This document shows, piece by piece, positions 1 through 64,000 of a stretch of DNA of 64,000 bases (its first letter is position 1; each line of letters starts with the position of its first letter). The stretch is taken from assembly GCF_013410655.1 (NCBI RefSeq), contig NZ_JACCFP010000001.1, forward strand, positions 2,813,501 to 2,877,500. The letters are read 5' to 3'. This DNA comes from Nocardioides thalensis (GTDB lineage Bacteria; Actinomycetota; Actinomycetes; Propionibacteriales; Nocardioidaceae). Under the pieces are notes generated by a model, which was not told the DNA's origin, did no database searches, and saw only the letters and a program-made list of their open reading frames with translations. A program made the translations under genes and the position numbers.

Positions 1-717
1 CGCGCGCAGCTTGCCGAGCGACTCGGCGGTGGTGTCGCCGCGGACGCCCTCGTCCTCCTTGACGACGACCGGGTCGCCCTTGCGCTGCGGGATCTCGACG
101 GGCACGACCTCCTCGTCGAAGACGCCGTTCTTCCAGGCCACGGCCGCCTTCTGGTGCGACTGGGCGGAGAACTCGTCCTGCTCCTCGCGGGTCAGGTTCT
201 GCGCGGCGGCGTTGCACTCCTCGGTGAGGAGGCCCATCGCCTGCTGGGTGAACTGGTCGAAGAGAGCGTCGTAGGCCATCGAGTCGACGAGGCTCACGTC
301 GCCGTACTTGAAGCCCTCACGCGACTTCGGGAGGAAGTGCGGGGCGTTGGTCATCGACTCCATGCCGCCGGCGACGACGACGTCGACCTCGCCCGCGCGG
401 ATCATCTGGTCGGCCGTCGCGATCGCGTTGAGGCCGGAGAGGCACACCTTGTTGATCGTGATCGAGGGGACGCTCATCGGGATGCCGCCCTTGTGGCCCG
501 CAATCCGCGCGGGGTTCTGGCCGGCACCGGCCTGGATGACCTGGCCCATGATCACGTAGTCGACCTGGTCGCCCGACACACCGGCCTTCTCGAGCGCACC
601 CTTGATGGCGATGCCGCCCAGGTCCGCCGCCGACAGGGACTTCAGGCCGCCCAGGAGGCGGCCGATCGGCGTACGGGCGCCGGCGACGATGACGCTGGGG
701 TTCTCGGACTGGGACAT
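1..717 (-). CDS. Acetyl-CoA acetyltransferase (thiolase), 3' end outside window
   Basis: This is the N-terminal 239 codons of a thiolase, which condenses two acetyl-CoA to acetoacetyl-CoA or runs in reverse in beta-oxidation. The protein begins [20 protein letters not shown], and the acylated Cys lies in NKVCLSG near residue 92. [11 protein letters not shown] follows. The ATG is preceded by a GGAGG Shine-Dalgarno sequence. The gene is cut by the window edge, so the C-terminal catalytic His and Cys are not visible. It is divergent from the CoA epimerase gene, and with ccrA, the 3-hydroxyacyl-CoA dehydrogenase and ecm it would feed the ethylmalonyl-CoA route. Family is certain; the physiological direction is inferred. 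Confidence 0.93.
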
Positions 718-759
718 TCCAGGTGCCTCCGTGAAGAGAGTGGGTGAACTCTCGTGACG

Positions 760-773
760 ATACTCGCGGGTAG
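760..773. promoter_or_regulatory. Candidate operator, TAC-N6-GTA palindrome
   Basis: The near-palindrome TACTCGCGGGTA has one mismatched pair. It sits 43 bp upstream of the thiolase start and about 90 bp upstream of the divergent epimerase start. Related palindromes lie before ccrA, the 3-hydroxyacyl-CoA dehydrogenase gene and ecm. The shape suits a TetR-type dimer, but no regulator gene for it is visible in the window. Confidence 0.4.
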
Positions 774-849
774 CCAGCAGGGGCAGGGGCGTCCACGCCC
801 GATCCGGTGAGTCGCTCGTCACAGCCCGTCACGGCAAACCATCGGCACA

Positions 850-1302
850 ATGGGCCGCATGAGCCTGAGCGACGTGCAGCACCTTTTCACCGCCATCGAC
901 CACGTGGGCATCGCCGTGCCCGACCTCGACGAGGCGATCGCGTTCTACACCGACACCTACGGGATGACGGTGGCGCACGAGGAGACGAACGAGGAGCAGG
1001 GCGTCCGCGAGGCCATGGTCCGGGTAGGCGACACCGACACCTGCATCCAGCTGCTCGCACCGCTCTCCCCCGACTCGACGATCGGCAAGTTCCTCGACCG
1101 CAGCGGCCCCGGCCTGCAGCAGCTGGCCTACCGAGTCGCCGACATCGACGCGGTCTCCGCGACCCTGCGCGAGCGCGGCCTGCGCCTGCTCTACGAGGAG
1201 CCGAAGCGCGGCACGTCGAACAGCCGGGTCAACTTCATCCACCCCAAGGACGCGGGCGGCGTGCTCGTCGAGCTCGTCGAGCCGTCGGGCGAGGCGCACT
1301 GA
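850..1302 (+). CDS. mce: Methylmalonyl-CoA / ethylmalonyl-CoA epimerase
   Basis: A 150-aa vicinal-oxygen-chelate protein that epimerises the alpha carbon of methylmalonyl-CoA and, in organisms with the pathway, ethylmalonyl-CoA. IDHVGIAVPDLDEAIAFYTD contains the first metal-binding His. The repeated half has LQQLAYRVADIDA, and the C-terminal VLVELVEP supplies the last metal-binding Glu. Length matches the family. The start could be this ATG or the in-frame ATG nine bases later. It is divergent from the thiolase gene, sharing a 130-bp promoter region, and ends 9 bp before the convergent pxpC. Confidence 0.92.
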   Translation: MGRMSLSDVQHLFTAIDHVGIAVPDLDEAIAFYTDTYGMTVAHEETNEEQGVREAMVRVGDTDTCIQLLAPLSPDSTIGKFLDRSGPGLQQLAYRVADIDAVSATLRERGLRLLYEEPKRGTSNSRVNFIHPKDAGGVLVELVEPSGEAH

Positions 1303-1311
1303 CCGACCGCA

Positions 1312-2166
1312 TCACCCCCGGACCCACCTGAACCCGACCGTCTCCCCCGGCCTGAGCTGGGCGAGGCGGTCGGTGTCTTCGTCGACCACGACGCCGACCA
1401 CCGGGTAGCCGCCGGTCACCGGGTGGTCGGGCCCGAACACCACGGGCTCTCCCGACGGCGGCACCTGGATCGCACCCCTGACGGCGCCCTCGCTCGGCAG
1501 CTGCCGCCCCGGCTCGGCGTGCTCGAGCCCTCCGCCGGAGAGGCGGACGCCGACCCGGTCGGAGTCCTGCGACACCGTCCACGTCGTCGTGACGAGACGG
1601 TCCGGGTCGATGACCCAGTCGTCTCGCGGTCCACGCACGACGCGGAGCACCGGGTCACCGGCGGGCGCGGGCGTCGGGAAGCCCTCGACGGAGATGTCCG
1701 TCTCCACCGCGGACCCGACCGGCAGCGTCACGTTCTCCGACAGCGGCGCGCACCCGAGCCCGGCGAGCGTGTCGCGCGAGCGCGAGCCGAGCACCGGAGG
1801 GGTGTTGATACCGCCGCGGACGGCCAGGTAGGAGCGGAGGCCGGTCGCGGGGACCCCCAGCCTGAGCCGCTGGCCCGCGCGCAGCGCGAGCACGACGCCC
1901 GGCGGCTCCCCCCGCCCGTGGACATCGAGGGGCGCGGGCGCCCCGGTCACGCACACCCAGACCGTCGCCGTCGCCTCCACCTCGAGGCCGCCCATCACCA
2001 CCTCGAGCGCCGCGGCCCCGGGTGCATTGCCGACGAGCCGGTTGCCCAGGTCGTACGACGCCCGGTCCGCCGCGCCGGACCGCCCCACGCCGATGGCGGC
2101 CTGCCCCGGTCTCCCGGCGTCCTGCACCAGGACGAGCCCTGCCCGGCGGACGATCAGCTCGCTCAT
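1312..2166 (-). CDS. pxpC: 5-oxoprolinase subunit C (biotin-dependent carboxyltransferase-like)
   Basis: This 284-aa protein is one of three subunits of the prokaryotic ATP-dependent 5-oxoprolinase, which recycles pyroglutamate to glutamate. The N-terminus MSELIVRRAGLVLVQDAGR, the GVGRSGAADR motif and YLAVRGGI are typical of PxpC/KipA. Its ATG overlaps the TGA of pxpB in an ATGA junction, so the two are translationally coupled. It is the last gene of pxpABC and converges on mce. Confidence 0.9.
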   Translation of the reverse strand: MSELIVRRAGLVLVQDAGRPGQAAIGVGRSGAADRASYDLGNRLVGNAPGAAALEVVMGGLEVEATATVWVCVTGAPAPLDVHGRGEPPGVVLALRAGQRLRLGVPATGLRSYLAVRGGINTPPVLGSRSRDTLAGLGCAPLSENVTLPVGSAVETDISVEGFPTPAPAGDPVLRVVRGPRDDWVIDPDRLVTTTWTVSQDSDRVGVRLSGGGLEHAEPGRQLPSEGAVRGAIQVPPSGEPVVFGPDHPVTGGYPVVGVVVDEDTDRLAQLRPGETVGFRWVRG

Positions 2167-2879
2167 GCCTCGACGAACCTCACGGTCGCACCGGGCGCCA
2201 GCAGCGCCGGCGGCTCCCGGTCGACGTCCCACATCACCTCGTCGGTCCGCCCGATCAGCTGCCACCCGCCCGGCGACTCCCGCGGGTAGACCCCGCTGAA
2301 CTCCCCCGCCAGCCCCACGCTCCCCGCCGGCACCGCGGTCCGCGGCGTGTCCCGCCGGGGCACCTGCAGCCGCGGGTCACCACCCACCAGATAGGCGAAC
2401 CCCGGTGCGAACCCGCCGAACGCCACCCGCCACGACGTCCCCGTGTGCGCCGCGACCACTTCCTCGACACTGAGCCCGGTCAACCGCGCCACCACATCGA
2501 GATCAGCACCGTCATAGGCAACCGGCACGACCACCTCGCGGCCGCCGGCGGCGGGGCTCGACGGGGCCACCTCCCGGCGATTCGCCGACGACGCGCCGGC
2601 GCCCCAGCCCGCGCGGCGTCCAGCCGAAGAGCGCCGTCGCGCGGCGGAGACGCCAAGCCGGGAGGGAGCCTCGCCGAGCTCCGACAACGCCGCACGCAAA
2701 CGATCCACCGAGACACCGGCCCCCGCTACGAGAAGCAGCGTCCTCGCACCAGGCACGACGTCCTCGACCAACCCCGCCACCTCCGCCTCGCCGGACACCA
2801 AGGCTGCGAGCTCGATCACGGCCTCCGTCGAGCCGAGCTCGACCAAAAGGGCGCGGTCGCCGTACGAAAGAACGGTCAT
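2163..2879 (-). CDS. pxpB: 5-oxoprolinase subunit B with an Ala/Arg/Ser-rich insertion
   Basis: A 238-aa PxpB/KipI-like subunit. After the N-terminal MTVLSYGDRALLVEL, the family's hallmark motifs are intact in the second half: VVVPVAYDGADLDVVA, GFAPGFAYLVG and VPAGSVGLAG. Between them, at about residues 71-113, is a low-complexity stretch rich in Arg, Ala, Ser and Gly, where family members normally have a short linker. The insertion is in frame and carries a CGGCGA/TTCGCCG hairpin in its DNA. Stop and start codons overlap with pxpA and pxpC by ATGA on both sides. Function should be retained because the insertion falls at a domain boundary. Confidence 0.88.
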   Translation of the reverse strand: MTVLSYGDRALLVELGSTEAVIELAALVSGEAEVAGLVEDVVPGARTLLLVAGAGVSVDRLRAALSELGEAPSRLGVSAARRRSSAGRRAGWGAGASSANRREVAPSSPAAGGREVVVPVAYDGADLDVVARLTGLSVEEVVAAHTGTSWRVAFGGFAPGFAYLVGGDPRLQVPRRDTPRTAVPAGSVGLAGEFSGVYPRESPGGWQLIGRTDEVMWDVDREPPALLAPGATVRFVEA

Positions 2880-3589
2880 GCGAACGGCGCAACCGCGACG
2901 TCGGCCTCGGCAAGGGCCGCCCGCACGGCGGCGGCCAGGCGCGGCGCTCCCGGCGAGTCGCCGTGGACGCACAGCGAGCGCACCGTGCCCGCCTCGGCCA
3001 GCCGCACCGCCTGGGCAGCGACCTCCTCCGGATCGGTCAGTACGGCGCCCGCCTCCGACCGCGGCACGAGCGAGCCGTCGGGGCGGTAGCCGCGGTCGGC
3101 GTACCCCTCGGGCACGACGGGCAGTCCCGCCTCCTCCGCGAGCGTGAGGAACAGCGAGCCCGGCAGCCCGAGCACCGGCAGCCCGCCGTGCTCGACGACC
3201 GCGGTGACGACCGCGCGCGCCTGCTCCTCGTGCGTGGTGACCGCGTGGAAGAGCGCGCCGTGGGGCTTGAGGTAGCCGATGGCTCCCCCGACCGCGCGCG
3301 CCAGCCCGTCGAGCGCGCCGAGCTGGTAGAGGACGTCGGCGGTCAGCTCGTCGGCGGGCACGTCGATGAACCTTCGCCCGAACCCGGCGAGGTCCCGATA
3401 ACCGACCTGCGCGCCGATCACGACGCCGTAGCCGACCGCGAGCTCGCAGGTGCGGCGCAGGGTGATCGGGTCGCCGGCGTGGAAGCCGCACGCGACGTTG
3501 GCACTGGTCAGGTGCGGCATCAGCGCGGCGTCGTCGCCGAGCGTCCAGCGCCCGAAGGACTCGCCGACGTCGGCGTTGAGGTCGACCAT
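2876..3589 (-). CDS. pxpA: 5-oxoprolinase subunit A (LamB/YcsF family)
   Basis: A 237-aa protein whose N-terminus MVDLNADVGESFGRW and segment SANVACGFHAGDP match the PxpA family, which is about 245 aa long. GYLKPHGALFH and CVHGDSPGA are further conserved blocks. The start was chosen because family members begin directly with this motif. In-frame alternatives are GTG at 3622 and ATG at 3640, and neither has a clear ribosome binding site. It is the first gene of pxpABC and divergent from ccrA. Confidence 0.88.
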   Translation of the reverse strand: MVDLNADVGESFGRWTLGDDAALMPHLTSANVACGFHAGDPITLRRTCELAVGYGVVIGAQVGYRDLAGFGRRFIDVPADELTADVLYQLGALDGLARAVGGAIGYLKPHGALFHAVTTHEEQARAVVTAVVEHGGLPVLGLPGSLFLTLAEEAGLPVVPEGYADRGYRPDGSLVPRSEAGAVLTDPEEVAAQAVRLAEAGTVRSLCVHGDSPGAPRLAAAVRAALAEADVAVAPFA

Positions 3590-3712
3590 CCCACGGACCG
3601 GGGCGGCGGAGGCAGAGGTCACCGCTCTATCGTGGCGCATGCCTGCGTCGCTGAGCCCACGTCGACGCCCTGGCTCCGCGATGAGACGCCTGTCACGAAC
3701 CTGACACCAGCC

Positions 3713-3730
3713 CATTACTGGTGAGTAATG
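3713..3730. promoter_or_regulatory. Perfect palindromic operator upstream of ccrA
   Basis: CATTACT and AGTAATG form perfect 7-bp inverted arms around GGTG. The site is 55 bp upstream of the ccrA GTG, in the divergent ccrA/pxpA region. It is the cleanest of the four TAC-N6-GTA palindromes found next to ethylmalonyl-CoA pathway genes and has the form of a TetR-family operator. Confidence 0.55.
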
Positions 3731-3784
3731 TTCCGGACGGCCGTATTGCCACCCCATCGCTCAGACCCAAGGGAGACAACGACC

Positions 3785-5125
3785 GTGCAGCACATTCTCG
3801 ATGCCATCCAGGCGGAAGGCACCTCCGCGGAGGACTTCGCCAACCTCGACCTTCCGGAGTCCTACCGGGCCGTGACGGTCCACAAGGACGAGGTCGACAT
3901 GTTCGAGGGCATGCCCTCGAAGGAGAAGGACCCCCGCAAGTCGCTGCACGTCGACGAGGTGCCGCTGCCCGAGCTCGGTCCCGGCGAGGCGTTCGTCGCG
4001 GTGATGGCCTCGGCGATCAACTACAACACGGTGTGGACCTCGATCTTCGAGCCCGTGTCGACCTTCGGCTTCCTCGAGCGCTACGGCCGCGAGTCCGACC
4101 TCGCCAAGCGCCACGACCTGCCGTACCACATCGTCGGCTCCGACCTGTCCGGCGTCGTGCTGGCCGTCGGCCCGGGCGTGACCAAGTGGAAGCCGGGCGA
4201 CCGCGTGGTCGCGCACTGCCTGTCCGTCGAGCTCGAGTCGCCCGACGGCCACAACGACACGATGCTCGACTCCTCGCAGCGGATCTGGGGATTCGAGACC
4301 AACTTCGGCGGTCTCGCCGACGTCGCGATGGTCAAGGCCAACCAGCTGATGCCCAAGCCCGAGCACCTCACCTGGGAGGAGGCCGCCTCCCCCGGCCTGG
4401 TCAACTGCACCGCCTACCGCCAGCTCGTCTCCGCCAACGGCGGCAACATGAAGCAGGGCGACAACGTGCTGATCTGGGGCGCCTCCGGCGGGCTCGGCGG
4501 CTTCGCCACGCAGTACGCCCTCAACGGCGGCGCCAACCCGATCTGCGTGGTCTCCAACGAGGAGAAGGCCCAGATCGTGCGCAACATGGGCGCCGACAAG
4601 GTCATCAACCGCTCGGAGATGGACTTCAAGTTCTGGAACGAGGACGGCACCGAGCAGAACCCGAAGGAGTGGCTGCGCCTGGGCAAGGCCATCCGCGAGC
4701 TCACCGGCGGCGAGGACATCGACATCGTCTTCGAGCACCCCGGTCGCGAGACCTTCGGCGCCTCGGTGTTCGTCACCCGCAAGGGCGGCACCATCACTAC
4801 GTGCGCCTCGACCACGGGCTACATGCACGAGTACGACAACCGCTACCTGTGGATGAACCTCAAGCGGATCATCTCCTCCCACTTCGCCAACTACCGCGAG
4901 TCGTGGGAGGCCAACCGCCTCATCGCGCAGGGCAAGATCCACCCCACCCTGTCGCGGACCTACCGCCTCGAGGACACCGGCCAGGCCGCCCTCGACGTGC
5001 ACCACAACAAGCACCAGGGCAAGGTCGGCGTGCTCTGCCTCGCGCCTCAGGAGGGCCAGGGCGTCCTCAACAACGAGCTCCGCGAGCAGCACCTCGACAA
5101 GATCAACCTCTTCCGAGGAATCTGA
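3785..5125 (+). CDS. ccrA: Crotonyl-CoA carboxylase/reductase
   Basis: A 446-aa medium-chain dehydrogenase/reductase that reductively carboxylates crotonyl-CoA to (2S)-ethylmalonyl-CoA using NADPH and CO2. It is the committing enzyme of the ethylmalonyl-CoA pathway and also a source of polyketide extender units. The NADPH fold motif is GASGGLGGFATQYALNGG, and the segment ASAINYNTVWTSIFEPVSTF is characteristic of Ccr rather than simple quinone reductases. Length matches Streptomyces Ccr. The GTG start is preceded by GGGAG at 9-nt spacing; an in-frame ATG upstream at 3728 overlaps the operator and is less likely. A strong terminator follows, so it is probably monocistronic. Confidence 0.96.
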   Translation: MQHILDAIQAEGTSAEDFANLDLPESYRAVTVHKDEVDMFEGMPSKEKDPRKSLHVDEVPLPELGPGEAFVAVMASAINYNTVWTSIFEPVSTFGFLERYGRESDLAKRHDLPYHIVGSDLSGVVLAVGPGVTKWKPGDRVVAHCLSVELESPDGHNDTMLDSSQRIWGFETNFGGLADVAMVKANQLMPKPEHLTWEEAASPGLVNCTAYRQLVSANGGNMKQGDNVLIWGASGGLGGFATQYALNGGANPICVVSNEEKAQIVRNMGADKVINRSEMDFKFWNEDGTEQNPKEWLRLGKAIRELTGGEDIDIVFEHPGRETFGASVFVTRKGGTITTCASTTGYMHEYDNRYLWMNLKRIISSHFANYRESWEANRLIAQGKIHPTLSRTYRLEDTGQAALDVHHNKHQGKVGVLCLAPQEGQGVLNNELREQHLDKINLFRGI

Positions 5126-5148
5126 GCCCGCACAGGTACGACGCTCAC

Positions 5149-5190
5149 CTCGGCCCGGTCCCCGCGTGGGGCCGGGCCGACGGCGTTTTC
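5149..5190 (+). terminator. Rho-independent terminator of ccrA
   Basis: A GC-rich hairpin with arms CGGCCCGG-T-CCCC and GGGG-CCGGGCCG (one bulged T, GCGT loop) is followed by ACGGCGTTTTC. It begins about 25 bp after the ccrA stop. Confidence 0.8.
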
Positions 5191-5298
5191 GGTCCCTGAG
5201 ATGTAACCAAGGTTTGCCTGACCCGGCTGGGATCGGCGAGACGGATCGGGGATGATGTCCCAGTCCCCCAACCGCCGAGCACCACAGGGAGCCTGCGC

Positions 5299-6501
5299 AT
5301 GAGCGACCAGGGTCTGTCCATCTTCGACGACGAGCCGAACAACGGTGAGGCCAAGCCGAAGGCGCCCAAGCCGGCCCCAGACGCGGAACGCACCCAGGTG
5401 ATCCCGGCCGTGCAGTCGAGCACGCCGCCGACGCAGGCGCCGGCCGCGCGCCCGGCAGCGCCGAGCGGCGCGACCGGTGCGCCCGCGCAGCGTCCGGCGG
5501 CGCCCGCCCCCGGCTCTCTGCCGGTGGTCAAGCGGGGCGGCTACGACCGGGCGGCGGTCGACGCGCAGATCCGGCAGCTCAGCAGCGACAAGGCGGCTCT
5601 GGGGGCGAGCCTGACCGAGTCCGAGCAGCGGGTCATCGACCTCGAGCAGGAGCTGGAGAAGCTCCGCAGCGAGATGACGGAGGCCGAGGCGCCGACGTAC
5701 GCCGGCTTGGGCGGCCGCGCCAGCGCGATGCTGCGGCTGGCCGAGGAGGAGGCCGAGGAGATCCGGGCGATCGCCGAGCGCGATGCTGCCGAGATCCGCG
5801 ACCAGGCCACGCGCGACGCCAAGGCGATCCGCGCCGAGGCCTCCCGCGAGGCCGACGACATGCGCGCCGTACAGCTGCGGGAGCTGGAGGAGAACCGCAC
5901 CCGCCTGCTCGCCGACGCCGAGCAGGAGCGGGCCCTCGCGAAGACCGAGGCCGAGGACCTGCTCGCCTCCGCGCGGCGCGAGTCCGAGCAGCTGCGGCTC
6001 GCCGCACAGCAGGAGGCCAGCGAGCTGCGCAGCGGCGTGCAGCGCGAGGTCGAGCAGGCCCGCGCCGCCGCCGACCGCGAGGTCATGGAGGCCCGCCGGA
6101 TGCTCGCGGTCGAGAAGGAGCGGCTGGCCCGCGAGGCCACCGATCACCACAACACCGCCGTCGCCGAGACCACCCGCCTGGTGCAGGAGGCCGAGGAGCG
6201 CGCTGCCGCCGCCGAGCAGCGGGCCGCCGAGGCCAACAAGCGGGCTACGGAGAGCCGCAACGCCGCGCAGTCCGAGAGCGAGGCCCTGCTCACGCGGGCC
6301 CGCCGCGAGGCGGAGCAGATCGTGGCGTCGGCCCGGACCCAGGCCGAGGCGATCACCAGCGCCGGTGACGCCGAGGCCGAGCGCAAGCTCCAGGCGACGC
6401 GCGCCGAGCTCGACCGGCTCACCAAGCGCCGGGCCGCGATCACCGCGCAGCTGTCCTCGCTGGCCGACCTCGTCTCGGGCTTCGGCGAGGACGAGAGTTG
6501 A
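5299..6501 (+). CDS. DivIVA/Scy-FilP-like coiled-coil cytoskeletal protein
   Basis: A 400-aa protein with a Pro/Ala-rich disordered N-terminus (about residues 20-75). A short GGYDRAAVDAQIRQL segment resembles the DivIVA-like N-terminal helix (about 80-95), and a long, highly charged alpha-helical coiled coil continues to the end. Heptad-like repeats such as AEREAEEI and AEQRAAEANKRA dominate. Actinobacterial relatives (often named cellulose-binding protein, Scy or FilP) organise polar growth and cell shape. The ATG follows an AGGGAGCC ribosome binding site. The stop TGA overlaps the start of the downstream permease gene by two bases, so the two are cotranscribed. The exact family member is not assigned. 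Confidence 0.75.
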   Translation: MSDQGLSIFDDEPNNGEAKPKAPKPAPDAERTQVIPAVQSSTPPTQAPAARPAAPSGATGAPAQRPAAPAPGSLPVVKRGGYDRAAVDAQIRQLSSDKAALGASLTESEQRVIDLEQELEKLRSEMTEAEAPTYAGLGGRASAMLRLAEEEAEEIRAIAERDAAEIRDQATRDAKAIRAEASREADDMRAVQLRELEENRTRLLADAEQERALAKTEAEDLLASARRESEQLRLAAQQEASELRSGVQREVEQARAAADREVMEARRMLAVEKERLAREATDHHNTAVAETTRLVQEAEERAAAAEQRAAEANKRATESRNAAQSESEALLTRARREAEQIVASARTQAEAITSAGDAEAERKLQATRAELDRLTKRRAAITAQLSSLADLVSGFGEDES

Positions 6502-7646
6502 GGTTCCTCGGTCGCTCGGTGCCGGACGAGGAGTCCGGCACCGGCGACCCGGACGCGACTGACGGCAACGGAGGCGCCGCGATCGTCGAGCCCTCGCCGT
6601 ACGGCGAGCCCGGCGAGCCGCTCCACCGCGGCCCGTTCTACTGGGGCTTCTTCGGCGCGCTCGGGGCGCTGATCGCGTTCTGGCTGTTCCAGGCCGTCGC
6701 GAGCATCGGCTCCACGCTGATGCTGGTCGTCGTCGCGTTCTTCCTCGCGGCGGGCCTCAACCCGTCGGTCGAGTTTCTCGAGCGCCGCGGGCTGCGCCGC
6801 TCCCTCGCCACCACGGCCGTCATCGTCATCGCGGCCGGCGCGATCGCACTGTTCATCGTGGCGATCGTCCCGGTCATCACCGACCAGGTGCGCGCGCTCA
6901 CCGACAACGCGCCGATCTGGCTCGACGAGCTCCAGAAGAACAAGCAGATCCAGGAGCTCAACGAGGAGTACGACGTCATCGACAAGGCGAAGGACTACGT
7001 CGCCAACGGCGACTTCGTCTCCACGCTCTTCGGTGGCGTGCTCGGCTTCGGCCTGAAGATCCTCTCGGCGGTCTTCAACGCGTTCATCATCATTGTGCTG
7101 ACGCTCTACTTCCTCGCGTCGCTCAACACCACGACGCACGCGATCTACCAGCTCGCGCCCGCCTCCCGGCGCGAGCGCGTCGCCAAGCTCGGCGACAAGG
7201 TCATCCACAACATCGGTGGCTATGTGTCCGGGGCGTTCATCGTCGCGCTGTGCGCGGGCATCTCGTCGCTGATCTTCCTGTGGTTCACCGAGGTCCGGGA
7301 GTACGCCGTCGCGCTCGCCTTCGTGGTCGCGCTGCTCGACATCATCCCGATGATCGGCGCCACGCTGGGTGCGATCGTGGTCTCGGCGATCGCGTTCGCC
7401 ACCGACATCAAGAGCGGCATCGCGTGCGTGATCTTCTTCGCGATCTACCAACAGGTCGAGAACTACGTGATCTACCCGCGGGTGATGTCGCGCTCGGTCG
7501 ACCTTCCTGGTGCGGTGATCGTGATCGCCGCGCTCGTCGGTGCCGGCCTGCTCGGCGTGGTGGGCGCGTTGCTGGCAATCCCCACCGCAGCGGCCATCCT
7601 GCTGGTCATCCGCGAGGTCGTCGTACGTCGTCAGGACCTGAAGTAG
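6498..7646 (+). CDS. AI-2E family (PerM-type) transporter
   Basis: A 382-aa integral membrane protein. After a 45-residue acidic, Gly/Pro-rich cytoplasmic N-terminus come about eight hydrophobic segments, with the long loop (about residues 135-195) between helices 3 and 4 that is typical of AI-2E/UPF0118 proteins. DIIPMIGATLGA and QQVENYVIYPRVM are conserved family blocks. The TTG start lies in a TTGA overlap with the stop of the coiled-coil gene, which indicates coupling. Substrate is unknown; some relatives are Na+/H+ antiporters. Confidence 0.87.
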   Translation: MRFLGRSVPDEESGTGDPDATDGNGGAAIVEPSPYGEPGEPLHRGPFYWGFFGALGALIAFWLFQAVASIGSTLMLVVVAFFLAAGLNPSVEFLERRGLRRSLATTAVIVIAAGAIALFIVAIVPVITDQVRALTDNAPIWLDELQKNKQIQELNEEYDVIDKAKDYVANGDFVSTLFGGVLGFGLKILSAVFNAFIIIVLTLYFLASLNTTTHAIYQLAPASRRERVAKLGDKVIHNIGGYVSGAFIVALCAGISSLIFLWFTEVREYAVALAFVVALLDIIPMIGATLGAIVVSAIAFATDIKSGIACVIFFAIYQQVENYVIYPRVMSRSVDLPGAVIVIAALVGAGLLGVVGALLAIPTAAAILLVIREVVVRRQDLK

Positions 7647-7652
7647 TCGTCA

Positions 7653-7705
7653 GGCCGGTGGTTGAGGTGCGACGAGCGCAGCGAGGAGCCTCGAAACCTC
7701 CGGCC
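7653..7705. repeat. Interspersed palindromic repeat, copy 1
   Basis: The outer arms GGCCGGTGGTTGAGG and CCTCGAAACCTCCGGCC form an imperfect inverted repeat around GTGCGACGAGCGCAGCGAGGAG. The element fills the space between two convergent genes and ends exactly at the stop codon of the minus-strand gene. The same arms recur at 34985-35080. It could act as a bidirectional terminator. Confidence 0.75.
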
Positions 7706-8826
7706 TATCCCTGGGGCCCGATGAAGTAGTCGTAGACCCAGGGAGCGCTGCTCGGGCCATAGACGGTCGCAGGGATGCCGTGAGTCGCCCACGGCGCGGC
7801 CGACTGCGGAGTCATCGTGTGCGTCGACCAGCGATCTCCGACGTCGACACTTCCACCACATCCCATGGTGTAGATGGCCGTGCGCTGCAGAACCTCGGAG
7901 CCGAACGGGTCGTCGTACGTCGCCTGTACGACGACGAACTCGAACGGGTCGTCGTCGCAGTCGACCGTCGCCCTCGGGGCTGCCTCCGCAGCGGCATAGG
8001 TCTCCTCAGCAACTGCCGCGTTGAGCGTGCGGGCGTAGGAGAGCCTGTAGTCCCCGTCGTCGCTGCGGTGATACGCACACACCTCGGCGTGCAGCAGGTC
8101 GCCGCGACCCTCATCCGTCATGGCATAGTCGGCGCGAGGGATGCGGTCAAGGTACGCGGCGCAGATCTCGCCGCCGCGGGCCGTGGACAGGATCCGCTCG
8201 CGAAGGGCGTCATCCGTGGTGCCGACGGTCAGAGTGGTGCCGTTGACCTCGACCGTCTCCTGGACGAATCCGTCGCGCTCTATCACTCCGGGCGGTACTG
8301 CGGCGCCGAGCCACACGAACGGCCCGTTCGCCTCGAACGGAGCACCGGCAACGTAGCCCGCGCAGGAGTCGGTCATGGTGATCGGCCGTCCGACGTAACC
8401 GGACACCTCGGGCTTGGACCGTAGCCGTTCCAGGTGCTCTCCATCTGCGGTGACCATCGGTGTCGGGTAGCAGGCGACGCGACCCCTGCCGCTGCTCGGC
8501 GCTCCCCCGTAGCCCCAGTCGGCAGGCACGTCGACCGCAACGTCTGCCCAGTACTCCGTGCGCCACTCGCGGTCGGCCGTGCCTGGCGTGCGATCGACCT
8601 CCAGCGGCACGAAGTCGGGCGGCTCGTTGCCGGTAACGGCGACCACCGACGCGCCCCCGGCGATCACCGTCACCGCCGCCGCAGCACCCACCATCGACCA
8701 TCGCGTACGGCGCCGCCGGCCCACGTCGGCCCGGGCGCGATCGACCACGGGCGCCGTGGTGTCCGCTTCCTCGGCGCGGGCGGCGAGCCCGGCGCGCAGG
8801 ACCTGCTCCAGCTCCTGGTCGTGCAT
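7705..8826 (-). CDS. Membrane-anchored protein encoded next to a sigma factor (putative anti-sigma partner)
   Basis: A 373-aa protein with a 43-residue charged cytoplasmic N-terminus, one membrane helix (about residues 44-64, WSMVGAAAAVTVIAGGASVV) and a large extracytoplasmic region containing several Cys. The topology is that of a regulator of an ECF-type sigma factor. Its ATG shares one base with the sigma gene stop (TGATG), so they are translationally coupled. No known anti-sigma zinc motif (HxxxCxxC) is visible, so the role comes from context and topology only. Confidence 0.6.
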   Translation of the reverse strand: MHDQELEQVLRAGLAARAEEADTTAPVVDRARADVGRRRRTRWSMVGAAAAVTVIAGGASVVAVTGNEPPDFVPLEVDRTPGTADREWRTEYWADVAVDVPADWGYGGAPSSGRGRVACYPTPMVTADGEHLERLRSKPEVSGYVGRPITMTDSCAGYVAGAPFEANGPFVWLGAAVPPGVIERDGFVQETVEVNGTTLTVGTTDDALRERILSTARGGEICAAYLDRIPRADYAMTDEGRGDLLHAEVCAYHRSDDGDYRLSYARTLNAAVAEETYAAAEAAPRATVDCDDDPFEFVVVQATYDDPFGSEVLQRTAIYTMGCGGSVDVGDRWSTHTMTPQSAAPWATHGIPATVYGPSSAPWVYDYFIGPQG

Positions 8827-9353
8827 CACGCCTCCTCTTCCGCCTCGAGCTCGCGGCGCAGTGCCGCGAGCGCCCGGTGGACGTGGGAGCGCACGGTCGG
8901 CTCGGCAACCCCGAGGATGGCGGCGATCTCGCCGTACTCGAGGTCCTCGTAGAACCGCAGCACCACGGCGGCCCGCTGCTGCGGCGGCAGCGCCGCGCAC
9001 ATCCGCCAGACCGCGTCGTCACGAGCGACCGCCTCGGCCGGGTCGCCGGCCGTCCGGTCCTGCACCAGCGCGACCGGCGACTCGCGCCGGCCGGACTTCC
9101 GCCAGGCCGAGACGTGTGCGTTGACGACCATCCGGCGCACATAGGCGTCCGGATCGGTGGTCCGTCGTACCCGCGACCACTTCTCGCACGCCCGCACCAG
9201 CGCCGACTGCACCGCGTCCTCGGCCGCCTGCTGCGACCCGGTGACCAGGTAGCCGAACCGCAGCAGCGCCGCCACTCGCGCCTCGACCCACGCGTCGAAG
9301 CCGGGCTCGGCGGCCGTCTCGCCGCCGCTGCGCTCGGTCACCCCCACATCCAC
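8826..9353 (-). CDS. SigE-family ECF RNA polymerase sigma factor
   Basis: A 175-aa sigma-70 factor with region 2 (LLRFGYLVTGSQQAAEDAVQ) and region 4 (LPPQQRAAVVLRFYEDLEYG, then an HTH with VAEPTVRSHVHRAL). The arrangement matches the actinobacterial SigE-family subgroup, encoded with a single-pass membrane protein. GTG is the farthest plausible start, and GTG codons at codons 3 and 5 are also possible. Upstream lies a 32-bp tandem repeat array. The signal sensed is unknown. Confidence 0.9.
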   Translation of the reverse strand: MDVGVTERSGGETAAEPGFDAWVEARVAALLRFGYLVTGSQQAAEDAVQSALVRACEKWSRVRRTTDPDAYVRRMVVNAHVSAWRKSGRRESPVALVQDRTAGDPAEAVARDDAVWRMCAALPPQQRAAVVLRFYEDLEYGEIAAILGVAEPTVRSHVHRALAALRRELEAEEEA

Positions 9354-9396
9354 GCACGACTCACGTCAGCGGACGCGGAAATGTTGCGTCGCCGGC

Positions 9397-9536
9397 GTGA
9401 CTTTCTGCCGAGTCGGCCGGTGATCACGCGCCGGCTCGGCGTCCCTCAGCCGTGAACTTCTGCCGACTCGGCGTCCCCCACGCGTGAACTTCTGCCGACT
9501 CGGCGTGTCTCAGCCGTGAACTTCTGCCGACTCGGC
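9397..9536. repeat. Tandem repeat array, 32-bp period
   Basis: Units begin GTGAACTTCTGCCGACTCGG at 9452, 9484 and 9516, exactly 32 bp apart. A degenerate unit begins at 9420, and a shortened one at 9397 starts GTGACTTTCTGCCG. Each unit contains the small palindrome GCCGACTCGGC. The last unit encodes the final eight residues and stop of the EamA protein read on the minus strand. The array occupies most of the gap before the sigma factor gene. Confidence 0.9.
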
Positions 9537-10499
9537 GGCCAGGCGGGGCTCACCGAGCTTCACCCCGATGACGCCGACCAGGATCAGGGCGCCACCGACG
9601 AACTGGACGGGGCTGGGCAGCTGGCCCAGGAGCGCCCACGCCCACAGCACCGCGGCGACCACCTCGCTCAACGCGACAAAGGAGGCCAGGCGCGACCCGA
9701 GTCGGCGGGCGGCGGCGATGCCGGTGACGTAGGCCAGCGCGGCGGTGACCAGGCCGAGCAGCAGCAGCGGGACCCACCAGTCGACGTCGAGACCCGCGTA
9801 GGTCACCGCCTCCGTGGCCGTCCGCATCGGCAGCGCGCCGACGAGCCCGAGCAGCGCCAGCGCCACCCCTCCGACGAGCAGGCCCCCGCCGGCCATCGCC
9901 ATCGGCGGCAGGCCGGTGGTGTCGTCAGCGGAGATGAGGAAGTACGCCGCGGCGCCCACCATCGCGCCCAGCGACCAGGCGGCCCCGACGACGTCGAAGT
10001 CGGCCCCGGAGAACAGGTCGAGCACGAGCAGCAGGCCGAGCGCGGCCACCGCCGCGCCCGCCAGTGTGAGCGGGCCGGGGCGCTGCCCGTGGCGCAGCCA
10101 CAGCCAGGCGACGACGGCGGCGGGCGCGGTGTACTCGATCAGCAGGGCGGGGCCGACCTCCATCGTCTGCACCGCGGAGAAGTAGCAGAACTGCGCCCCG
10201 GCGACCGCGAGCACGCCGTAGAGCGCGATCGTCGGCGCGGCGGCGCGGACCAGGTGCCAGCGGCCGTGCACGGCGGCGATGCCGAACGGCAGCACGACGA
10301 GCGCCGCGAGCCCGATCCGCACCAGGACGACGGCACCCGCGCTCCAGCCGCTGTCGAGCAGCGGCGAGGCGAGCGCGCCGGACAGCGCGAACGACACCGC
10401 CGAGGCCAGCGCGAGGCCGATGCCGGCCGACGCGCGGGTGACGGGGAGCTCGGCCGACGTACCGGCCGCCCCCGCGCTGTCATGAGTCATCGACACCAT
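9510..10499 (-). CDS. EamA/DMT-family exporter
   Basis: A 329-aa protein with ten hydrophobic segments arranged as two EamA repeats, as in RhtA/YdcZ-type exporters of metabolites or amino acids. AVQTMEVGPALLIEYTAPA in the first repeat and SEVVAAVLWAWALLGQLPSP in the second are conserved blocks. The first ATG is used; ATG at 10490 is an alternative. The C-terminal AESAEVHG and the stop codon come from the last unit of the 32-bp tandem array. It is divergent from a CGNR-type gene. Confidence 0.87.
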   Translation of the reverse strand: MVSMTHDSAGAAGTSAELPVTRASAGIGLALASAVSFALSGALASPLLDSGWSAGAVVLVRIGLAALVVLPFGIAAVHGRWHLVRAAAPTIALYGVLAVAGAQFCYFSAVQTMEVGPALLIEYTAPAAVVAWLWLRHGQRPGPLTLAGAAVAALGLLLVLDLFSGADFDVVGAAWSLGAMVGAAAYFLISADDTTGLPPMAMAGGGLLVGGVALALLGLVGALPMRTATEAVTYAGLDVDWWVPLLLLGLVTAALAYVTGIAAARRLGSRLASFVALSEVVAAVLWAWALLGQLPSPVQFVGGALILVGVIGVKLGEPRLAAESAEVHG

Positions 10500-10507
10500 G
10501 GGTCATT

Positions 10508-10532
10508 ACGCTAGTGGCAGTTCGGATAACCT
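10508..10532. promoter_or_regulatory. Divergent promoters, probably leaderless
   Basis: On the plus strand TAACCT (10527-10532) lies 6 nt before the GTG of the CGNR gene. On the minus strand TAGCGT (10508-10513) lies 8 nt before the ATG of the EamA gene. Both fit the TANNNT -10 element at leaderless spacing, and neither gene has a Shine-Dalgarno sequence. The two elements are 13 bp apart, so one regulator could affect both. Confidence 0.5.
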
Positions 10533-10538
10533 GTCAAC

Positions 10539-11078
10539 GTGGTATTCGCCGATGACACGAGCATCGCCCTCCAGGCGGCGGTGACGCTCGCCAACACAGG
10601 GCTCGCGCCGGACACCCTGACGACGGTCGCCGACCTCGACCGGTTCTTCGCCGACTTCGAGTACACCGGCCGCCACGACCGCGACCGTGCCGAGCTCGAG
10701 GCGGTCCGCGGCGTCCGCGACCGGCTGCGCCGCCTGCTCACGAGTGACCGCGACGAGGCGGTGGAGCAGGTCAACGCGATGCTCCGCGAGTACGACGCGC
10801 TCCCCCAGCTCGTGCGGCACGACCACCTCGACTGGCACATCCACGCCGTCGGCCCCGAGCGGCCGCTGCACGAGCGGATCATCGTGGAGACCGCGATGGC
10901 GATGATCGACATGATCCGCGCCGACGAGATGTCGCGCCTCGACATCTGCGCCGACGACGACTGCGAGGGCGTCGTGCTCGACCTGTCCCGCAACCGCTCA
11001 CGACGGTTCTGCTCCGCGGCGTGCGGCAACCGCAACGCGGTCGCGGCCTACCGCGCGCGCCAGGCCGCCGGCGCCTGA
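10539..11078 (+). CDS. CGNR zinc-finger transcriptional regulator
   Basis: A 179-aa protein with an N-terminal ABATE-type stress-response domain and a C-terminal CGNR zinc finger. The finger reads CADDDC, then SRNRSRRFCSAACGNRNAVAAYR, giving the four Cys ligands and the Cys-Gly-Asn-Arg signature. Such proteins are putative DNA-binding regulators with unknown ligands. The divergent EamA exporter is its most likely target, by position only. The GTG start is probably leaderless. Confidence 0.88.
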   Translation: MVFADDTSIALQAAVTLANTGLAPDTLTTVADLDRFFADFEYTGRHDRDRAELEAVRGVRDRLRRLLTSDRDEAVEQVNAMLREYDALPQLVRHDHLDWHIHAVGPERPLHERIIVETAMAMIDMIRADEMSRLDICADDDCEGVVLDLSRNRSRRFCSAACGNRNAVAAYRARQAAGA

Positions 11079-11081
11079 GCC

Positions 11082-11876
11082 CTACTGCTCGACCGGAGCC
11101 TTGAGGAACCGCCGCAGCGCCTCGATCATCACGTCGGGCTGCTCGGAGTGCACCCAGTGCCCGGCTTGCTTGACGGTCACCCGGCGCACCCGCGGGAAGT
11201 AGCGGGCCATCTCGTCGGCGTACTCGTCGCTGACGTACTCCGACCGCCCGCCCGCCACCCAGAGCACCGGTCCGCCGTACGGCGCCGCGTCCGCGACGAG
11301 GTCGTCGGGCCAGGCGCCCAGCAGCGGCATGTCACGCTCGAGCACCTCCAGGTTGGGCTGCCAGCGCCAGCCGTCACCGTCCCGCCGCAGGTTCTGCAGG
11401 AGGAACGACCGCACGGTCGGGCTCTGCTCGTGCTCGGCCAGCATCCGATCGGCGTCCCCGCGTCCGTCGATCGCGTCGAGGTCCATCGACCGCAGCGCCG
11501 TCGCGTAGCGCGCGAGCCCGCCGACCGGGTTGGACTCGTAGTTGACCGGCGACATGTCCACCACGCAGAGCCGCTCGACCAGCTCCGGGTGGAGCAGCGC
11601 CAGCAGCATCGCGACCTTGCCCCCGAGGGAGTGCCCGACCAGCGTCACCGGGTCGTCGGCGGTCCAGAGGCCGGCGACCTGCTCGACGACGTCGCGGTAG
11701 TCCCAGCGGTCGGCCCAGGGCGAGCGGCCGTGGTGCGGCAGGTCGACCAGCAGCACCCGGTGGTCGGTCGCGAGCGCCTTCCCGATGGTCGTCCAGTTCT
11801 TGCCCTGCCCGAAGAGCCCGTGCAGGAAGACCACGCGACTGCCGGACTCCCCGAGCTCACTCGTGTGCAACGTCAC
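11082..11876 (-). CDS. Alpha/beta-fold hydrolase (YbfF-like esterase)
   Basis: A 264-aa protein with the oxyanion motif VFLHGLFGQGKNW near residue 16, the nucleophile elbow VGHSLGG (Ser83) and the C-terminal catalytic His in QAGHWVHSEQP. HGLFGQGKNW followed by VDLPHHGRS resembles the YbfF/ABHD11 acyl esterase group. It uses a GTG start and is convergent with the CGNR gene, three bases from its stop. Substrate is unknown. Confidence 0.85.
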   Translation of the reverse strand: MTLHTSELGESGSRVVFLHGLFGQGKNWTTIGKALATDHRVLLVDLPHHGRSPWADRWDYRDVVEQVAGLWTADDPVTLVGHSLGGKVAMLLALLHPELVERLCVVDMSPVNYESNPVGGLARYATALRSMDLDAIDGRGDADRMLAEHEQSPTVRSFLLQNLRRDGDGWRWQPNLEVLERDMPLLGAWPDDLVADAAPYGGPVLWVAGGRSEYVSDEYADEMARYFPRVRRVTVKQAGHWVHSEQPDVMIEALRRFLKAPVEQ

Positions 11877-11983
11877 CCGGCAAGGCTAGGCAGTCTGCCG
11901 AACGTGCGGCGAGCGGGGTCGGAGTCGTGATGGGGTGGGGCCAGGATGCTGTCCAGCCATTCGTTCACCACGGGAGACGACGC

Positions 11984-12487
11984 ATGACACCGACCGCACT
12001 CATCCGCACCGCAGTCGCGCTGGCCGCAGCGCTGCTCCTCGGCGGCACCCTGCTCGCCGTGATCCCGGCTGCGTCATCGGACAACGGCGACAGTGCGGGA
12101 GCGGCCGGGACCGAGCGCAGGAAGTGCAACCCGCCGCGGTGCTGGATCGGCGGCGCGTTCAACGTCAGCACGGGCGTCGCCTACACCTGGGAGAACACCG
12201 CAACGCGCGAGGCGGCGAGGCGGACCGCCAAGAGGCTGTGCAAGCAGTACTCCGCCGACGAGTACGACGCCGACTGCCGCGCCGCGGGCACCAACCGGCA
12301 CGGCTGCCTGGCGATCGCCTACCGCGCGAGCGACGGCGACCTGCTCCAGTGGGCGCACCGCGAGACCGACTTCGCGCGCCGGCTGACGGTCAAGGAGACC
12401 CGGCGGAAGGCGGTCCGCCGCGCCCTGCGCGCGGTGCGGGGCGACGGCGAGGAGTACGTCGCGATCGCCGACTGCACCGGCCGCTGA
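11984..12487 (+). CDS. Secreted DUF4189-like protein
   Basis: A 167-aa protein with an N-terminal signal peptide ([20 protein letters not shown], cleavage after AASS likely). The mature part resembles DUF4189: a [19 protein letters not shown] segment, paired Cys, and a [15 protein letters not shown] block. Four to six Cys would form disulphides outside the cell. The ATG was chosen over an upstream in-frame ATG at 11927 because it has GGGAG at 7-nt spacing and directly begins the signal peptide. A perfect terminator follows. Function is unknown. Confidence 0.72.
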
Positions 12488-12493
12488 ACGACG

Positions 12494-12529
12494 AACCGCC
12501 CCGCGCCTCGACGAGGCGCGGGGCGGTTT
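12494..12529. terminator. Bidirectional intrinsic terminator
   Basis: AACCGCCCCGCGCCTC and its exact reverse complement flank a 3-nt GAC loop, giving a perfect 16-bp stem with AA/TTT ends. It lies between the convergent DUF4189-like and 3-hydroxyacyl-CoA dehydrogenase genes and can serve both. Confidence 0.9.
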
Positions 12530-12545
12530 CCGTCGTACGACGGGC

Positions 12546-13712
12546 TCACGCGTAGTCGTGGAAGCCCTTCTTGGTCTTCCGGCCCAGCTCGCCGGCGGCG
12601 ACCTTCTGCTCCAGCAGCTCGGCCGGCGCGAAGCCCGGCTCCTTGAACTCGGCGTAGAGCTCCTTCTGGATCGCCAGCGACACGTCGTTGCCGACCACGT
12701 CGAGCAGCTCGAACGGCCCCATCGGGAAGCCGGCCTGCTCCTTGATCGCGGCGTCGATGTCGGCGATCGCGACGCCCGACTCGTGCAGCTTGACCGCGTC
12801 GTTGAGGTAGGGGAACAGCAGGCAGTTGACGATGAAGCCCGCGCGGTCGCCGCAGGAGACCGCGACCTTGCCGACCTTCGCGCACAGCGCCTTGACGGTC
12901 TCGTCGACGTCGGCGCCAGTGGCAGGCGTGGTGACGACCTCGACCAGCTTCATCACCGGCGCGGGGTTGAAGAAGTGCATGCCGATGACCGACTCGGGCC
13001 GCGAGGTCGCCTCGCCGAGGCGGGTGATCGGGAGGCTCGAGGTGGTGGTCGCGAGGATCGCGCCCTGCTTGCAGATCCGGTCGAGGTCCTTGTAGAGCTC
13101 GGTCTTGATCGCGAGGTCCTCGGCGATGGCCTCGACCACGATGTCGACGTCGGCGAGCGCCTCGCGCTCGGTCGCGCCGGTCAGTCGGCCGAGCACGGCC
13201 TCCTTGCCGGCCTCGTCGAGCTTGCCCTTCGACACCGCGCGGTCGAGGTTCTTGGTCACGTAGCCGACCACGCCGTCGAGCTTCTCCTGGCTACGGCCGA
13301 CGTAGGTGACCTCGTAGCCGCTCTGTGCGAAGACGAGCGCGATGCCGGAGGCCATCGTGCCGGTGCCGACGACGCCGACCTTGGCGATGTCGTGCTTGAG
13401 CTCGGGGGTCGCGACCTCACCGGCCGCGCTCGCCTCGGCGAACGTCCTGCCCTCGGCAGCCAGCTGCTCGAGCAGGTCGGCCGGCTGGTGCAGGTGGTCG
13501 GTGGTCTGCTTGAACCGCTCGTCGAGCTCGTTGCGGACCTTCGCGGCGCCGATCTCGTCGATCGTCGCCAGCGGGCCCTGCGGGTAGCCGCAGCCGAACC
13601 GCATCGCCGCGTCGATGTCGGCCGCCGAGGCGTAGTCGGCCTCGTACATACGCACCGCGTGGTTGAGGTACGGCAGCACCAGGGTGCTGAAGATCTCTTC
13701 GCTGGAAGTCAT
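12546..13712 (-). CDS. 3-hydroxyacyl-CoA (3-hydroxybutyryl-CoA) dehydrogenase with duplicated C-domain
   Basis: A 388-aa protein. Its NAD-binding domain starts at [15 protein letters not shown] (about residues 109-123), and the C-terminal helical domain contains [16 protein letters not shown] and [10 protein letters not shown]. The first 70 residues ([34 protein letters not shown]) repeat the C-terminal helical motif, so the order is C-like, NAD-binding, C-domain. It interconverts acetoacetyl-CoA and 3-hydroxybutyryl-CoA or longer homologues, the step before crotonyl-CoA. An in-frame GTG five codons upstream is an alternative start. A TACCG-TC-CGGTA palindrome lies 34 bp upstream. Confidence 0.92.
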
Positions 13713-13745
13713 GACAGGCAGTGTCACACGCCGTCACACGGAGTT

Positions 13746-13759
13746 CTACCGTCCGGTAA
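13746..13759. promoter_or_regulatory. Candidate operator, TACCG/CGGTA palindrome
   Basis: TACCGTCCGGTA is a perfect palindrome with 5-bp arms. The surrounding CTACCGnnnGGTAACT is shared with the site upstream of ecm. It lies 34 bp before the dehydrogenase start and about 80 bp before nucS, in the divergent region. Confidence 0.5.
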
Positions 13760-13824
13760 CTATGCGAGACGTGGCGCTGGACACGCGTACGGCGGGCTCC
13801 CGCCTCCCCTCATCGCCGCCACTG

Positions 13825-13830
13825 TAGATT
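13825..13830 (+). promoter_or_regulatory. -10 element of a probable leaderless nucS promoter
   Basis: TGTAGATT gives a TG-extended TANNNT element 8 nt before the nucS GTG. No Shine-Dalgarno sequence precedes that GTG. Confidence 0.45.
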
Positions 13831-13838
13831 CGCGCCTC

Positions 13839-14537
13839 GTGAGACTCGTCGTCGCTCGCTGCCAGGTGGACTACGCAGGCCGGTTGACCGCACACCTCCC
13901 GATGGCGACCCGGGTGCTGATGATCAAGGCCGACGGCTCGGTCCTGGTCCACTCCGACGGCGGCTCCTACAAGCCGCTGAACTGGATGTCGCCGCCCTGC
14001 ACGGTCCGGGAGTCCGTCGTGGACGAGGACGGCACCGAGAGGGTCGAGTGGACCGTGACCGCGAAGGCGGCCAAGGGCGCGACGCCCGACACGCTACGGA
14101 TCCTGATCGAGGAGATCCTCCACGACTCCTCCCACGAGCTCGGCATCGATCCCGGCCTCCAGAAGGACGGCGTCGAGAAGCACCTCCAGGAGCTGCTCGC
14201 CGACCACCCCGGCACGCTCATGCCCGGTCTGAGCCTGGTGCGTCGCGAGTACCCCACTGCCATCGGACCGGTCGACCTGATGTGCAAGGACGCCGACGGC
14301 GTGAGCGTCGCGGTCGAGATCAAGCGCCGCGGCGAGATCGACGGCGTCGAGCAGCTCACCCGCTACCTCGAGCTCCTCAACCGCGACCCGCTGCTCGCGC
14401 CGGTGCGCGGGATCTTCGCGGCCCAGGAGATCAAGCCGCAGGCCCGCGTGCTCGCCGGCGACCGCGGCATCACCTGCGCCGTCGTCGACTACGACGCGCT
14501 GCGCGGTCTCGACGACCCGACCGACCGGCTGTTCTGA
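13839..14537 (+). CDS. nucS: Mismatch endonuclease NucS (EndoMS)
   Basis: A 232-aa protein that cuts mismatched DNA on both strands in the MutS/MutL-independent mismatch repair pathway of actinobacteria and archaea. The N-terminal [16 protein letters not shown] begins the oligomerisation/DNA-binding domain. The C-terminal RecB-like nuclease has [12 protein letters not shown] followed by [15 protein letters not shown], giving the D-ExK catalytic set. Length fits mycobacterial NucS (about 223 aa). The GTG start matches the family N-terminus. Confidence 0.95.
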
Positions 14538-14545
14538 GGAGCGAG

Positions 14546-15136
14546 ATGGCCACGATCTTCCACCTCGCGCTCGCCTCCGACTGGGAGGCGGCGCAGGGCG
14601 AAGGCGCCTACACGATCTCCACGCGCGGGCGCACGCTCGCCGAGGAGGGCTTCATCCACGCCAGCCGTGCCGACCAGTGGCCGGCGGTGCGCGAGCGCTT
14701 CTACGCCGACGTCACCGAGCCGCTGCTGCTCCTCCAGATCGACACCGACCTGCTCGACGTGCCGGTGGTCGAGGAGCCGGCGGCACCGGGCGGCACCGAG
14801 ACGTTCCCGCACCTCTACGGGCCGCTCCGGGTCGACGCCGTCGTGCGCGCCCTGCCACTGCCGGAGGCGGGTACGACGCCGGATGGACCGGCCCCCACCC
14901 CCGCTGCGCCGGGACCCACCGCACCCGGACCGAGCTTCAGCCGGCTGTTCCTCCAGGAGATGTTCGCCAACGTGCTCGTCGCCGCGGTCGTGCTCGTCTG
15001 CACCGTCGCCGGCGCGGCGGTCGGCTACACGCAGGGCGACACCGGCGGGCTGGTCGGCGCGGGGGTCGGTCTCGCGGTGGGTGTCGTCGCGGGCGTCTGG
15101 CTCCACGCGCGGCGGAGCGGCGCGAGCGCCGGCTAG
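14546..15136 (+). CDS. DUF952 protein fused to a two-helix membrane tail
   Basis: A 196-aa protein. Residues 1-110 are a DUF952 domain: IFHLALASDWEAA, GFIHASRADQWPAV and FPHLYGPL are its conserved blocks. A Pro/Ala/Thr linker follows, then two hydrophobic segments (about residues 143-165 and 170-188). DUF952 proteins are usually soluble and about 110 aa. The ATG follows GAGGAG, 8 bp after nucS, so cotranscription is likely. The stop TAG overlaps the convergent regulator stop at a shared CTAG. Function is unknown. Confidence 0.8.
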   Translation: MATIFHLALASDWEAAQGEGAYTISTRGRTLAEEGFIHASRADQWPAVRERFYADVTEPLLLLQIDTDLLDVPVVEEPAAPGGTETFPHLYGPLRVDAVVRALPLPEAGTTPDGPAPTPAAPGPTAPGPSFSRLFLQEMFANVLVAAVVLVCTVAGAAVGYTQGDTGGLVGAGVGLAVGVVAGVWLHARRSGASAG

Positions 15137-15996
15137 ACCGCCCGCAGGCGCTGCGCGGCGTCGTACTCGACGAGCTGCGTGAGCCGCCCGCGGGTCGCCT
15201 CGTCGCGCGGCGAGTAGACCGTCATCCGGGCGCTGCCGTTCTCGCCCATCTCGAACCGGCTGACCTGGAGGTGGAGGTCGCCGACCGGGCTGCGGAAGTC
15301 CTTCGCGGGCAGCGCGCCGTGGACGACGTCGTGGCGGCGCCAGAGCGCGTCGAACTCCTCGGACGCCTCGCGCAGACGCTGCACGAGGCCGGTCCACAAC
15401 GGGTCGTCGACGTGCTGGGCCGACGCCGAGCGCAGCGTCGCGACCAGGTGGGCGGCGGCCTGCGCGCGGTTGCCGATGCACATGTCCTTCAGGCGCGGGC
15501 TCGTGAAGAACAGCCAGATCGTGTTGCGCTCGCCCGGCTCGATCGAGTCCACGTCACCGAACAGCCGGTTGTAGGCGCGGTTGTAGCCGAGGATGTCGAA
15601 CCGCGGCGACACCACCGCGGACGGGAACGGGTCGAGCTGGTCGAGCACCTCCTGCTGAGCCGTGGACAGCTCCGCGTGCTCCGAGGACGCGGCGGCGATC
15701 GTGACCCCGGCCAGCTGGAACAGGTGCCAGCGTTCCTGGTTGTCCATCTGCAGCGTCCGCGCGATCGCCTCGAGCACCTGGACCGACGCGTTGATGTCGC
15801 GTCCCTGCTCGAGCCAGGTGTACCAGGTCACGCCGATCCCGGCGAGCAGAGCGACCTCCTCGCGCCGCAGGCCCGGCGTGCGTCGGCGACCTCCGCGCGG
15901 GAGCCCGACGTCGTCGGGCGTGAGCCGCTCGCGTCGCGTGCGGAGGAAGTCGGCGAGCTCGGTACGCCGGCGCGAGGTGTCGGTGGCCACGGACAC
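15133..15996 (-). CDS. XRE-family regulator with MmyB-like ligand domain
   Basis: A 287-aa regulator with an N-terminal helix-turn-helix (ADFLRTRRERL, RREEVALLAGIGVTWYTWLE) and a C-terminal MmyB-like ligand-binding domain (about residues 100-270; FDILGYNRAYNRLF, HDVVHG, LHLQVSRFEMGE). Relatives bind fatty acids or other hydrophobic ligands and often control a neighbouring gene. It is divergent from an MFS efflux gene, with an inverted repeat between them. The GTG start is the first after the promoter; GTG two codons later is also possible. Confidence 0.85.
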   Translation of the reverse strand: MSVATDTSRRRTELADFLRTRRERLTPDDVGLPRGGRRRTPGLRREEVALLAGIGVTWYTWLEQGRDINASVQVLEAIARTLQMDNQERWHLFQLAGVTIAAASSEHAELSTAQQEVLDQLDPFPSAVVSPRFDILGYNRAYNRLFGDVDSIEPGERNTIWLFFTSPRLKDMCIGNRAQAAAHLVATLRSASAQHVDDPLWTGLVQRLREASEEFDALWRRHDVVHGALPAKDFRSPVGDLHLQVSRFEMGENGSARMTVYSPRDEATRGRLTQLVEYDAAQRLRAV

Positions 15997-16017
15997 GATG
16001 GTCGCACCGCCCGTGGG

Positions 16018-16050
16018 GGTTATCCAGTTGCTGCCACTACCGGGATAACC
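16018..16050. promoter_or_regulatory. Inverted repeat between regulator and MFS gene
   Basis: GGTTATCC and GGATAACC form perfect 8-bp arms separated by 17 bp, centred between the divergent MmyB-type regulator and MFS genes. It is the likely operator for that regulator. Confidence 0.6.
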
Positions 16051-16093
16051 AGGCACTCACCACCCTGATCCGACCGCCCCAAGACTACTGGCC

Positions 16094-17503
16094 ATGACTT
16101 CCACCCTCCCCCGACCCTCGACCGGCGACGCGGTCGACCAGCGACGGTTGCACCCGGCAGCCCTGGTGGCCGCCCTCGCGGCCCTGACCGTGCCCGTCAT
16201 GTCCTTCTTCAGCGTCAACGTCGCGCTCGGAGAGATCGGCGTCGACCTCGACGCATCGCCCGGCATGCTGCAGCTCGTCGTCGGCGCCTACGGCGTCATG
16301 TACGCCGCGCTGGTGGTGATCGGCGGGCGGCTCGGCGACTCCCACGGGCGCAAGCGGATGCTGGTGCTCGGGCTCGCGGCGTTCGCGGTGACCAGCCTGC
16401 TGTGTGCCGCCGCCCAGACCCCGCTCCAGCTCGTGGGCGCCCGCTTCGTGCAGGGCGTCAGCGCCGCGCTCGTCGCTCCGCAGGTGCTGGCGAGCATCCA
16501 CGCCAACACCGAGGGCCACCACCGCACCCGCGCGCTGGCCTGGTTCGGCGCGACGGCCGGCATCGCCACCTCCCTGGCGTTCCTGGTCGGCGGCAGCTTG
16601 GCGGGGTCCGACCTCGGCTGGCGCTCGGTGTTCTGGATCAACCTTCCGCTCGGCGTGCTCGTGCTCGCCGCAGTGGTCCGCTGGCTCCCCGAGTCCAAGG
16701 CCCCGTCGCGCACGGCGCTCGACTGGCCGGGCGCCGGCCTGCTGTTCGCGACGATGGCCCTGCTGATCCTGCCCCTCACCGAGGGCCGCACGCTCGACTG
16801 GCCCCTGTGGACCTGGCTGTGCCTCGCCGGCGTCCCGGTGGCGGCAACCGCGCTCGTGGCATGGCAGGCGCGCACCGAGCGCCGCGGCGACCTCCCGCTC
16901 GTGCCGCCGAGCCTGTTCCGGTTCCGCAGCATCCCCGTCGGCCTCGCCGTCGCCACCCCGATGTTCGTGACCTTCGGCGGCTTCATGTTCGTCTACTCCT
17001 ACATGGCTGCCGTCCACGGCCTCGACCCGCTGCGCATCGGCGTGAGCCTGCTCCCGATGTCGGCCGCGTTCCTCGTCGCCTCCATCGTGGCCGGACGCCT
17101 CCTTCCGCGGTACGGCGCCACCGTGCTCACCGTGGGCGCACTGGTCGCGGCCGCCGGGTTCGGCTGGCTCGCCCTCGCGCTCGACGACCTCGGAGCGACC
17201 GCGACGTTCGGCGCCGCGGAGGTCGCCCTGCCGATGGCGCTCAGCGGACTCGGCCTCGGCCTCGTGTGGTCGCCGATCGTCGGCGTCGTCCTGAGCCAGG
17301 TGCCGGCCCACCTCGCCGGCCTCGGCGGCGGACTGCTGATCACGGTGATGCAGGCCGGTCTCGGCTTCGGCTCGGCCGTCGTCGGGTCGGTCTACCTCGG
17401 CTGGGGCGTGGGCGACGGGTTCGAGCGCACCGTGCTCCTCCTGGCGGCCGCGATGGTCGTGGTCGCCGGGCTCACCCGGCTGCTGGACTCCCGGCGAGGC
17501 TGA
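16094..17503 (+). CDS. MFS drug-efflux transporter, DHA2-like
   Basis: A 469-aa membrane protein with about 14 hydrophobic segments. The loop motif GGRLGDSHGRKRMLVLG (motif A) and SWRS-like GWRSVFWINLPLGV are typical of the EmrB/QacA group of proton-coupled multidrug exporters. The start ATG lies just after the putative operator region. Its last 32 bases overlap the 3' end of the convergent D-amino-acid oxidase gene. Confidence 0.88.
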   Translation: MTSTLPRPSTGDAVDQRRLHPAALVAALAALTVPVMSFFSVNVALGEIGVDLDASPGMLQLVVGAYGVMYAALVVIGGRLGDSHGRKRMLVLGLAAFAVTSLLCAAAQTPLQLVGARFVQGVSAALVAPQVLASIHANTEGHHRTRALAWFGATAGIATSLAFLVGGSLAGSDLGWRSVFWINLPLGVLVLAAVVRWLPESKAPSRTALDWPGAGLLFATMALLILPLTEGRTLDWPLWTWLCLAGVPVAATALVAWQARTERRGDLPLVPPSLFRFRSIPVGLAVATPMFVTFGGFMFVYSYMAAVHGLDPLRIGVSLLPMSAAFLVASIVAGRLLPRYGATVLTVGALVAAAGFGWLALALDDLGATATFGAAEVALPMALSGLGLGLVWSPIVGVVLSQVPAHLAGLGGGLLITVMQAGLGFGSAVVGSVYLGWGVGDGFERTVLLLAAAMVVVAGLTRLLDSRRG

Positions 17504-18404
17504 CGACCTCGTCGGCACAGCCCCAGCTGAGGCCGACGCCGTTGCCACCGTGCCCGTAGCAGTGGATCACGTCGCCCTGGCGCTCCACCCGCACCTCCGG
17601 CCGCGCGGGGCGCAGCCCGACCTTGTGGCGGAGCACCCGCGCGCCCGCGATCTCGGGCACCAGCCGGGCTGCGCGGGCCAGGATGTCGTCGGCGGCGGCC
17701 GGGTCCGGCGTACGGCTCCACTCCCCGGGCTGCAGCGTGCCGCCGACGACGATGTCGCCCGACCGCGGCACGACGTACGTCGGCCCCGCGGGGTCGAACC
17801 ACACCCGGTCCAGGCCCACCTGCTCGACGACCACGACCTGTCCGCGCACCGGCTCGACCGACAGGTCGCCGGCGAAGAGCCGGGCGCCGAGACCGGCGCA
17901 GTCGAGCACCAGGTCGGCGCCCTCGCCGTCGCCGGTCGGCGGCAGCGCCGAGAGGTTGATGCGGGTCAGCGTGCCGCCGAGCGCGGCGAGCCGCGCTGCC
18001 AGCCAGTCGAGGTAGAGGGGCATCTCGACGACCGGAGTGGTGAACGTCCAGCCGTCGGCGTAGCCCTCCGGAAGCGAGGTCTCCCGGGCGAGATCGGGTA
18101 CGGCGCCGCGCCACTCCGGCTCGGGCTGCTCGGTCGCGAAGACCTCCGTGCCCGGCCTCAGCACGACGCCGCTGGCGGGATCGGAGGCGAGCTCCGTGAA
18201 CACGTCGTAGGAGCGGGCCGACCAGGCGCGCGCCCGCTCCACCGGGAGGGCGCCGTGCGGTGACCAGAACGCGCCCGCGACGGCGGACGTCGTCTCGCGG
18301 GGCAGGTCGCGGGCGACGACGTCGACCCGGTGGCCCGCCTCGGCGAGGCGCACCGCGCAGGACAGGCCGATCACGCCGGCCCCGACGACGATCACCCTGG
18401 CCAT
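17472..18404 (-). CDS. D-amino-acid oxidase
   Basis: A 310-aa FAD-dependent oxidase that deaminates D-amino acids to 2-oxo acids with H2O2 and ammonia. The N-terminal VIVVGAGVIGLSCAVRLAEA is the Rossmann GxGxxG. The C-terminal HKVGLRPARPEVRVE and HCYGHGGNGVGLSWG contain the DAO signature and the substrate-binding Arg. Length fits bacterial DAAO. The ATG start lies only 7 bp beyond the ferritin stop, so the two minus-strand genes may be cotranscribed. Confidence 0.92.
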   Translation of the reverse strand: MARVIVVGAGVIGLSCAVRLAEAGHRVDVVARDLPRETTSAVAGAFWSPHGALPVERARAWSARSYDVFTELASDPASGVVLRPGTEVFATEQPEPEWRGAVPDLARETSLPEGYADGWTFTTPVVEMPLYLDWLAARLAALGGTLTRINLSALPPTGDGEGADLVLDCAGLGARLFAGDLSVEPVRGQVVVVEQVGLDRVWFDPAGPTYVVPRSGDIVVGGTLQPGEWSRTPDPAAADDILARAARLVPEIAGARVLRHKVGLRPARPEVRVERQGDVIHCYGHGGNGVGLSWGCADEVVSLAGSPAAG

Positions 18405-18411
18405 GACTGCC

Positions 18412-18936
18412 TCAGGCGCCGGCCAACCGCGGCGCCGTCGGGTCGTCCTGGGCGCCCCCGGTCTCGCGGGCGACCCACTCCTCGATGTCGTTGACGTCGT
18501 CCTTGCTGCGGGTCACGACGGCGAGCAGGTCGCTCATCGTCGCGACCTCCTCGACCTGCTCCTTGATGAACCACTGCATGAACTGCTCGGAGGCGAAGTC
18601 GTTCTCCTCGCGCGCGGTGCGCAGCAGGTCGTTGATCTGCTGGGTGACCCGCCGCTCCTGCTCGAGCGCGAGCGCGACGGGCTCGACCACGTCGGCGAAG
18701 TCGGCGGTCGGCGCGGGCACGGCGGGGATGGTGACCGGAACGTCGGTGTCGAGGAGGTATTGCACCATCATCATCGCGTGGTCACGCTCCTCGAGCGCCT
18801 GGTTGTAGAAGAAGGCCGCCGTTTGGGGCATCGTCAGCGCGTCGTAGTGGACGGCGCAGGCGAGGTACTGGTTGTGGGACGCGAACTCGTTGCCGATCTG
18901 GGCGTTGAGCTGGTCGGAGAAGCGGGTGGCAGCCAT
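18412..18936 (-). CDS. Ferritin (BfrB/Ftn-like)
   Basis: A 174-aa iron-storage ferritin. The ferroxidase centre is visible as Glu in NEFASHNQYLAC, ExxH in LEERDHAM, and Glu in ALEQERRVT and IKEQVEEV. Length and motifs fit non-haem ferritins such as mycobacterial BfrB; no haem-ligand Met in the usual bacterioferritin context is seen. It follows a 64-aa Cys-rich protein gene by 35 bp, behind an iron box, so IdeR-type control is likely. Confidence 0.93.
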   Translation of the reverse strand: MAATRFSDQLNAQIGNEFASHNQYLACAVHYDALTMPQTAAFFYNQALEERDHAMMMVQYLLDTDVPVTIPAVPAPTADFADVVEPVALALEQERRVTQQINDLLRTAREENDFASEQFMQWFIKEQVEEVATMSDLLAVVTRSKDDVNDIEEWVARETGGAQDDPTAPRLAGA

Positions 18937-18971
18937 GGTCGGAACCCTATCGATGCCGCCGACAGCGCCCC

Positions 18972-19166
18972 CTATGCGGCCTTCTGCAGCGCCTTCTTCG
19001 TGACCTTCTTGCCCTTCACCGTCACCAGCCGGCGGTGCTTCACGGTGAGGCCCTCGGGCAGGGTGCCCTCCTTGAGCATCCGCAGGGGGCAGCGACCGCA
19101 CTTCGAGCTCGACTCGCAGCACTTGGTCTTGGGGAGCTTGCGCCTCCCCTTCTTGCCCTTGCCCAC
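18972..19166 (-). CDS. Small basic Cys-containing protein upstream of ferritin
   Basis: A 64-aa, Lys/Arg-rich protein with a CC-x7-CGRCP cluster that could bind a metal. The GTG start lies 17 bp from an iron box. It is probably the first gene of a two-gene unit with ferritin. I do not recognise a named family. Possible roles are iron or zinc binding linked to ferritin loading, which is inferred from position. Confidence 0.7.
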   Translation of the reverse strand: MGKGKKGRRKLPKTKCCESSSKCGRCPLRMLKEGTLPEGLTVKHRRLVTVKGKKVTKKALQKAA

Positions 19167-19183
19167 GCACGCACCCTATCGGT

Positions 19184-19202
19184 AGAGGTAAGGCTTGCCT
19201 TG
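19184..19202. promoter_or_regulatory. IdeR/DtxR-like iron box
   Basis: AGAGGTAAGGCTTGCCTTG matches the TWAGGTWAGSCTWACCTWA consensus at 15 of 19 positions and has a perfect AAGGC-TT-GCCTT core. It sits 17 bp upstream of the 64-aa protein start that precedes ferritin. Confidence 0.7.
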
Positions 19203-19295
19203 GTGGGACCGCTCTGTGGTCGTACGGCTCGTCCCGACGGACGAATTACCCCGGTTCCTGACATGCCAGCCCTCACGCCCGGGCACGGTGGCCGC

Positions 19296-20300
19296 ATGCA
19301 CCGCTCCCGCGTCGTCCTCCTCACCCGCCTCGCGATGCTCGCGACCGGCGCGACCCTGGTCCTGGCCGGGTGCGACGGCGGCGGCACCGACGACAGCGGA
19401 CGCTACCCGCACGAGACCGGAGCCCGCTGCGCCACCGAGGCCGACTCCCCCGCCGACTGCGAGGCCGCCGAGGATCTCGCGGAGGAGGTGGAGGCGCTCG
19501 CCGGTGTCGACGCCGTGGGCTACGAGTTCCGCAGCATCGACGGCGAGGGCATCAACGAGCTGATCCTCGTGATCCACGCCTCCGGCGACGCCACGGCCGA
19601 GCAGGTGGCTGCCGCCCTCGAGCAGGGGCTCGCCGAGATAGGCGAGGTCGACGGCGACCGCGACGAGTCGATCGCCGCCACGAGAGCCGGCGTCAGCCTC
19701 CACGTCGACACCGCCGAGCAGACCGACCTCGCCGACGCCGCGGGTCTCCTGGTTGCCGCCGGCGGACTGGCCGAGCACGGCTACGTCTCGCTGAACGACG
19801 CCGGGTCCGACGTCTGGGTCAACATGCCGCCCGAGGCGACGTACGCCGACATCGGCGCGGTCGCCGACGACGTCGCGGCGTCCGACATCCCCGCATGGGC
19901 CGACGTCCTGATCTCCGGAGGCGGCGGCTACCTGAGCGGCCGCGGCCTCGACGCCGAGGACGCCGAGCGGTGGGACGCGCTCGTGGCCGCGGCAGGCCCC
20001 GCGGTCGCCACGCTCAGCGTCAGCGACCGCGAGGTGACCGTGACCATCGACGGACCCACGGACATCCGCCCGCGGGACTTCACGTTCGAGACGTACGGCG
20101 ACCGCTGGTGGCCGATGATCCGCGCCCACCTCGACCTGGTGCGCGCGATGGGCGACGGCGCGGCGTACGTGATCGACACCAACTGGGAGCAGAGCGACGC
20201 CGGCTTCGACACGATCCTCGACGTCGCCGTCGGCCGGGCACACGACGGCGCGGACCCGCGCGGGTGGACCGAGGCCGCCGAGCGCTACCTGGACCGCTGA
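19296..20300 (+). CDS. Putative lipoprotein of unknown function
   Basis: A 334-aa protein with a signal peptide ending in the lipobox LVLAGC, so it is likely anchored to the outer face of the membrane. The mature part is acidic, with repeated ferredoxin-like alpha/beta stretches (VDAVGYEFRSIDGEGINELI, VATLSVSDREVTVTI). The ATG at the signal peptide was chosen; an in-frame ATG at 19263 is possible. I do not recognise a family. It converges on the flavoprotein gene. Confidence 0.75.
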   Translation: MHRSRVVLLTRLAMLATGATLVLAGCDGGGTDDSGRYPHETGARCATEADSPADCEAAEDLAEEVEALAGVDAVGYEFRSIDGEGINELILVIHASGDATAEQVAAALEQGLAEIGEVDGDRDESIAATRAGVSLHVDTAEQTDLADAAGLLVAAGGLAEHGYVSLNDAGSDVWVNMPPEATYADIGAVADDVAASDIPAWADVLISGGGGYLSGRGLDAEDAERWDALVAAAGPAVATLSVSDREVTVTIDGPTDIRPRDFTFETYGDRWWPMIRAHLDLVRAMGDGAAYVIDTNWEQSDAGFDTILDVAVGRAHDGADPRGWTEAAERYLDR

Positions 20301-20315
20301 GTCGTCACCGCGCAG

Positions 20316-21689
20316 TCAGAGCCCGGCGAGCTCCGCCATCCGGGCCAGTCCGGGGCCGCCGGCAGCGGCGATCCGCTCCTTCACCGCACCCACGGCCGGG
20401 TCGCCGGCCTTCTCGGCCGGCACCCGCGCGGGGTTGAGCAGGCAGTCGTTGGCCCATGCCGCGATGTCGGGTTCGGCGTTGAACGCCGCCGCGGACCGGG
20501 CGCCGAGCACCTGCATGCGTGTCCAGTCCGCGAGCGAGTTCGGGTAGGTCGACGGCGGGCACACCCGGTTCTTCTCGTCGGTGTCGCCGCGGGTCGCCTC
20601 GACGTAGCCGATCATCGCGGCACCGAAGCAGGGGAACCCGGCCCGGGTCGGCTGCACCGTGATCGTGCCCTCGCCCCAGATCGGCACGGACGGCCGGTCC
20701 CGCAGCCCGGCCGCGGCGCAGTGCACGACGACCGTGTCCGCGGCCAGCGGCACCGTGCCGTCGTCGAGCACCATGCGGCCGGGATCCACGTGCCGGACGT
20801 GACCGAGCCGAACGACGTCGTCGACCGAACGCAGGAGGTCGAGCTCCCACTGCGCCAGGGTCGGCGTCCGCGCCATCGTGGGGGTGATGGCGGTGTCGAT
20901 CCGCAGCACGACGCCGGCCTCCTCGAGGCGCAGGAACATCTGGTCCAGGGACGATGCGGTCGCCGCGGCCTCCATCATGTCGGCGCCGATGCCGAGGAAG
21001 ACGGCGGGATCGGGTTGCACCTTCGCCCTGTTGAGGAGCCAGGGGTCGCGCGGCCGGATCCAGCAGATGCGGTCCGGGTCGACGCCGTTGCCGAGCAGCC
21101 ACACGATGGAGTCCGTCGCAGTCTTGCCGGAGCCGACGATCGCGTAGCGCGACGGTGCGCCGTCGAGCCGGACCAGCTCGTTGACGGGGATCACCCGGGC
21201 ACCGTCACCGACCTCGAACGGCGCCGGCGTCGTCGCCGGGATCATCGGCTCGAGGTAGTGGGCGTCGACGACGGCACGGCGGGCGCTCACGGCGTACTCC
21301 TTGCCCGAGGCGCGCGAGCGGGCGCGTCCGTCCGCCAGCCAGTCGCAGCCGGGCAGGAACCTCACCTGCCCGGTCCGCACGAGACGGTCCATGACCCGCG
21401 TGTAGTAGGCGCAGATCTCCGGAGCGGTCGCACGCTCCTGGAGCCCCTGCTCGGGGCCGGAGGTCTGGACGCTGCCGTCGCCGAGCTGCTCCCCCGCGAC
21501 GCCGTAGAACAATGACGCCTGGTGGAGCCGGACGAACGGGTAGGCGTCGACCCAGTGGCCCCCAGGAGCGTGGCGCCGGTCGACGATGACGACCTCGGCA
21601 TCCGAGTGGCCGACGACGGCGTCGGCGAACGCCATGCCCGCCGCTCCCGCGCCGACCACGACGTAATCAGCGCTGAGCGCCTCCGCCAT
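20316..21689 (-). CDS. FAD-dependent NAD(P)-binding oxidoreductase
   Basis: A 457-aa flavoprotein with an N-terminal FAD motif (ADYVVVGAGAAGMAFADAV) and a second nucleotide-binding motif (YAIVGSGKTATDSI, near residue 185), as in flavin monooxygenase-like enzymes. PGGHWVDAYPFVRLHQAS follows the FAD domain. No exact substrate can be named. The 20-bp spacing to the ecm stop suggests readthrough from ecm. Confidence 0.83.
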   Translation of the reverse strand: MAEALSADYVVVGAGAAGMAFADAVVGHSDAEVVIVDRRHAPGGHWVDAYPFVRLHQASLFYGVAGEQLGDGSVQTSGPEQGLQERATAPEICAYYTRVMDRLVRTGQVRFLPGCDWLADGRARSRASGKEYAVSARRAVVDAHYLEPMIPATTPAPFEVGDGARVIPVNELVRLDGAPSRYAIVGSGKTATDSIVWLLGNGVDPDRICWIRPRDPWLLNRAKVQPDPAVFLGIGADMMEAAATASSLDQMFLRLEEAGVVLRIDTAITPTMARTPTLAQWELDLLRSVDDVVRLGHVRHVDPGRMVLDDGTVPLAADTVVVHCAAAGLRDRPSVPIWGEGTITVQPTRAGFPCFGAAMIGYVEATRGDTDEKNRVCPPSTYPNSLADWTRMQVLGARSAAAFNAEPDIAAWANDCLLNPARVPAEKAGDPAVGAVKERIAAAGGPGLARMAELAGL

Positions 21690-21709
21690 GAGGCGGACGC
21701 TACTCCTGC

Positions 21710-23707
21710 TCAGCCCAGCCCGTTGGCCTTCCGGATCACGTCGACGATCCCGCCCATGATCTCGGTCAGCCCGAAGTCCTTGGGCGTGTAGACCGCGGCG
21801 ACGCCGAGCTCCACCAGCTTGCGCCCGTCGGACTCGGGGATGATGCCGCCGACGATCACCGGCACGTCGGCCATGCCCTGGGCCTTCAGGCCCTCGAGCA
21901 CCGCCGGCACCAGCTCCATGTGCGAGCCGGAGAGGATCGAGAGGCCGACGCAGTGCACGTCCTCGGCCACGGCCGCGGCGACGATCTGCTCCGGCGTGAG
22001 CCGGATGCCCTGGTAGATGACCTCGAACCCGGCGTCGCGGGCGCGGACGGCCACCTGCTCGGCGCCGTTGGAGTGCCCGTCGAGCCCCGGCTTGCCGACG
22101 AGCAGCCGCAGCCGGCCGCCGAGCTCCTCGCCGGTGCGCTTCACGGCGTCGCGGACAGCGGTCAGCTCGGCACCTGCCTCGGCGACCCCGACGGCGCCGG
22201 CCACACCGGTGGGCGCGCGGAACTCGCCGAACACCTCGCGCAGGGTCCCGGCCCATTCGCCCGTCGTCGCACCAGCGCGAGCCGCGGCCAGCGTCGCGGT
22301 CATCAGGTTGACGCCCGACTTCGCATCGTTCGCGAGCTTCGCGAGCGCCTCGTCGACCTCGGCCTGGTCGCGCTGGGCCTTCCACGCCTCGACCGACGCG
22401 ATCGCGGACTCCTCCGCCTTCGGGTCGGCGGTCATGATCGCCTCGTCGAGGTTGGCGGTCAGCGGGCTCGGCTCGGTGGTCTCGTACTTGTTGACGCCGA
22501 CGATGACCTCGTCGCCGGCCTCGATCCGGGAGCGGCGCGCCGCGTGGGCCGAGACCAGCTCCTGCTTCATGTAGCCGGAGTCGACGGCGGCGATCGCGCC
22601 GCCCATCGCCTGCACCCGGTCGATCTCGGCCTTGGCGCCGTCGACGAGTTCCTTGACCTTCGCCTCGATCACGTGGGAGCCGTCAAAGATGTCGTCGTAC
22701 TCCAGCAGGTCGGACTCGAAGGCCAGCACCTGCTGGAGGCGCAGCGACCACTGCTGGTCCCACGGGCGCGGCAGGCCGAGCGCCTCGTTCCAGGCCGGCA
22801 GCTGTACGGCGCGGGCGCGCGCCTTCTTCGACAGCGTCACGCCGAGCATCTCGAGCACGATCCGCTGCACGTTGTTCTCGGGCTGCGCCTCGGTGAGGCC
22901 GAGGGAGTTGACCTGCACCCCGTAGCGGAACCGGCGCATCTTCGGGTCCTGCACGCCGTACCGCTCGCGGGTGATCTCGTCCCACAGCTCCACGAAGGCC
23001 CGCATCTTGCAGGTCTCCTCGATGAACCGGACGCCGGCGTTGACGAAGAAGGAGATCCGCCCGACGACCTTCTCGAAGTCCTCGTCGTTGACCTGGCCGG
23101 AGTTCTTGACCTGGTCGAGGACCGCGATCGCGGTGCACAGCGCGTAGGCGAGCTCCTGCGTCGGCGTGGCGCCGGCCTCCTGCAGGTGGTAGCTGCAGAT
23201 GTTGATCGGGTTCCACTTCGGGATCTCGTGGACCGTGTAGGCGATCATGTCGGCGATCAGCCGCAGCGAGTGCTCGGGCGGGAACACGTAGGTGCCCCGC
23301 GACAGGTACTCCTTGATGATGTCGTTCTGGGTCGTGCCCGCGAGCTGGTGGGCGACCTCGGACGGCGACAGGTCGGGGTTCTGCTCCTCGGCGACCACCT
23401 GGTACATCGCCAGCAGCCACATCGCGGTGGCGTTGATCGTCATCGAGGTGTTCATCTCGGTGAGCGGGATCTCGTTGAAGAGCTTGCGCATCTCCCCGAG
23501 GTGCGGGACCGGCACGCCGACCTTGCCGACCTCGCCGCGGGCGAGCGGGCTGTCGGGGTCGTAGCCGGTCTGCGTCGGCAGGTCGAAGGCGACCGAGAGA
23601 CCGGTCTGCCCCTTGGCGAGATTGGTGCGGTAGAGCGCGTTGGACGCCTCGGCGGTCGAGTGGCCGGCGTACGTGCGCATCACCCAGGGGCGGTCCTTCG
23701 CAGTCAT
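21710..23707 (-). CDS. ecm: Ethylmalonyl-CoA mutase (MeaA-type)
   Basis: A 665-aa adenosylcobalamin-dependent mutase converting (2R)-ethylmalonyl-CoA to methylsuccinyl-CoA. The N-terminal catalytic barrel has RTYAGHSTAEASNALYR and GLSVAFDLPTQTGYD. The C-terminal B12 domain has the base-off motif GKPGLDGHSNGAEQ (DxHxxG at 543-548), SILSGSH and VGGIIP. Fusion of both domains in about 665 aa, with a distinctive N-terminus, separates it from two-subunit methylmalonyl-CoA mutase. A palindrome lies 23 bp upstream. A cobalamin adenosyltransferase gene nearby can supply the cofactor. Confidence 0.93.
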   Translation of the reverse strand: MTAKDRPWVMRTYAGHSTAEASNALYRTNLAKGQTGLSVAFDLPTQTGYDPDSPLARGEVGKVGVPVPHLGEMRKLFNEIPLTEMNTSMTINATAMWLLAMYQVVAEEQNPDLSPSEVAHQLAGTTQNDIIKEYLSRGTYVFPPEHSLRLIADMIAYTVHEIPKWNPINICSYHLQEAGATPTQELAYALCTAIAVLDQVKNSGQVNDEDFEKVVGRISFFVNAGVRFIEETCKMRAFVELWDEITRERYGVQDPKMRRFRYGVQVNSLGLTEAQPENNVQRIVLEMLGVTLSKKARARAVQLPAWNEALGLPRPWDQQWSLRLQQVLAFESDLLEYDDIFDGSHVIEAKVKELVDGAKAEIDRVQAMGGAIAAVDSGYMKQELVSAHAARRSRIEAGDEVIVGVNKYETTEPSPLTANLDEAIMTADPKAEESAIASVEAWKAQRDQAEVDEALAKLANDAKSGVNLMTATLAAARAGATTGEWAGTLREVFGEFRAPTGVAGAVGVAEAGAELTAVRDAVKRTGEELGGRLRLLVGKPGLDGHSNGAEQVAVRARDAGFEVIYQGIRLTPEQIVAAAVAEDVHCVGLSILSGSHMELVPAVLEGLKAQGMADVPVIVGGIIPESDGRKLVELGVAAVYTPKDFGLTEIMGGIVDVIRKANGLG

Positions 23708-23729
23708 AGAGCGAAGCGTAGGCCGATTG

Positions 23730-23743
23730 CTACCGGGAGGTAA
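23730..23743. promoter_or_regulatory. Candidate operator upstream of ecm
   Basis: CTACCGGGAGGTAA lies 23 bp before the ecm ATG. With its flanks it shares CTACCGnnnGGTAACT with the site before the 3-hydroxyacyl-CoA dehydrogenase gene, and the TAC-N6-GTA core with the sites before ccrA and the thiolase. Confidence 0.5.
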
Positions 23744-23798
23744 CTGCGACGGAATGTGGCGTTCTCCACAGGGGCCGGACCGGCTGCCGGCCCGCCGA

Positions 23799-24113
23799 TC
23801 ACACCGCGATGGGCTCGCGCTCGACCTCGACCACCCGGATCAGGTGGCTGATGTGCAGCATCCGGAGCACCGCCGGGCACGCCCCGCGGAGCACGACGCG
23901 GCGACCCTCACGGGCGGCGTTGCGGCTGGCGGCGGCGATCACCTTGAGCGCGGTGTGGTCGATGCTGTCGACCTCGGAGATGTCGATCGTGACCGGCGTG
24001 TGGTCGTCGCCGCGGGCCAGCGCGTCGTAGATCGCGTTGCGGACCTCGAAGGTGCTGCGCACGTCGAGGTCGCCGCTGAGGCGCAGGTGGGGTCCATCGG
24101 TGGTGATGTCCAT
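23799..24113 (-). CDS. STAS-domain anti-sigma factor antagonist-like protein
   Basis: A 104-aa single STAS domain (LRLSGDLDVRSTFEVRNAI, TIDISEVDSIDHTALKVIAA). Such proteins sequester anti-sigma kinases of the SigB/SigF type. The usual D-S-S-G phosphorylation loop reads D-H-T-A here, so Thr would have to take the place of the phosphorylated Ser. It has a SigB-like promoter upstream and stands alone, without a kinase or sigma gene next to it. Confidence 0.85.
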   Translation of the reverse strand: MDITTDGPHLRLSGDLDVRSTFEVRNAIYDALARGDDHTPVTIDISEVDSIDHTALKVIAAASRNAAREGRRVVLRGACPAVLRMLHISHLIRVVEVEREPIAV

Positions 24114-24155
24114 CGACCATCCCTCCCTCTCGGCCTCGCGTCTGTGAGTGGTTCT

Positions 24156-24180
24156 TTACCCACCATGACGCTCGCCACAC
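24156..24180 (-). promoter_or_regulatory. SigB/SigF-type promoter of the STAS gene
   Basis: On the minus strand GTGT is followed after 15 bp by GGGTAA, fitting the GTTT-N14-18-GGGTA pattern of actinobacterial general-stress sigma factors with one mismatch in the -35. The -10 is about 43 bp from the STAS ATG. Confidence 0.55.
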
Positions 24181-24336
24181 GGAATCGGTTGCACGCTGCG
24201 CCGAAATTCTCCTGTCGTGTCGGCCTTTCATCCTCGAGGACGAACTGTCGACGAACGGAGTTTCGCCGCCCGCGGGGCGTGCCAGCATCCGGGAGACCCC
24301 CCGTTCTGCCCCTGAGGCCACCCCTGGGAGAGATCA

Positions 24337-24963
24337 ATGAAGCCTGCTCGAGACCTGCGTCGCGTGTGCGCCGCCGCTGCGCTGCTGGCGACGGCGGCGT
24401 CGCTCGCCGCGTGCGGTGACGACGGCCCGCCGGAGCGGGCCCGACCCGCCGCCGCGGACGACCCGTCCACCAGCGCCTCCCCCGAGCCGTGTGGCGGCGA
24501 GCCACCGGCCGCCGGCACCGTGGAGGTCCCCGGCCGGGCGACGTACCGGACCGGATCCTTCGCTGCGGAGGTCGAGCTCGACGACGGCACGACCTCGTGC
24601 GTCACCTCCGAGGACGTGACGGAGAGCGGGTTCGAGTACGGGTCCTACCACGTGGAGATCGGCGCCTTCGAGGACGCGCGCTTGACGATCGACCAGCTCG
24701 ACGACGCGGGCAACGAGCTCGCGGCCGGGACGATCTCGCCCGTCGTCCGCATCGACATCGGCGGACGGACCTACCTGACGTCCTACGAGCGCGAGGAGTG
24801 CGACGTCACGCTGCTCTCCTTCACCGCCACCGAGACGGCCGGGACGTTCGTGTGCGAGGGGCTCGGCGAGTACACGGCCGACGACCCGGACTCCGACATC
24901 CTCGACGTCGTGCCCGGCGGCGCGCTCCCCCGCGCCAGCGGCTGGTGGGTGGCCGCCCGCTGA
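24337..24963 (+). CDS. Putative lipoprotein
   Basis: A 208-aa protein with a signal peptide and lipobox (SLAACG at about residues 22-27), a Pro/Ala/Ser-rich linker and a beta-rich acidic domain containing several Cys (TTSCVTSEDV, REECDVTL, TFVCEG). It is probably membrane-anchored and exported. No family is recognised. It ends 42 bp before the cobalamin adenosyltransferase gene, which has its own promoter. Confidence 0.75.
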   Translation: MKPARDLRRVCAAAALLATAASLAACGDDGPPERARPAAADDPSTSASPEPCGGEPPAAGTVEVPGRATYRTGSFAAEVELDDGTTSCVTSEDVTESGFEYGSYHVEIGAFEDARLTIDQLDDAGNELAAGTISPVVRIDIGGRTYLTSYEREECDVTLLSFTATETAGTFVCEGLGEYTADDPDSDILDVVPGGALPRASGWWVAAR

Positions 24964-24993
24964 CTCGCCGGCCGACGTGACGCGCGGTCGCCG

Positions 24994-24999
24994 TACGCT
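24994..24999 (+). promoter_or_regulatory. -10 element of a probable leaderless promoter
   Basis: TACGCT lies 6 nt before the ATG of the cobalamin adenosyltransferase gene. No Shine-Dalgarno sequence is visible, consistent with a leaderless transcript. Confidence 0.45.
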
Positions 25000-25005
25000 C
25001 GGGCC

Positions 25006-25584
25006 ATGGTCAACCTCACCCGCATCTACACGCGCACCGGCGACGCCGGCGAGACCCGGCTCGGCGACATGAGCGTCACGACGAAGACCGACTCGCGGCT
25101 CGAGGCCTACGCCGACGTCGACGAGGCCAACGCCTTCATCGGCGTCGCAGTGGCGACGGGCGGGCTCGACGACGACGTCGTCAAGGTGCTGGTGCACGTG
25201 CAGAACGACCTCTTCGACGTGGGCGCCGACCTGTGCAACCCGGTGACGGACGACCCGGAGTACCCGCCGCTGCGCGTGGAGCAGGACTACGTCGACCGGC
25301 TCGAGGCGTGGTGCGACCACTACAACGAGCAGCTGCCCAACCTGCGCTCGTTCATCCTCAACGGCGGTACGCCGGCCGCCGCCCAGCTGCACGTCGCCCG
25401 CACCGTGGTGCGCCGGGCCGAGCGCAAGGCGTGGGCGGCGTACGCCGAGCACGGCGAGGTCATGAACAAGCTGGCGATCACCTACCTCAACCGGCTCTCC
25501 GACCTGGTGTTCATCCTCGCCCGGTACGCCAACCGCGAGCACGGCGACGTGCTGTGGGTCCCGGGAGGCGAGCGGAGCAAGTGA
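25006..25584 (+). CDS. pduO: ATP:cob(I)alamin adenosyltransferase, PduO type
   Basis: A 192-aa trimeric enzyme that makes adenosylcobalamin, the cofactor of ethylmalonyl- and methylmalonyl-CoA mutases. The ATP-binding N-terminus is IYTRTGDAGETRLGD. SRLEAYADVDEANAFIG, FILNGGTPAAAQLHVART and YLNRLSDLVFILAR are the remaining conserved blocks. Length is normal for the family. Its stop overlaps the GTG of the transglycosylase gene (GTGA). It is 1.3 kb from ecm, in the opposite orientation. Confidence 0.93.
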   Translation: MVNLTRIYTRTGDAGETRLGDMSVTTKTDSRLEAYADVDEANAFIGVAVATGGLDDDVVKVLVHVQNDLFDVGADLCNPVTDDPEYPPLRVEQDYVDRLEAWCDHYNEQLPNLRSFILNGGTPAAAQLHVARTVVRRAERKAWAAYAEHGEVMNKLAITYLNRLSDLVFILARYANREHGDVLWVPGGERSK

Positions 25585-26591
25585 TCCGGGCAGCGGTCGC
25601 CGCGGTCGCCGTCCTCGCGCTGCTCTCGGGGTGCAGCGGCGAGGAGGAGCGTGCTTCGCAGCCGACGGAGGAGACGACCGGGCGGCACCGGGTCCCGGAC
25701 CCGCCGGCCGACCCGGACCCGGACAAGACCGCCCAGGTGCCCGAGCTCGATTCCCAGCCGCTGCCGAGCGCGCCACCGGTCACCGAGTCCTGGCAGGCGC
25801 CGCGGACCCCGGCCGAGCTGGCCGACCGGCTGACCCTCGCCGAGGACCTCCTCCACGACCCGGGCTCGGCTCAGCGCGTGCTCGACGCGGCGGCGTTCGA
25901 GACCCAGCTGCTCTACCGCCACCTCGCCCGGACCCCGGCCTGGGAGGAGCGGGTGCGCTCCGCGATCCCCGCCCGCTACCGCGCGTCGCTCGGCGACCAC
26001 CTGACCGCGCGGCGCTCGCTGCGCAGCGTGCTGACCGAGCTGTCCGACACCGTGCCGGCGTGGCGGATCGTGCCCCCGGAGCCCACCCAGGAGCTGGAGC
26101 GCTACTACCGCGACGGCGAGGAGGAGTTCGGCGTGCCGTGGGAGGTGCTGGCCGCGGTCAACTTCGTCGAGACCGGGTTCGGCAAGATCCGCGGAACGTC
26201 GGTCGCCGGGGCGCAGGGACCGATGCAGTTCATGCCCGAGACCTGGGCGGCGTACGGCGAGGGCGACGTCAACGACCCCCGCGACGCGATCCTCGGCGCC
26301 GCGCGCTACCTCGCGTCCAACGGCGGCGGCACCGGCGACCCGGCGGACCTGGAGAACGCGCTCCACCGCTACAACAACCACTCGGGCTACGTGCAGGGGA
26401 TCCTCGCCTACGCGCGCATCATCGAGCGCGACCCCGCCGCCCTCGACGGGCTGGTGCGGTGGCAGATCATGTACCTCTCCGAGATCGGCGACCTGTGGCT
26501 GCCGGTCGGCTACGAGTCGCAGGAGTCCATCCCGGCGCGGCGGTACGCGGAGGAGCACCCCGAGCGGCACCTCGGCACGATCACGAACTGA
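25581..26591 (+). CDS. Lytic murein transglycosylase lipoprotein
   Basis: A 336-aa protein with a signal peptide and lipobox (LALLSGCS), a Pro-rich linker and a C-terminal SLT domain. The catalytic Glu lies in AAVNFVETGFGKI, followed by GAQGPMQFMPETWAAYG and ALHRYNNHSGYV, the usual soluble transglycosylase motifs. It cleaves peptidoglycan glycan strands from the outer face of the membrane. The GTG start overlaps the preceding stop codon. It converges on the SARP regulator, three bases apart. Confidence 0.87.
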   Translation: MIRAAVAAVAVLALLSGCSGEEERASQPTEETTGRHRVPDPPADPDPDKTAQVPELDSQPLPSAPPVTESWQAPRTPAELADRLTLAEDLLHDPGSAQRVLDAAAFETQLLYRHLARTPAWEERVRSAIPARYRASLGDHLTARRSLRSVLTELSDTVPAWRIVPPEPTQELERYYRDGEEEFGVPWEVLAAVNFVETGFGKIRGTSVAGAQGPMQFMPETWAAYGEGDVNDPRDAILGAARYLASNGGGTGDPADLENALHRYNNHSGYVQGILAYARIIERDPAALDGLVRWQIMYLSEIGDLWLPVGYESQESIPARRYAEEHPERHLGTITN

Positions 26592-26594
26592 CCG

Positions 26595-29500
26595 CTAGAA
26601 GTCGTACGCCGTCCGCATCCCCGCGAGCCACGAGCTGACCGCGCCGAGCCCCCACGCGTCCGCCTGCGCCGCGGCCGCGTCGGCGTGCGCCGCGGCGTCG
26701 TCCGCCCGCTCCTGTGCCCGTGCGGCGAGCGCCAGGTAGGCGTCGACCGGCGCCATCACGATCGCGCCGCCGACGGTGCAGGGGCGGCCGGCGAAGCCAG
26801 CGAGGTAGCCCTCGGCCCGCGCAGCCAGGGCGGTGTCGCCGAGGTACAGCGCGGCCTCCGCGGCGTGGCTCCAGGCGAGCAGGCTCAGCTGGTTCTCCTC
26901 CTCCGGCGGCCAGCCGAGGTCGTCGAGCACCCGGCGGGCGCCGTCCTGGTCGCCGGACCGCCACCGGTAGACGGCGTCGCTCGTCTGGAACGGCCAGTCG
27001 TGCTTCAGCAGCTGGTCGATCACCGGCAGCGCCTCGGCGGGCCGGTCGCGCCAGTAGGAGCTGACCAGCTGGGTGGCGGCGAACGCCTCGTCGGTCGACT
27101 CGTGGTCCATCCGCACGCCGAGGTCGGCGATCCGCTCGAGCGCCCGGTCGAGGTCGTCGAAGCGGCCGGCGGCCGCGGCCCACACCGCCTCCAGCCCGGT
27201 GAGCATGAGGTCGCCGTACGCGATCCGCAGCCGCTCGACGAGCACCCGGGTGCGGGCGACCTGGGCGGTCATCTCCTCGACGCGGCCGAGGTCACCCAGC
27301 ACCATCGCGCGGAGGACGCCGGACACGACCGCCGACCGCTGGTCGCCGGTGGCCTCGGCGAGCTCGAGCGCATAGCTGCTCCAGGAGAGCCGGTCGGGAG
27401 CGCTGGTCGGGCTCCACATCGAGATGAACGAGAGCTGGTTGGCCGTGATCACCAGCGCCGGGTCGCCGAGCCGCAGTGCCATCGCGCGGCCCTCCTCGGC
27501 GAGAGCGACGGCGTCGTCGGACCGCGCCAGGTCGGTGGCCGGCGACGCGTCGGGATCGGGGATCTCCCCGTCCCCCGAGAGCTCCAGGGCGAGCCCGAGC
27601 AGGGTGCGGCAGCGCAGCTCGCCGTCGCCGGGAGGCAGCCGCTCGAGGCTGCCGCGCATGGCAGCGATGACCAGGCCGTTCTCCTCGAACGCCGGAGCCG
27701 TGCGCCACAGCACGCCGGTGGACGGTGCGAGCGCGGCCCGAGCGACCCGCTCCGGGTCGCGCAGCTCCTTGCCGATCCGGATCGCCTCCTCGACCACCGA
27801 CACCAGGTGCTGGATCCGCACCGCCCACTTGTCGGCCTCCGCGAGCTCCATCAGGACGGCGTAGCGGTCCTCCAGCGTGGCCTCGGGGTCGTGGTCCATG
27901 CTCGCCAGCGCACCGGACAGCAGGTCGGCCGCCTGGCCGTGGTCGTAGAGGCGCGCGGCGACGCCGGCGGCGTCGCGCGCGGCGCGCCAGGCGAGCGCCG
28001 CGTGCGCCGGGCCGGCCTCGAGCCAGTGGTGGGCGGCCTCGGTCTCCCGTCCGACCGCGGTGAGCGCGTCGGCGACGCGCGCGTGCACCCGCGCGACCCG
28101 GCTGGCGCCGACCGCCGCGCGCAGCCGGTCGCGCACGAGGGCGTGGGTGAACAGGTAGTGGTCGACACCGTCCTCCCGCACCAGGCCGGCGGCCACGGCG
28201 GGGTCGACCACGTCGAGCGCGTCGTCCTCGTCGAGACGCGCTGCCCGCGCGAGGGTGGCGAGGTCGAAGCGACGGCCGATGACGGCGGCGGTGCGCAGAG
28301 CGGCGATCGTGTCGTCCGGCAGCCGGCCGATCCGCCGGTCGAGCACGTCGCCGACGGCTGCCGGAAGCACGCCGTGGGCGAGGTCGACGCCACCACCGCG
28401 CTCGGCGGAGAGCCGCGCCAGCTCCACGACGAAGAACGGGTTGCCGTCGGTGCGCGCGACCAGCGCGCGGGTGTCCCCCTCGGGCTCGCGGCCGGACACG
28501 GCCGCGAACACCGTGCGTACGTCGCGCTCGGGCAGACCGTGGAGGTCGACCCGTACGGCGTGCCGGCGGGCGAGAGCCTCCGCGACGTCGGCCAGGGTCC
28601 CGGTCGGGGGCGGGTGGAGCCGCCACGTGCCCGCGACCAGCACGGGCTCGTGAGCCGCCTCGACGAGCAGCCGGAGCACCCGCAGGCTCGCGTGGTCGGC
28701 CCAGTGCAGGTCCTCGAGCAGCAGCACCGTCGGACCCTGCCGCGCGGCGTCGCGGACGACCGAGGTGACCGCCTCCCAGAGCCGGAACCGGCCGTCCTCG
28801 TCGGCGCCACCGGAGCCACCGGGACCACCGGGCCCGCCGGCCGCGTCGACGAGGGTCATCAGGTCGGTGCCGAGCGCGTCGAGCACGGCCTTCCACGGCC
28901 ACAGAGACGGAGCGCCCTCGTCCTGCGAGCACCGGCCCACCAGGACCCGGAAGCCGCGGCGCCGGGCCTGGACGAGCAGCTCGGCGGCGAGCCGGGACTT
29001 CCCGATGCCGGGCTCGCCGGTCAGCGCGGCGAACGACGTGCGGCCGTCGGCCACGTCGTCGAGCGCACCGGTGAGCGCCGCCAGCTCGGCGTCGCGACCG
29101 ATCATCGGCCACGGGGCGACCGGGGCCTCGGCGTCCGGGCGGCGGGGCCGCGGCGGCTCCGACGATGCGGGCTCCGCCACCGGCGCCGGCGGCGCCGTAC
29201 GGACCGGGCCGGAGGCGGGCGCGGCCCACACCAGCCGCTCGTCCTGCCGGAGCACGGCGGCCTGGAGGTCGCGGAGCTCGGCGGAGGGGTCGATACCGAG
29301 CTCCTCGTCGAGCACCCGGCGTACCTGGCCGAGCACGTCGAGGGCGTCGGCCTGGCGGCCCGCGCGGGCGAGCGCGACCGCCCGCAGCGCCCACAGCCGC
29401 TCGCGGAGCGGATGCGCCGACGTGAGCGCCTCGAGGTCCGCCGCGACGGTCGCGTGGTCGCCGAGCGCGAGGCCGGCGGCGGCGCGGTCCTCGAACGCGA

Positions 29501-30041
29501 CCAGCCGCAGGCCCTCCAGCCGGGTGCGCTCGTTGGCCGCGGCGTCGACGTCGCCGAGGTCGGCGTACGGCGTGCCGCGCCAGCTCTCGAGGGCGGCGTC
29601 GATCGTCGCGCGCTGCCTGTCGATCTCGTCCCTGGGCAGCTCGTGGGGTCCCCAGACCGGCAGCGCCTGGAGCGCCTTGTGGGCCCGCGACACCGCCTGC
29701 TCGAACCGGTGCGCGTCCACCTGGTCGTCCGGGACCTTGAGCGCGTAGCCCGGGGCCGCGGTGACCAGGATCGTCGCCGGCGTGCGCGGAGCGCGGTCGG
29801 GCTCGACCACCCGCCGCAGCTGGGAGACGTAGGCCTGGAGCGTGCCCGTGACGCCGGGTGGCGCGTCGTCGCCCCAGAGGTGGTCGATGATCCCGTCGAC
29901 CGACACCGGGCGGCCGCGGGCGAGCACGAGCGACGCCAGCAGCGCGCGCTGCTTGGGAGCGCCCAGGTCCAGAGCCGTCGTATCACGGCGGACCTCGAGC
30001 GCTCCGAGCACAGAGACCTCGAGGTGTGCGGGCGGCGGCAC
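26595..30041 (-). CDS. SARP-type transcriptional activator with AAA-ATPase and TPR-like region
   Basis: A 1148-aa AfsR-like regulator. Residues 1-100 form an OmpR-like winged helix (LEVSVLGALEVRRD, VSQLRRVVEPDR). About 107-268 is the bacterial transcriptional activation domain (BTAD). The ATPase domain has Walker A TGEPGIGKSR at 341-350 and Walker B VLLLEDLHWAD near 443. The remaining 600 residues are helical, TPR-like. A GGPGGPGGSGG linker lies inside the ATPase region. The divergent FAD oxidase gene and four 11-bp-spaced heptamers in between suggest local control and autoregulation. The GTG start fits the winged-helix N-terminus. Confidence 0.9.
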   Translation of the reverse strand: MPPPAHLEVSVLGALEVRRDTTALDLGAPKQRALLASLVLARGRPVSVDGIIDHLWGDDAPPGVTGTLQAYVSQLRRVVEPDRAPRTPATILVTAAPGYALKVPDDQVDAHRFEQAVSRAHKALQALPVWGPHELPRDEIDRQRATIDAALESWRGTPYADLGDVDAAANERTRLEGLRLVAFEDRAAAGLALGDHATVAADLEALTSAHPLRERLWALRAVALARAGRQADALDVLGQVRRVLDEELGIDPSAELRDLQAAVLRQDERLVWAAPASGPVRTAPPAPVAEPASSEPPRPRRPDAEAPVAPWPMIGRDAELAALTGALDDVADGRTSFAALTGEPGIGKSRLAAELLVQARRRGFRVLVGRCSQDEGAPSLWPWKAVLDALGTDLMTLVDAAGGPGGPGGSGGADEDGRFRLWEAVTSVVRDAARQGPTVLLLEDLHWADHASLRVLRLLVEAAHEPVLVAGTWRLHPPPTGTLADVAEALARRHAVRVDLHGLPERDVRTVFAAVSGREPEGDTRALVARTDGNPFFVVELARLSAERGGGVDLAHGVLPAAVGDVLDRRIGRLPDDTIAALRTAAVIGRRFDLATLARAARLDEDDALDVVDPAVAAGLVREDGVDHYLFTHALVRDRLRAAVGASRVARVHARVADALTAVGRETEAAHHWLEAGPAHAALAWRAARDAAGVAARLYDHGQAADLLSGALASMDHDPEATLEDRYAVLMELAEADKWAVRIQHLVSVVEEAIRIGKELRDPERVARAALAPSTGVLWRTAPAFEENGLVIAAMRGSLERLPPGDGELRCRTLLGLALELSGDGEIPDPDASPATDLARSDDAVALAEEGRAMALRLGDPALVITANQLSFISMWSPTSAPDRLSWSSYALELAEATGDQRSAVVSGVLRAMVLGDLGRVEEMTAQVARTRVLVERLRIAYGDLMLTGLEAVWAAAAGRFDDLDRALERIADLGVRMDHESTDEAFAATQLVSSYWRDRPAEALPVIDQLLKHDWPFQTSDAVYRWRSGDQDGARRVLDDLGWPPEEENQLSLLAWSHAAEAALYLGDTALAARAEGYLAGFAGRPCTVGGAIVMAPVDAYLALAARAQERADDAAAHADAAAAQADAWGLGAVSSWLAGMRTAYDF

Positions 30042-30100
30042 GTCCGCAGCATAGGGACGCGCGGGCGCCGTACGGGCCGCTTTGCGTCATTCGCCGACGG

Positions 30101-30140
30101 CCCCAGTCGGGCCCCAAGTGAACCCCAAGTCGGCCCCAAG
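30101..30140. promoter_or_regulatory. Four direct heptamer repeats, 11-bp phasing (SARP operator)
   Basis: CCCCAGT at 30101 and CCCCAAG at 30112, 30123 and 30134 are spaced exactly 11 bp apart, the arrangement bound by SARP activators on one DNA face. On the minus strand the array ends 8 bp before GAATGA, a possible -10 for the SARP gene. On the plus strand it lies about 57 bp before the FAD oxidase ATG. Confidence 0.7.
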
Positions 30141-30197
30141 CGGTCCCGGGCACCTTCGGTCCATCGCACCACCAACCCTCCGACCGAAGGAACCCCG

Positions 30198-31637
30198 ATG
30201 AGCATCGACAACGACCTGGACCTGACCACCGGCACCACCGACCCCCTCGCCGCCGGCCACGCCCTCCGCGGCCTGCTCGGCGACCGTGTCGTCCTCCCCG
30301 GCGACGAGCAGTACGACGCCGCCCGGGTCGCGTGGAACCTCGCCGTCGACCAGCGTCCGGCCGCCGTGGCCGTACCGCGCTCGGCCGCCGAGGTGGCCAC
30401 CATCGTCCGGATGGCGGCGGAGACCGGCCTCCGGGTCGCGCCGCAGAGCACCGGCCACAACGCGGGTCCGCTCGCCGCGCAGGGCCTCGACGACGTCGTG
30501 ATCGTCCGGATGTCCGAGATGACGATGGCGATCGCCGACCCCACCCGCGGGATCGTCCGCGTCGAGGGCGGCACCCTGTGGGAGCCCGCCGTCGACGCCG
30601 CGGCCGCGCACGGGAAGGCGGTGCTGCACGGCTCCTCCCCCGACGTCGGCATCGCCGGCTACTCGCTGGGCGGCGGCATCGGCTGGTACGCCCGCAAGCT
30701 CGGCCTCGCCACCAACAGCCTCACCGCCGTGGAGATCGTCGTCGCCGACGGCACCCTGGTGCGGGCCGACGCCAGCCACAACGCCGAGCTGTTCTGGGCG
30801 CTGCGGGGAGGAGGTGGGAACTTCGGCGTGGTGACCGCGCTCGAGTTCCGGATGTACGACATCCCCACCGCCTACGCCGGGATGATGCTGTGGGGACCCG
30901 AGCACATCGAGAAGGTGCTGCGCGAGTGGGCCGCCTGGGCGCCGGGCGCCCCCGACGAGATCACCACCGCGTTCCGGGTGCTGCGGATGCCGCCGCTGCC
31001 GGAGATCCCCGAGTTCCTCGCCGGCCGGACCGTGGCCGTCATCGACGGCGCCGTGCTCGGCTCCGACGAGGACGGCGCGGAGATCCTCGCCGGCCTGCGT
31101 GCCCTCCGGCCCGAGCTCGACACGTTCGGCCGGGTGCCCGCCAAGAGCCTGGTCCGGCTGCACATGGACCCCGAGGGCGGCATGCCCGGCGTGTCCGACT
31201 CCGCGATGCTCGAGGGCCTGCCCGACGGCGCGATCGACACGTTCCTCCAGCACGCCGGTCCCGGCGTCGAGACGCCGCTCGCGATCGCCGAGCTCCGGCA
31301 GCTCGGCGGCGCGCTGGGTCGCGCGCACGAGGGAGGCGGCGTGTTGTCGAGCCTGGACGCGCAGTTCGGCGCGTTCCAGGCCGGCATGGCCATGACGCCC
31401 GAGATGGGCGCCGCGGTGCACGGCGCGGCCACCGCCCTCACCGGCGCGCTGGCGCCGTACTCCACCGGCGCTGCCTACCTGAACTTCGCCGAGAACCCGA
31501 TCGACGCACGACGGGGCTACCGGCCCGAGGCGTGGCGCCAGCTCGCCGGGGTGCGCTCGGCCGTCGACCCGCACGGGCTGTTCGTCGCCAACCACCGGGT
31601 GCCGCGGCTCTTCGAGGACGGGCAGCCCACGACATGA
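30198..31637 (+). CDS. FAD-linked oxidase (berberine bridge/6-hydroxynicotine oxidase type)
   Basis: A 479-aa protein with a PCMH FAD-binding domain: VAPQSTGHNAG carries the His often covalently linked to FAD, and GIAGYSLGGGIGWYARKLG is the second FAD motif. The C-terminal BBE segment ends with the typical YLNF motif (AAYLNFAEN) and DPHGLFVANHRV. Relatives oxidise alkaloids, sugars or polyketides. The second flavin-linking Cys is not obvious. The ATG follows GAAGGAACCCCG. It is probably the target of the divergent SARP regulator. Confidence 0.87.
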   Translation: MSIDNDLDLTTGTTDPLAAGHALRGLLGDRVVLPGDEQYDAARVAWNLAVDQRPAAVAVPRSAAEVATIVRMAAETGLRVAPQSTGHNAGPLAAQGLDDVVIVRMSEMTMAIADPTRGIVRVEGGTLWEPAVDAAAAHGKAVLHGSSPDVGIAGYSLGGGIGWYARKLGLATNSLTAVEIVVADGTLVRADASHNAELFWALRGGGGNFGVVTALEFRMYDIPTAYAGMMLWGPEHIEKVLREWAAWAPGAPDEITTAFRVLRMPPLPEIPEFLAGRTVAVIDGAVLGSDEDGAEILAGLRALRPELDTFGRVPAKSLVRLHMDPEGGMPGVSDSAMLEGLPDGAIDTFLQHAGPGVETPLAIAELRQLGGALGRAHEGGGVLSSLDAQFGAFQAGMAMTPEMGAAVHGAATALTGALAPYSTGAAYLNFAENPIDARRGYRPEAWRQLAGVRSAVDPHGLFVANHRVPRLFEDGQPTT

Positions 31638-31657
31638 GACCCATCGGAGCTGCCACC

Positions 31658-31684
31658 AGGAACACCAAGAACACCAGGAACACC
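31658..31684. repeat. Three 9-bp tandem repeats
   Basis: AGGAACACC, AAGAACACC and AGGAACACC follow each other directly, 20 bp after the FAD oxidase stop. They are too short to assign a role. Confidence 0.6.
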
Positions 31685-31771
31685 GTCGGCAACGTCCGCT
31701 GACACAGGTCGCGACAGGGCTGTGGATGACCCCCCGGCCCTGTCGCACGTGCGTGGAACGATGGCAGTGCG

Positions 31772-34700
31772 ATGGACGTGCTGGCCGCGATGACCGACGA
31801 GTTCCTCGAGGACTACTTCAGCCTCGAGACGCTCGAGCGCGCCGCCGACTACCGCGACCGGCTCGACGGGCCGCCCCACATCAGCAGCCTCTCCGCCGGC
31901 GCGGTCACCGCCACCGCCGACGTGATCGGCACCCGTCCCGCGCCCTACCACGTGCAGCTGCACGCCGAGGTCGGCCGGGCGACGGCACCGGGGCGTACGG
32001 CGCCCAAGGGCTGGCTGTTCACGCTGTGCACCTGCCCGGTGCGCACGATGTGCAAGCACGGCGCCGCCGTGGCGATGTCGATCCGCGCCGGCCACGCGCC
32101 GACGTCCGGGTCGAGCGACTGGGAGCGCCGGCTGGGCTCGCTCGTCGACGACCTCGCCACCCAGGAGCGGGCAGCGGAGGCGCCCCTCCCGCTCGCGCTC
32201 CAGGTGAGCCTCGACGAGGGCCGCGGCAGCAGCCACTACCGGTCCGGCCCCGCGATCCGGGTGCGGCCGATGCGGCCCGGAGCCCGCGACAATTGGATCA
32301 AGACCGGGGCCGAGTGGCCCGACATCCACGCCGGGCTGATCTCGCGGGCGTTCGAGCCGGCGCAGGCCGACGCGATCGGCGCGCTGCACGCGGCGCTCCA
32401 GGCCAACCGCGGCTACTACTCCACCGGCGTCTCGCCGTCGCTCGACCAGTTCGGGCCGCGGGCGGTCGACCTGCTGCGCGCGGCGGTCGACAGCGGCATC
32501 AAGATCCTGCCAGTGGCGCCGATCTCCTCCGTCGAGCTGCGACCCGATCCCGTCGCGCTCGCGGCCGACCTCACCGCCACCGAGGGCGGTGCCCGGATGC
32601 GCGTCGGCGTCGACGTCGACGGTGAGCTGCGGCGCGGGCCCGACGTGCTGGTCGTGGGCACTCCCGCGACCTCGGTCGCGCTCCTCGACCGGGCGACCGG
32701 CGGCCTCGTGCTCGCGCGGCTCTCCGGGCCGGTGCCGCGCTCGGTGCGCGAGCTCCTCGACGAGGACGCGGTCGTCGTACCCGACGACCAGCTCGACGCC
32801 TTCCGCGACCGGCTGACCACGCTGGTGCGGCAGCTGCCGCTGCGCTCGTCCGACGGGTCGGTGGTGGTCCCCGAGGCCGTCGCGCCGACGCTGCTGGTCG
32901 AGGTGGCCTGGCTGAGCTCGACCGAGGCCGACCTGACGTGGACCTGGCGCTACGGCGAGGCCCACCGCTGCGGCCTCCACAGCAGCGACCTGCTGGGCGG
33001 CCTGCGCGACCGGGCCGCGGAGCGCGAGATCAAGGCGCGGGTGCCGGCCGAGCTGCTCGGGCGCACCGAGGTGTCGGGCGGCGACGCGCTCGCGCTGGCG
33101 CTCCACGACCTGCCGTTCCTCGAGGAGCTCGACGACGTCGAGGTCGTGCAGGAGCAGCGGCCCGACTTCCGGGAGGCGACCGACGCTCCCGAGATCAGCT
33201 TCGACCTCGTCGAGCCCGACGAGGAGGCCGAGGAGCAATACACCGACTGGCTCGACCTGATGGTGACGATCAGCGTCGAGGGCGAGTCCGTGCCCCTGCC
33301 CGACGTGCTCGCCGCGCTCACCCGGGGCCACGAGTTCCTGGTGCTGTCGAGCGGGCTCTACATCTCCACCGACCGGCCCGAGTTCGACCGGCTGCGCGAG
33401 GTCGTCGAGGCCGCGGGCGAGCTGCGCGAGGTCGACGGCGAACGCATCGGCGTCGGCAAGCACGACCTCGGGGTCTGGGCCCAGCTCGCCGAGACCGGCA
33501 TCGTCGACGCGCAGGCGGCGGCGTGGGTACGCCGGGCCGAGGCCCTGCGCGACCTCGACGCGCTGCCCGACCGCGAGCCGGTCGGGCTGACCACCGAGCT
33601 GCGGTCCTACCAGCGGTCGGGGTTCTCGTGGCTGGCGTTCCTCTACGACCACGGGCTCGGCGGCATCCTGGCCGACGACATGGGCCTGGGCAAGACGCTC
33701 CAGGTGCTGGCGCTGATGGCCTACGCCAAGCAGAAGGACGACGAGGCGTCCGCCCTCCCCTTCCTCGTCGTCGCCCCGACCTCCGTGGTCTCGGCGTGGG
33801 CGCAGGAGGCCGAGCGGCACGCGCCCGGGCTCCGGGTCGGCGTGGTCCAGCGCGGCACCGACGACGTGGCCGCGATCGCCGCGGAGTCCGACCTCGTGGT
33901 CACCACCTACACGCTGCTCCGCATCGGCCAGGCCGACTACGCGTCGGTGCGGTGGGCAGGACTGGTGCTCGACGAGGCCCAGCAGGTCAAGAACCACAAC
34001 AGCAAGACCTACGGTGCCGCGCGCCTCGTGGCCGCGCCGTTCCGGCTCGCGGTGACCGGCACCCCGTTCGAGAACCGCCTGATGGAGCTGTGGGCCCTGC
34101 TCTCGATCACCGTCCCGGGGCTCTACCCGTGGCCGCAGAAGTTCAACGAGATCGTGGTCCGCCCGATCGAGAAGGGCGGCGACCAGCAGGCGCTCGACCG
34201 GTTCCGCCGGCGCATCCGGCCGTTCCTGCTGCGCCGTACCAAAGAGCTCGTCGCCGACGACCTGCCGCCCAAGCAGGAGCAGGAGCTCGACGTCGTCCTC
34301 GGCCCCAAGCACCGCAAGCTCTACGACACCCACCTCGCGAAGGAGCGCCAGCGCATCCTCGGCCTCGTCGACGACTTCGACCGCAACCGGGTGGCGATCT
34401 TCAGCGCGCTCACCCGCCTGCGCCAGCTGGCGCTCGATCCCGCGCTCATCGACCCGGCACACGACGCCGTCGGGTCGGCCAAGCTCGACCTGCTCGTCGA
34501 CCACCTGCAGGAGATCGCCGAGGAGGGCCACAAGGCGCTGGTGTTCAGCCAGTTCACCTCGTTCCTCGGCCGCGTCCGCGAGCGGCTCACGGCCGAGGGC
34601 ATCCAGACGACCTACCTCGACGGCTCCACCCGCGACCGGCCGACGGTGATCCAGCGGTTCCGCGACGGGGCGGCGCCGGTCTTCCTGATCTCGCTCAAGG

Positions 34701-34981
34701 CCGGCGGCGTCGGCCTGACGCTGACCGAGGCCGACTACGTCTTCGTGCTCGACCCGTGGTGGAACCCCGCCGCTGAGGCGCAGGCCGTCGACCGCGCGCA
34801 CCGGATCGGCCAGACCGCGCACGTGCACGTCTACCGGCTGGTCGCCCTCGACACGATCGAGGAGAAGGTCATGGAGCTCAAGGCCCGCAAGGCCGAGCTG
34901 TTCTCCCAGGTCGTCGACGGCGACGGCGCGATGAGCACCGCCATCGGCGCCGACGACATCCGGGGGCTGTTCGGCGACTGA
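31772..34981 (+). CDS. SWIM-SNF2 family helicase/translocase
   Basis: A 1069-aa protein. A SWIM zinc finger (CTCPVRTMCKH) lies near residue 89. A long spacer follows, then a Swi2/Snf2 ATPase: motif I ADDMGLGKTLQ, Ia VVAPTSVVSAW, II VLDEAQQVKN, III AVTGTPFENRLMELW, IV LVFSQFTSFLGR, and V-VI DPWWNPAAEAQAVDRAHRIG. Such proteins translocate on double-stranded DNA and act in repair or chromatin-like remodelling. ATG at 31790 is an alternative start. It stands alone between the FAD oxidase gene and palindromic repeats. Confidence 0.92.
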   Translation: MDVLAAMTDEFLEDYFSLETLERAADYRDRLDGPPHISSLSAGAVTATADVIGTRPAPYHVQLHAEVGRATAPGRTAPKGWLFTLCTCPVRTMCKHGAAVAMSIRAGHAPTSGSSDWERRLGSLVDDLATQERAAEAPLPLALQVSLDEGRGSSHYRSGPAIRVRPMRPGARDNWIKTGAEWPDIHAGLISRAFEPAQADAIGALHAALQANRGYYSTGVSPSLDQFGPRAVDLLRAAVDSGIKILPVAPISSVELRPDPVALAADLTATEGGARMRVGVDVDGELRRGPDVLVVGTPATSVALLDRATGGLVLARLSGPVPRSVRELLDEDAVVVPDDQLDAFRDRLTTLVRQLPLRSSDGSVVVPEAVAPTLLVEVAWLSSTEADLTWTWRYGEAHRCGLHSSDLLGGLRDRAAEREIKARVPAELLGRTEVSGGDALALALHDLPFLEELDDVEVVQEQRPDFREATDAPEISFDLVEPDEEAEEQYTDWLDLMVTISVEGESVPLPDVLAALTRGHEFLVLSSGLYISTDRPEFDRLREVVEAAGELREVDGERIGVGKHDLGVWAQLAETGIVDAQAAAWVRRAEALRDLDALPDREPVGLTTELRSYQRSGFSWLAFLYDHGLGGILADDMGLGKTLQVLALMAYAKQKDDEASALPFLVVAPTSVVSAWAQEAERHAPGLRVGVVQRGTDDVAAIAAESDLVVTTYTLLRIGQADYASVRWAGLVLDEAQQVKNHNSKTYGAARLVAAPFRLAVTGTPFENRLMELWALLSITVPGLYPWPQKFNEIVVRPIEKGGDQQALDRFRRRIRPFLLRRTKELVADDLPPKQEQELDVVLGPKHRKLYDTHLAKERQRILGLVDDFDRNRVAIFSALTRLRQLALDPALIDPAHDAVGSAKLDLLVDHLQEIAEEGHKALVFSQFTSFLGRVRERLTAEGIQTTYLDGSTRDRPTVIQRFRDGAAPVFLISLKAGGVGLTLTEADYVFVLDPWWNPAAEAQAVDRAHRIGQTAHVHVYRLVALDTIEEKVMELKARKAELFSQVVDGDGAMSTAIGADDIRGLFGD

Positions 34982-34984
34982 CCC

Positions 34985-35080
34985 GGCCGGTGGTTGAGGT
35001 GCGAGGCCGCCCGCGGCCGAGCCGGCCGCCGGTGGTTGAGGTGCGAGGCCGCCCGCGGCCGAGCCTCGAAACCTCCGGCC
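34985..35080. repeat. Interspersed palindromic repeat, tandem copies 2 and 3
   Basis: Two consecutive elements start GGCCGGTGGTTGAGGTGCGA and CCGGTGGTTGAGGTGCGA. The first is cut short before its right arm; the second ends CCTCGAAACCTCCGGCC. Both have a GGCCGCCCGCGGCC inner palindrome instead of the core of copy 1. They lie between the convergent helicase and Imm5-like genes. Confidence 0.75.
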
Positions 35081-35081
35081 C

Positions 35082-35597
35082 TCAGCAGTCGAAGACCGAC
35101 CAGCAGATCTCGTTGCGCAACCGCTGGTCGTCGAGCACGAGGTCGCGGATCGGCGCGGGCAGTTGGTCACGCTGCCACGCGCACTCGCGCCGCCCCGCCT
35201 CCTCCGCCTCGTCGACGGGCGCAGCCGCACGGGCGGCCTTGATGGCGTAGGCGGCCGCGCCGAGCTCGTGCGCTGCCACATGTGCGACGACCGCGGCCTG
35301 ACCGGCGGCGTACGCGGCATTGCGTGCGGCTCCGCGCAGCTCCCGGGCCGCGCCCATCGCGTGTCCGCCCGCGGCCCGTGCCTCCATCATCTTCACCTCG
35401 CCGCGCACCCACGCGCGGGCGTGCTCGATCGCCTCCCGCGGCCGGGCGTCGTCGGGCCTGGCCGCCTCGAAGTGGTGCAGGACGTGCTCCGCGCTCGCAG
35501 CCGCCCAGAGCGCGAGGAGGTGGTGGTCCTCGTCCGTGAGCGTCCCGCCACGGCGGATCGTCACGAAGCGCGGGTCGCGGACCTTCGGGAGGATCAC
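35082..35597 (-). CDS. Imm5-like putative immunity protein
   Basis: A 171-aa all-helical, Ala-rich protein. AASAEHVLHHFEAARPDDARPR, AIEHARAWVRGE and repeated HVAAHELGAAAYAIKAAR segments match the Imm5-like group of putative immunity proteins, which protect against polymorphic toxins. No toxin gene is visible nearby. The start ATG begins MILPKVRDPRF. The assignment rests on sequence pattern and is moderate. Confidence 0.65.
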   Translation of the reverse strand: MILPKVRDPRFVTIRRGGTLTDEDHHLLALWAAASAEHVLHHFEAARPDDARPREAIEHARAWVRGEVKMMEARAAGGHAMGAARELRGAARNAAYAAGQAAVVAHVAAHELGAAAYAIKAARAAAPVDEAEEAGRRECAWQRDQLPAPIRDLVLDDQRLRNEICWSVFDC

Positions 35598-35669
35598 CGG
35601 GCGCCACCCCCGACGGTGACGGTGCGAGCAGGCATCGCGATGGAGAGTAGCCCGCGCCGTGACGATGCG

Positions 35670-36128
35670 TCAGACGCTACGCAGGGCGGGGCGCTTGGTG
35701 CCGCTCCTCGCCTCCTTGGTGCGCGCCTTCAACAGCGACTTCTTCCGGATCTGGCGCCCGCTGACCTGCAGGGCGAAGTGCTCGTCGCTCGCGATGTCCC
35801 ACCACAGCACGCTGCCGCTCACCTGGTAGCCCTTCAGCGTCGTACCGACCAGGTAGGTCAGCCACGGTTGCACGGCGTCGGTCTGGATCAGCGGGACCTC
35901 CTCCATCATCAGGCAGCACCCGTCCTCGCACCCGACCCACGGGTTGGCGCCCTCCGGGTGCCCCGGCACCAGCCGGTCGAGCACGGACGAGCCGCGGCCG
36001 GCGAGCGTCGCGCGGAAGCTCTCGCGCATGACGAGGTCGAGGAGGTCGAAGGTCTCGTCGTCCAGGGGCGGTTCGATCGAGAACGCGCCGTTGACGATGA
36101 CGCCTTCGTCGTGGTGGGGCTGGGCCAT
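35670..36128 (-). CDS. Protein of unknown function
   Basis: A 152-aa protein, probably cytoplasmic, with no signal peptide or membrane helix. It contains WVGCEDGCCLMMEEVPL, with three close Cys, and a basic C-terminus (GRQIRKKSLLKARTKEAR). The ATG was chosen over the longer in-frame extension because it has GGGAG at good spacing. No family is recognised. It stands in the accessory stretch between the Imm5-like and glycolipid-binding-like genes. Confidence 0.65.
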   Translation of the reverse strand: MAQPHHDEGVIVNGAFSIEPPLDDETFDLLDLVMRESFRATLAGRGSSVLDRLVPGHPEGANPWVGCEDGCCLMMEEVPLIQTDAVQPWLTYLVGTTLKGYQVSGSVLWWDIASDEHFALQVSGRQIRKKSLLKARTKEARSGTKRPALRSV

Positions 36129-36272
36129 GGAAGCTCCCGAGATCGAGACGATGTGTGCGAGCAATCGTCGCTTTCCAGGGCCTTGGCCGCGACCCTCGCC
36201 GGAGGGCCTGTGGACAACTGTGGCGACGTGGCATCTCCTCAGCACCGATCAGCGGCAAGGGGGTGACCTAAC

Positions 36273-36824
36273 GTGTGCCTCGTGACCTCGGTGCTCTGGC
36301 AGGCGTCCGACGGCGGCAGCGAGCTCTGCGTGCTGGACAGAACCGATCGCGGCTGGCGGCTGACCGGGACCGTGCTGACGCACGATGAGGGGCGGCCGAT
36401 GGAGATCCGCTACGCGGTGTCGGTCGATACGACGTGGGCAACCACCGACGTCGAGGTCGACGTCTCGACGGCAGGAGGTCCCTCGCAGGCGTTGACCGAC
36501 CTCGCGGCTCTCTGGTCCGGGGAGCCGCGCCCTCCGGAGCTTCAGAGCTGCGTGGATGTCGACCTCAGCTTCACTCCGGCCACCAACACGCTGCCGATCC
36601 GTCGCCTCGACCTGGGGATCGGTGAGGACGCGGAGATCGAGGTCGCCTGGCTGGTCTGGCCCGACCTCGACGTACGCCCGGTGCGCCAGACATATGCCCG
36701 CCTCGGCGAGCGTCGGTACCGCTACACGCAGGACGACTTCGAGGCCGAGATCCAGGTGGACGAAAACGGCTTGGTCCTCGAGTACGAGGGCCTCTGGCGG
36801 GCGGTCGCACGCACCGAGAATTGA
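36273..36824 (+). CDS. Putative glycolipid-binding family protein
   Basis: A 183-aa protein. CVDVDLSFTPATNTLPIRRL, WLVWPDLDVRPVRQTYARL, RYRYTQDDFEAEI and VDENGLVLEYEGLW match the family annotated as putative glycolipid-binding (PF06475), a beta-rich fold of unknown ligand. The GTG at 36282 is an equally good start. Function is inferred from family name only. Confidence 0.75.
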   Translation: MCLVTSVLWQASDGGSELCVLDRTDRGWRLTGTVLTHDEGRPMEIRYAVSVDTTWATTDVEVDVSTAGGPSQALTDLAALWSGEPRPPELQSCVDVDLSFTPATNTLPIRRLDLGIGEDAEIEVAWLVWPDLDVRPVRQTYARLGERRYRYTQDDFEAEIQVDENGLVLEYEGLWRAVARTEN

Positions 36825-36885
36825 CGCCTGTGCACAACTCGCCGGGCAGCGGGTTTGTGTCGGACCCTCGGCCTTGAATAGGCCC

Positions 36886-38445
36886 ATGATCTCGGGCGCG
36901 CAGGACCTCGACGCGGCAGCGGTGTTGGCCGCGTCCGAGGCCTTGTTGTCCAGGTCGCGGGAGTGTGAGGTCGACCTGCTCCGGCTGGCGTTGCAGTGGG
37001 CCGACATCCACTCCACCGACCCCGGCGAAGGCCGGGTGATCGGTGCCGATCAGCTGCTCGACTTCGGCGGGGAGGGCACACCGAAGACCCGGGAGCTGTG
37101 CTGGGGTGAGTTCGCGATCTCCCAGCAGATGGGCGTGATCGCCACCAAGCACCTCGCTGCCGACGCCCTGGACCTGCGGCACCGGCTGCCGCTGGTGTGG
37201 GAGGCCGTCCAAGCACGGATGCTTCCGGTGTGGGTGGCCCGCAAGGTCGCCGCCATGTCCCGCAGACTCTCCAAGGAAGCGGTCGAGATCGTCGACATCG
37301 CCGTCGCCGCAGCGGCCGGGCAGTCCCCGGGGCGGGTCCTGGCGATCGCCGAGGCCAAGGTGATCGAGGCCGACCCCGAAGCCCACCGCGCGAAGGTCGC
37401 CAAGGACGCCGCCGAGATCGGCGTCCGCGTCTCCCAACCCCGACCCGGATCGAGCGTGGACGAGGTCGAAGGCGAACCCGCCAGCACGCGGGTGACGTGG
37501 AAGCTGCCGCCCGGGGTCGCGATCGACGCATGCGACTCCATCGAGGAGCTCGCCGACCTCATCCTCGACCACCTGCCCCCAGAGGTCGCCGAGACCATCA
37601 CCCGCGGCGAGCTGCAGGTCATGGCCCTGGAACTCCTCACCGACCCCCACCGCGCCTCAGCGTTCCTCACCGACTGCGACCGCCCACCCGTCGGCACCTT
37701 CGAAACCGCCACCACCCCCGCCGATACCCCACCGGCCGCAGAGAACGCGCCCGCCACCGACGCCACCCACGCCACCAACGACGTGGACCCGGCACCCGTA
37801 CCGGAGCCGCCGCCGGCCGAGCCCGACCCGGAGCCTGATCCGGAGCCGGGGCCGTTGCCGGCGCCGAAGAAGAAGCGCCCCGCCACGATCTACGTCCACC
37901 TCTCCGACCTGGTCCTCCTCGGCCTCGCCAACGGGGTCGCCCGGGTGGAGGGCATCGGCCCGATGCTGCTGGAACAGCTCGGCGACCTCCTGGCCAACCG
38001 CGAGGTCACGATGCAGCCGGTCATCGACCTCAACCACGCCCACTCCGTCAACGGCTACGAGCACCCCACCCTGGTCAAGCACCGCACGTTGTTGCGGATG
38101 CTCGGCGACGTGTTCCCCCACTCCACCAACCTGGCCTACCGGCGCCTGGACCACGACCACGCCACCCCCTACGTCCCGATCGACAAGGGCGGGCCACCCG
38201 GGCAGACCGGCGACCACAACGACGCCCCCCTGACCCGCCAGCACCACCGGATCAAGACCCACGCCGGCGACGGCCGCGGCTACGACCTGCGCCAGCTCGG
38301 CCTCGGCACCTACCGGTGGGTCACCCCCCACGGCCTCGGCCGACTGGTCACCACCGCCGGCACCCGACGATTCCAACCCATCCGCAACTCGAGCGGTGGA
38401 GTCGTCGGCGAGATCTACCAAAGCGACCCGTCGCCACCGCCGTAA
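36886..38445 (+). CDS. DUF222 / HNH endonuclease (13E12 repeat family)
   Basis: A 519-aa protein with an N-terminal DUF222 region, a Pro/Glu-rich hinge (about residues 300-325, PEPPPAEPDPEPDPEPG) and a C-terminal HNH nuclease core (RRLDHDHATPY, TGDHNDAPLTRQHHRIKTH). These genes occur in many copies in some actinobacteria and resemble the mycobacterial 13E12 repeat proteins. The zinc-binding Cys pairs of many HNH proteins are absent. No intron or inverted-repeat border is visible. Confidence 0.85.
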   Translation: MISGAQDLDAAAVLAASEALLSRSRECEVDLLRLALQWADIHSTDPGEGRVIGADQLLDFGGEGTPKTRELCWGEFAISQQMGVIATKHLAADALDLRHRLPLVWEAVQARMLPVWVARKVAAMSRRLSKEAVEIVDIAVAAAAGQSPGRVLAIAEAKVIEADPEAHRAKVAKDAAEIGVRVSQPRPGSSVDEVEGEPASTRVTWKLPPGVAIDACDSIEELADLILDHLPPEVAETITRGELQVMALELLTDPHRASAFLTDCDRPPVGTFETATTPADTPPAAENAPATDATHATNDVDPAPVPEPPPAEPDPEPDPEPGPLPAPKKKRPATIYVHLSDLVLLGLANGVARVEGIGPMLLEQLGDLLANREVTMQPVIDLNHAHSVNGYEHPTLVKHRTLLRMLGDVFPHSTNLAYRRLDHDHATPYVPIDKGGPPGQTGDHNDAPLTRQHHRIKTHAGDGRGYDLRQLGLGTYRWVTPHGLGRLVTTAGTRRFQPIRNSSGGVVGEIYQSDPSPPP

Positions 38446-38487
38446 TCGACCCCGCCCCTGCCCTTTGGATACCCGCGCGATCATGCT

Positions 38488-38504
38488 GACCGACCTAGTC
38501 GGTC
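38488..38504. promoter_or_regulatory. Perfect palindrome, TetR-operator-like
   Basis: GACCGAC-CTA-GTCGGTC has 7-bp perfect arms. It lies 43 bp after the HNH gene and about 120 bp before the small membrane protein gene. No TetR-family gene is near. Confidence 0.5.
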
Positions 38505-38623
38505 GGACCGGCGCAGTGCGTTGAGGGCGCGCAGTCCCGGGTACGTGTCTCGTGGAGATGGAGGTGGCTGGTCGCGATCGTGCCAGTGGCACCACTCGCC
38601 CCTGCGTCGCCTACGCTGCCGCG

Positions 38624-38851
38624 GTGGCCCAACGTCAACCGTCGCCTGTGACTGTCGTCCTATGCGCTGTGATCGCGCCCTTCATGTTCGTCCTCGGTGT
38701 CGTACTGATCTACAACAACTTCCGCGGAAATGTCAGCGCGCCCTGGGATTTCTTCGGCCCCGCTGCGGTGGGCGTCGGTGTCGCGCTGTTCATGATCGCC
38801 GCTCGAGGTCTCGGCGGGCGAACGATCAGTGACGACCCTGGCGATCGCTAG
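38624..38851 (+). CDS. Small two-helix membrane protein
   Basis: A 75-aa protein with two hydrophobic segments (about residues 8-28 and 45-62) joined by [20 protein letters not shown] is used as start; an in-frame ATG at 38552 gives a longer form with a less typical N-terminus. No family is recognised. Confidence 0.5.
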
Positions 38852-38904
38852 GTCGAACTGCGAAGTAGCCCATTCCGGCGTGGCCGTTCGGGCAGGATGG
38901 CGAC

Positions 38905-39644
38905 GTGACGCAACCCGAGATGACGATCCGGGACGAGCAACGCGCGCCATCGATGATGAGGACCTTCGGCGGCTGGACACCATCGCCAGCTGGCTCGCGT
39001 TGACCGACCCGTGGCGCGGACGGGTCGATCTCATGTTGCTCTTCGGCGGGTCGATGCCCCCGACGTGGCAGGTCGCGGTCGATGCCGTGACGGCCGGCGA
39101 GGTCGAGACCTTGATGTTGGTGGGCGGTCGGGGCCACACCACCGACGCCACGCTCACCGCGGTCGGCTTGGACCCTCAGTCCGAGGAGACAACTGCTACG
39201 ACTGAGGCCGAAGTCATGGCCGTCTGGATGCGCGAGGTGCACGGCATCGAGGACGTCCTAATCGAGGACCGCTCGACCAACTGCGGCAACAACGTCACGT
39301 TGGCGGAGCACGTCGCTGCCCGGCACGGGCTCCGACCACGAACCGTCGCCCTCGTCCAGGATCCCACCATGCAGCGCCGAATGGACGCCCGATTCCGCCG
39401 TACCTGGACCCTGGCAAGCGCGAGCGCTGTCAACAGACCCGGACCCGACAGCCGCGATGCATGGCCCTGGAACCGATGGCTGTCTCTCGTGATGGGCGAG
39501 GTCCCCCGGCTCCGAGACGACGCGCACGGCTACGGCCCGCGGGGCCGCGACTTCATCGCCCACGTCGAGGTGCCTGAGGAGGTCGACGCGGCCCACCGCG
39601 CGCTGATCGCCGCGCACCCGGACTGGGACCGCGCAATGCCCTAG
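38905..39644 (+). CDS. YdcF/DUF218-family protein, apparent frameshift near the 5' end
   Basis: The body is a DUF218/YdcF-type domain: [41 protein letters not shown] and [17 protein letters not shown]. The best start is GTG at 38905 with an AGGA ribosome binding site, but that frame switches to the domain frame around 38940-38950 (CGCGCGCC). Third-position GC is high in the GTG frame before this point and in the domain frame after it. Without a shift, the domain frame opens only from GTG at 38829, inside the preceding gene. The family is linked to cell-envelope functions such as SanA/ElyC. Confidence 0.6.
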
Positions 39645-39732
39645 CGGGGGCACTCACCGCTCGCGGGCAATGAAGGCGTTCACCAGCGCCCCATCGGCGC
39701 CGCGTGCCAGTTGGTGCCGCACCAGACGTCGG

Positions 39733-40170
39733 TCAGGGCAGAGAGATCCTCTGCACCTCGCGCCCTTCCTGGTCCAGCCCGACGAGAGCAGTCACATTGT
39801 CGACTGGCGGGCGAACGATAACGAAGCTGCGCAGTGCGCCGCCGTCATTGGCCGTCGCCCCCGAGAGAGTCGCGGTCAACACGTCAGAACGGTCGTGCTC
39901 CTGCTCACTCTCTGCTCGCACTGAGTGGATCCGGGACGTGACGAGGCCGTACAGGTAGTAGCTTCCGTTCCCTGGCGCGAGCCCGCCCCTGAACCCGATC
40001 TCGGTCGTGTCCGGTATGTCGAATCCAGACGCGCTCTCACGTTCACCGCCGTTCACAAAGAGAGCCAGGTGGTGCCGCACCCCTCCGCCCTCAGGCCGGT
40101 ACAGCAGCGTCCAATTGGCGCCGTTCGAAGCCGTACCCCGGGCTGCGACAACTTCTCGCACCTCACTCAT
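39733..40170 (-). CDS. Protein of unknown function
   Basis: A 145-aa protein without signal peptide or obvious membrane helix, predicted beta-rich (WTLLYRPEGGG, FVNGGERESASGFDIPD, YYLYGLVTSRI, RSFVIVRPPVDNVTALVG). No family is recognised. GC at third positions is lower than in neighbouring housekeeping genes, consistent with an accessory gene. Confidence 0.5.
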   Translation of the reverse strand: MSEVREVVAARGTASNGANWTLLYRPEGGGVRHHLALFVNGGERESASGFDIPDTTEIGFRGGLAPGNGSYYLYGLVTSRIHSVRAESEQEHDRSDVLTATLSGATANDGGALRSFVIVRPPVDNVTALVGLDQEGREVQRISLP

Positions 40171-40236
40171 CCGTGAAGGTTCCCATGGCGACGGGTGCCG
40201 GAGCGGGCGCCACTCACGTGTAAGCGAGGAACGCCA

Positions 40237-40692
40237 TCAGCCGAACGCGACAGGTTGTCGGTGGAACGTCCACTCCAGGTCTGCCGAGCCGTCCTCGCCC
40301 CAGTGGTCGATGATCGCGAAGCGCATCCTGTCGCCGGGCACGCGGAACGACTCGATCATCTCCGCCCCGGTGTCGGACTCTGCTGTGATGTCGTGGTCAC
40401 CTGGTGACAGGCTGAGCGGGAAGCTCACCCAGTTGTGCTGGTCCTCGACGAAGAAGTCGCCATCGACCACGGTCACGCCGTCGACGGCAACTGTCAGGCG
40501 CACTTCTTCGTCATCGAAGGACTGGTTGCTCACGTAGAGCACCAGGTCCGCGTGCGCCTTCTCGACGACCCTCACGTCAGAATCAGAGGCGGTCGCCTCG
40601 GGGTGCGGACTCGGATCCTCGCCTTGGGCCACGCCGCAACCGACAAGAGTCCCCACGGCGAATGCAAGGGCGAGGACGGAGCGCACGAGCAC
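40237..40692 (-). CDS. Putative lipoprotein
   Basis: A 151-aa protein with a short signal peptide and lipobox (GTLVGCG). The mature domain looks like a beta-sandwich (ADLVLYVSNQSFDDEEVRL, VTVVDGDFF, FPLSLSPGDHDITAESD), resembling lipoprotein domains that bind proteins or sugars. GTG start. No named family is recognised. Confidence 0.65.
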   Translation of the reverse strand: MLVRSVLALAFAVGTLVGCGVAQGEDPSPHPEATASDSDVRVVEKAHADLVLYVSNQSFDDEEVRLTVAVDGVTVVDGDFFVEDQHNWVSFPLSLSPGDHDITAESDTGAEMIESFRVPGDRMRFAIIDHWGEDGSADLEWTFHRQPVAFG

Positions 40693-40885
40693 GAGTATGG
40701 GACGTCACGAGGGCCGCAGCCGTTCCGACCCGGGCTTGAATTCTGGCTTGCGGCGGAGTCGAGGCTGCGGCCGAGCGGTGCTGGGAGACCTACAAGGCGT
40801 TCGCGGTCCGCTAGCCCCGCTCATCCCGGGCACGCCGACCTCCACTCCCTCCTCCCCCACCCACCCCGAGTGGGAGGATGCTCGC

Positions 40886-41299
40886 GTGACGTCGTGGCAA
40901 CCGGACTGGGACGACTTCCCCAGCCCCCTTCTGGAGTTCTGGACCGAACGACGCCTCTGCACCCTCACGACCCTGCGCGCCGACGGCCACCCCCACGTGA
41001 CCCCGGTCGGCGTCGCGCTCGACCTCGAGTGGCGCTGCGCGTGGGTCATCACGTCGGCGAGCTCGCTGAAGGCCGCCCACGCGTCCGCGGACCCGCGGGT
41101 CGCCGCGTGCCAGGTCGAGGGCAGGAGCTGGTCGACGCTCGAGGGCCTGGCTGCGGTGAAGACCGACCCCGCCTCGGTCCACCGCGCCGAGGAGCGGTAC
41201 GCCGCGCGCTACCGCACGCCGCGTGAGAACCCGACGCGGGTCGCGCTGCGCATCGAGGTCGAGCGGTTCCTGCTGTCGCAGAGCCTCGTCGCCCCGTAG
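40886..41299 (+). CDS. PPOX-class (F420/FMN-dependent) oxidoreductase-like protein
   Basis: A 137-aa split-barrel flavin/F420-binding protein. LLEFWTERRLCTLTTLRADG and PHVTPVGVALD are the N-terminal signature, and SSLKAAHASADPRVAACQVEG and RYAARYRTP follow. It fits the actinobacterial F420-binding pyridoxamine 5'-phosphate oxidase-like group. The GTG start follows GGGAGG. It is convergent with the MFS gene. Confidence 0.82.
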   Translation: MTSWQPDWDDFPSPLLEFWTERRLCTLTTLRADGHPHVTPVGVALDLEWRCAWVITSASSLKAAHASADPRVAACQVEGRSWSTLEGLAAVKTDPASVHRAEERYAARYRTPRENPTRVALRIEVERFLLSQSLVAP

Positions 41300-41309
41300 C
41301 GCGAGCGGC

Positions 41310-42482
41310 CTACTCCGCCGACTCCCGGTGCTGCTCCTTCATCGAGCCCACCGCGAGCAGGGCGACGACGAGGAGGGCGGCGACGGCGGCGAGCGCGTCG
41401 AGGGTGCCGACGTGGTCGGCGAGCCAGCCGAGCAGCGGCGGGCCCCCGAGGAAGGCGCCGTAGGCGATGGTGGCCACCACGCCGACCCGGCGGGCGGCAT
41501 CGGCCGGGTCGTCGGCGGCGGCGCTCATGCCGACCGGGAAGCCGAGGGCGGCGCCGAGCCCCCAGAGCACGATGCCGACGGTCACCAGGGGCCAGACTCC
41601 GCCCCACACGACGAGCGCGATGCCGGCGCCGGAGACACCCGCGCTGGCAGCGAGCACCGGCACCCGGCCGAAGTGGTCGAGCGCGCGAGGACCGGTCAGC
41701 CGGCCGATGGTCATCGCGGACACGAACACGGCGAAGCCGGCGACGCCGACCCAGTGCTCGGCGTCGTAGCCGTCGATGAGCGCGAGAGTCAGCCAGTCGT
41801 TCGCCGCACCCTCGACGACCGCGAAGCACAGCACGACCAGGCCGATCGCGAGGGTGCGCGGCTCCCGCCAGGGCGACCGGGAGCGTCCGGACACGACGCC
41901 CTCCTCGTCGTCGGCCTTCGGCGAGGCCGTGACGAACCGGCCCGCGCTCACACCGGTGAGCACGGCAGCGGCGACCGCGCCTACGATCCAGTGCACGGCA
42001 ACGGGTACGTCGAGCCGGGTGAGCACCACGCCGATGCCGGCCCCGCCGAACGTGCCGAGCGACCACGCGGCGTGGAAGCGCGGCATGATCGTGCGCTTCA
42101 GCTCGCGCTCGACCTCGGCCGCCTCGACGTTCATCGCGACGTCCCAGCCGCCGATGCCGGCGCCGTAGACCACGAAGCCGGCCGCCGTGACCGGCACCGA
42201 CGACCAAGCGGCGACGCCCGCCGTCGCGAGCAGGAAGCCGGCGACGACGAAGACGCACCCGGCGCGGACCACGGCCGCGGCACCGAGCCGGTCGACGAGT
42301 CGGCCGCTCGCGGAGAGCGCGACCAGGGAGCCCGCGGTAATGGCGAGCAGCAGCAGGCCGAGCTCGCCGTTGGACAGCGAGAGACCGGACCGTACGTCGG
42401 GCAGGCGCGCCACGAGGCACGAGAACGCGAGGCCGTTGAGGACGAAGACGAGCGCAACGGCGTTGCGCGCGGCGATGATCAC
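41310..42482 (-). CDS. MFS transporter
   Basis: A 390-aa membrane protein with about 12 hydrophobic segments and motif A as SASGRLVDRLGAAAVVRAG; FHAAWSLGTFGGAGIGV is typical of the FucP/YbjJ-like sugar transporter group. Its GTG overlaps the stop of the DUF2550 gene (GTGA), so it is the last gene of the ATP synthase transcription unit or a subunit of it. Substrate is unknown. Confidence 0.83.
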   Translation of the reverse strand: MIIAARNAVALVFVLNGLAFSCLVARLPDVRSGLSLSNGELGLLLLAITAGSLVALSASGRLVDRLGAAAVVRAGCVFVVAGFLLATAGVAAWSSVPVTAAGFVVYGAGIGGWDVAMNVEAAEVERELKRTIMPRFHAAWSLGTFGGAGIGVVLTRLDVPVAVHWIVGAVAAAVLTGVSAGRFVTASPKADDEEGVVSGRSRSPWREPRTLAIGLVVLCFAVVEGAANDWLTLALIDGYDAEHWVGVAGFAVFVSAMTIGRLTGPRALDHFGRVPVLAASAGVSGAGIALVVWGGVWPLVTVGIVLWGLGAALGFPVGMSAAADDPADAARRVGVVATIAYGAFLGGPPLLGWLADHVGTLDALAAVAALLVVALLAVGSMKEQHRESAE

Positions 42483-42919
42483 TTGTTCCAGTCGGTGCCG
42501 GGCGGCCTGGCCTCGAGCCAGGCCTGGAAGCCGGTCAGCGACGACTCGCTCATCGCGAGCTCCACGTCACCCTCGAGCGAGTGGCAGCGGATGACGACGT
42601 GGTCGGGATAGAGCGACATCAGCTCCGAGCCCTCCGGGAGCCGGCGGTCGCCGTACGACAGCTGCTCGCGGTACCAGACGGCCTTGGGCCGGGGCCAGAG
42701 CGTGAAGATCCGGAACCACTCGAGCTTCTCGCCGGAGTAGCGCCCCAGGCCGAGCACCCAGCCACGGCCGGCGACGTCCGAGCTCAGCCGGTGGCTGAGC
42801 TCGAACGTGCCGCCGTGACGGGCAATGAACCTGCGGCGGAGGATCAGGCCGACGCCGAAGGCGATGAGCAGGAGCAGCACGGCGCCCGATATGTCGAGCA
42901 GCCACTGCCACCACGCCAT
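42479..42919 (-). CDS. DUF2550 membrane protein
   Basis: A 146-aa protein with one N-terminal membrane helix (about residues 7-28) and a soluble domain containing GWVLGLGRYSGEKLEWFRIF and LSYGDRRLPEGSE. DUF2550 proteins are conserved immediately downstream of atpC in actinobacteria. Function is unknown. It lies 31 bp after atpC. Confidence 0.85.
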   Translation of the reverse strand: MAWWQWLLDISGAVLLLLIAFGVGLILRRRFIARHGGTFELSHRLSSDVAGRGWVLGLGRYSGEKLEWFRIFTLWPRPKAVWYREQLSYGDRRLPEGSELMSLYPDHVVIRCHSLEGDVELAMSESSLTGFQAWLEARPPGTDWNK

Positions 42920-42950
42920 CGAGCCTCCGCCGCGCCCTTCTGTTCGAGAC

Positions 42951-43358
42951 CTAGGAAGCCTTCTCGGCGGCCCGGATGCGCGCCTCGGCGTGCCGGACCC
43001 GCTGCTCAGCCTCGTTGTTGGCGCCGATCAGGCCGCGCGCCTCCTCGAGCTCGGCCTTCGCCTGCTCGACGTGGATCTCCTCGCCGAGCTCGACGTGCTC
43101 GGAGAGGATCGACACCCGGTTGTTGGCGACCGAGATGAAGCCACCGTCGACCGCTGCGACGACGACGTCGTTGGTGTCCGCGACCTGGATCTCGACGACC
43201 GCCTCCGTGAGGAGGGACAGCATCGGGGCGTGGTCGCGCAGGACACCGACGTCACCCTCGACCGTGCGCGCGATGACCATCGCGGCCGAGCCGGACCACA
43301 CGGTCCGGTCGGCGGCGACGAGCTCCACGTGCAGGGGCTCGGAAGTGGTGTCGGCCAT
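42951..43358 (-). CDS. atpC: F1Fo ATP synthase subunit epsilon
   Basis: A 135-aa subunit of the F1 stalk that regulates hydrolysis. The N-terminal beta-sandwich has ELVAADRTVWSGSAAMV and EGDVGVLRDHAPMLSLL; the C-terminal helical part is Glu/Ala-rich. Start ATG is three bases from the atpD stop. Confidence 0.93.
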   Translation of the reverse strand: MADTTSEPLHVELVAADRTVWSGSAAMVIARTVEGDVGVLRDHAPMLSLLTEAVVEIQVADTNDVVVAAVDGGFISVANNRVSILSEHVELGEEIHVEQAKAELEEARGLIGANNEAEQRVRHAEARIRAAEKAS

Positions 43359-43360
43359 GG

Positions 43361-45779
<2,419 letters not shown>

Positions 45780-45781
45780 CG

Positions 45782-47419
45782 TCAGCCCCGCTTCTGCTTG
45801 ACGATCTGCTCCTGCTCGAGCTCGTCGTCGGCCATCGCACCAGCCTCGGGCTCGTGCCCGACCTTGATGCTGCCGCCCTCGGAGGTCTCGAACTGGTCGA
45901 GGAAGGAGTTGTACGCCGACTCCAGGCCGGCCTCGTCCTCGAATTTGGTGGTCTCGCGGATCGCGGCGAGGACCCCCTCGTGCGAGCGGCGCAGGTAGTC
46001 GAGGAACTCCTGCTCGAAGCGCAGCACGTCCTCGGTCGGGACGTCGTCGAGGCGGCCGGTGGTACCGAGCCACAGCGAGACGGTCATCTCCTCGAGCGGG
46101 TACGGCGAGTAGGCCGGCTGCTTGAGCAGCGCCATCAGCCGCTGGCCGCGGGCCAGCTGCTGCTTGGACGCGGCGTCGAGGTCGGAGGCGAACATGGCGA
46201 ACGCCTCCATGGCGCGGAACTGCGCCAGGTCGACCTTCAGGGAGCCGGTGACGGCCTTCATCGCCTTCGTCATCGCCGCGCCACCGACGCGGGAGACCGA
46301 GACGCCGACGTCGATCGCTGGCCGCTGGTTGGCAGCGAACAGGTCGGACTGCAGGAAGATCTGGCCGTCGGTGATCGAGATGACGTTGGTCGGGATGTAG
46401 GCCGACACGTCGTTGGCCTTGGTCTCGATGATCGGCAGACCGGTCATCGATCCCGCGCCCATGTCGTCGGACAGCTTCGCGCAACGCTCCAGCAGGCGGG
46501 AGTGCAGGTAGAAGACGTCGCCCGGGTAGGCCTCGCGGCCCGGCGGGCGCCGCAGCAGCAGCGACACGGCGCGGTAGGCCTCGGCCTGCTTGGTCAGGTC
46601 GTCGAACACGATGAGGACGTGCTTGCCGTCGTACATCCAGTGCTGTCCGATGGCCGAGCCGGTGTAGGGCGCGAGGTACTTGAAGCCCGCGCTGTCGGAC
46701 GCCGGGGCCGCGACGATCGTCGTGTACTCCAGCGCACCGGCCTCCTCGAGGGCGCCACGCACGGAGGCGATGGTCGAGCCCTTCTGGCCGATGGCGACGT
46801 AGATGCAGCGGACCTGCTTGCTCGGGTCGCCCGACTCCCAGTTCTGCTTCTGGTTGATGATCGTGTCGATCGCGATCGTGGTCTTGCCGGTCGCGCGGTC
46901 GCCGATGATCAGCTGGCGCTGGCCGCGGCCGATCGGGGTCATCGCGTCGATCGCCTTGATGCCGGTGGCGAGCGGCTCGTGCACCGACTTGCGGGCCATG
47001 ACGCCCGGCGCCTGGAGCTCGAGGATGCGGCGACCCTCGGCCTCGATCTCGCCGAGACCGTCGATCGGGTTGCCGAGCGGGTCGACCACGCGGCCGAGGA
47101 AGTTGGCGCCGACGGGGACCGAGAGGACCTCGCCGGTGCGGCGGACCGTCTGGCCCTCCTCGATCTTGTCGAAGTCACCGAGGATGACGACACCGATCTC
47201 GCGGTCCTCGAGGTTCAGGGCCAGGCCGCGGGTGCCGTCCTCGAACTCGAGCAGCTCGTTGGCCATCGCCGAGGGCAGGCCGCTGACGCGGGCGATGCCG
47301 TCACCGGCGGACGCGACGGTGCCGACCTCTTCCTTGCTCGCCGCAGCGGGCTGGTAGTCGGCGACGTACTTGGCCAGCGCGTCGCGGATCTCGTCAGGAC
47401 GGATGGACAGTTCCGTCAT
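45782..47419 (-). CDS. atpA: F1Fo ATP synthase subunit alpha
   Basis: A 545-aa non-catalytic nucleotide-binding subunit. P-loop [29 protein letters not shown] at the N-terminus and [20 protein letters not shown] are typical. Start ATG with AGAAGGA upstream. The C-terminal 30 residues form an acidic and basic tail beyond many homologues, as in other actinobacteria. Confidence 0.98.
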
Positions 47420-47474
47420 CGTCAGTCCTTCTCTCTTGTGCTTCGAAAACTCAGGGTGGGCGGGTGCGGTGCCG

Positions 47475-48289
47475 TCAGCCAGCGAGGCTACGTCGGGCGA
47501 CGTCGAGGCGGCTCGAGACCGTCCCGTCGATGACGTCGTCGCCGATCTCGACCCGGATGCCGCCGAGGACGGCCGGGTCGACGACGACGTTGAGGTGGAC
47601 CGGCACGCCGTACTGCCGGCTCAGGGCGTCGGCCAGCCGCTGCTGCTCGCCGTCGGCGAGGGGGCGGGCGGCGTGGACGGTCGCGACGCGCTGTCCGTGG
47701 ACGGACGCGGCGACCTTCTCGTAGTCCTCCAGCGCGGCCGTCACCGTGCGGTGCGTGCCGGCCAGGGACTGCTTGACCAGGGCGATGGTGGAGGGCAGCG
47801 CCTTTCCTCCGAGGAGGTCCTCCACCAGGCCGTTCTTGTCGGCGACGGTGCGCGCGGGGTCGGAGAGCGCGTTCCGGAGCTCGCTGTTGTCGGCGACCAC
47901 CGAGCGGACCGCGAACAGCTCGTCGACGAGCCGCTCGCTGTCGGTGCCGGCCGCGCGGACCGCAGAGACGACGCCGAGGTGCTCGAGGGCGTCGGCGAGG
48001 TCGCGCGTCCGGGTCCACCGGCGGCCGACGGCTGCGGTGAGCAGGTCGAGGGTGGCGCCGTCCACCTTGCCGCCGAAGACCTCACCGGTCAGACCGGAAC
48101 GGGCCTCGGCGGGCACGGTGGCATCGGTCGCGTAGCGCCGCAGCGCGCCCTCGGCGCGCAGCGTGTCGGCCACCGAGAACAGCTCGGTGGCCACCACCTC
48201 GGCCTTGTCCTGCGCCACGCCGCCGACCTGGTCGGTCAGCGCGGCGACGGCCTCGGCCGAGGCACCACGGAATCCGGCAGGAGCAACCA

Positions 48290-48290
<1 letters not shown>
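47475..48290 (-). CDS. atpH: F1Fo ATP synthase subunit delta
   Basis: A 271-aa stator subunit, longer than the 180-aa E. coli form because of an N-terminal extension found in actinobacteria. The C-terminal domain has [20 protein letters not shown] and [20 protein letters not shown]. It is not fused to a b-type domain, unlike the mycobacterial b-delta protein. Its start shares a base with the atpF stop. Confidence 0.94.
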
Positions 48291-48850
<560 letters not shown>

Positions 48851-48907
48851 CTATCTGGGTCGAGCGTTGATGAGGTGCTGCTCAGGACGTCGGTCGGAGA
48901 CCGAACG

Positions 48908-50012
<1,105 letters not shown>

Positions 50013-50021
50013 CAGGTCTCC

Positions 50022-50273
50022 TTACTCCGTGTCCTGCGGGTCTGACTGTGCTTGTGGGGAGCCGGGCTCATCGGGCGGCTCCTGCCGGAAGCGTGCGAAT
50101 GTCATGTAGATGCCCATCGCCGCGCCGGCCAGGATGCCGATCGCCACCAGGTAGCGGGTGCCGAGCCACCTGTCCGCGAGCCAGCCCAGCAGCCCGTAGA
50201 AAGCGACCCCGGCCACGATGTAGCCGAACGCATGCCACGGGTCGCCCTTCGGTTTCTCGTCGGGCTGACTCAT
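50022..50273 (-). CDS. AtpZ/AtpI-family protein
   Basis: An 83-aa protein with two hydrophobic segments (FGYIVAGVAFYGLLGWLADR, VAIGILAGAAMGIYMTFAR). It belongs to the AtpZ/AtpI group that assists c-ring assembly or Mg2+ uptake, here just before atpB. Confidence 0.82.
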   Translation of the reverse strand: MSQPDEKPKGDPWHAFGYIVAGVAFYGLLGWLADRWLGTRYLVAIGILAGAAMGIYMTFARFRQEPPDEPGSPQAQSDPQDTE

Positions 50274-50303
50274 TGCGCCCCGGACAATAGCAGCAGGTTC
50301 GCC

Positions 50304-50801
50304 TCACCTTGCACCGCCCTCCGTCGCGTGGGCGTGAGCCTCATCGGCCGTGTTCGACGCCGTGTTCACCGGGCGTTCAGCGGGCTCGTCGAACACCGGG
50401 ATTCGGGCGGTCGAGGTGGCCCAGATCTGCACGAACGACCAGGTCAGCGCGCCGAGGATGATCGCTCCCCCGAGCCAGACGCGATCGAGGGTCGAGTCGA
50501 GCAGGCCGGAACGGTTGACCGCCACGAACACCAGCGCCATCAACAGCACCTGGAACGTGTAGGTGAGCAGCGCGACGAGCAGCGAGGCGACCGGCATCAG
50601 CTTGGACACCCCGTCGACCGCGAACGCGCCGAACGCGAAGACACCCACCGCGATCACGGTGCCGACGAGGGCGCCGTACGCCGCTGCGCTGCCCTGCGTG
50701 AGGGCCGCGACAACGGCGAGCGCACCACCGAGACCGACCGTCACGAGAGCCGCGACGACCAGCGGCGTCGTGCGCCTGGCGGTGCGTTCGGTCGTCTGCA
50801 T
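50304..50801 (-). CDS. atpI: ATP synthase protein I (AtpI-like)
   Basis: A 165-aa protein with four hydrophobic segments, first gene of the ATP synthase set. LLVALLTYTFQVLLMALVFV and WLGGAIILGALTWSFVQIW are typical of the AtpI group. A polar C-terminal tail follows. Identity rests on position and topology. Confidence 0.8.
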   Translation of the reverse strand: MQTTERTARRTTPLVVAALVTVGLGGALAVVAALTQGSAAAYGALVGTVIAVGVFAFGAFAVDGVSKLMPVASLLVALLTYTFQVLLMALVFVAVNRSGLLDSTLDRVWLGGAIILGALTWSFVQIWATSTARIPVFDEPAERPVNTASNTADEAHAHATEGGAR

Positions 50802-50843
50802 CGGGCGGCCGTTCTGGTCGTTGGTCGGTGCTCGTGAAAGTTA

Positions 50844-52007
50844 TCACAAAGTCCCGGAGGGCTCCGCATCGGGGCCTTCGGTACCCACTTTCCCGGGACG
50901 TTGCACCACCGGGAGCACGAAGGTCAGGGCGACCGTGACGACGAACGCGACGGCCACGCCGATCCACACCGCCACCCCCGTGTAGAGGCTCGCGAACACC
51001 GTGCTGAACGCGATCAACCCGGCCCACAGCCACATGATGAGGACGGCCCTCCCCTGCGAGTGCCCGATCTCCAGCAGCCGGTGGTGCAGGTGCTGCTTGT
51101 CGGGGGCGAACGGCGAGCGGCGGGCCCACGTGCGTCGTACGACGGCGAGCACGAGGTCGGCGAGCGGGACAATCAGGATCAGCACGGGCAGCGCCGCAGG
51201 CAGCAGCACGGGCAGCATGCTCGACCGCCCGCCCCCGGCCCCCTTGGTCAGGTCGCCCGGGCCGAACTGCGTCGTCAGGGTGATCGCCGTGGCGGACAGC
51301 ACCAGGCCGAGCAGCATCGAGCCGCTGTCGCCCATGAACAGGCGCGCCGGATGGAGGTTGTGGGCGAGGAAGCCGGCGCACGCGCCCGCAAGCGCCGCCG
51401 ACAGCAGCGCGCTCGTGGTCGCTCGCGTGACGTCGTTGGCGTAGGAGAGCGTGTAGGCGAAGAGGAAGAACGCCACCGCGCTGATGCCGATGACGCCGGC
51501 GGCCAGCCCGTCGAGGCCGTCGATGAAGTTCACCGCGTTGACGGTGGCGACGACCAGGAAGGCCGTCAGCAGCGCACCCTGGGCGAGATCGAGCGAGAAC
51601 TGCTCGCCGTTGGCGTAGTAGAAGTAGCGGAACTGGATGCCGGAGTAGACGAGGACCCCGACCGCGAGCACCTGGCCGCCGAACTTGGTCAGCGCGTCGA
51701 GCTCGAAGATGTCGTCGATGACCCCGACCGCGCAGACCAGCGCCCCGGCGACCAGCACCGACAGCGCGTCCTCGAACACCCACGGGGCCGAGGTGGAGAG
51801 GAACGGCAGCTCGCGCGCGACCAGGAACGCGCCGAAGAGGCCGCCCAGCATCGCCAGCCCGCCGAGGTACGGGATCGGCTCGTCGTGGACGTCGCGGTCG
51901 CGCACCTTGGCCACCGCTCCGGTGCGCACGGCGATCTCGCGCGCGACGACCGTGAGCAGGTAGGTCACCGCCGCGGCGACGAGGAAGACGACGAGGTACT
52001 CGCGCAT
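50844..52007 (-). CDS. WecA/MraY-family glycosyl-1-phosphate transferase
   Basis: A 387-aa membrane protein with about 11 helices that transfers a sugar-1-phosphate (probably GlcNAc-1-P) from UDP-sugar to decaprenyl phosphate, the first step in arabinogalactan linker or teichoic acid synthesis. Conserved loops are GVIDDIFELDALTKF, VNAVNFIDGLDGLAAG, HPARLFMGDSGS and DKQHLHHRLL. The HLHHR loop separates it from MraY. The ATG start shares one base with the sua5 stop. Confidence 0.9.
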   Translation of the reverse strand: MREYLVVFLVAAAVTYLLTVVAREIAVRTGAVAKVRDRDVHDEPIPYLGGLAMLGGLFGAFLVARELPFLSTSAPWVFEDALSVLVAGALVCAVGVIDDIFELDALTKFGGQVLAVGVLVYSGIQFRYFYYANGEQFSLDLAQGALLTAFLVVATVNAVNFIDGLDGLAAGVIGISAVAFFLFAYTLSYANDVTRATTSALLSAALAGACAGFLAHNLHPARLFMGDSGSMLLGLVLSATAITLTTQFGPGDLTKGAGGGRSSMLPVLLPAALPVLILIVPLADLVLAVVRRTWARRSPFAPDKQHLHHRLLEIGHSQGRAVLIMWLWAGLIAFSTVFASLYTGVAVWIGVAVAFVVTVALTFVLPVVQRPGKVGTEGPDAEPSGTL

Positions 52008-52684
52008 CAGCCCGTCTCGTCGGTCTCGACGGTCACCGCGTGCTCGGCGAGCGCCTCGTCGAGCTGCTCGACACTGATCGCGCCGAGACGCAGCAGGCGG
52101 GGCCGGTCCCCCGTCGCGTCGACGATCGTGGACGGCACGTTGCCGGGCGTGGTGCCGCCGTCGATCACGACGGCCACCTTCTCGCCGAGCATCTCCATGG
52201 CCTGGTCGGCGTCGGTCGCCGCGTCGTGGCCGGTGAGGTTGGCCGAGCTGACGGCGAGCGGTCCGGTGCGGTCGAGCAGCTTGCGGGCGACCTCGTGGTC
52301 GGGCATCCGCACCGCGACGGTGCCCCGGGTGTCGCCGAGGTCCCACTGGAGCGAGGACTGCTCGTGGCACACCACGGTCAGCGGCCCGGGCCAGAACGCG
52401 TCGACGAGCGGCCGGACGTACGGCGGCACGTCGCTCGCGAGCGCGTCGAGCGTGCCGGCGCTGCCGACCAGGACGGGCGGCGGCATGTCACGGCCCCGCC
52501 CCTTCGCGTCGAGCAGCCGCTGGACGGCGCCGGAGTCGAATGCGTCGGCGGCGATGCCGTAGACGGTGTCGGTGGGGAGCACGACCAGGCGCCCCCGCTG
52601 GATCGCGAGGCTGGCCGCGTCGACGGCGGCCTCGACGTCCTCGGGCGACGCCGGGTCGACGGTGGCGAAGCGCTGGGCAGTCAC
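52007..52684 (-). CDS. L-threonylcarbamoyladenylate synthase (Sua5/TsaC)
   Basis: A 225-aa protein that forms threonylcarbamoyl-AMP for the t6A modification of tRNAs. RGRLVVLPTDTVYGIAADAF, KGRGRDMPPPVLV, FWPGPLTVV and VRMPDHEVARKLL are the YrdC-domain motifs. It lacks the extra C-terminal Sua5 domain. GTG start. Confidence 0.92.
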   Translation of the reverse strand: MTAQRFATVDPASPEDVEAAVDAASLAIQRGRLVVLPTDTVYGIAADAFDSGAVQRLLDAKGRGRDMPPPVLVGSAGTLDALASDVPPYVRPLVDAFWPGPLTVVCHEQSSLQWDLGDTRGTVAVRMPDHEVARKLLDRTGPLAVSSANLTGHDAATDADQAMEMLGEKVAVVIDGGTTPGNVPSTIVDATGDRPRLLRLGAISVEQLDEALAEHAVTVETDETG

Positions 52685-52712
52685 CCGGCCATCCTCGCAC
52701 CGCCCGGCGCGG

Positions 52713-53555
52713 TCAGCCGACCGGGGCACGCCGCGCGGTCAGGAACCGGGGGCGGCCCGCGAGGTCCTCGTGGTCGCGGACCTCCTGCCACCGCCCGGTG
52801 GCGGCGAACACGGCCGGCGCGGACTCCCCCTGGACGTCGGCATGCTCGACGCCGATCACCCCGCCCTCCTTGAGGAGCACGGCGCCGCGCGCCTCGAGCA
52901 GGCGGATGGCGTCGAGGCCGTCCTGCCCGGAGAAGAGGGCCAGGTGCGGGTCGTGGTCGCGCGCCTCGGTCGCCACCGACTCCCACGCCTCGAGCGGCAC
53001 GTACGGCGGGTTGCACACCAGCACGTCGACCTCGCCGAGGAGGTCGTCGAACGCCGTGAACGCATCGCCCTGGCGCAGGTCCACCCCGCTGCCGGCGAGG
53101 TTGCGCTCCGCCCACGCGTGTGCGTCCTCGGACAGCTCCACGGCGTGGACCCGAGCGCTCGGCACCTCGTCGGCGACCGCCTTGGCGATCGCGCCCGATC
53201 CGGTGCAGAGGTCGACCACGACGGTGCCGGCGCCCGCCTGCTCGATGGCCCAGCCGGCGAGCAGCTCTGTCTCGGGCCGGGGGACGAAGACGCCGGGGCC
53301 GACGGCGAGCTCGACGTGGCGGAAGTAGGCGACGCCGGTGAGGTGCTGCAACGGCTCGCGGGCGGAGCGCCGTACGACGAGCTCGTCGAAGGCGGCGGCC
53401 TGCTCGGCCGTGACGTCGGTGACGAGGGCGAGCCCGCTCTTGCTCGTGCCGAGCACGTGAGCGAGCAGCACGGCCGCGTCGTGATCGGGGCTCGCGACCC
53501 CGGCGGCGGCGAGCGTCTGCCGCGCTGCGCGCAGCAGGTCGCGTCGCGAGGTCAC
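52713..53555 (-). CDS. prmC: Release factor glutamine N5-methyltransferase
   Basis: A 280-aa SAM-dependent enzyme that methylates the GGQ Gln of RF1 and RF2. SAM motif [13 protein letters not shown] (residues 115-127) and catalytic NPPY (182-185, in [12 protein letters not shown]) are present. Its GTG overlaps the prfA stop codon by GTGA, matching the enzyme-substrate relation. Confidence 0.95.
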
Positions 53556-54628
53556 GACTCCAGCGCCGCCAGCCGCGTGGCCATGTCCAGCTCCGCCACT
53601 GAGTCGAGCACCGGCTGGAGGTCGCCGTCGAGCACGGCGTCGAGGTTGTAGGCCTTGTAGCCGGTGCGGTGGTCGGAGATGCGGTTCTCCGGGAAGTTGT
53701 AGGTGCGGATCCGCTCGGAGCGATCGACGGTGCGCACCTGGCTGCGCCGGGCCTCACCGGCGGCGGCGTCGGCCTCCTCCTGGGCGGCGGCGAGCAGCCG
53801 CGCGCGCAGGATGCGCATCGCCTGCTCCTTGTTCTGCAGCTGGCTCTTCTCGTTCTGACAGCTGACGACGATGCCGGTGGGCAGGTGCGTGATGCGCACC
53901 GCGGAGTCAGTGGTGTTGACCGACTGGCCTCCGGGCCCGCTGCTGCGGAAGACGTCGATGCGCAGGTCGTTGTCGTTGATCTCGACGTCGACCTGCTCGG
54001 CCTCGGGCAGCACGAGGACACCCGCGGCGGAGGTGTGGATCCGGCCCTGCGACTCGGTGACCGGCACCCGCTGCACCCGGTGCACGCCGCCCTCGAACTT
54101 CAGCAGCCCGAACGGCGCCTGGCCGGGCTCGCTGCTCCCGCCCTTCACCGCGACCGTGACCGACTTGTAGCCGCCGAGGTCGGACTCGGTGGCGTCGATG
54201 ACCTCGGTCTTCCAGCCGCGCCGCTCGGCGTAGCGGGTGTACATCCGCAGCAGGTCGCCCGCGAAGAGAGCGCTCTCCTCGCCGCCCTCCCCCGACTTCA
54301 CCTCGAGGATCGCGTCCTTGTCGTCGGTGGGGTCGCGCGGCACGAGCAGCCGGCGGAGCCGCTCGGCGGCCGCCTCCTGCCCCTCGAGCAGCGCGGTGAC
54401 CTCGTCGGCGAACGACGGGTCGTCGGCGGCCAGCTCGCGAGCGGCGCCGGCGTCCTCGCCGTACTGCTGCCACTCGCGCCAGGCGCCGATGATGGCGCCC
54501 AGCTCGGCGTACCGCCGGTTGAGGGTACGCGCGAGCCGGGCGTCAGCGTGCGTCTCTGGCAGAGCGAGCTTCTGCTCCAGGTCCGCATGCTCAGCAAGCA
54601 GACCTTCTACTGCGTCAAATGCACTCAC
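53552..54628 (-). CDS. prfA: Peptide chain release factor 1
   Basis: A 358-aa RF1. The GGQ motif is at 233-235 ([11 protein letters not shown]), and the stop-codon tripeptide is PVT at 189-191 ([13 protein letters not shown]). [18 protein letters not shown] is also typical. The GTG start begins [11 protein letters not shown]; longer in-frame extensions lack conserved sequence. Confidence 0.97.
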
Positions 54629-54757
54629 TCTGCCTGGCCTTCCAGCGTCGTTCGGTGCGTGCGATGGCAAGGCGGAGGAAGGAGGCGGCCTTCAAGCGAA
54701 GCGGGCCGTCGACTGACGACAACGCAGCCAGCGTGCGTGCCGGGCGGCGCTGGGAGG

Positions 54758-54970
54758 TCAGGACTGCTTCTTGCCGTACTTTGCCTCAAACTTCGCGACG
54801 CGACCGCCGGTGTCGAGGATCTTCTGCTTGCCCGTGTAGAACGGGTGGCACTGCGAGCAGACGTCGGAGTGGATCGAGCCCGACGCGACCGTGCTGCGCG
54901 TGATGAACTGCGCGCCACAGGTGCAGGTGACCTGGGTGACCACGTAGTCGGGGTGGATGTCCTTCTTCAT
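54758..54970 (-). CDS. rpmE: 50S ribosomal protein L31 (zinc-binding C+ form)
   Basis: A 70-aa protein with four Cys (16, 18, 38 and 41) as CTC...CSQC, the zinc-binding form, so expressed when zinc is sufficient. [10 protein letters not shown] and [18 protein letters not shown] are canonical. Confidence 0.97.
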
Positions 54971-55079
54971 GGATTCCTCACAAGGGTTTCAAGGGTCTCC
55001 CGGGTCGCCGTGCGGGATGCAGGCGTGAACCGGGGCCGACCCACAAGTCTACGGGGTACGGCGAGCGGGAGACGAATCG

Positions 55080-56834
<1,755 letters not shown>

Positions 56835-56979
56835 GTGAGGTCCTTCCCACGTATCGGTGGCCCCGACGGACGAGCACGCACAGGTGCGGGTCGGGGCGAG
56901 GGAGTTTGAATGCGCGTATCGGATCGATCCGGTGTCGCGCTGCACGGCTGATCAGCCGAGCGGCCTCAATGTACCACCG

Positions 56980-57891
56980 TCACCACGCGGTGGCGCCGCG
57001 CATGTCGACCGCGAGGTCGAGCGCCGTCCAACCCTCCGGGCAGCGGTCGACGAGGTCCGCGATGCGGTCGCGGTCGGAGGTGTCGGTGAACGCCAGGACC
57101 GTCGGCCCCGCGCCCGACACGATCGCGGGTACGGCGTCCGCGCGCAGCGTCTCGACCAGCTCGAGGCTGGCGGGCATCGCCGGCCGGCGGTAGTCCTGGT
57201 GCAGCCGGTCCTCGGTCGCGCGCAGCAGCTCCTGCGGCCGCCCTCCGAGCGCGGCGACCAGCAGCGCGGCGCGGCCGGCGTTCGTGGCCGCGTCCGCGTG
57301 CGGCACCTCGGCGGGCAGCAGCCCGCGCGCCATCGCCGTCGACACCGGCTCCGGCGGGATGAAGACGACGGCACCGACGCGCGGGTCGACCGCCCCCGGG
57401 ACGGCGTAGAACGAACCGTCGGCGTCCTGTCCCGAGATCGTGAAGCCACCGAGGAGCGCGGGCGCGACGTTGTCGGGGTGGCCCTCGATCCGCGCCGCGA
57501 GGTCGAGCAGGGCGGCGTCGTCGAGCAGCAGCCGACCTCCGGCGACCAGCTCGCGCGCGAGCCAGACGCCGGCGACGATCGCCGCGGAGGACGACCCCAT
57601 CCCGCGCGCGTGCGGGATGACGTTGACGCAGGACAGCCGCAGGCCGGCGGGCTTCACCTCGAGCGCCTCGAACGCGGCGTACATCGACCGGACGACGAGG
57701 TGCGACTCGTCGCGCGGCACGTCCTCGGCGCCGAAGCCCTCGACCTCGATCACGACGCCGTCGTCGGTGACCTCGGCCTCGAGCCGGTCACGGAGGCCGA
57801 GCGCGAGCCCGAGCGCGTCGAAGCCGGGGCCGAGGTTGGCCGAGGTCGCGGGCACGGACACCCGGGCGACTCCCGGGGCGAAGCCGTTCAC
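56980..57891 (-). CDS. thrB: Homoserine kinase
   Basis: A 303-aa GHMP kinase that phosphorylates homoserine. ATP motif PHARGMGSSSAAIVAG (93-108), N-terminal VSVPATSANLGPGFDALG and C-terminal IVSGAGPTVLAF. GTG start, two bases after the thrC stop. Confidence 0.94.
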   Translation of the reverse strand: MNGFAPGVARVSVPATSANLGPGFDALGLALGLRDRLEAEVTDDGVVIEVEGFGAEDVPRDESHLVVRSMYAAFEALEVKPAGLRLSCVNVIPHARGMGSSSAAIVAGVWLARELVAGGRLLLDDAALLDLAARIEGHPDNVAPALLGGFTISGQDADGSFYAVPGAVDPRVGAVVFIPPEPVSTAMARGLLPAEVPHADAATNAGRAALLVAALGGRPQELLRATEDRLHQDYRRPAMPASLELVETLRADAVPAIVSGAGPTVLAFTDTSDRDRIADLVDRCPEGWTALDLAVDMRGATAW

Positions 57892-57893
57892 GC

Positions 57894-58967
57894 CTACAGT
57901 CCAGCGGCGGTCGCGGCCGCGTCGACCTCGGCGTCCACCACGGTGTCGGGGAGGACGACCCCCTCGAGGGCGGTCGCGATGTCCTTGAGGCCGTGGCCGG
58001 TCACCGTGATCGCCACGGTGGCCCCGGTGTACGACGCGCCGCCGGCGAGCTCCTGCAGCAGCCCGGCGATGCCGGCCGCGGAGGCGGGCTCGACGAACAG
58101 GCCGTCGTGGCGGGCGAGCTCCTGCTGCGCCGCGAGGATCTGCGCGTCGGAGACCGACGCGAACCGGCCGCCGGACTCGTCGCGGGCGGCCTCGGCCAGC
58201 TTCCACGACGCAGGATTGCCGATGCGGATCGCCGTCGCCTTGGTCTCGGGGTCGGGGAACGGCTCGCCGGTCACGAGGGGCGCCGCGCCCTCGGCCTGGA
58301 AGCCGCGCATCACGGGCTTCTTCGACGCCCGCCCCAGCGCGGCGTACTGCATATAGCCGAGCCAGTACGCCGAGACGTTGCCGGCGTTGCCGACCGGCAG
58401 CAGGTGGTAGTCGGGAGCGTCGCCGAGGAAGTCGACGATCTCGAACGCGGCGGTCTTCTGGCCCTCGAGCCGCACCGGGTTGACCGAGTTCACGAGGGCG
58501 ACCGGGTAGTTCCATGCCATCTCGCGCGCCATCCGCAGGCAGTCGTCGAAGTTGCCCCGGACCTGGATCAGCCGCGAGCCGTGCAGCACCGCCTGCGCCA
58601 TCTTGCCGGCGGCGATCTTGCCCTCGGGCACGAGCACGACCGGCGTCAGGCCGGCCTTGGCGGCGTACGCGGCCATCGACGCCGAGGTGTTGCCGGTCGA
58701 CGCGCAGACCACGGCCTTCGCGCCCTCGGCGGCGGCGACCGAGATGGCGGCGGTCATGCCGCGGTCCTTGAAGGAGCCGGTCGGGTTGCTGCCCTCGACC
58801 TTGAGCCAGACCTGCGCACCGGTCAGACCGGAGAGCCACTCCGAGTGCACGAGCGGCGTGCCGCCCTCACGCAGCGTCACCGCCGGGGTGCCGGCGGGGA
58901 TGTCGAGGAGCTCGCGGTACTCCTCGATCACGCCGCGCCACTGGTGGGTCCCCTGGGTCACGTTCAC
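57894..58967 (-). CDS. thrC: Threonine synthase
   Basis: A 357-aa PLP enzyme. The Schiff-base Lys is in [11 protein letters not shown] (Lys67), and [14 protein letters not shown] binds the PLP phosphate. It makes threonine from phosphohomoserine. GTG start overlapping the hom stop (GTGA). Confidence 0.95.
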
Positions 58968-60277
58968 TCGTCGGTCCCTTCCACACGCATCACCGAGGTG
59001 ACGTCGCGAACGATGTCCATGCCGCGCAGCTCCTCGACCGTCGCGGCGAGCCGGGCGTCGGTCGCCTCGTGGGAGACGACCACCAGCTGGGCGTCGTCGC
59101 CGCGGCCCTCCTGGCGGACCGTCTGGATCGACACGTCGTGCTTGGCGAAAGCGTTGGCGACGGCGGCGAGCACGCCCGCACGGTCGTCGACGTCGATCGC
59201 CACGTGGTAGCGGGTGGGCGTCTCCCCCATCGGCAGGACGGCGCGGTCGGCGTACGCCGACTCGCCCACCCCGCGGGTGCCCTGCCGGTGGTTGCGCGCC
59301 ACCGTGACCAGGTCGCCGAGCACCGCGCTCGCGGTCGGCGCGCCGCCGGCCCCCGGGCCGTAGAACATGAGCTGTCCCGCGGCCTCGGACTCGACGAAGA
59401 CCGCGTTGAACGCCTCGCGCACGCTGGCGAGCGGGTGGGACCTCGGGATCATCGCCGGGTGGACGCGGACGCTCACGGCCTCCTCGCCCGACTCGCTCTC
59501 GCGCAGCTCGGCGATCGCGAGCAGCTTGACGACGGTGCCGCGGTCGGCGGCCGAGCGCACGTCGGCGGCGGTCACGTCGCTGATGCCCTCGCGGTGGACG
59601 TCGGCCGCGGTGACCCGGGAGTGGAACGCCAGGCTGGCGAGGATCGCGGCCTTCGCGGCCGCGTCGAAGCCCTCGACGTCGGCGGTCGGGTCGGCCTCGG
59701 CGTAACCGAGAGCCTGGGCCTCCTCGAGGGCGTCCTCGAAGCCGCTCCCCTGCGCGTCCATCTTGTCGAGGATGAAGTTGGTGGTGCCGTTGACGATGCC
59801 GAGCACCCGCGTGACCTTGTCGCCGGCGAGCGACTCACGCAGCGGTCGCACGATCGGGATGGCCCCGGCGACGGCGGCCTCGTAGTAGAGGTCGCGGCCA
59901 GCCTTCTCGGCCGCCTCGTAAAGGGTCGGGCCGTCCTCGGCGAGCAGGGCCTTGTTGGCCGTCACGACGGACGCGCCGTTCTCGAGAGCGCTGAGGATCA
60001 GCGAGCGCGCGGGCTCGATCCCGCCGATCACCTCGACCACCACGTCGACGTCGTCGCGCGCGACGAGGCCGGCGGCGTCGGTGGTGAGCAGGTCGGCCGG
60101 CACGTCGATGTCACGCGGCGCGTCGAGGCGCCGTACGGCGACGCCGGCGAGCTCGACCGGTGCGCCGACCCGCGCGGCGAGGTCGTCGGCCTGCTCGTGG
60201 ATCAGCCGCACCACCTGCGAGCCCACGACGCCGCAGCCGAGCACGGCCACCTTCAGGGGCTTCTCACCCTCCGTCAT
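58964..60277 (-). CDS. hom: Homoserine dehydrogenase
   Basis: A 437-aa enzyme with NAD(P) motif [13 protein letters not shown], catalytic region [11 protein letters not shown] and [21 protein letters not shown], and a C-terminal ACT domain ([18 protein letters not shown]) for threonine feedback. The GTG one codon upstream is possible. Confidence 0.96.
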
Positions 60278-60283
60278 CACAAC

Positions 60284-61678
60284 TCAACCCACATCCGTAG
60301 CCAGGAGATCGTCTTCAGTCTCGCGTCGTACGACGACGCGCGCGACCCCGTCCCGCACCGCGATCACGGGCGGGCGGAGCGCGTGGTTGTAGTTAGAGGC
60401 CATCGAGCGGCAGTAGGCGCCGGTGCCGGGGACCGCGATCAGGTCGCCGGGCCCCACGTCGGAGGGCAGGAACTCGTCGCGGACCACGATGTCGCCGGCC
60501 TCGCAGTGCTTGCCGACGACGCGCGCGAGCACGGGCGGCGCGTCGGAGCCGCGGGCCGCCAACGTGCAGGAGTAGTCGGCGTCGTAGAGGGCGGTGCGGA
60601 TGTTGTCGCTCATGCCGCCGTCGACGCTGACGTAGGTGCGGACCGCGCCCGCATCGAGGGTGACCGGCTTGACGGTGCCGACCGTGTAGACGGTGCACAT
60701 CGCGGGACCGACGATCGCGCGGCCGGGCTCGATCGACAGGCGCGGCTCGTCGATGCCGAGGGCGCGGCACTCGTGCTCGACGATCTTTCCCATCTCGGTG
60801 GCCAGCTGCGCGGGGTCCGACGGGTCGTCCTGGGTGGTGTAGGCGATGCCGAAGCCGCCGCCGAGGTCCATCTCGGGCATGGTCACGCCGAGCTCGTCGG
60901 ACACCCGCGCGTGCAGCGCCAGCACCCGGCGGGCCGCCACCTCGAAGCCGGAGGCGTCGAAGATCTGGCTGCCGATGTGGGAATGCAGGCCGAGCAGCTC
61001 GATCCCGGCGCAGGCCTGCAGCCGCCGTACGGCCTCGAACGCGTCGCCGGAGGTGATCGAGAGCCCGAACTTCTGGTCCTCGTGCGCCGTCGCGATGTAT
61101 TCGTGCGTGTGCGCCTCGACGCCGGCGGTGACCCGCACCATGACGCGCGCGGTCATGCCGGTGTCGGCGGTGATCATCTCGAGCCGCTCGATCTCCTGGA
61201 AGGAGTCGACGACGATCCGACCCACGCCCTCCGCCACCGCGCGCCGGAGCTCGGCGACCGACTTGTTGTTGCCGTGGTAGCCAATCCGGGCGGGGTCGAA
61301 GCCCGCGCGCAGCGCGACGGTCAGCTCGCCGGCCGAGCACACGTCGAGGCTCAGACCCTCCTCGGCGATCCAGCGTGCGACCGCCGTGCACAGGAATGCC
61401 TTGCCGGCGTAGTAGACGTCCCACCCGGCGAAAGCGTCGCGGAACGCGCGCGCCCGGCCGCGGAAGTCGTCCTCGTCGAGGACGTAGGCCGGGGTGTTGT
61501 GCTCGGCGACCAGGTCGGCGACGGGCACTCCCCCGACGACGAGGTCGCCGTTCGCGTCCTTGTGCGCGGTCGACGACCACAGCAGCGGGACCAGGGCGTT
61601 GACGTCGCGCGGCGGCTGCAGCCAGGCGGGTCCGCGCAGGGCTCCGGGCGCGTGCGCCCAACCTGCCTCGTGGGTCAT
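60284..61678 (-). CDS. lysA: Diaminopimelate decarboxylase
   Basis: A 464-aa PLP enzyme of the last lysine step. The PLP Lys is in YYAGKAFLC (Lys93); LHSHIGSQIFD, DLGGGFGIAYT and EPGRAIVGPA are conserved. It is 6 bp before hom. Confidence 0.96.
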   Translation of the reverse strand: MTHEAGWAHAPGALRGPAWLQPPRDVNALVPLLWSSTAHKDANGDLVVGGVPVADLVAEHNTPAYVLDEDDFRGRARAFRDAFAGWDVYYAGKAFLCTAVARWIAEEGLSLDVCSAGELTVALRAGFDPARIGYHGNNKSVAELRRAVAEGVGRIVVDSFQEIERLEMITADTGMTARVMVRVTAGVEAHTHEYIATAHEDQKFGLSITSGDAFEAVRRLQACAGIELLGLHSHIGSQIFDASGFEVAARRVLALHARVSDELGVTMPEMDLGGGFGIAYTTQDDPSDPAQLATEMGKIVEHECRALGIDEPRLSIEPGRAIVGPAMCTVYTVGTVKPVTLDAGAVRTYVSVDGGMSDNIRTALYDADYSCTLAARGSDAPPVLARVVGKHCEAGDIVVRDEFLPSDVGPGDLIAVPGTGAYCRSMASNYNHALRPPVIAVRDGVARVVVRRETEDDLLATDVG

Positions 61679-61694
61679 CTGCTCGCTCTCCCGG

Positions 61695-63350
61695 TCACAT
61701 GCGCTCGGGCGCCGAGACGCCGAGCAGGTCGAGGCCGTTGGCGAGCACCACCCGGGTGGCGTGGACGAGCGTCAGCCGCGCGCGGTGCAGGTCGCCGGCC
61801 TCCTCGTCACCCATCGGCAGGACCCGGCAGTTGTCGTAGAACCGGTGGTAGGTGCCGGCCAGCTCCTCGAGGTAGCGCGCGACGCGGTGCGGCTCGCGCA
61901 GCTCCGCGGCGGCCTTGACCACCCGCGGGAACTCGGCGAGCGCGCGGAGCAGCTCGCCCTCCTTCTCGTGGGTGAGCAGCTCGGGGTGCGACTCGTGCTC
62001 GAGGCCGAGGTCGGCCGCGTTGCGCAGCAGACTGGCGATCCGCGCGTGGGCGTACTGGACCGTGAACACGGGGTTGTCGTTGGTCTGCCGGGCCCACAGG
62101 TCGAGGTCGATGTCGATGGGGCTGTCGGCGTGGTAGCGCGCCAGGGCGTAGCGGGCCGCGTCGACCCCGATCGCCTCGACGAGGTCGTCGATCGTGACGA
62201 CGGTGCCGGCGCGCTTCGACATCCGCAGCGGCTCGCCGTCCTTGAGGAGGTTGACCATCTGGCCGATGAGGATCTCGAGGTTGACGTGCGGGGTGTCGCC
62301 GAACGCCGCGCACATCGCCATCATCCGGCCGACGTAGCCGTGGTGGTCGGCCCCGAGCATGATGAAGCAGCGGTCGAAGCCGCGCTCGCGCTTGTCGAGG
62401 TAGTAGGCCAGGTCGCCGGACAGGTAGGCGCCGTTGCCGTCGGACTTGATGACCACCCGGTCCTTGTCGTCGCCGAACCTCTCGGTGGCGAGCCAGAGGG
62501 CGCCGTCCTTCTCGTAGATGTTGCCGAGCTCGCGCAGGCGGTCGACCGCGTGGCCGACGGCGCCGCTCTTGTGGAGCTCGTCCTCGTGGAAGTAGACGTC
62601 GAAGTCGACGCCGAAGTCGTGGAGCGACTTCTTGATCTCGGCGAACATCATGTCGACGCCGAGCGCGCGGAAGGTCTCCTGCGCCTCCTCGGCGGGCTGC
62701 TGCAGCACGTCGGGCCGCTCCGCGACGACGGCGTCCGCGATCTCGCGGATGTAGTCGCCGCCGTAGCCGTCCTCCGGCGCCGGCTCGCCCTTGGCCGACG
62801 CGAGCAGGGACCGCGCGAACCGGTCGATCTGCGAGCCGTGGTCGTTGAAGTAGTACTCCCGCGTCACCTCGGCGCCGGTCATCGTGAAGATCCGGCCGAG
62901 CGCGTCGCCGACGGCCGCCCACCGGACGCCGCCGATGTGGAGCGGCCCCGTCGGATTGGCCGAGACGAACTCGAGGTTGATCTTCTCGCCCGCGAACGCG
63001 TCGGAGGAGCCGTACGCCGCGCCGGCGGCCACGATGTCGGCCGCCACCTGCCCCTGGGCACCCGCGTCGACGGTGATGTTGAGGAAGCCGGGGCCGGCGA
63101 CCTCGACGTCGCCGATGCCGTCGGCGGTGCGCAGCTGCGCGGCGAGCAGGTCGCCGAGCGCCCGCGGGTTGGTGCCGGCCTTCTTCGCGAGCTGGAGCGC
63201 GACGTTGGTGGCGTAGTCGCCGTGGCCCTTCTGCCGCGGTCGCTCCACCGTCACCTGCGCGGGCACGCCGTCGGCGAGGGTGAGGTCACCCCGCTGGACG
63301 AGTGCCGTCAGGGCGTCGACGACAGTGGCGGAGAGCTGCTCGGGGGTCAC
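61695..63350 (-). CDS. argS: Arginyl-tRNA synthetase
   Basis: A 551-aa class I synthetase. HIGH motif as [19 protein letters not shown]-type motif as [15 protein letters not shown] domain at the C-terminus ending SAPERM. GTG start. A tRNA-Arg gene lies about 100 bp upstream on the other strand. Confidence 0.96.
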
Positions 63351-63456
63351 CGGTCAAGCGTATCGGCGGGCTCCGGTTTCTCTCGCACCGATATCGACCG
63401 GTAAGGTTCCTCACCGCGCCGCACGACGCCCTCTCGGGCCGGATGGCGGCGTGATT

Positions 63457-63529
63457 GCCCTCGTAGCTCAGGGGATAGAGCACTGGTTTCCGGTACCAGG
63501 TGTCGCAGGTTCGAATCCTGCCGAGGGCG
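63457..63529 (+). tRNA. tRNA-Arg (CCG anticodon)
   Basis: A 73-nt cloverleaf. The acceptor stem GCCCTCG/CGAGGGC is perfect. The D arm contains GCTCAGGGGATAGAGC, the anticodon arm CTGGT-TTCCGGT-ACCAG has anticodon CCG, and the T arm is GCAGG-TTCGAAT-CCTGC. The discriminator is G, and CCA is not encoded. Confidence 0.97.
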
Positions 63530-63566
63530 CACGAACACCAAGGCTGTTCTGCTGCCAGGCACGGCG

Positions 63567-64000
63567 ATGATCGCCGTGACGTTCGGTCTCGCCCGCTACG
63601 GCTACGGGCTGCTCCTGCCCGAGATGCGCACCGACCTCGGCATGAGCGCCGGCGCAGCCGGACTGGTGTCCTCGGCGACCTACGTGTCCTACCTGGTCGC
63701 CAACGTCGCGGTGGTGCAGGTGACGGAGCGCTGGGGACCACGGGCCGCGGTCGCCCTCGCGGCGGCGACGGCCGTCGCTGGGATGGCGACCATCGCCGTC
63801 GCCGACACCGTCGCCGTCCTGGGGGTCGGGGTCCTGGTGGGCGGCGCGGCGTCCGGCTTCGCGTTCCCGCCGTACGCCGACATCGTCGACCGCCACGTCC
63901 CCGCCGAGCGCCGGGACGTGGTGTGGTCGACGATCAGTTCCGGCACCGGCTGGGGCGTCGCACTGGCCGGGCCGGTCGCGATCGTGGCCGGCGACCAGTG
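63567..64000 (+). CDS. MFS transporter, 3' end outside window
   Basis: The first 144 codons of an MFS protein of the YbfB/YjiJ type: MIAVTFGLARYGYGLLLPEM, then GAAGLVSSATYVSYLVAN and VGGAASGFAFPPYADIV. The ATG lies 38 bp after the tRNA, has no clear ribosome binding site, and starts inside the first membrane helix. The upstream frame (NTKAVLLPGTA) continues the hydrophobic N-terminus but has no start codon before the tRNA. It may be an unusual start or a truncated 5' end. Confidence 0.75.
   Translation, partial: MIAVTFGLARYGYGLLLPEMRTDLGMSAGAAGLVSSATYVSYLVANVAVVQVTERWGPRAAVALAAATAVAGMATIAVADTVAVLGVGVLVGGAASGFAFPPYADIVDRHVPAERRDVVWSTISSGTGWGVALAGPVAIVAGDQ

Follow-up and report, generated by a model that had tools for sequence, protein, structure and literature searches.

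A conserved 11-bp direct-repeat array as the probable operator linking a large SARP regulator to a divergent FAD-dependent oxidase gene in Nocardioides

Introduction

Most of what is known about SARPs concerns the control of antibiotic clusters in Streptomyces. Their operators follow a common rule, in which direct repeats recur every 11 (or 22) bp, the 3' repeat lies 8 bp from the -10 element and the repeats overlap the -35 position (PMC10936776). At afsS, for instance, the repeats bound by AfsR lie at -40 to -30 and -29 to -19 in front of the weak -10 CACTGT, and the AfsR residues that read bases are T88 and R92 (PMC10936776). PimR, a large SARP, acts on a divergent target through three heptamers spaced by 11 bp and ending in CAAG or CAGG (PMC3367932); the CGGCAAG heptamers lie clear of the -35 of pimM, the target, which encodes a pathway regulator within an antibiotic cluster (PMC3367932, PMC5930380). 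Furthermore, SARPs stand together with FAD-dependent oxygenases in the bagremycin and ferroverdin clusters, where BagI/FevR are accompanied by BagG/FevA2 and BagK/FevA1. Here, we describe a divergent pair of a large SARP gene and an FAD-dependent oxidase gene from Nocardioides thalensis, located in a genomic stretch of 64,000 nucleotides (the window) of which a sequence-only reading was available.

Results

The 156-bp intergenic region at 30042-30197 separates the minus-strand SARP gene from the plus-strand oxidase gene; promoter elements and operator units in the following list are predicted, with unit positions numbered relative to the oxidase transcription start.

26595..30041, minus strand: large SARP regulator (SARP1), GTG at 30041, 1148 aa
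30048..30053, minus strand: SARP1 -10 TATGCT, 6 nt before the GTG; predicted leaderless promoter
30101..30111, plus strand: operator unit 4 (extra, most upstream), CCCCAGTCGGG; missing from most orthologues
30112..30122, plus strand: operator unit 3, CCCCAAGTGAA; about -51 to -41
30123..30133, plus strand: operator unit 2, CCCCAAGTCGG; about -40 to -30
30134..30144, plus strand: operator unit 1, CCCCAAGCGGT; about -29 to -19
30151..30156, plus strand: oxidase -10 CACCTT; NANNNT at identical spacing in 30/30 pairs
30163, plus strand: predicted transcription start (A), assigned by position; A in 70% of orthologues
30186..30192, plus strand: oxidase ribosome-binding site GAAGGAA, recognised by eye
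30198..31637, plus strand: FAD-dependent oxidase, EncM / mitomycin radical oxidase-like, ATG at 30198, 479 aa

SARP1 begins with the OmpR-type DNA-binding domain and BTAD that define a SARP (Pfam Trans_reg_C, 41.6 bits, and BTAD, 112.7 bits, both above cut-off), followed by an AAA_16 ATPase at 318-468 and similarity to TOMM kinase/cyclase proteins at 425-701. Domain searches returned no GerE match, and hence no LuxR HTH, in its C-terminal region. Its C-terminal half is of the ATPase/guanylate-cyclase/LAL-like kind without LuxR HTH seen in SARP-LAL regulators of the PimR type, but the CGGCAAG heptamers of these regulators are replaced here by [T/C]CCAAGT. Compared with solved chains, the N-terminal 270 aa matched AfsR (E 4e-33) and EmbR (E 4e-38) over residues 6-270, whereas SARP1 falls outside the AfsR equivalog family NCBIfam NF053617, with 179.6 bits against a cut-off of 1430. 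The oxidase has the fold of EncM and mitomycin radical oxidase, with full-length similarity (residues 28-469) to mitomycin radical oxidase 9r43 (E 1e-61) and to EncM (about 1e-59). By analogy it would oxidise a small molecule, and these relatives make it a reasonable guess, though no more, that the enzyme acts on an aromatic or quinone-like compound by redox chemistry. No cluster was recognised among the flanking genes that were checked, namely those for a methylmalonyl-CoA mutase and an SNF2 helicase and three unmatched ORFs. The oxidase frame is open for 1650 codons (26685-31637, plus strand), antisense to the whole SARP gene, which is most likely an effect of high G+C content.

Four heptamers, CCCCAGT at 30101 and CCCCAAG at 30112, 30123 and 30134, follow one another in exact 11-bp steps, just as the sequence-only reading had described them. 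Two-unit matches with at most one mismatch occurred three times in the window, overlapping one another, against 0.26 expected by chance, and none of 100 shuffles reached this number. The genome scan for phased CCCCAAG-type copies that this reading had suggested was run as a three-unit CCCCAR pattern with at most two mismatches, and the 30101-30140 array was its sole match in the 4.57-Mb Nocardioides genome. On a scale that rates three units together with a phased -10, the array attained 23/23, whereas the best of about 350 further window pieces of 360 nt reached 19.

We compared 30 non-redundant divergent SARP-oxidase pairs, 26 from Nocardioides, three from two other genera of the same family and one from another family of the order. 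Three or more units at 11-bp spacing, some of them degenerate, were found in 30/30 pairs, which are related lineages rather than 30 independent tests, with SARP identities of about 50-63% and no conservation of the DNA between array and SARP gene. Thus, the repeats are kept in orthologous pairs, on which the sequence-only reading had made its proposal depend. The general unit is CTCCAAGTCGG, i.e. [T/C]CCAAGT, with A and G invariant at those two positions of its AAG core; the CCCCAAG heptamer put forward as the operator unit is therefore present here but represents a local variant. At close oxidase homologues (50-66% identity) without an adjacent SARP gene, the array was sought and found to be absent (L065-L068, L190, L191, L193-L203). 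In genome G226 (L041 and L204, the latter on C4), the oxidase gene keeps the box and the SARP1 paralogue SARP2 is present, while SARP1 was found neither at the locus nor, at E<=1e-120, in a search of the genome. The oxidase box may therefore also be read by SARP2 or by another regulator, and SARP1 and SARP2 may share sites. The surroundings of L204 (G226:C4) still include an ORF resembling methylmalonyl-CoA mutase, a gene type that flanks the pair in the window too.

On the oxidase strand, a NANNNT hexamer (CATGGT/CACGGT type) lies exactly 9 nt past the 8-bp core of the last unit in 30/30 pairs, where its A and T had been given a small weight in choosing the register; a first look, in which unit score was the sole criterion for picking the array, gave the same spacing in all 27 orthologous pairs listed. 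Beyond the array, this A and T are the only columns invariant in all 30 pairs (100%), and an A stands in 70% of them at 12 nt past the hexamer start, where transcription would be expected to begin. Numbering the hexamer -12 to -7 places the units at -51, -40 and -29. Because the phased NANNNT is conserved on the oxidase strand and the SARP side lacks conservation, the array is, as judged from these alignments, phased for the predicted promoter of the oxidase and not for that of the regulator. What comes directly out of the comparison is that the array exists, is conserved, depends on a neighbouring SARP gene and is phased exactly to the putative oxidase -10. A perfect 9-bp inverted repeat, CCTTCGGTC at 30153-30161 and GACCGAAGG at 30182-30190, spans the oxidase -10/start region and the ribosome site and is not obviously retained in orthologues.

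Discussion

By its domains and predicted operator layout, SARP1 is a SARP, AfsR-like in promoter geometry and PimR-like in size and layout, and the 11-bp repeats at a set distance from the -10 and overlapping the -35 position recur in 30/30 pairs. With AfsR it shares the order of SARP and nucleotide-binding domains, the register of the repeats relative to the -10 and a suboptimal -10. In contrast to AfsR, there are three or four units instead of two and a different heptamer, and the positions of T88 and R92 are occupied in the alignment by A and Q, which fits the different heptamer. As in PimR, a SARP domain at the N-terminus is combined with an ATPase half without LuxR HTH in one large protein, the gene is transcribed divergently from its target, and there are three heptamers with 4-bp spacers whose consensus ends in CAAG; unlike the PimR operator, the [T/C]CCAAGT units overlap the -35 position, and their putative target encodes an oxidase in surroundings where no cluster was recognised. 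The combination of a SARP with FAD-dependent oxygenases homologous to the oxidase is reminiscent of the BagI/FevR systems, but both proteins studied here score far below the respective family cut-offs and no such cluster was recognised. Thus, the arrangement is textbook for SARPs, while the DNA sequence and the target gene are undescribed in the literature searched: a limited screen of matches combining TCCAAG with SARP yielded no description of either, and the combination of SARP, Nocardioides and direct repeats gave no match.

We consider it probable (about 0.86) that the array serves as operator for the large SARP next to it, which would activate an oxidase promoter lacking a good -35. The earlier suggestion of a SARP-type operator has accordingly gained ground, as the array occurs in 30/30 pairs, is absent where the oxidase gene stands alone and shows AfsR-like phasing to the -10. 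SARP1 would be made from its own array-independent leaderless promoter, and a permissive state of its ATPase/C-terminal sensor half, set by a nucleotide or ligand, would enable it to act. Following the AfsR precedent, from which this gating is also taken, SARP protomers would line up next to one another on the direct repeats of 11 bp, at about -51, -40 and -29, and contact sigma region 4 and RNA polymerase, thereby replacing a good -35, so that the oxidase promoter with its suboptimal -10 CACCTT would be activated. The product would be an EncM / mitomycin-radical-oxidase-like flavoenzyme oxidising a small molecule. It is likewise by analogy that we infer binding and activation by SARP1 and their gating through ATP binding to the nucleotide domain.

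Several other explanations of the array deserve consideration. Slippage creates short tandem repeats and the window copies are near-identical, as a chance or mutational repeat without function might be; this origin has a negligible probability, as it is refuted by conservation, with units that diverged and yet persisted at fixed phasing in 30 pairs. The array might instead serve both genes, with SARP1 also controlling its own promoter by self-activation or self-repression, and indeed the repeats lie upstream of both genes and end 21-22 nt from the SARP -10 in about eight orthologues. We regard such a dual role as unlikely, since the distance from array to SARP -10 ranges from 16 to 95 nt and not in multiples of 11, the interval (4 to 60 nt upstream) carries no conservation, with less than 0.45 bit per position across the 30 pairs, and the orientation of the units is wrong for the known SARP mechanism. 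The sequence-only reading had proposed self-activation from a minus-strand -10 situated 8 bp beyond the array; this hexamer (GAATGA) can be read there but is not conserved in orthologues. What the SARP gene possesses is a predicted leaderless TANNNT of its own, 6-7 nt before the GTG in 29/30 orthologues (TAYGCT in 22) and at a variable distance from the array, whose phased promoter is that of the oxidase. Minus-strand self-activation was thus rejected, as the side of the array facing the SARP gene is not conserved in orthologues.

A further candidate reader of the boxes is a different OmpR-family regulator, such as a PhoP-like response regulator. OmpR-type domains share fold and spacing, PhoP-like regulators also bind 11-bp direct repeats, and at afsS the box of PhoP overlaps that of AfsR (PMC10972967). 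Moreover, a loose pattern also matches CTCACAG-type 11-bp repeats before protease-like and response-regulator genes (L160, L161, L168, L178); such repeats, which stand directly before a gene of this kind at L170 too, are probably PhoP/OmpR-type boxes rather than SARP boxes. Nevertheless, we find it very improbable that such a regulator, and not a SARP, reads the boxes, because the box at the oxidase gene follows the adjacent SARP, the extra boxes elsewhere follow the SARP2 paralogue and the spacing to the -10 is that of SARPs.

If SARP1 acts on the oxidase promoter, the question of additional targets arises, which we approached by pattern searches for the box plus -10 with a reversed pattern as control. 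The window genome contains one further good box (G000:C1:1440957-1441000, L089:3958; one mismatch, score 21/23), which reads ACCCAAGTCGC GCCCAAGTCGA TGCCAAGGGGA followed by 9 nt and GAGTCT. On its two sides stand genes in tandem for secreted CARDB proteins (CARDB by Pfam), 55% identical to each other, and 31 nt including a ribosome site separate its -10 from the ATG of a gene for a 785-aa secreted CARDB protein (G000:C1:1441035). The odds lean slightly towards a small regulon in which SARP1 also activates this gene, as suggested by the phased box at this distance from the ATG and by a weaker box (19) before the orthologue in G143, a genome that also has SARP1; on the other hand, a box is missing before most orthologues from other species, and on our reading of the reversed-pattern control about 0.3 matches per genome with at most one mismatch would arise by chance. 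The one-enzyme regulon envisaged earlier is therefore nearly right for the window genome, but for this additional box, while other species carry more.

Across the genus, the box plus -10 pattern occurs well above the reversed-pattern control and is concentrated in some genomes, with up to eight extra boxes in other species. These precede genes for MMPL transporters, FAD oxidases, hemerythrin-like proteins, secreted proteins of ~220 aa, small membrane proteins and a ~46-aa family, names that, CARDB excepted, derive from reading the sequences by eye and not from family searches. SARP1 as owner of all extra boxes genus-wide was at first supported (2.56 vs 0.43 per genome); the boxes were then largely reassigned to SARP2, because the 13 genomes with SARP1 and SARP2 average 4.5 extra boxes and the 14 with SARP1 only average 0.7 (Mann-Whitney P = 4e-5, a value that ignores genome relatedness; G226 is counted among the former, though only the oxidase and box were found there and not SARP1). 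The ~46-aa protein (MKTTxxERRxxWRxLSxQDKQxRLxxMRRxHQxQVEFEMLRLQxLR) is encoded directly behind a box of this same SARP type in six or more Nocardioides genomes (L097:3475-, L106:3501-, L113:3580+, L115:3469-, L121:3652+, L124:3411-). A different 11-bp array, TCAAAGTGAGCCCAAAGTGAGCCYTAAG, recurs in many Nocardioides genomes (G002:C1:2232443, G013:C1:4201162, G183:C1:1493360 and others).

Conclusions

More tentatively, and with somewhat less than an even chance in our estimate, paralogous large SARPs of Nocardioides and relatives may share one operator not described before (3 x CTCCAAGTCGG + 9 nt + SANNNT) governing a detoxification or envelope regulon outside antibiotic clusters, which in the window genome would be reduced to one or two targets. 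If true, this regulon would span the EncM-like oxidase, MMPL transporters, hemerythrin-like proteins, the conserved ~46-aa protein and the ~220-aa secreted proteins. At the locus itself, the comparison defines by sequence a putative SARP operator from a genus other than Streptomyces and fixes its putative target, its phasing and its direction. The target of the regulator thereby becomes directly testable, and the motif could be used to chart SARP regulons outside antibiotic clusters, while the input signal of SARP1 and the substrate of the oxidase would form a linked pair to be screened together.
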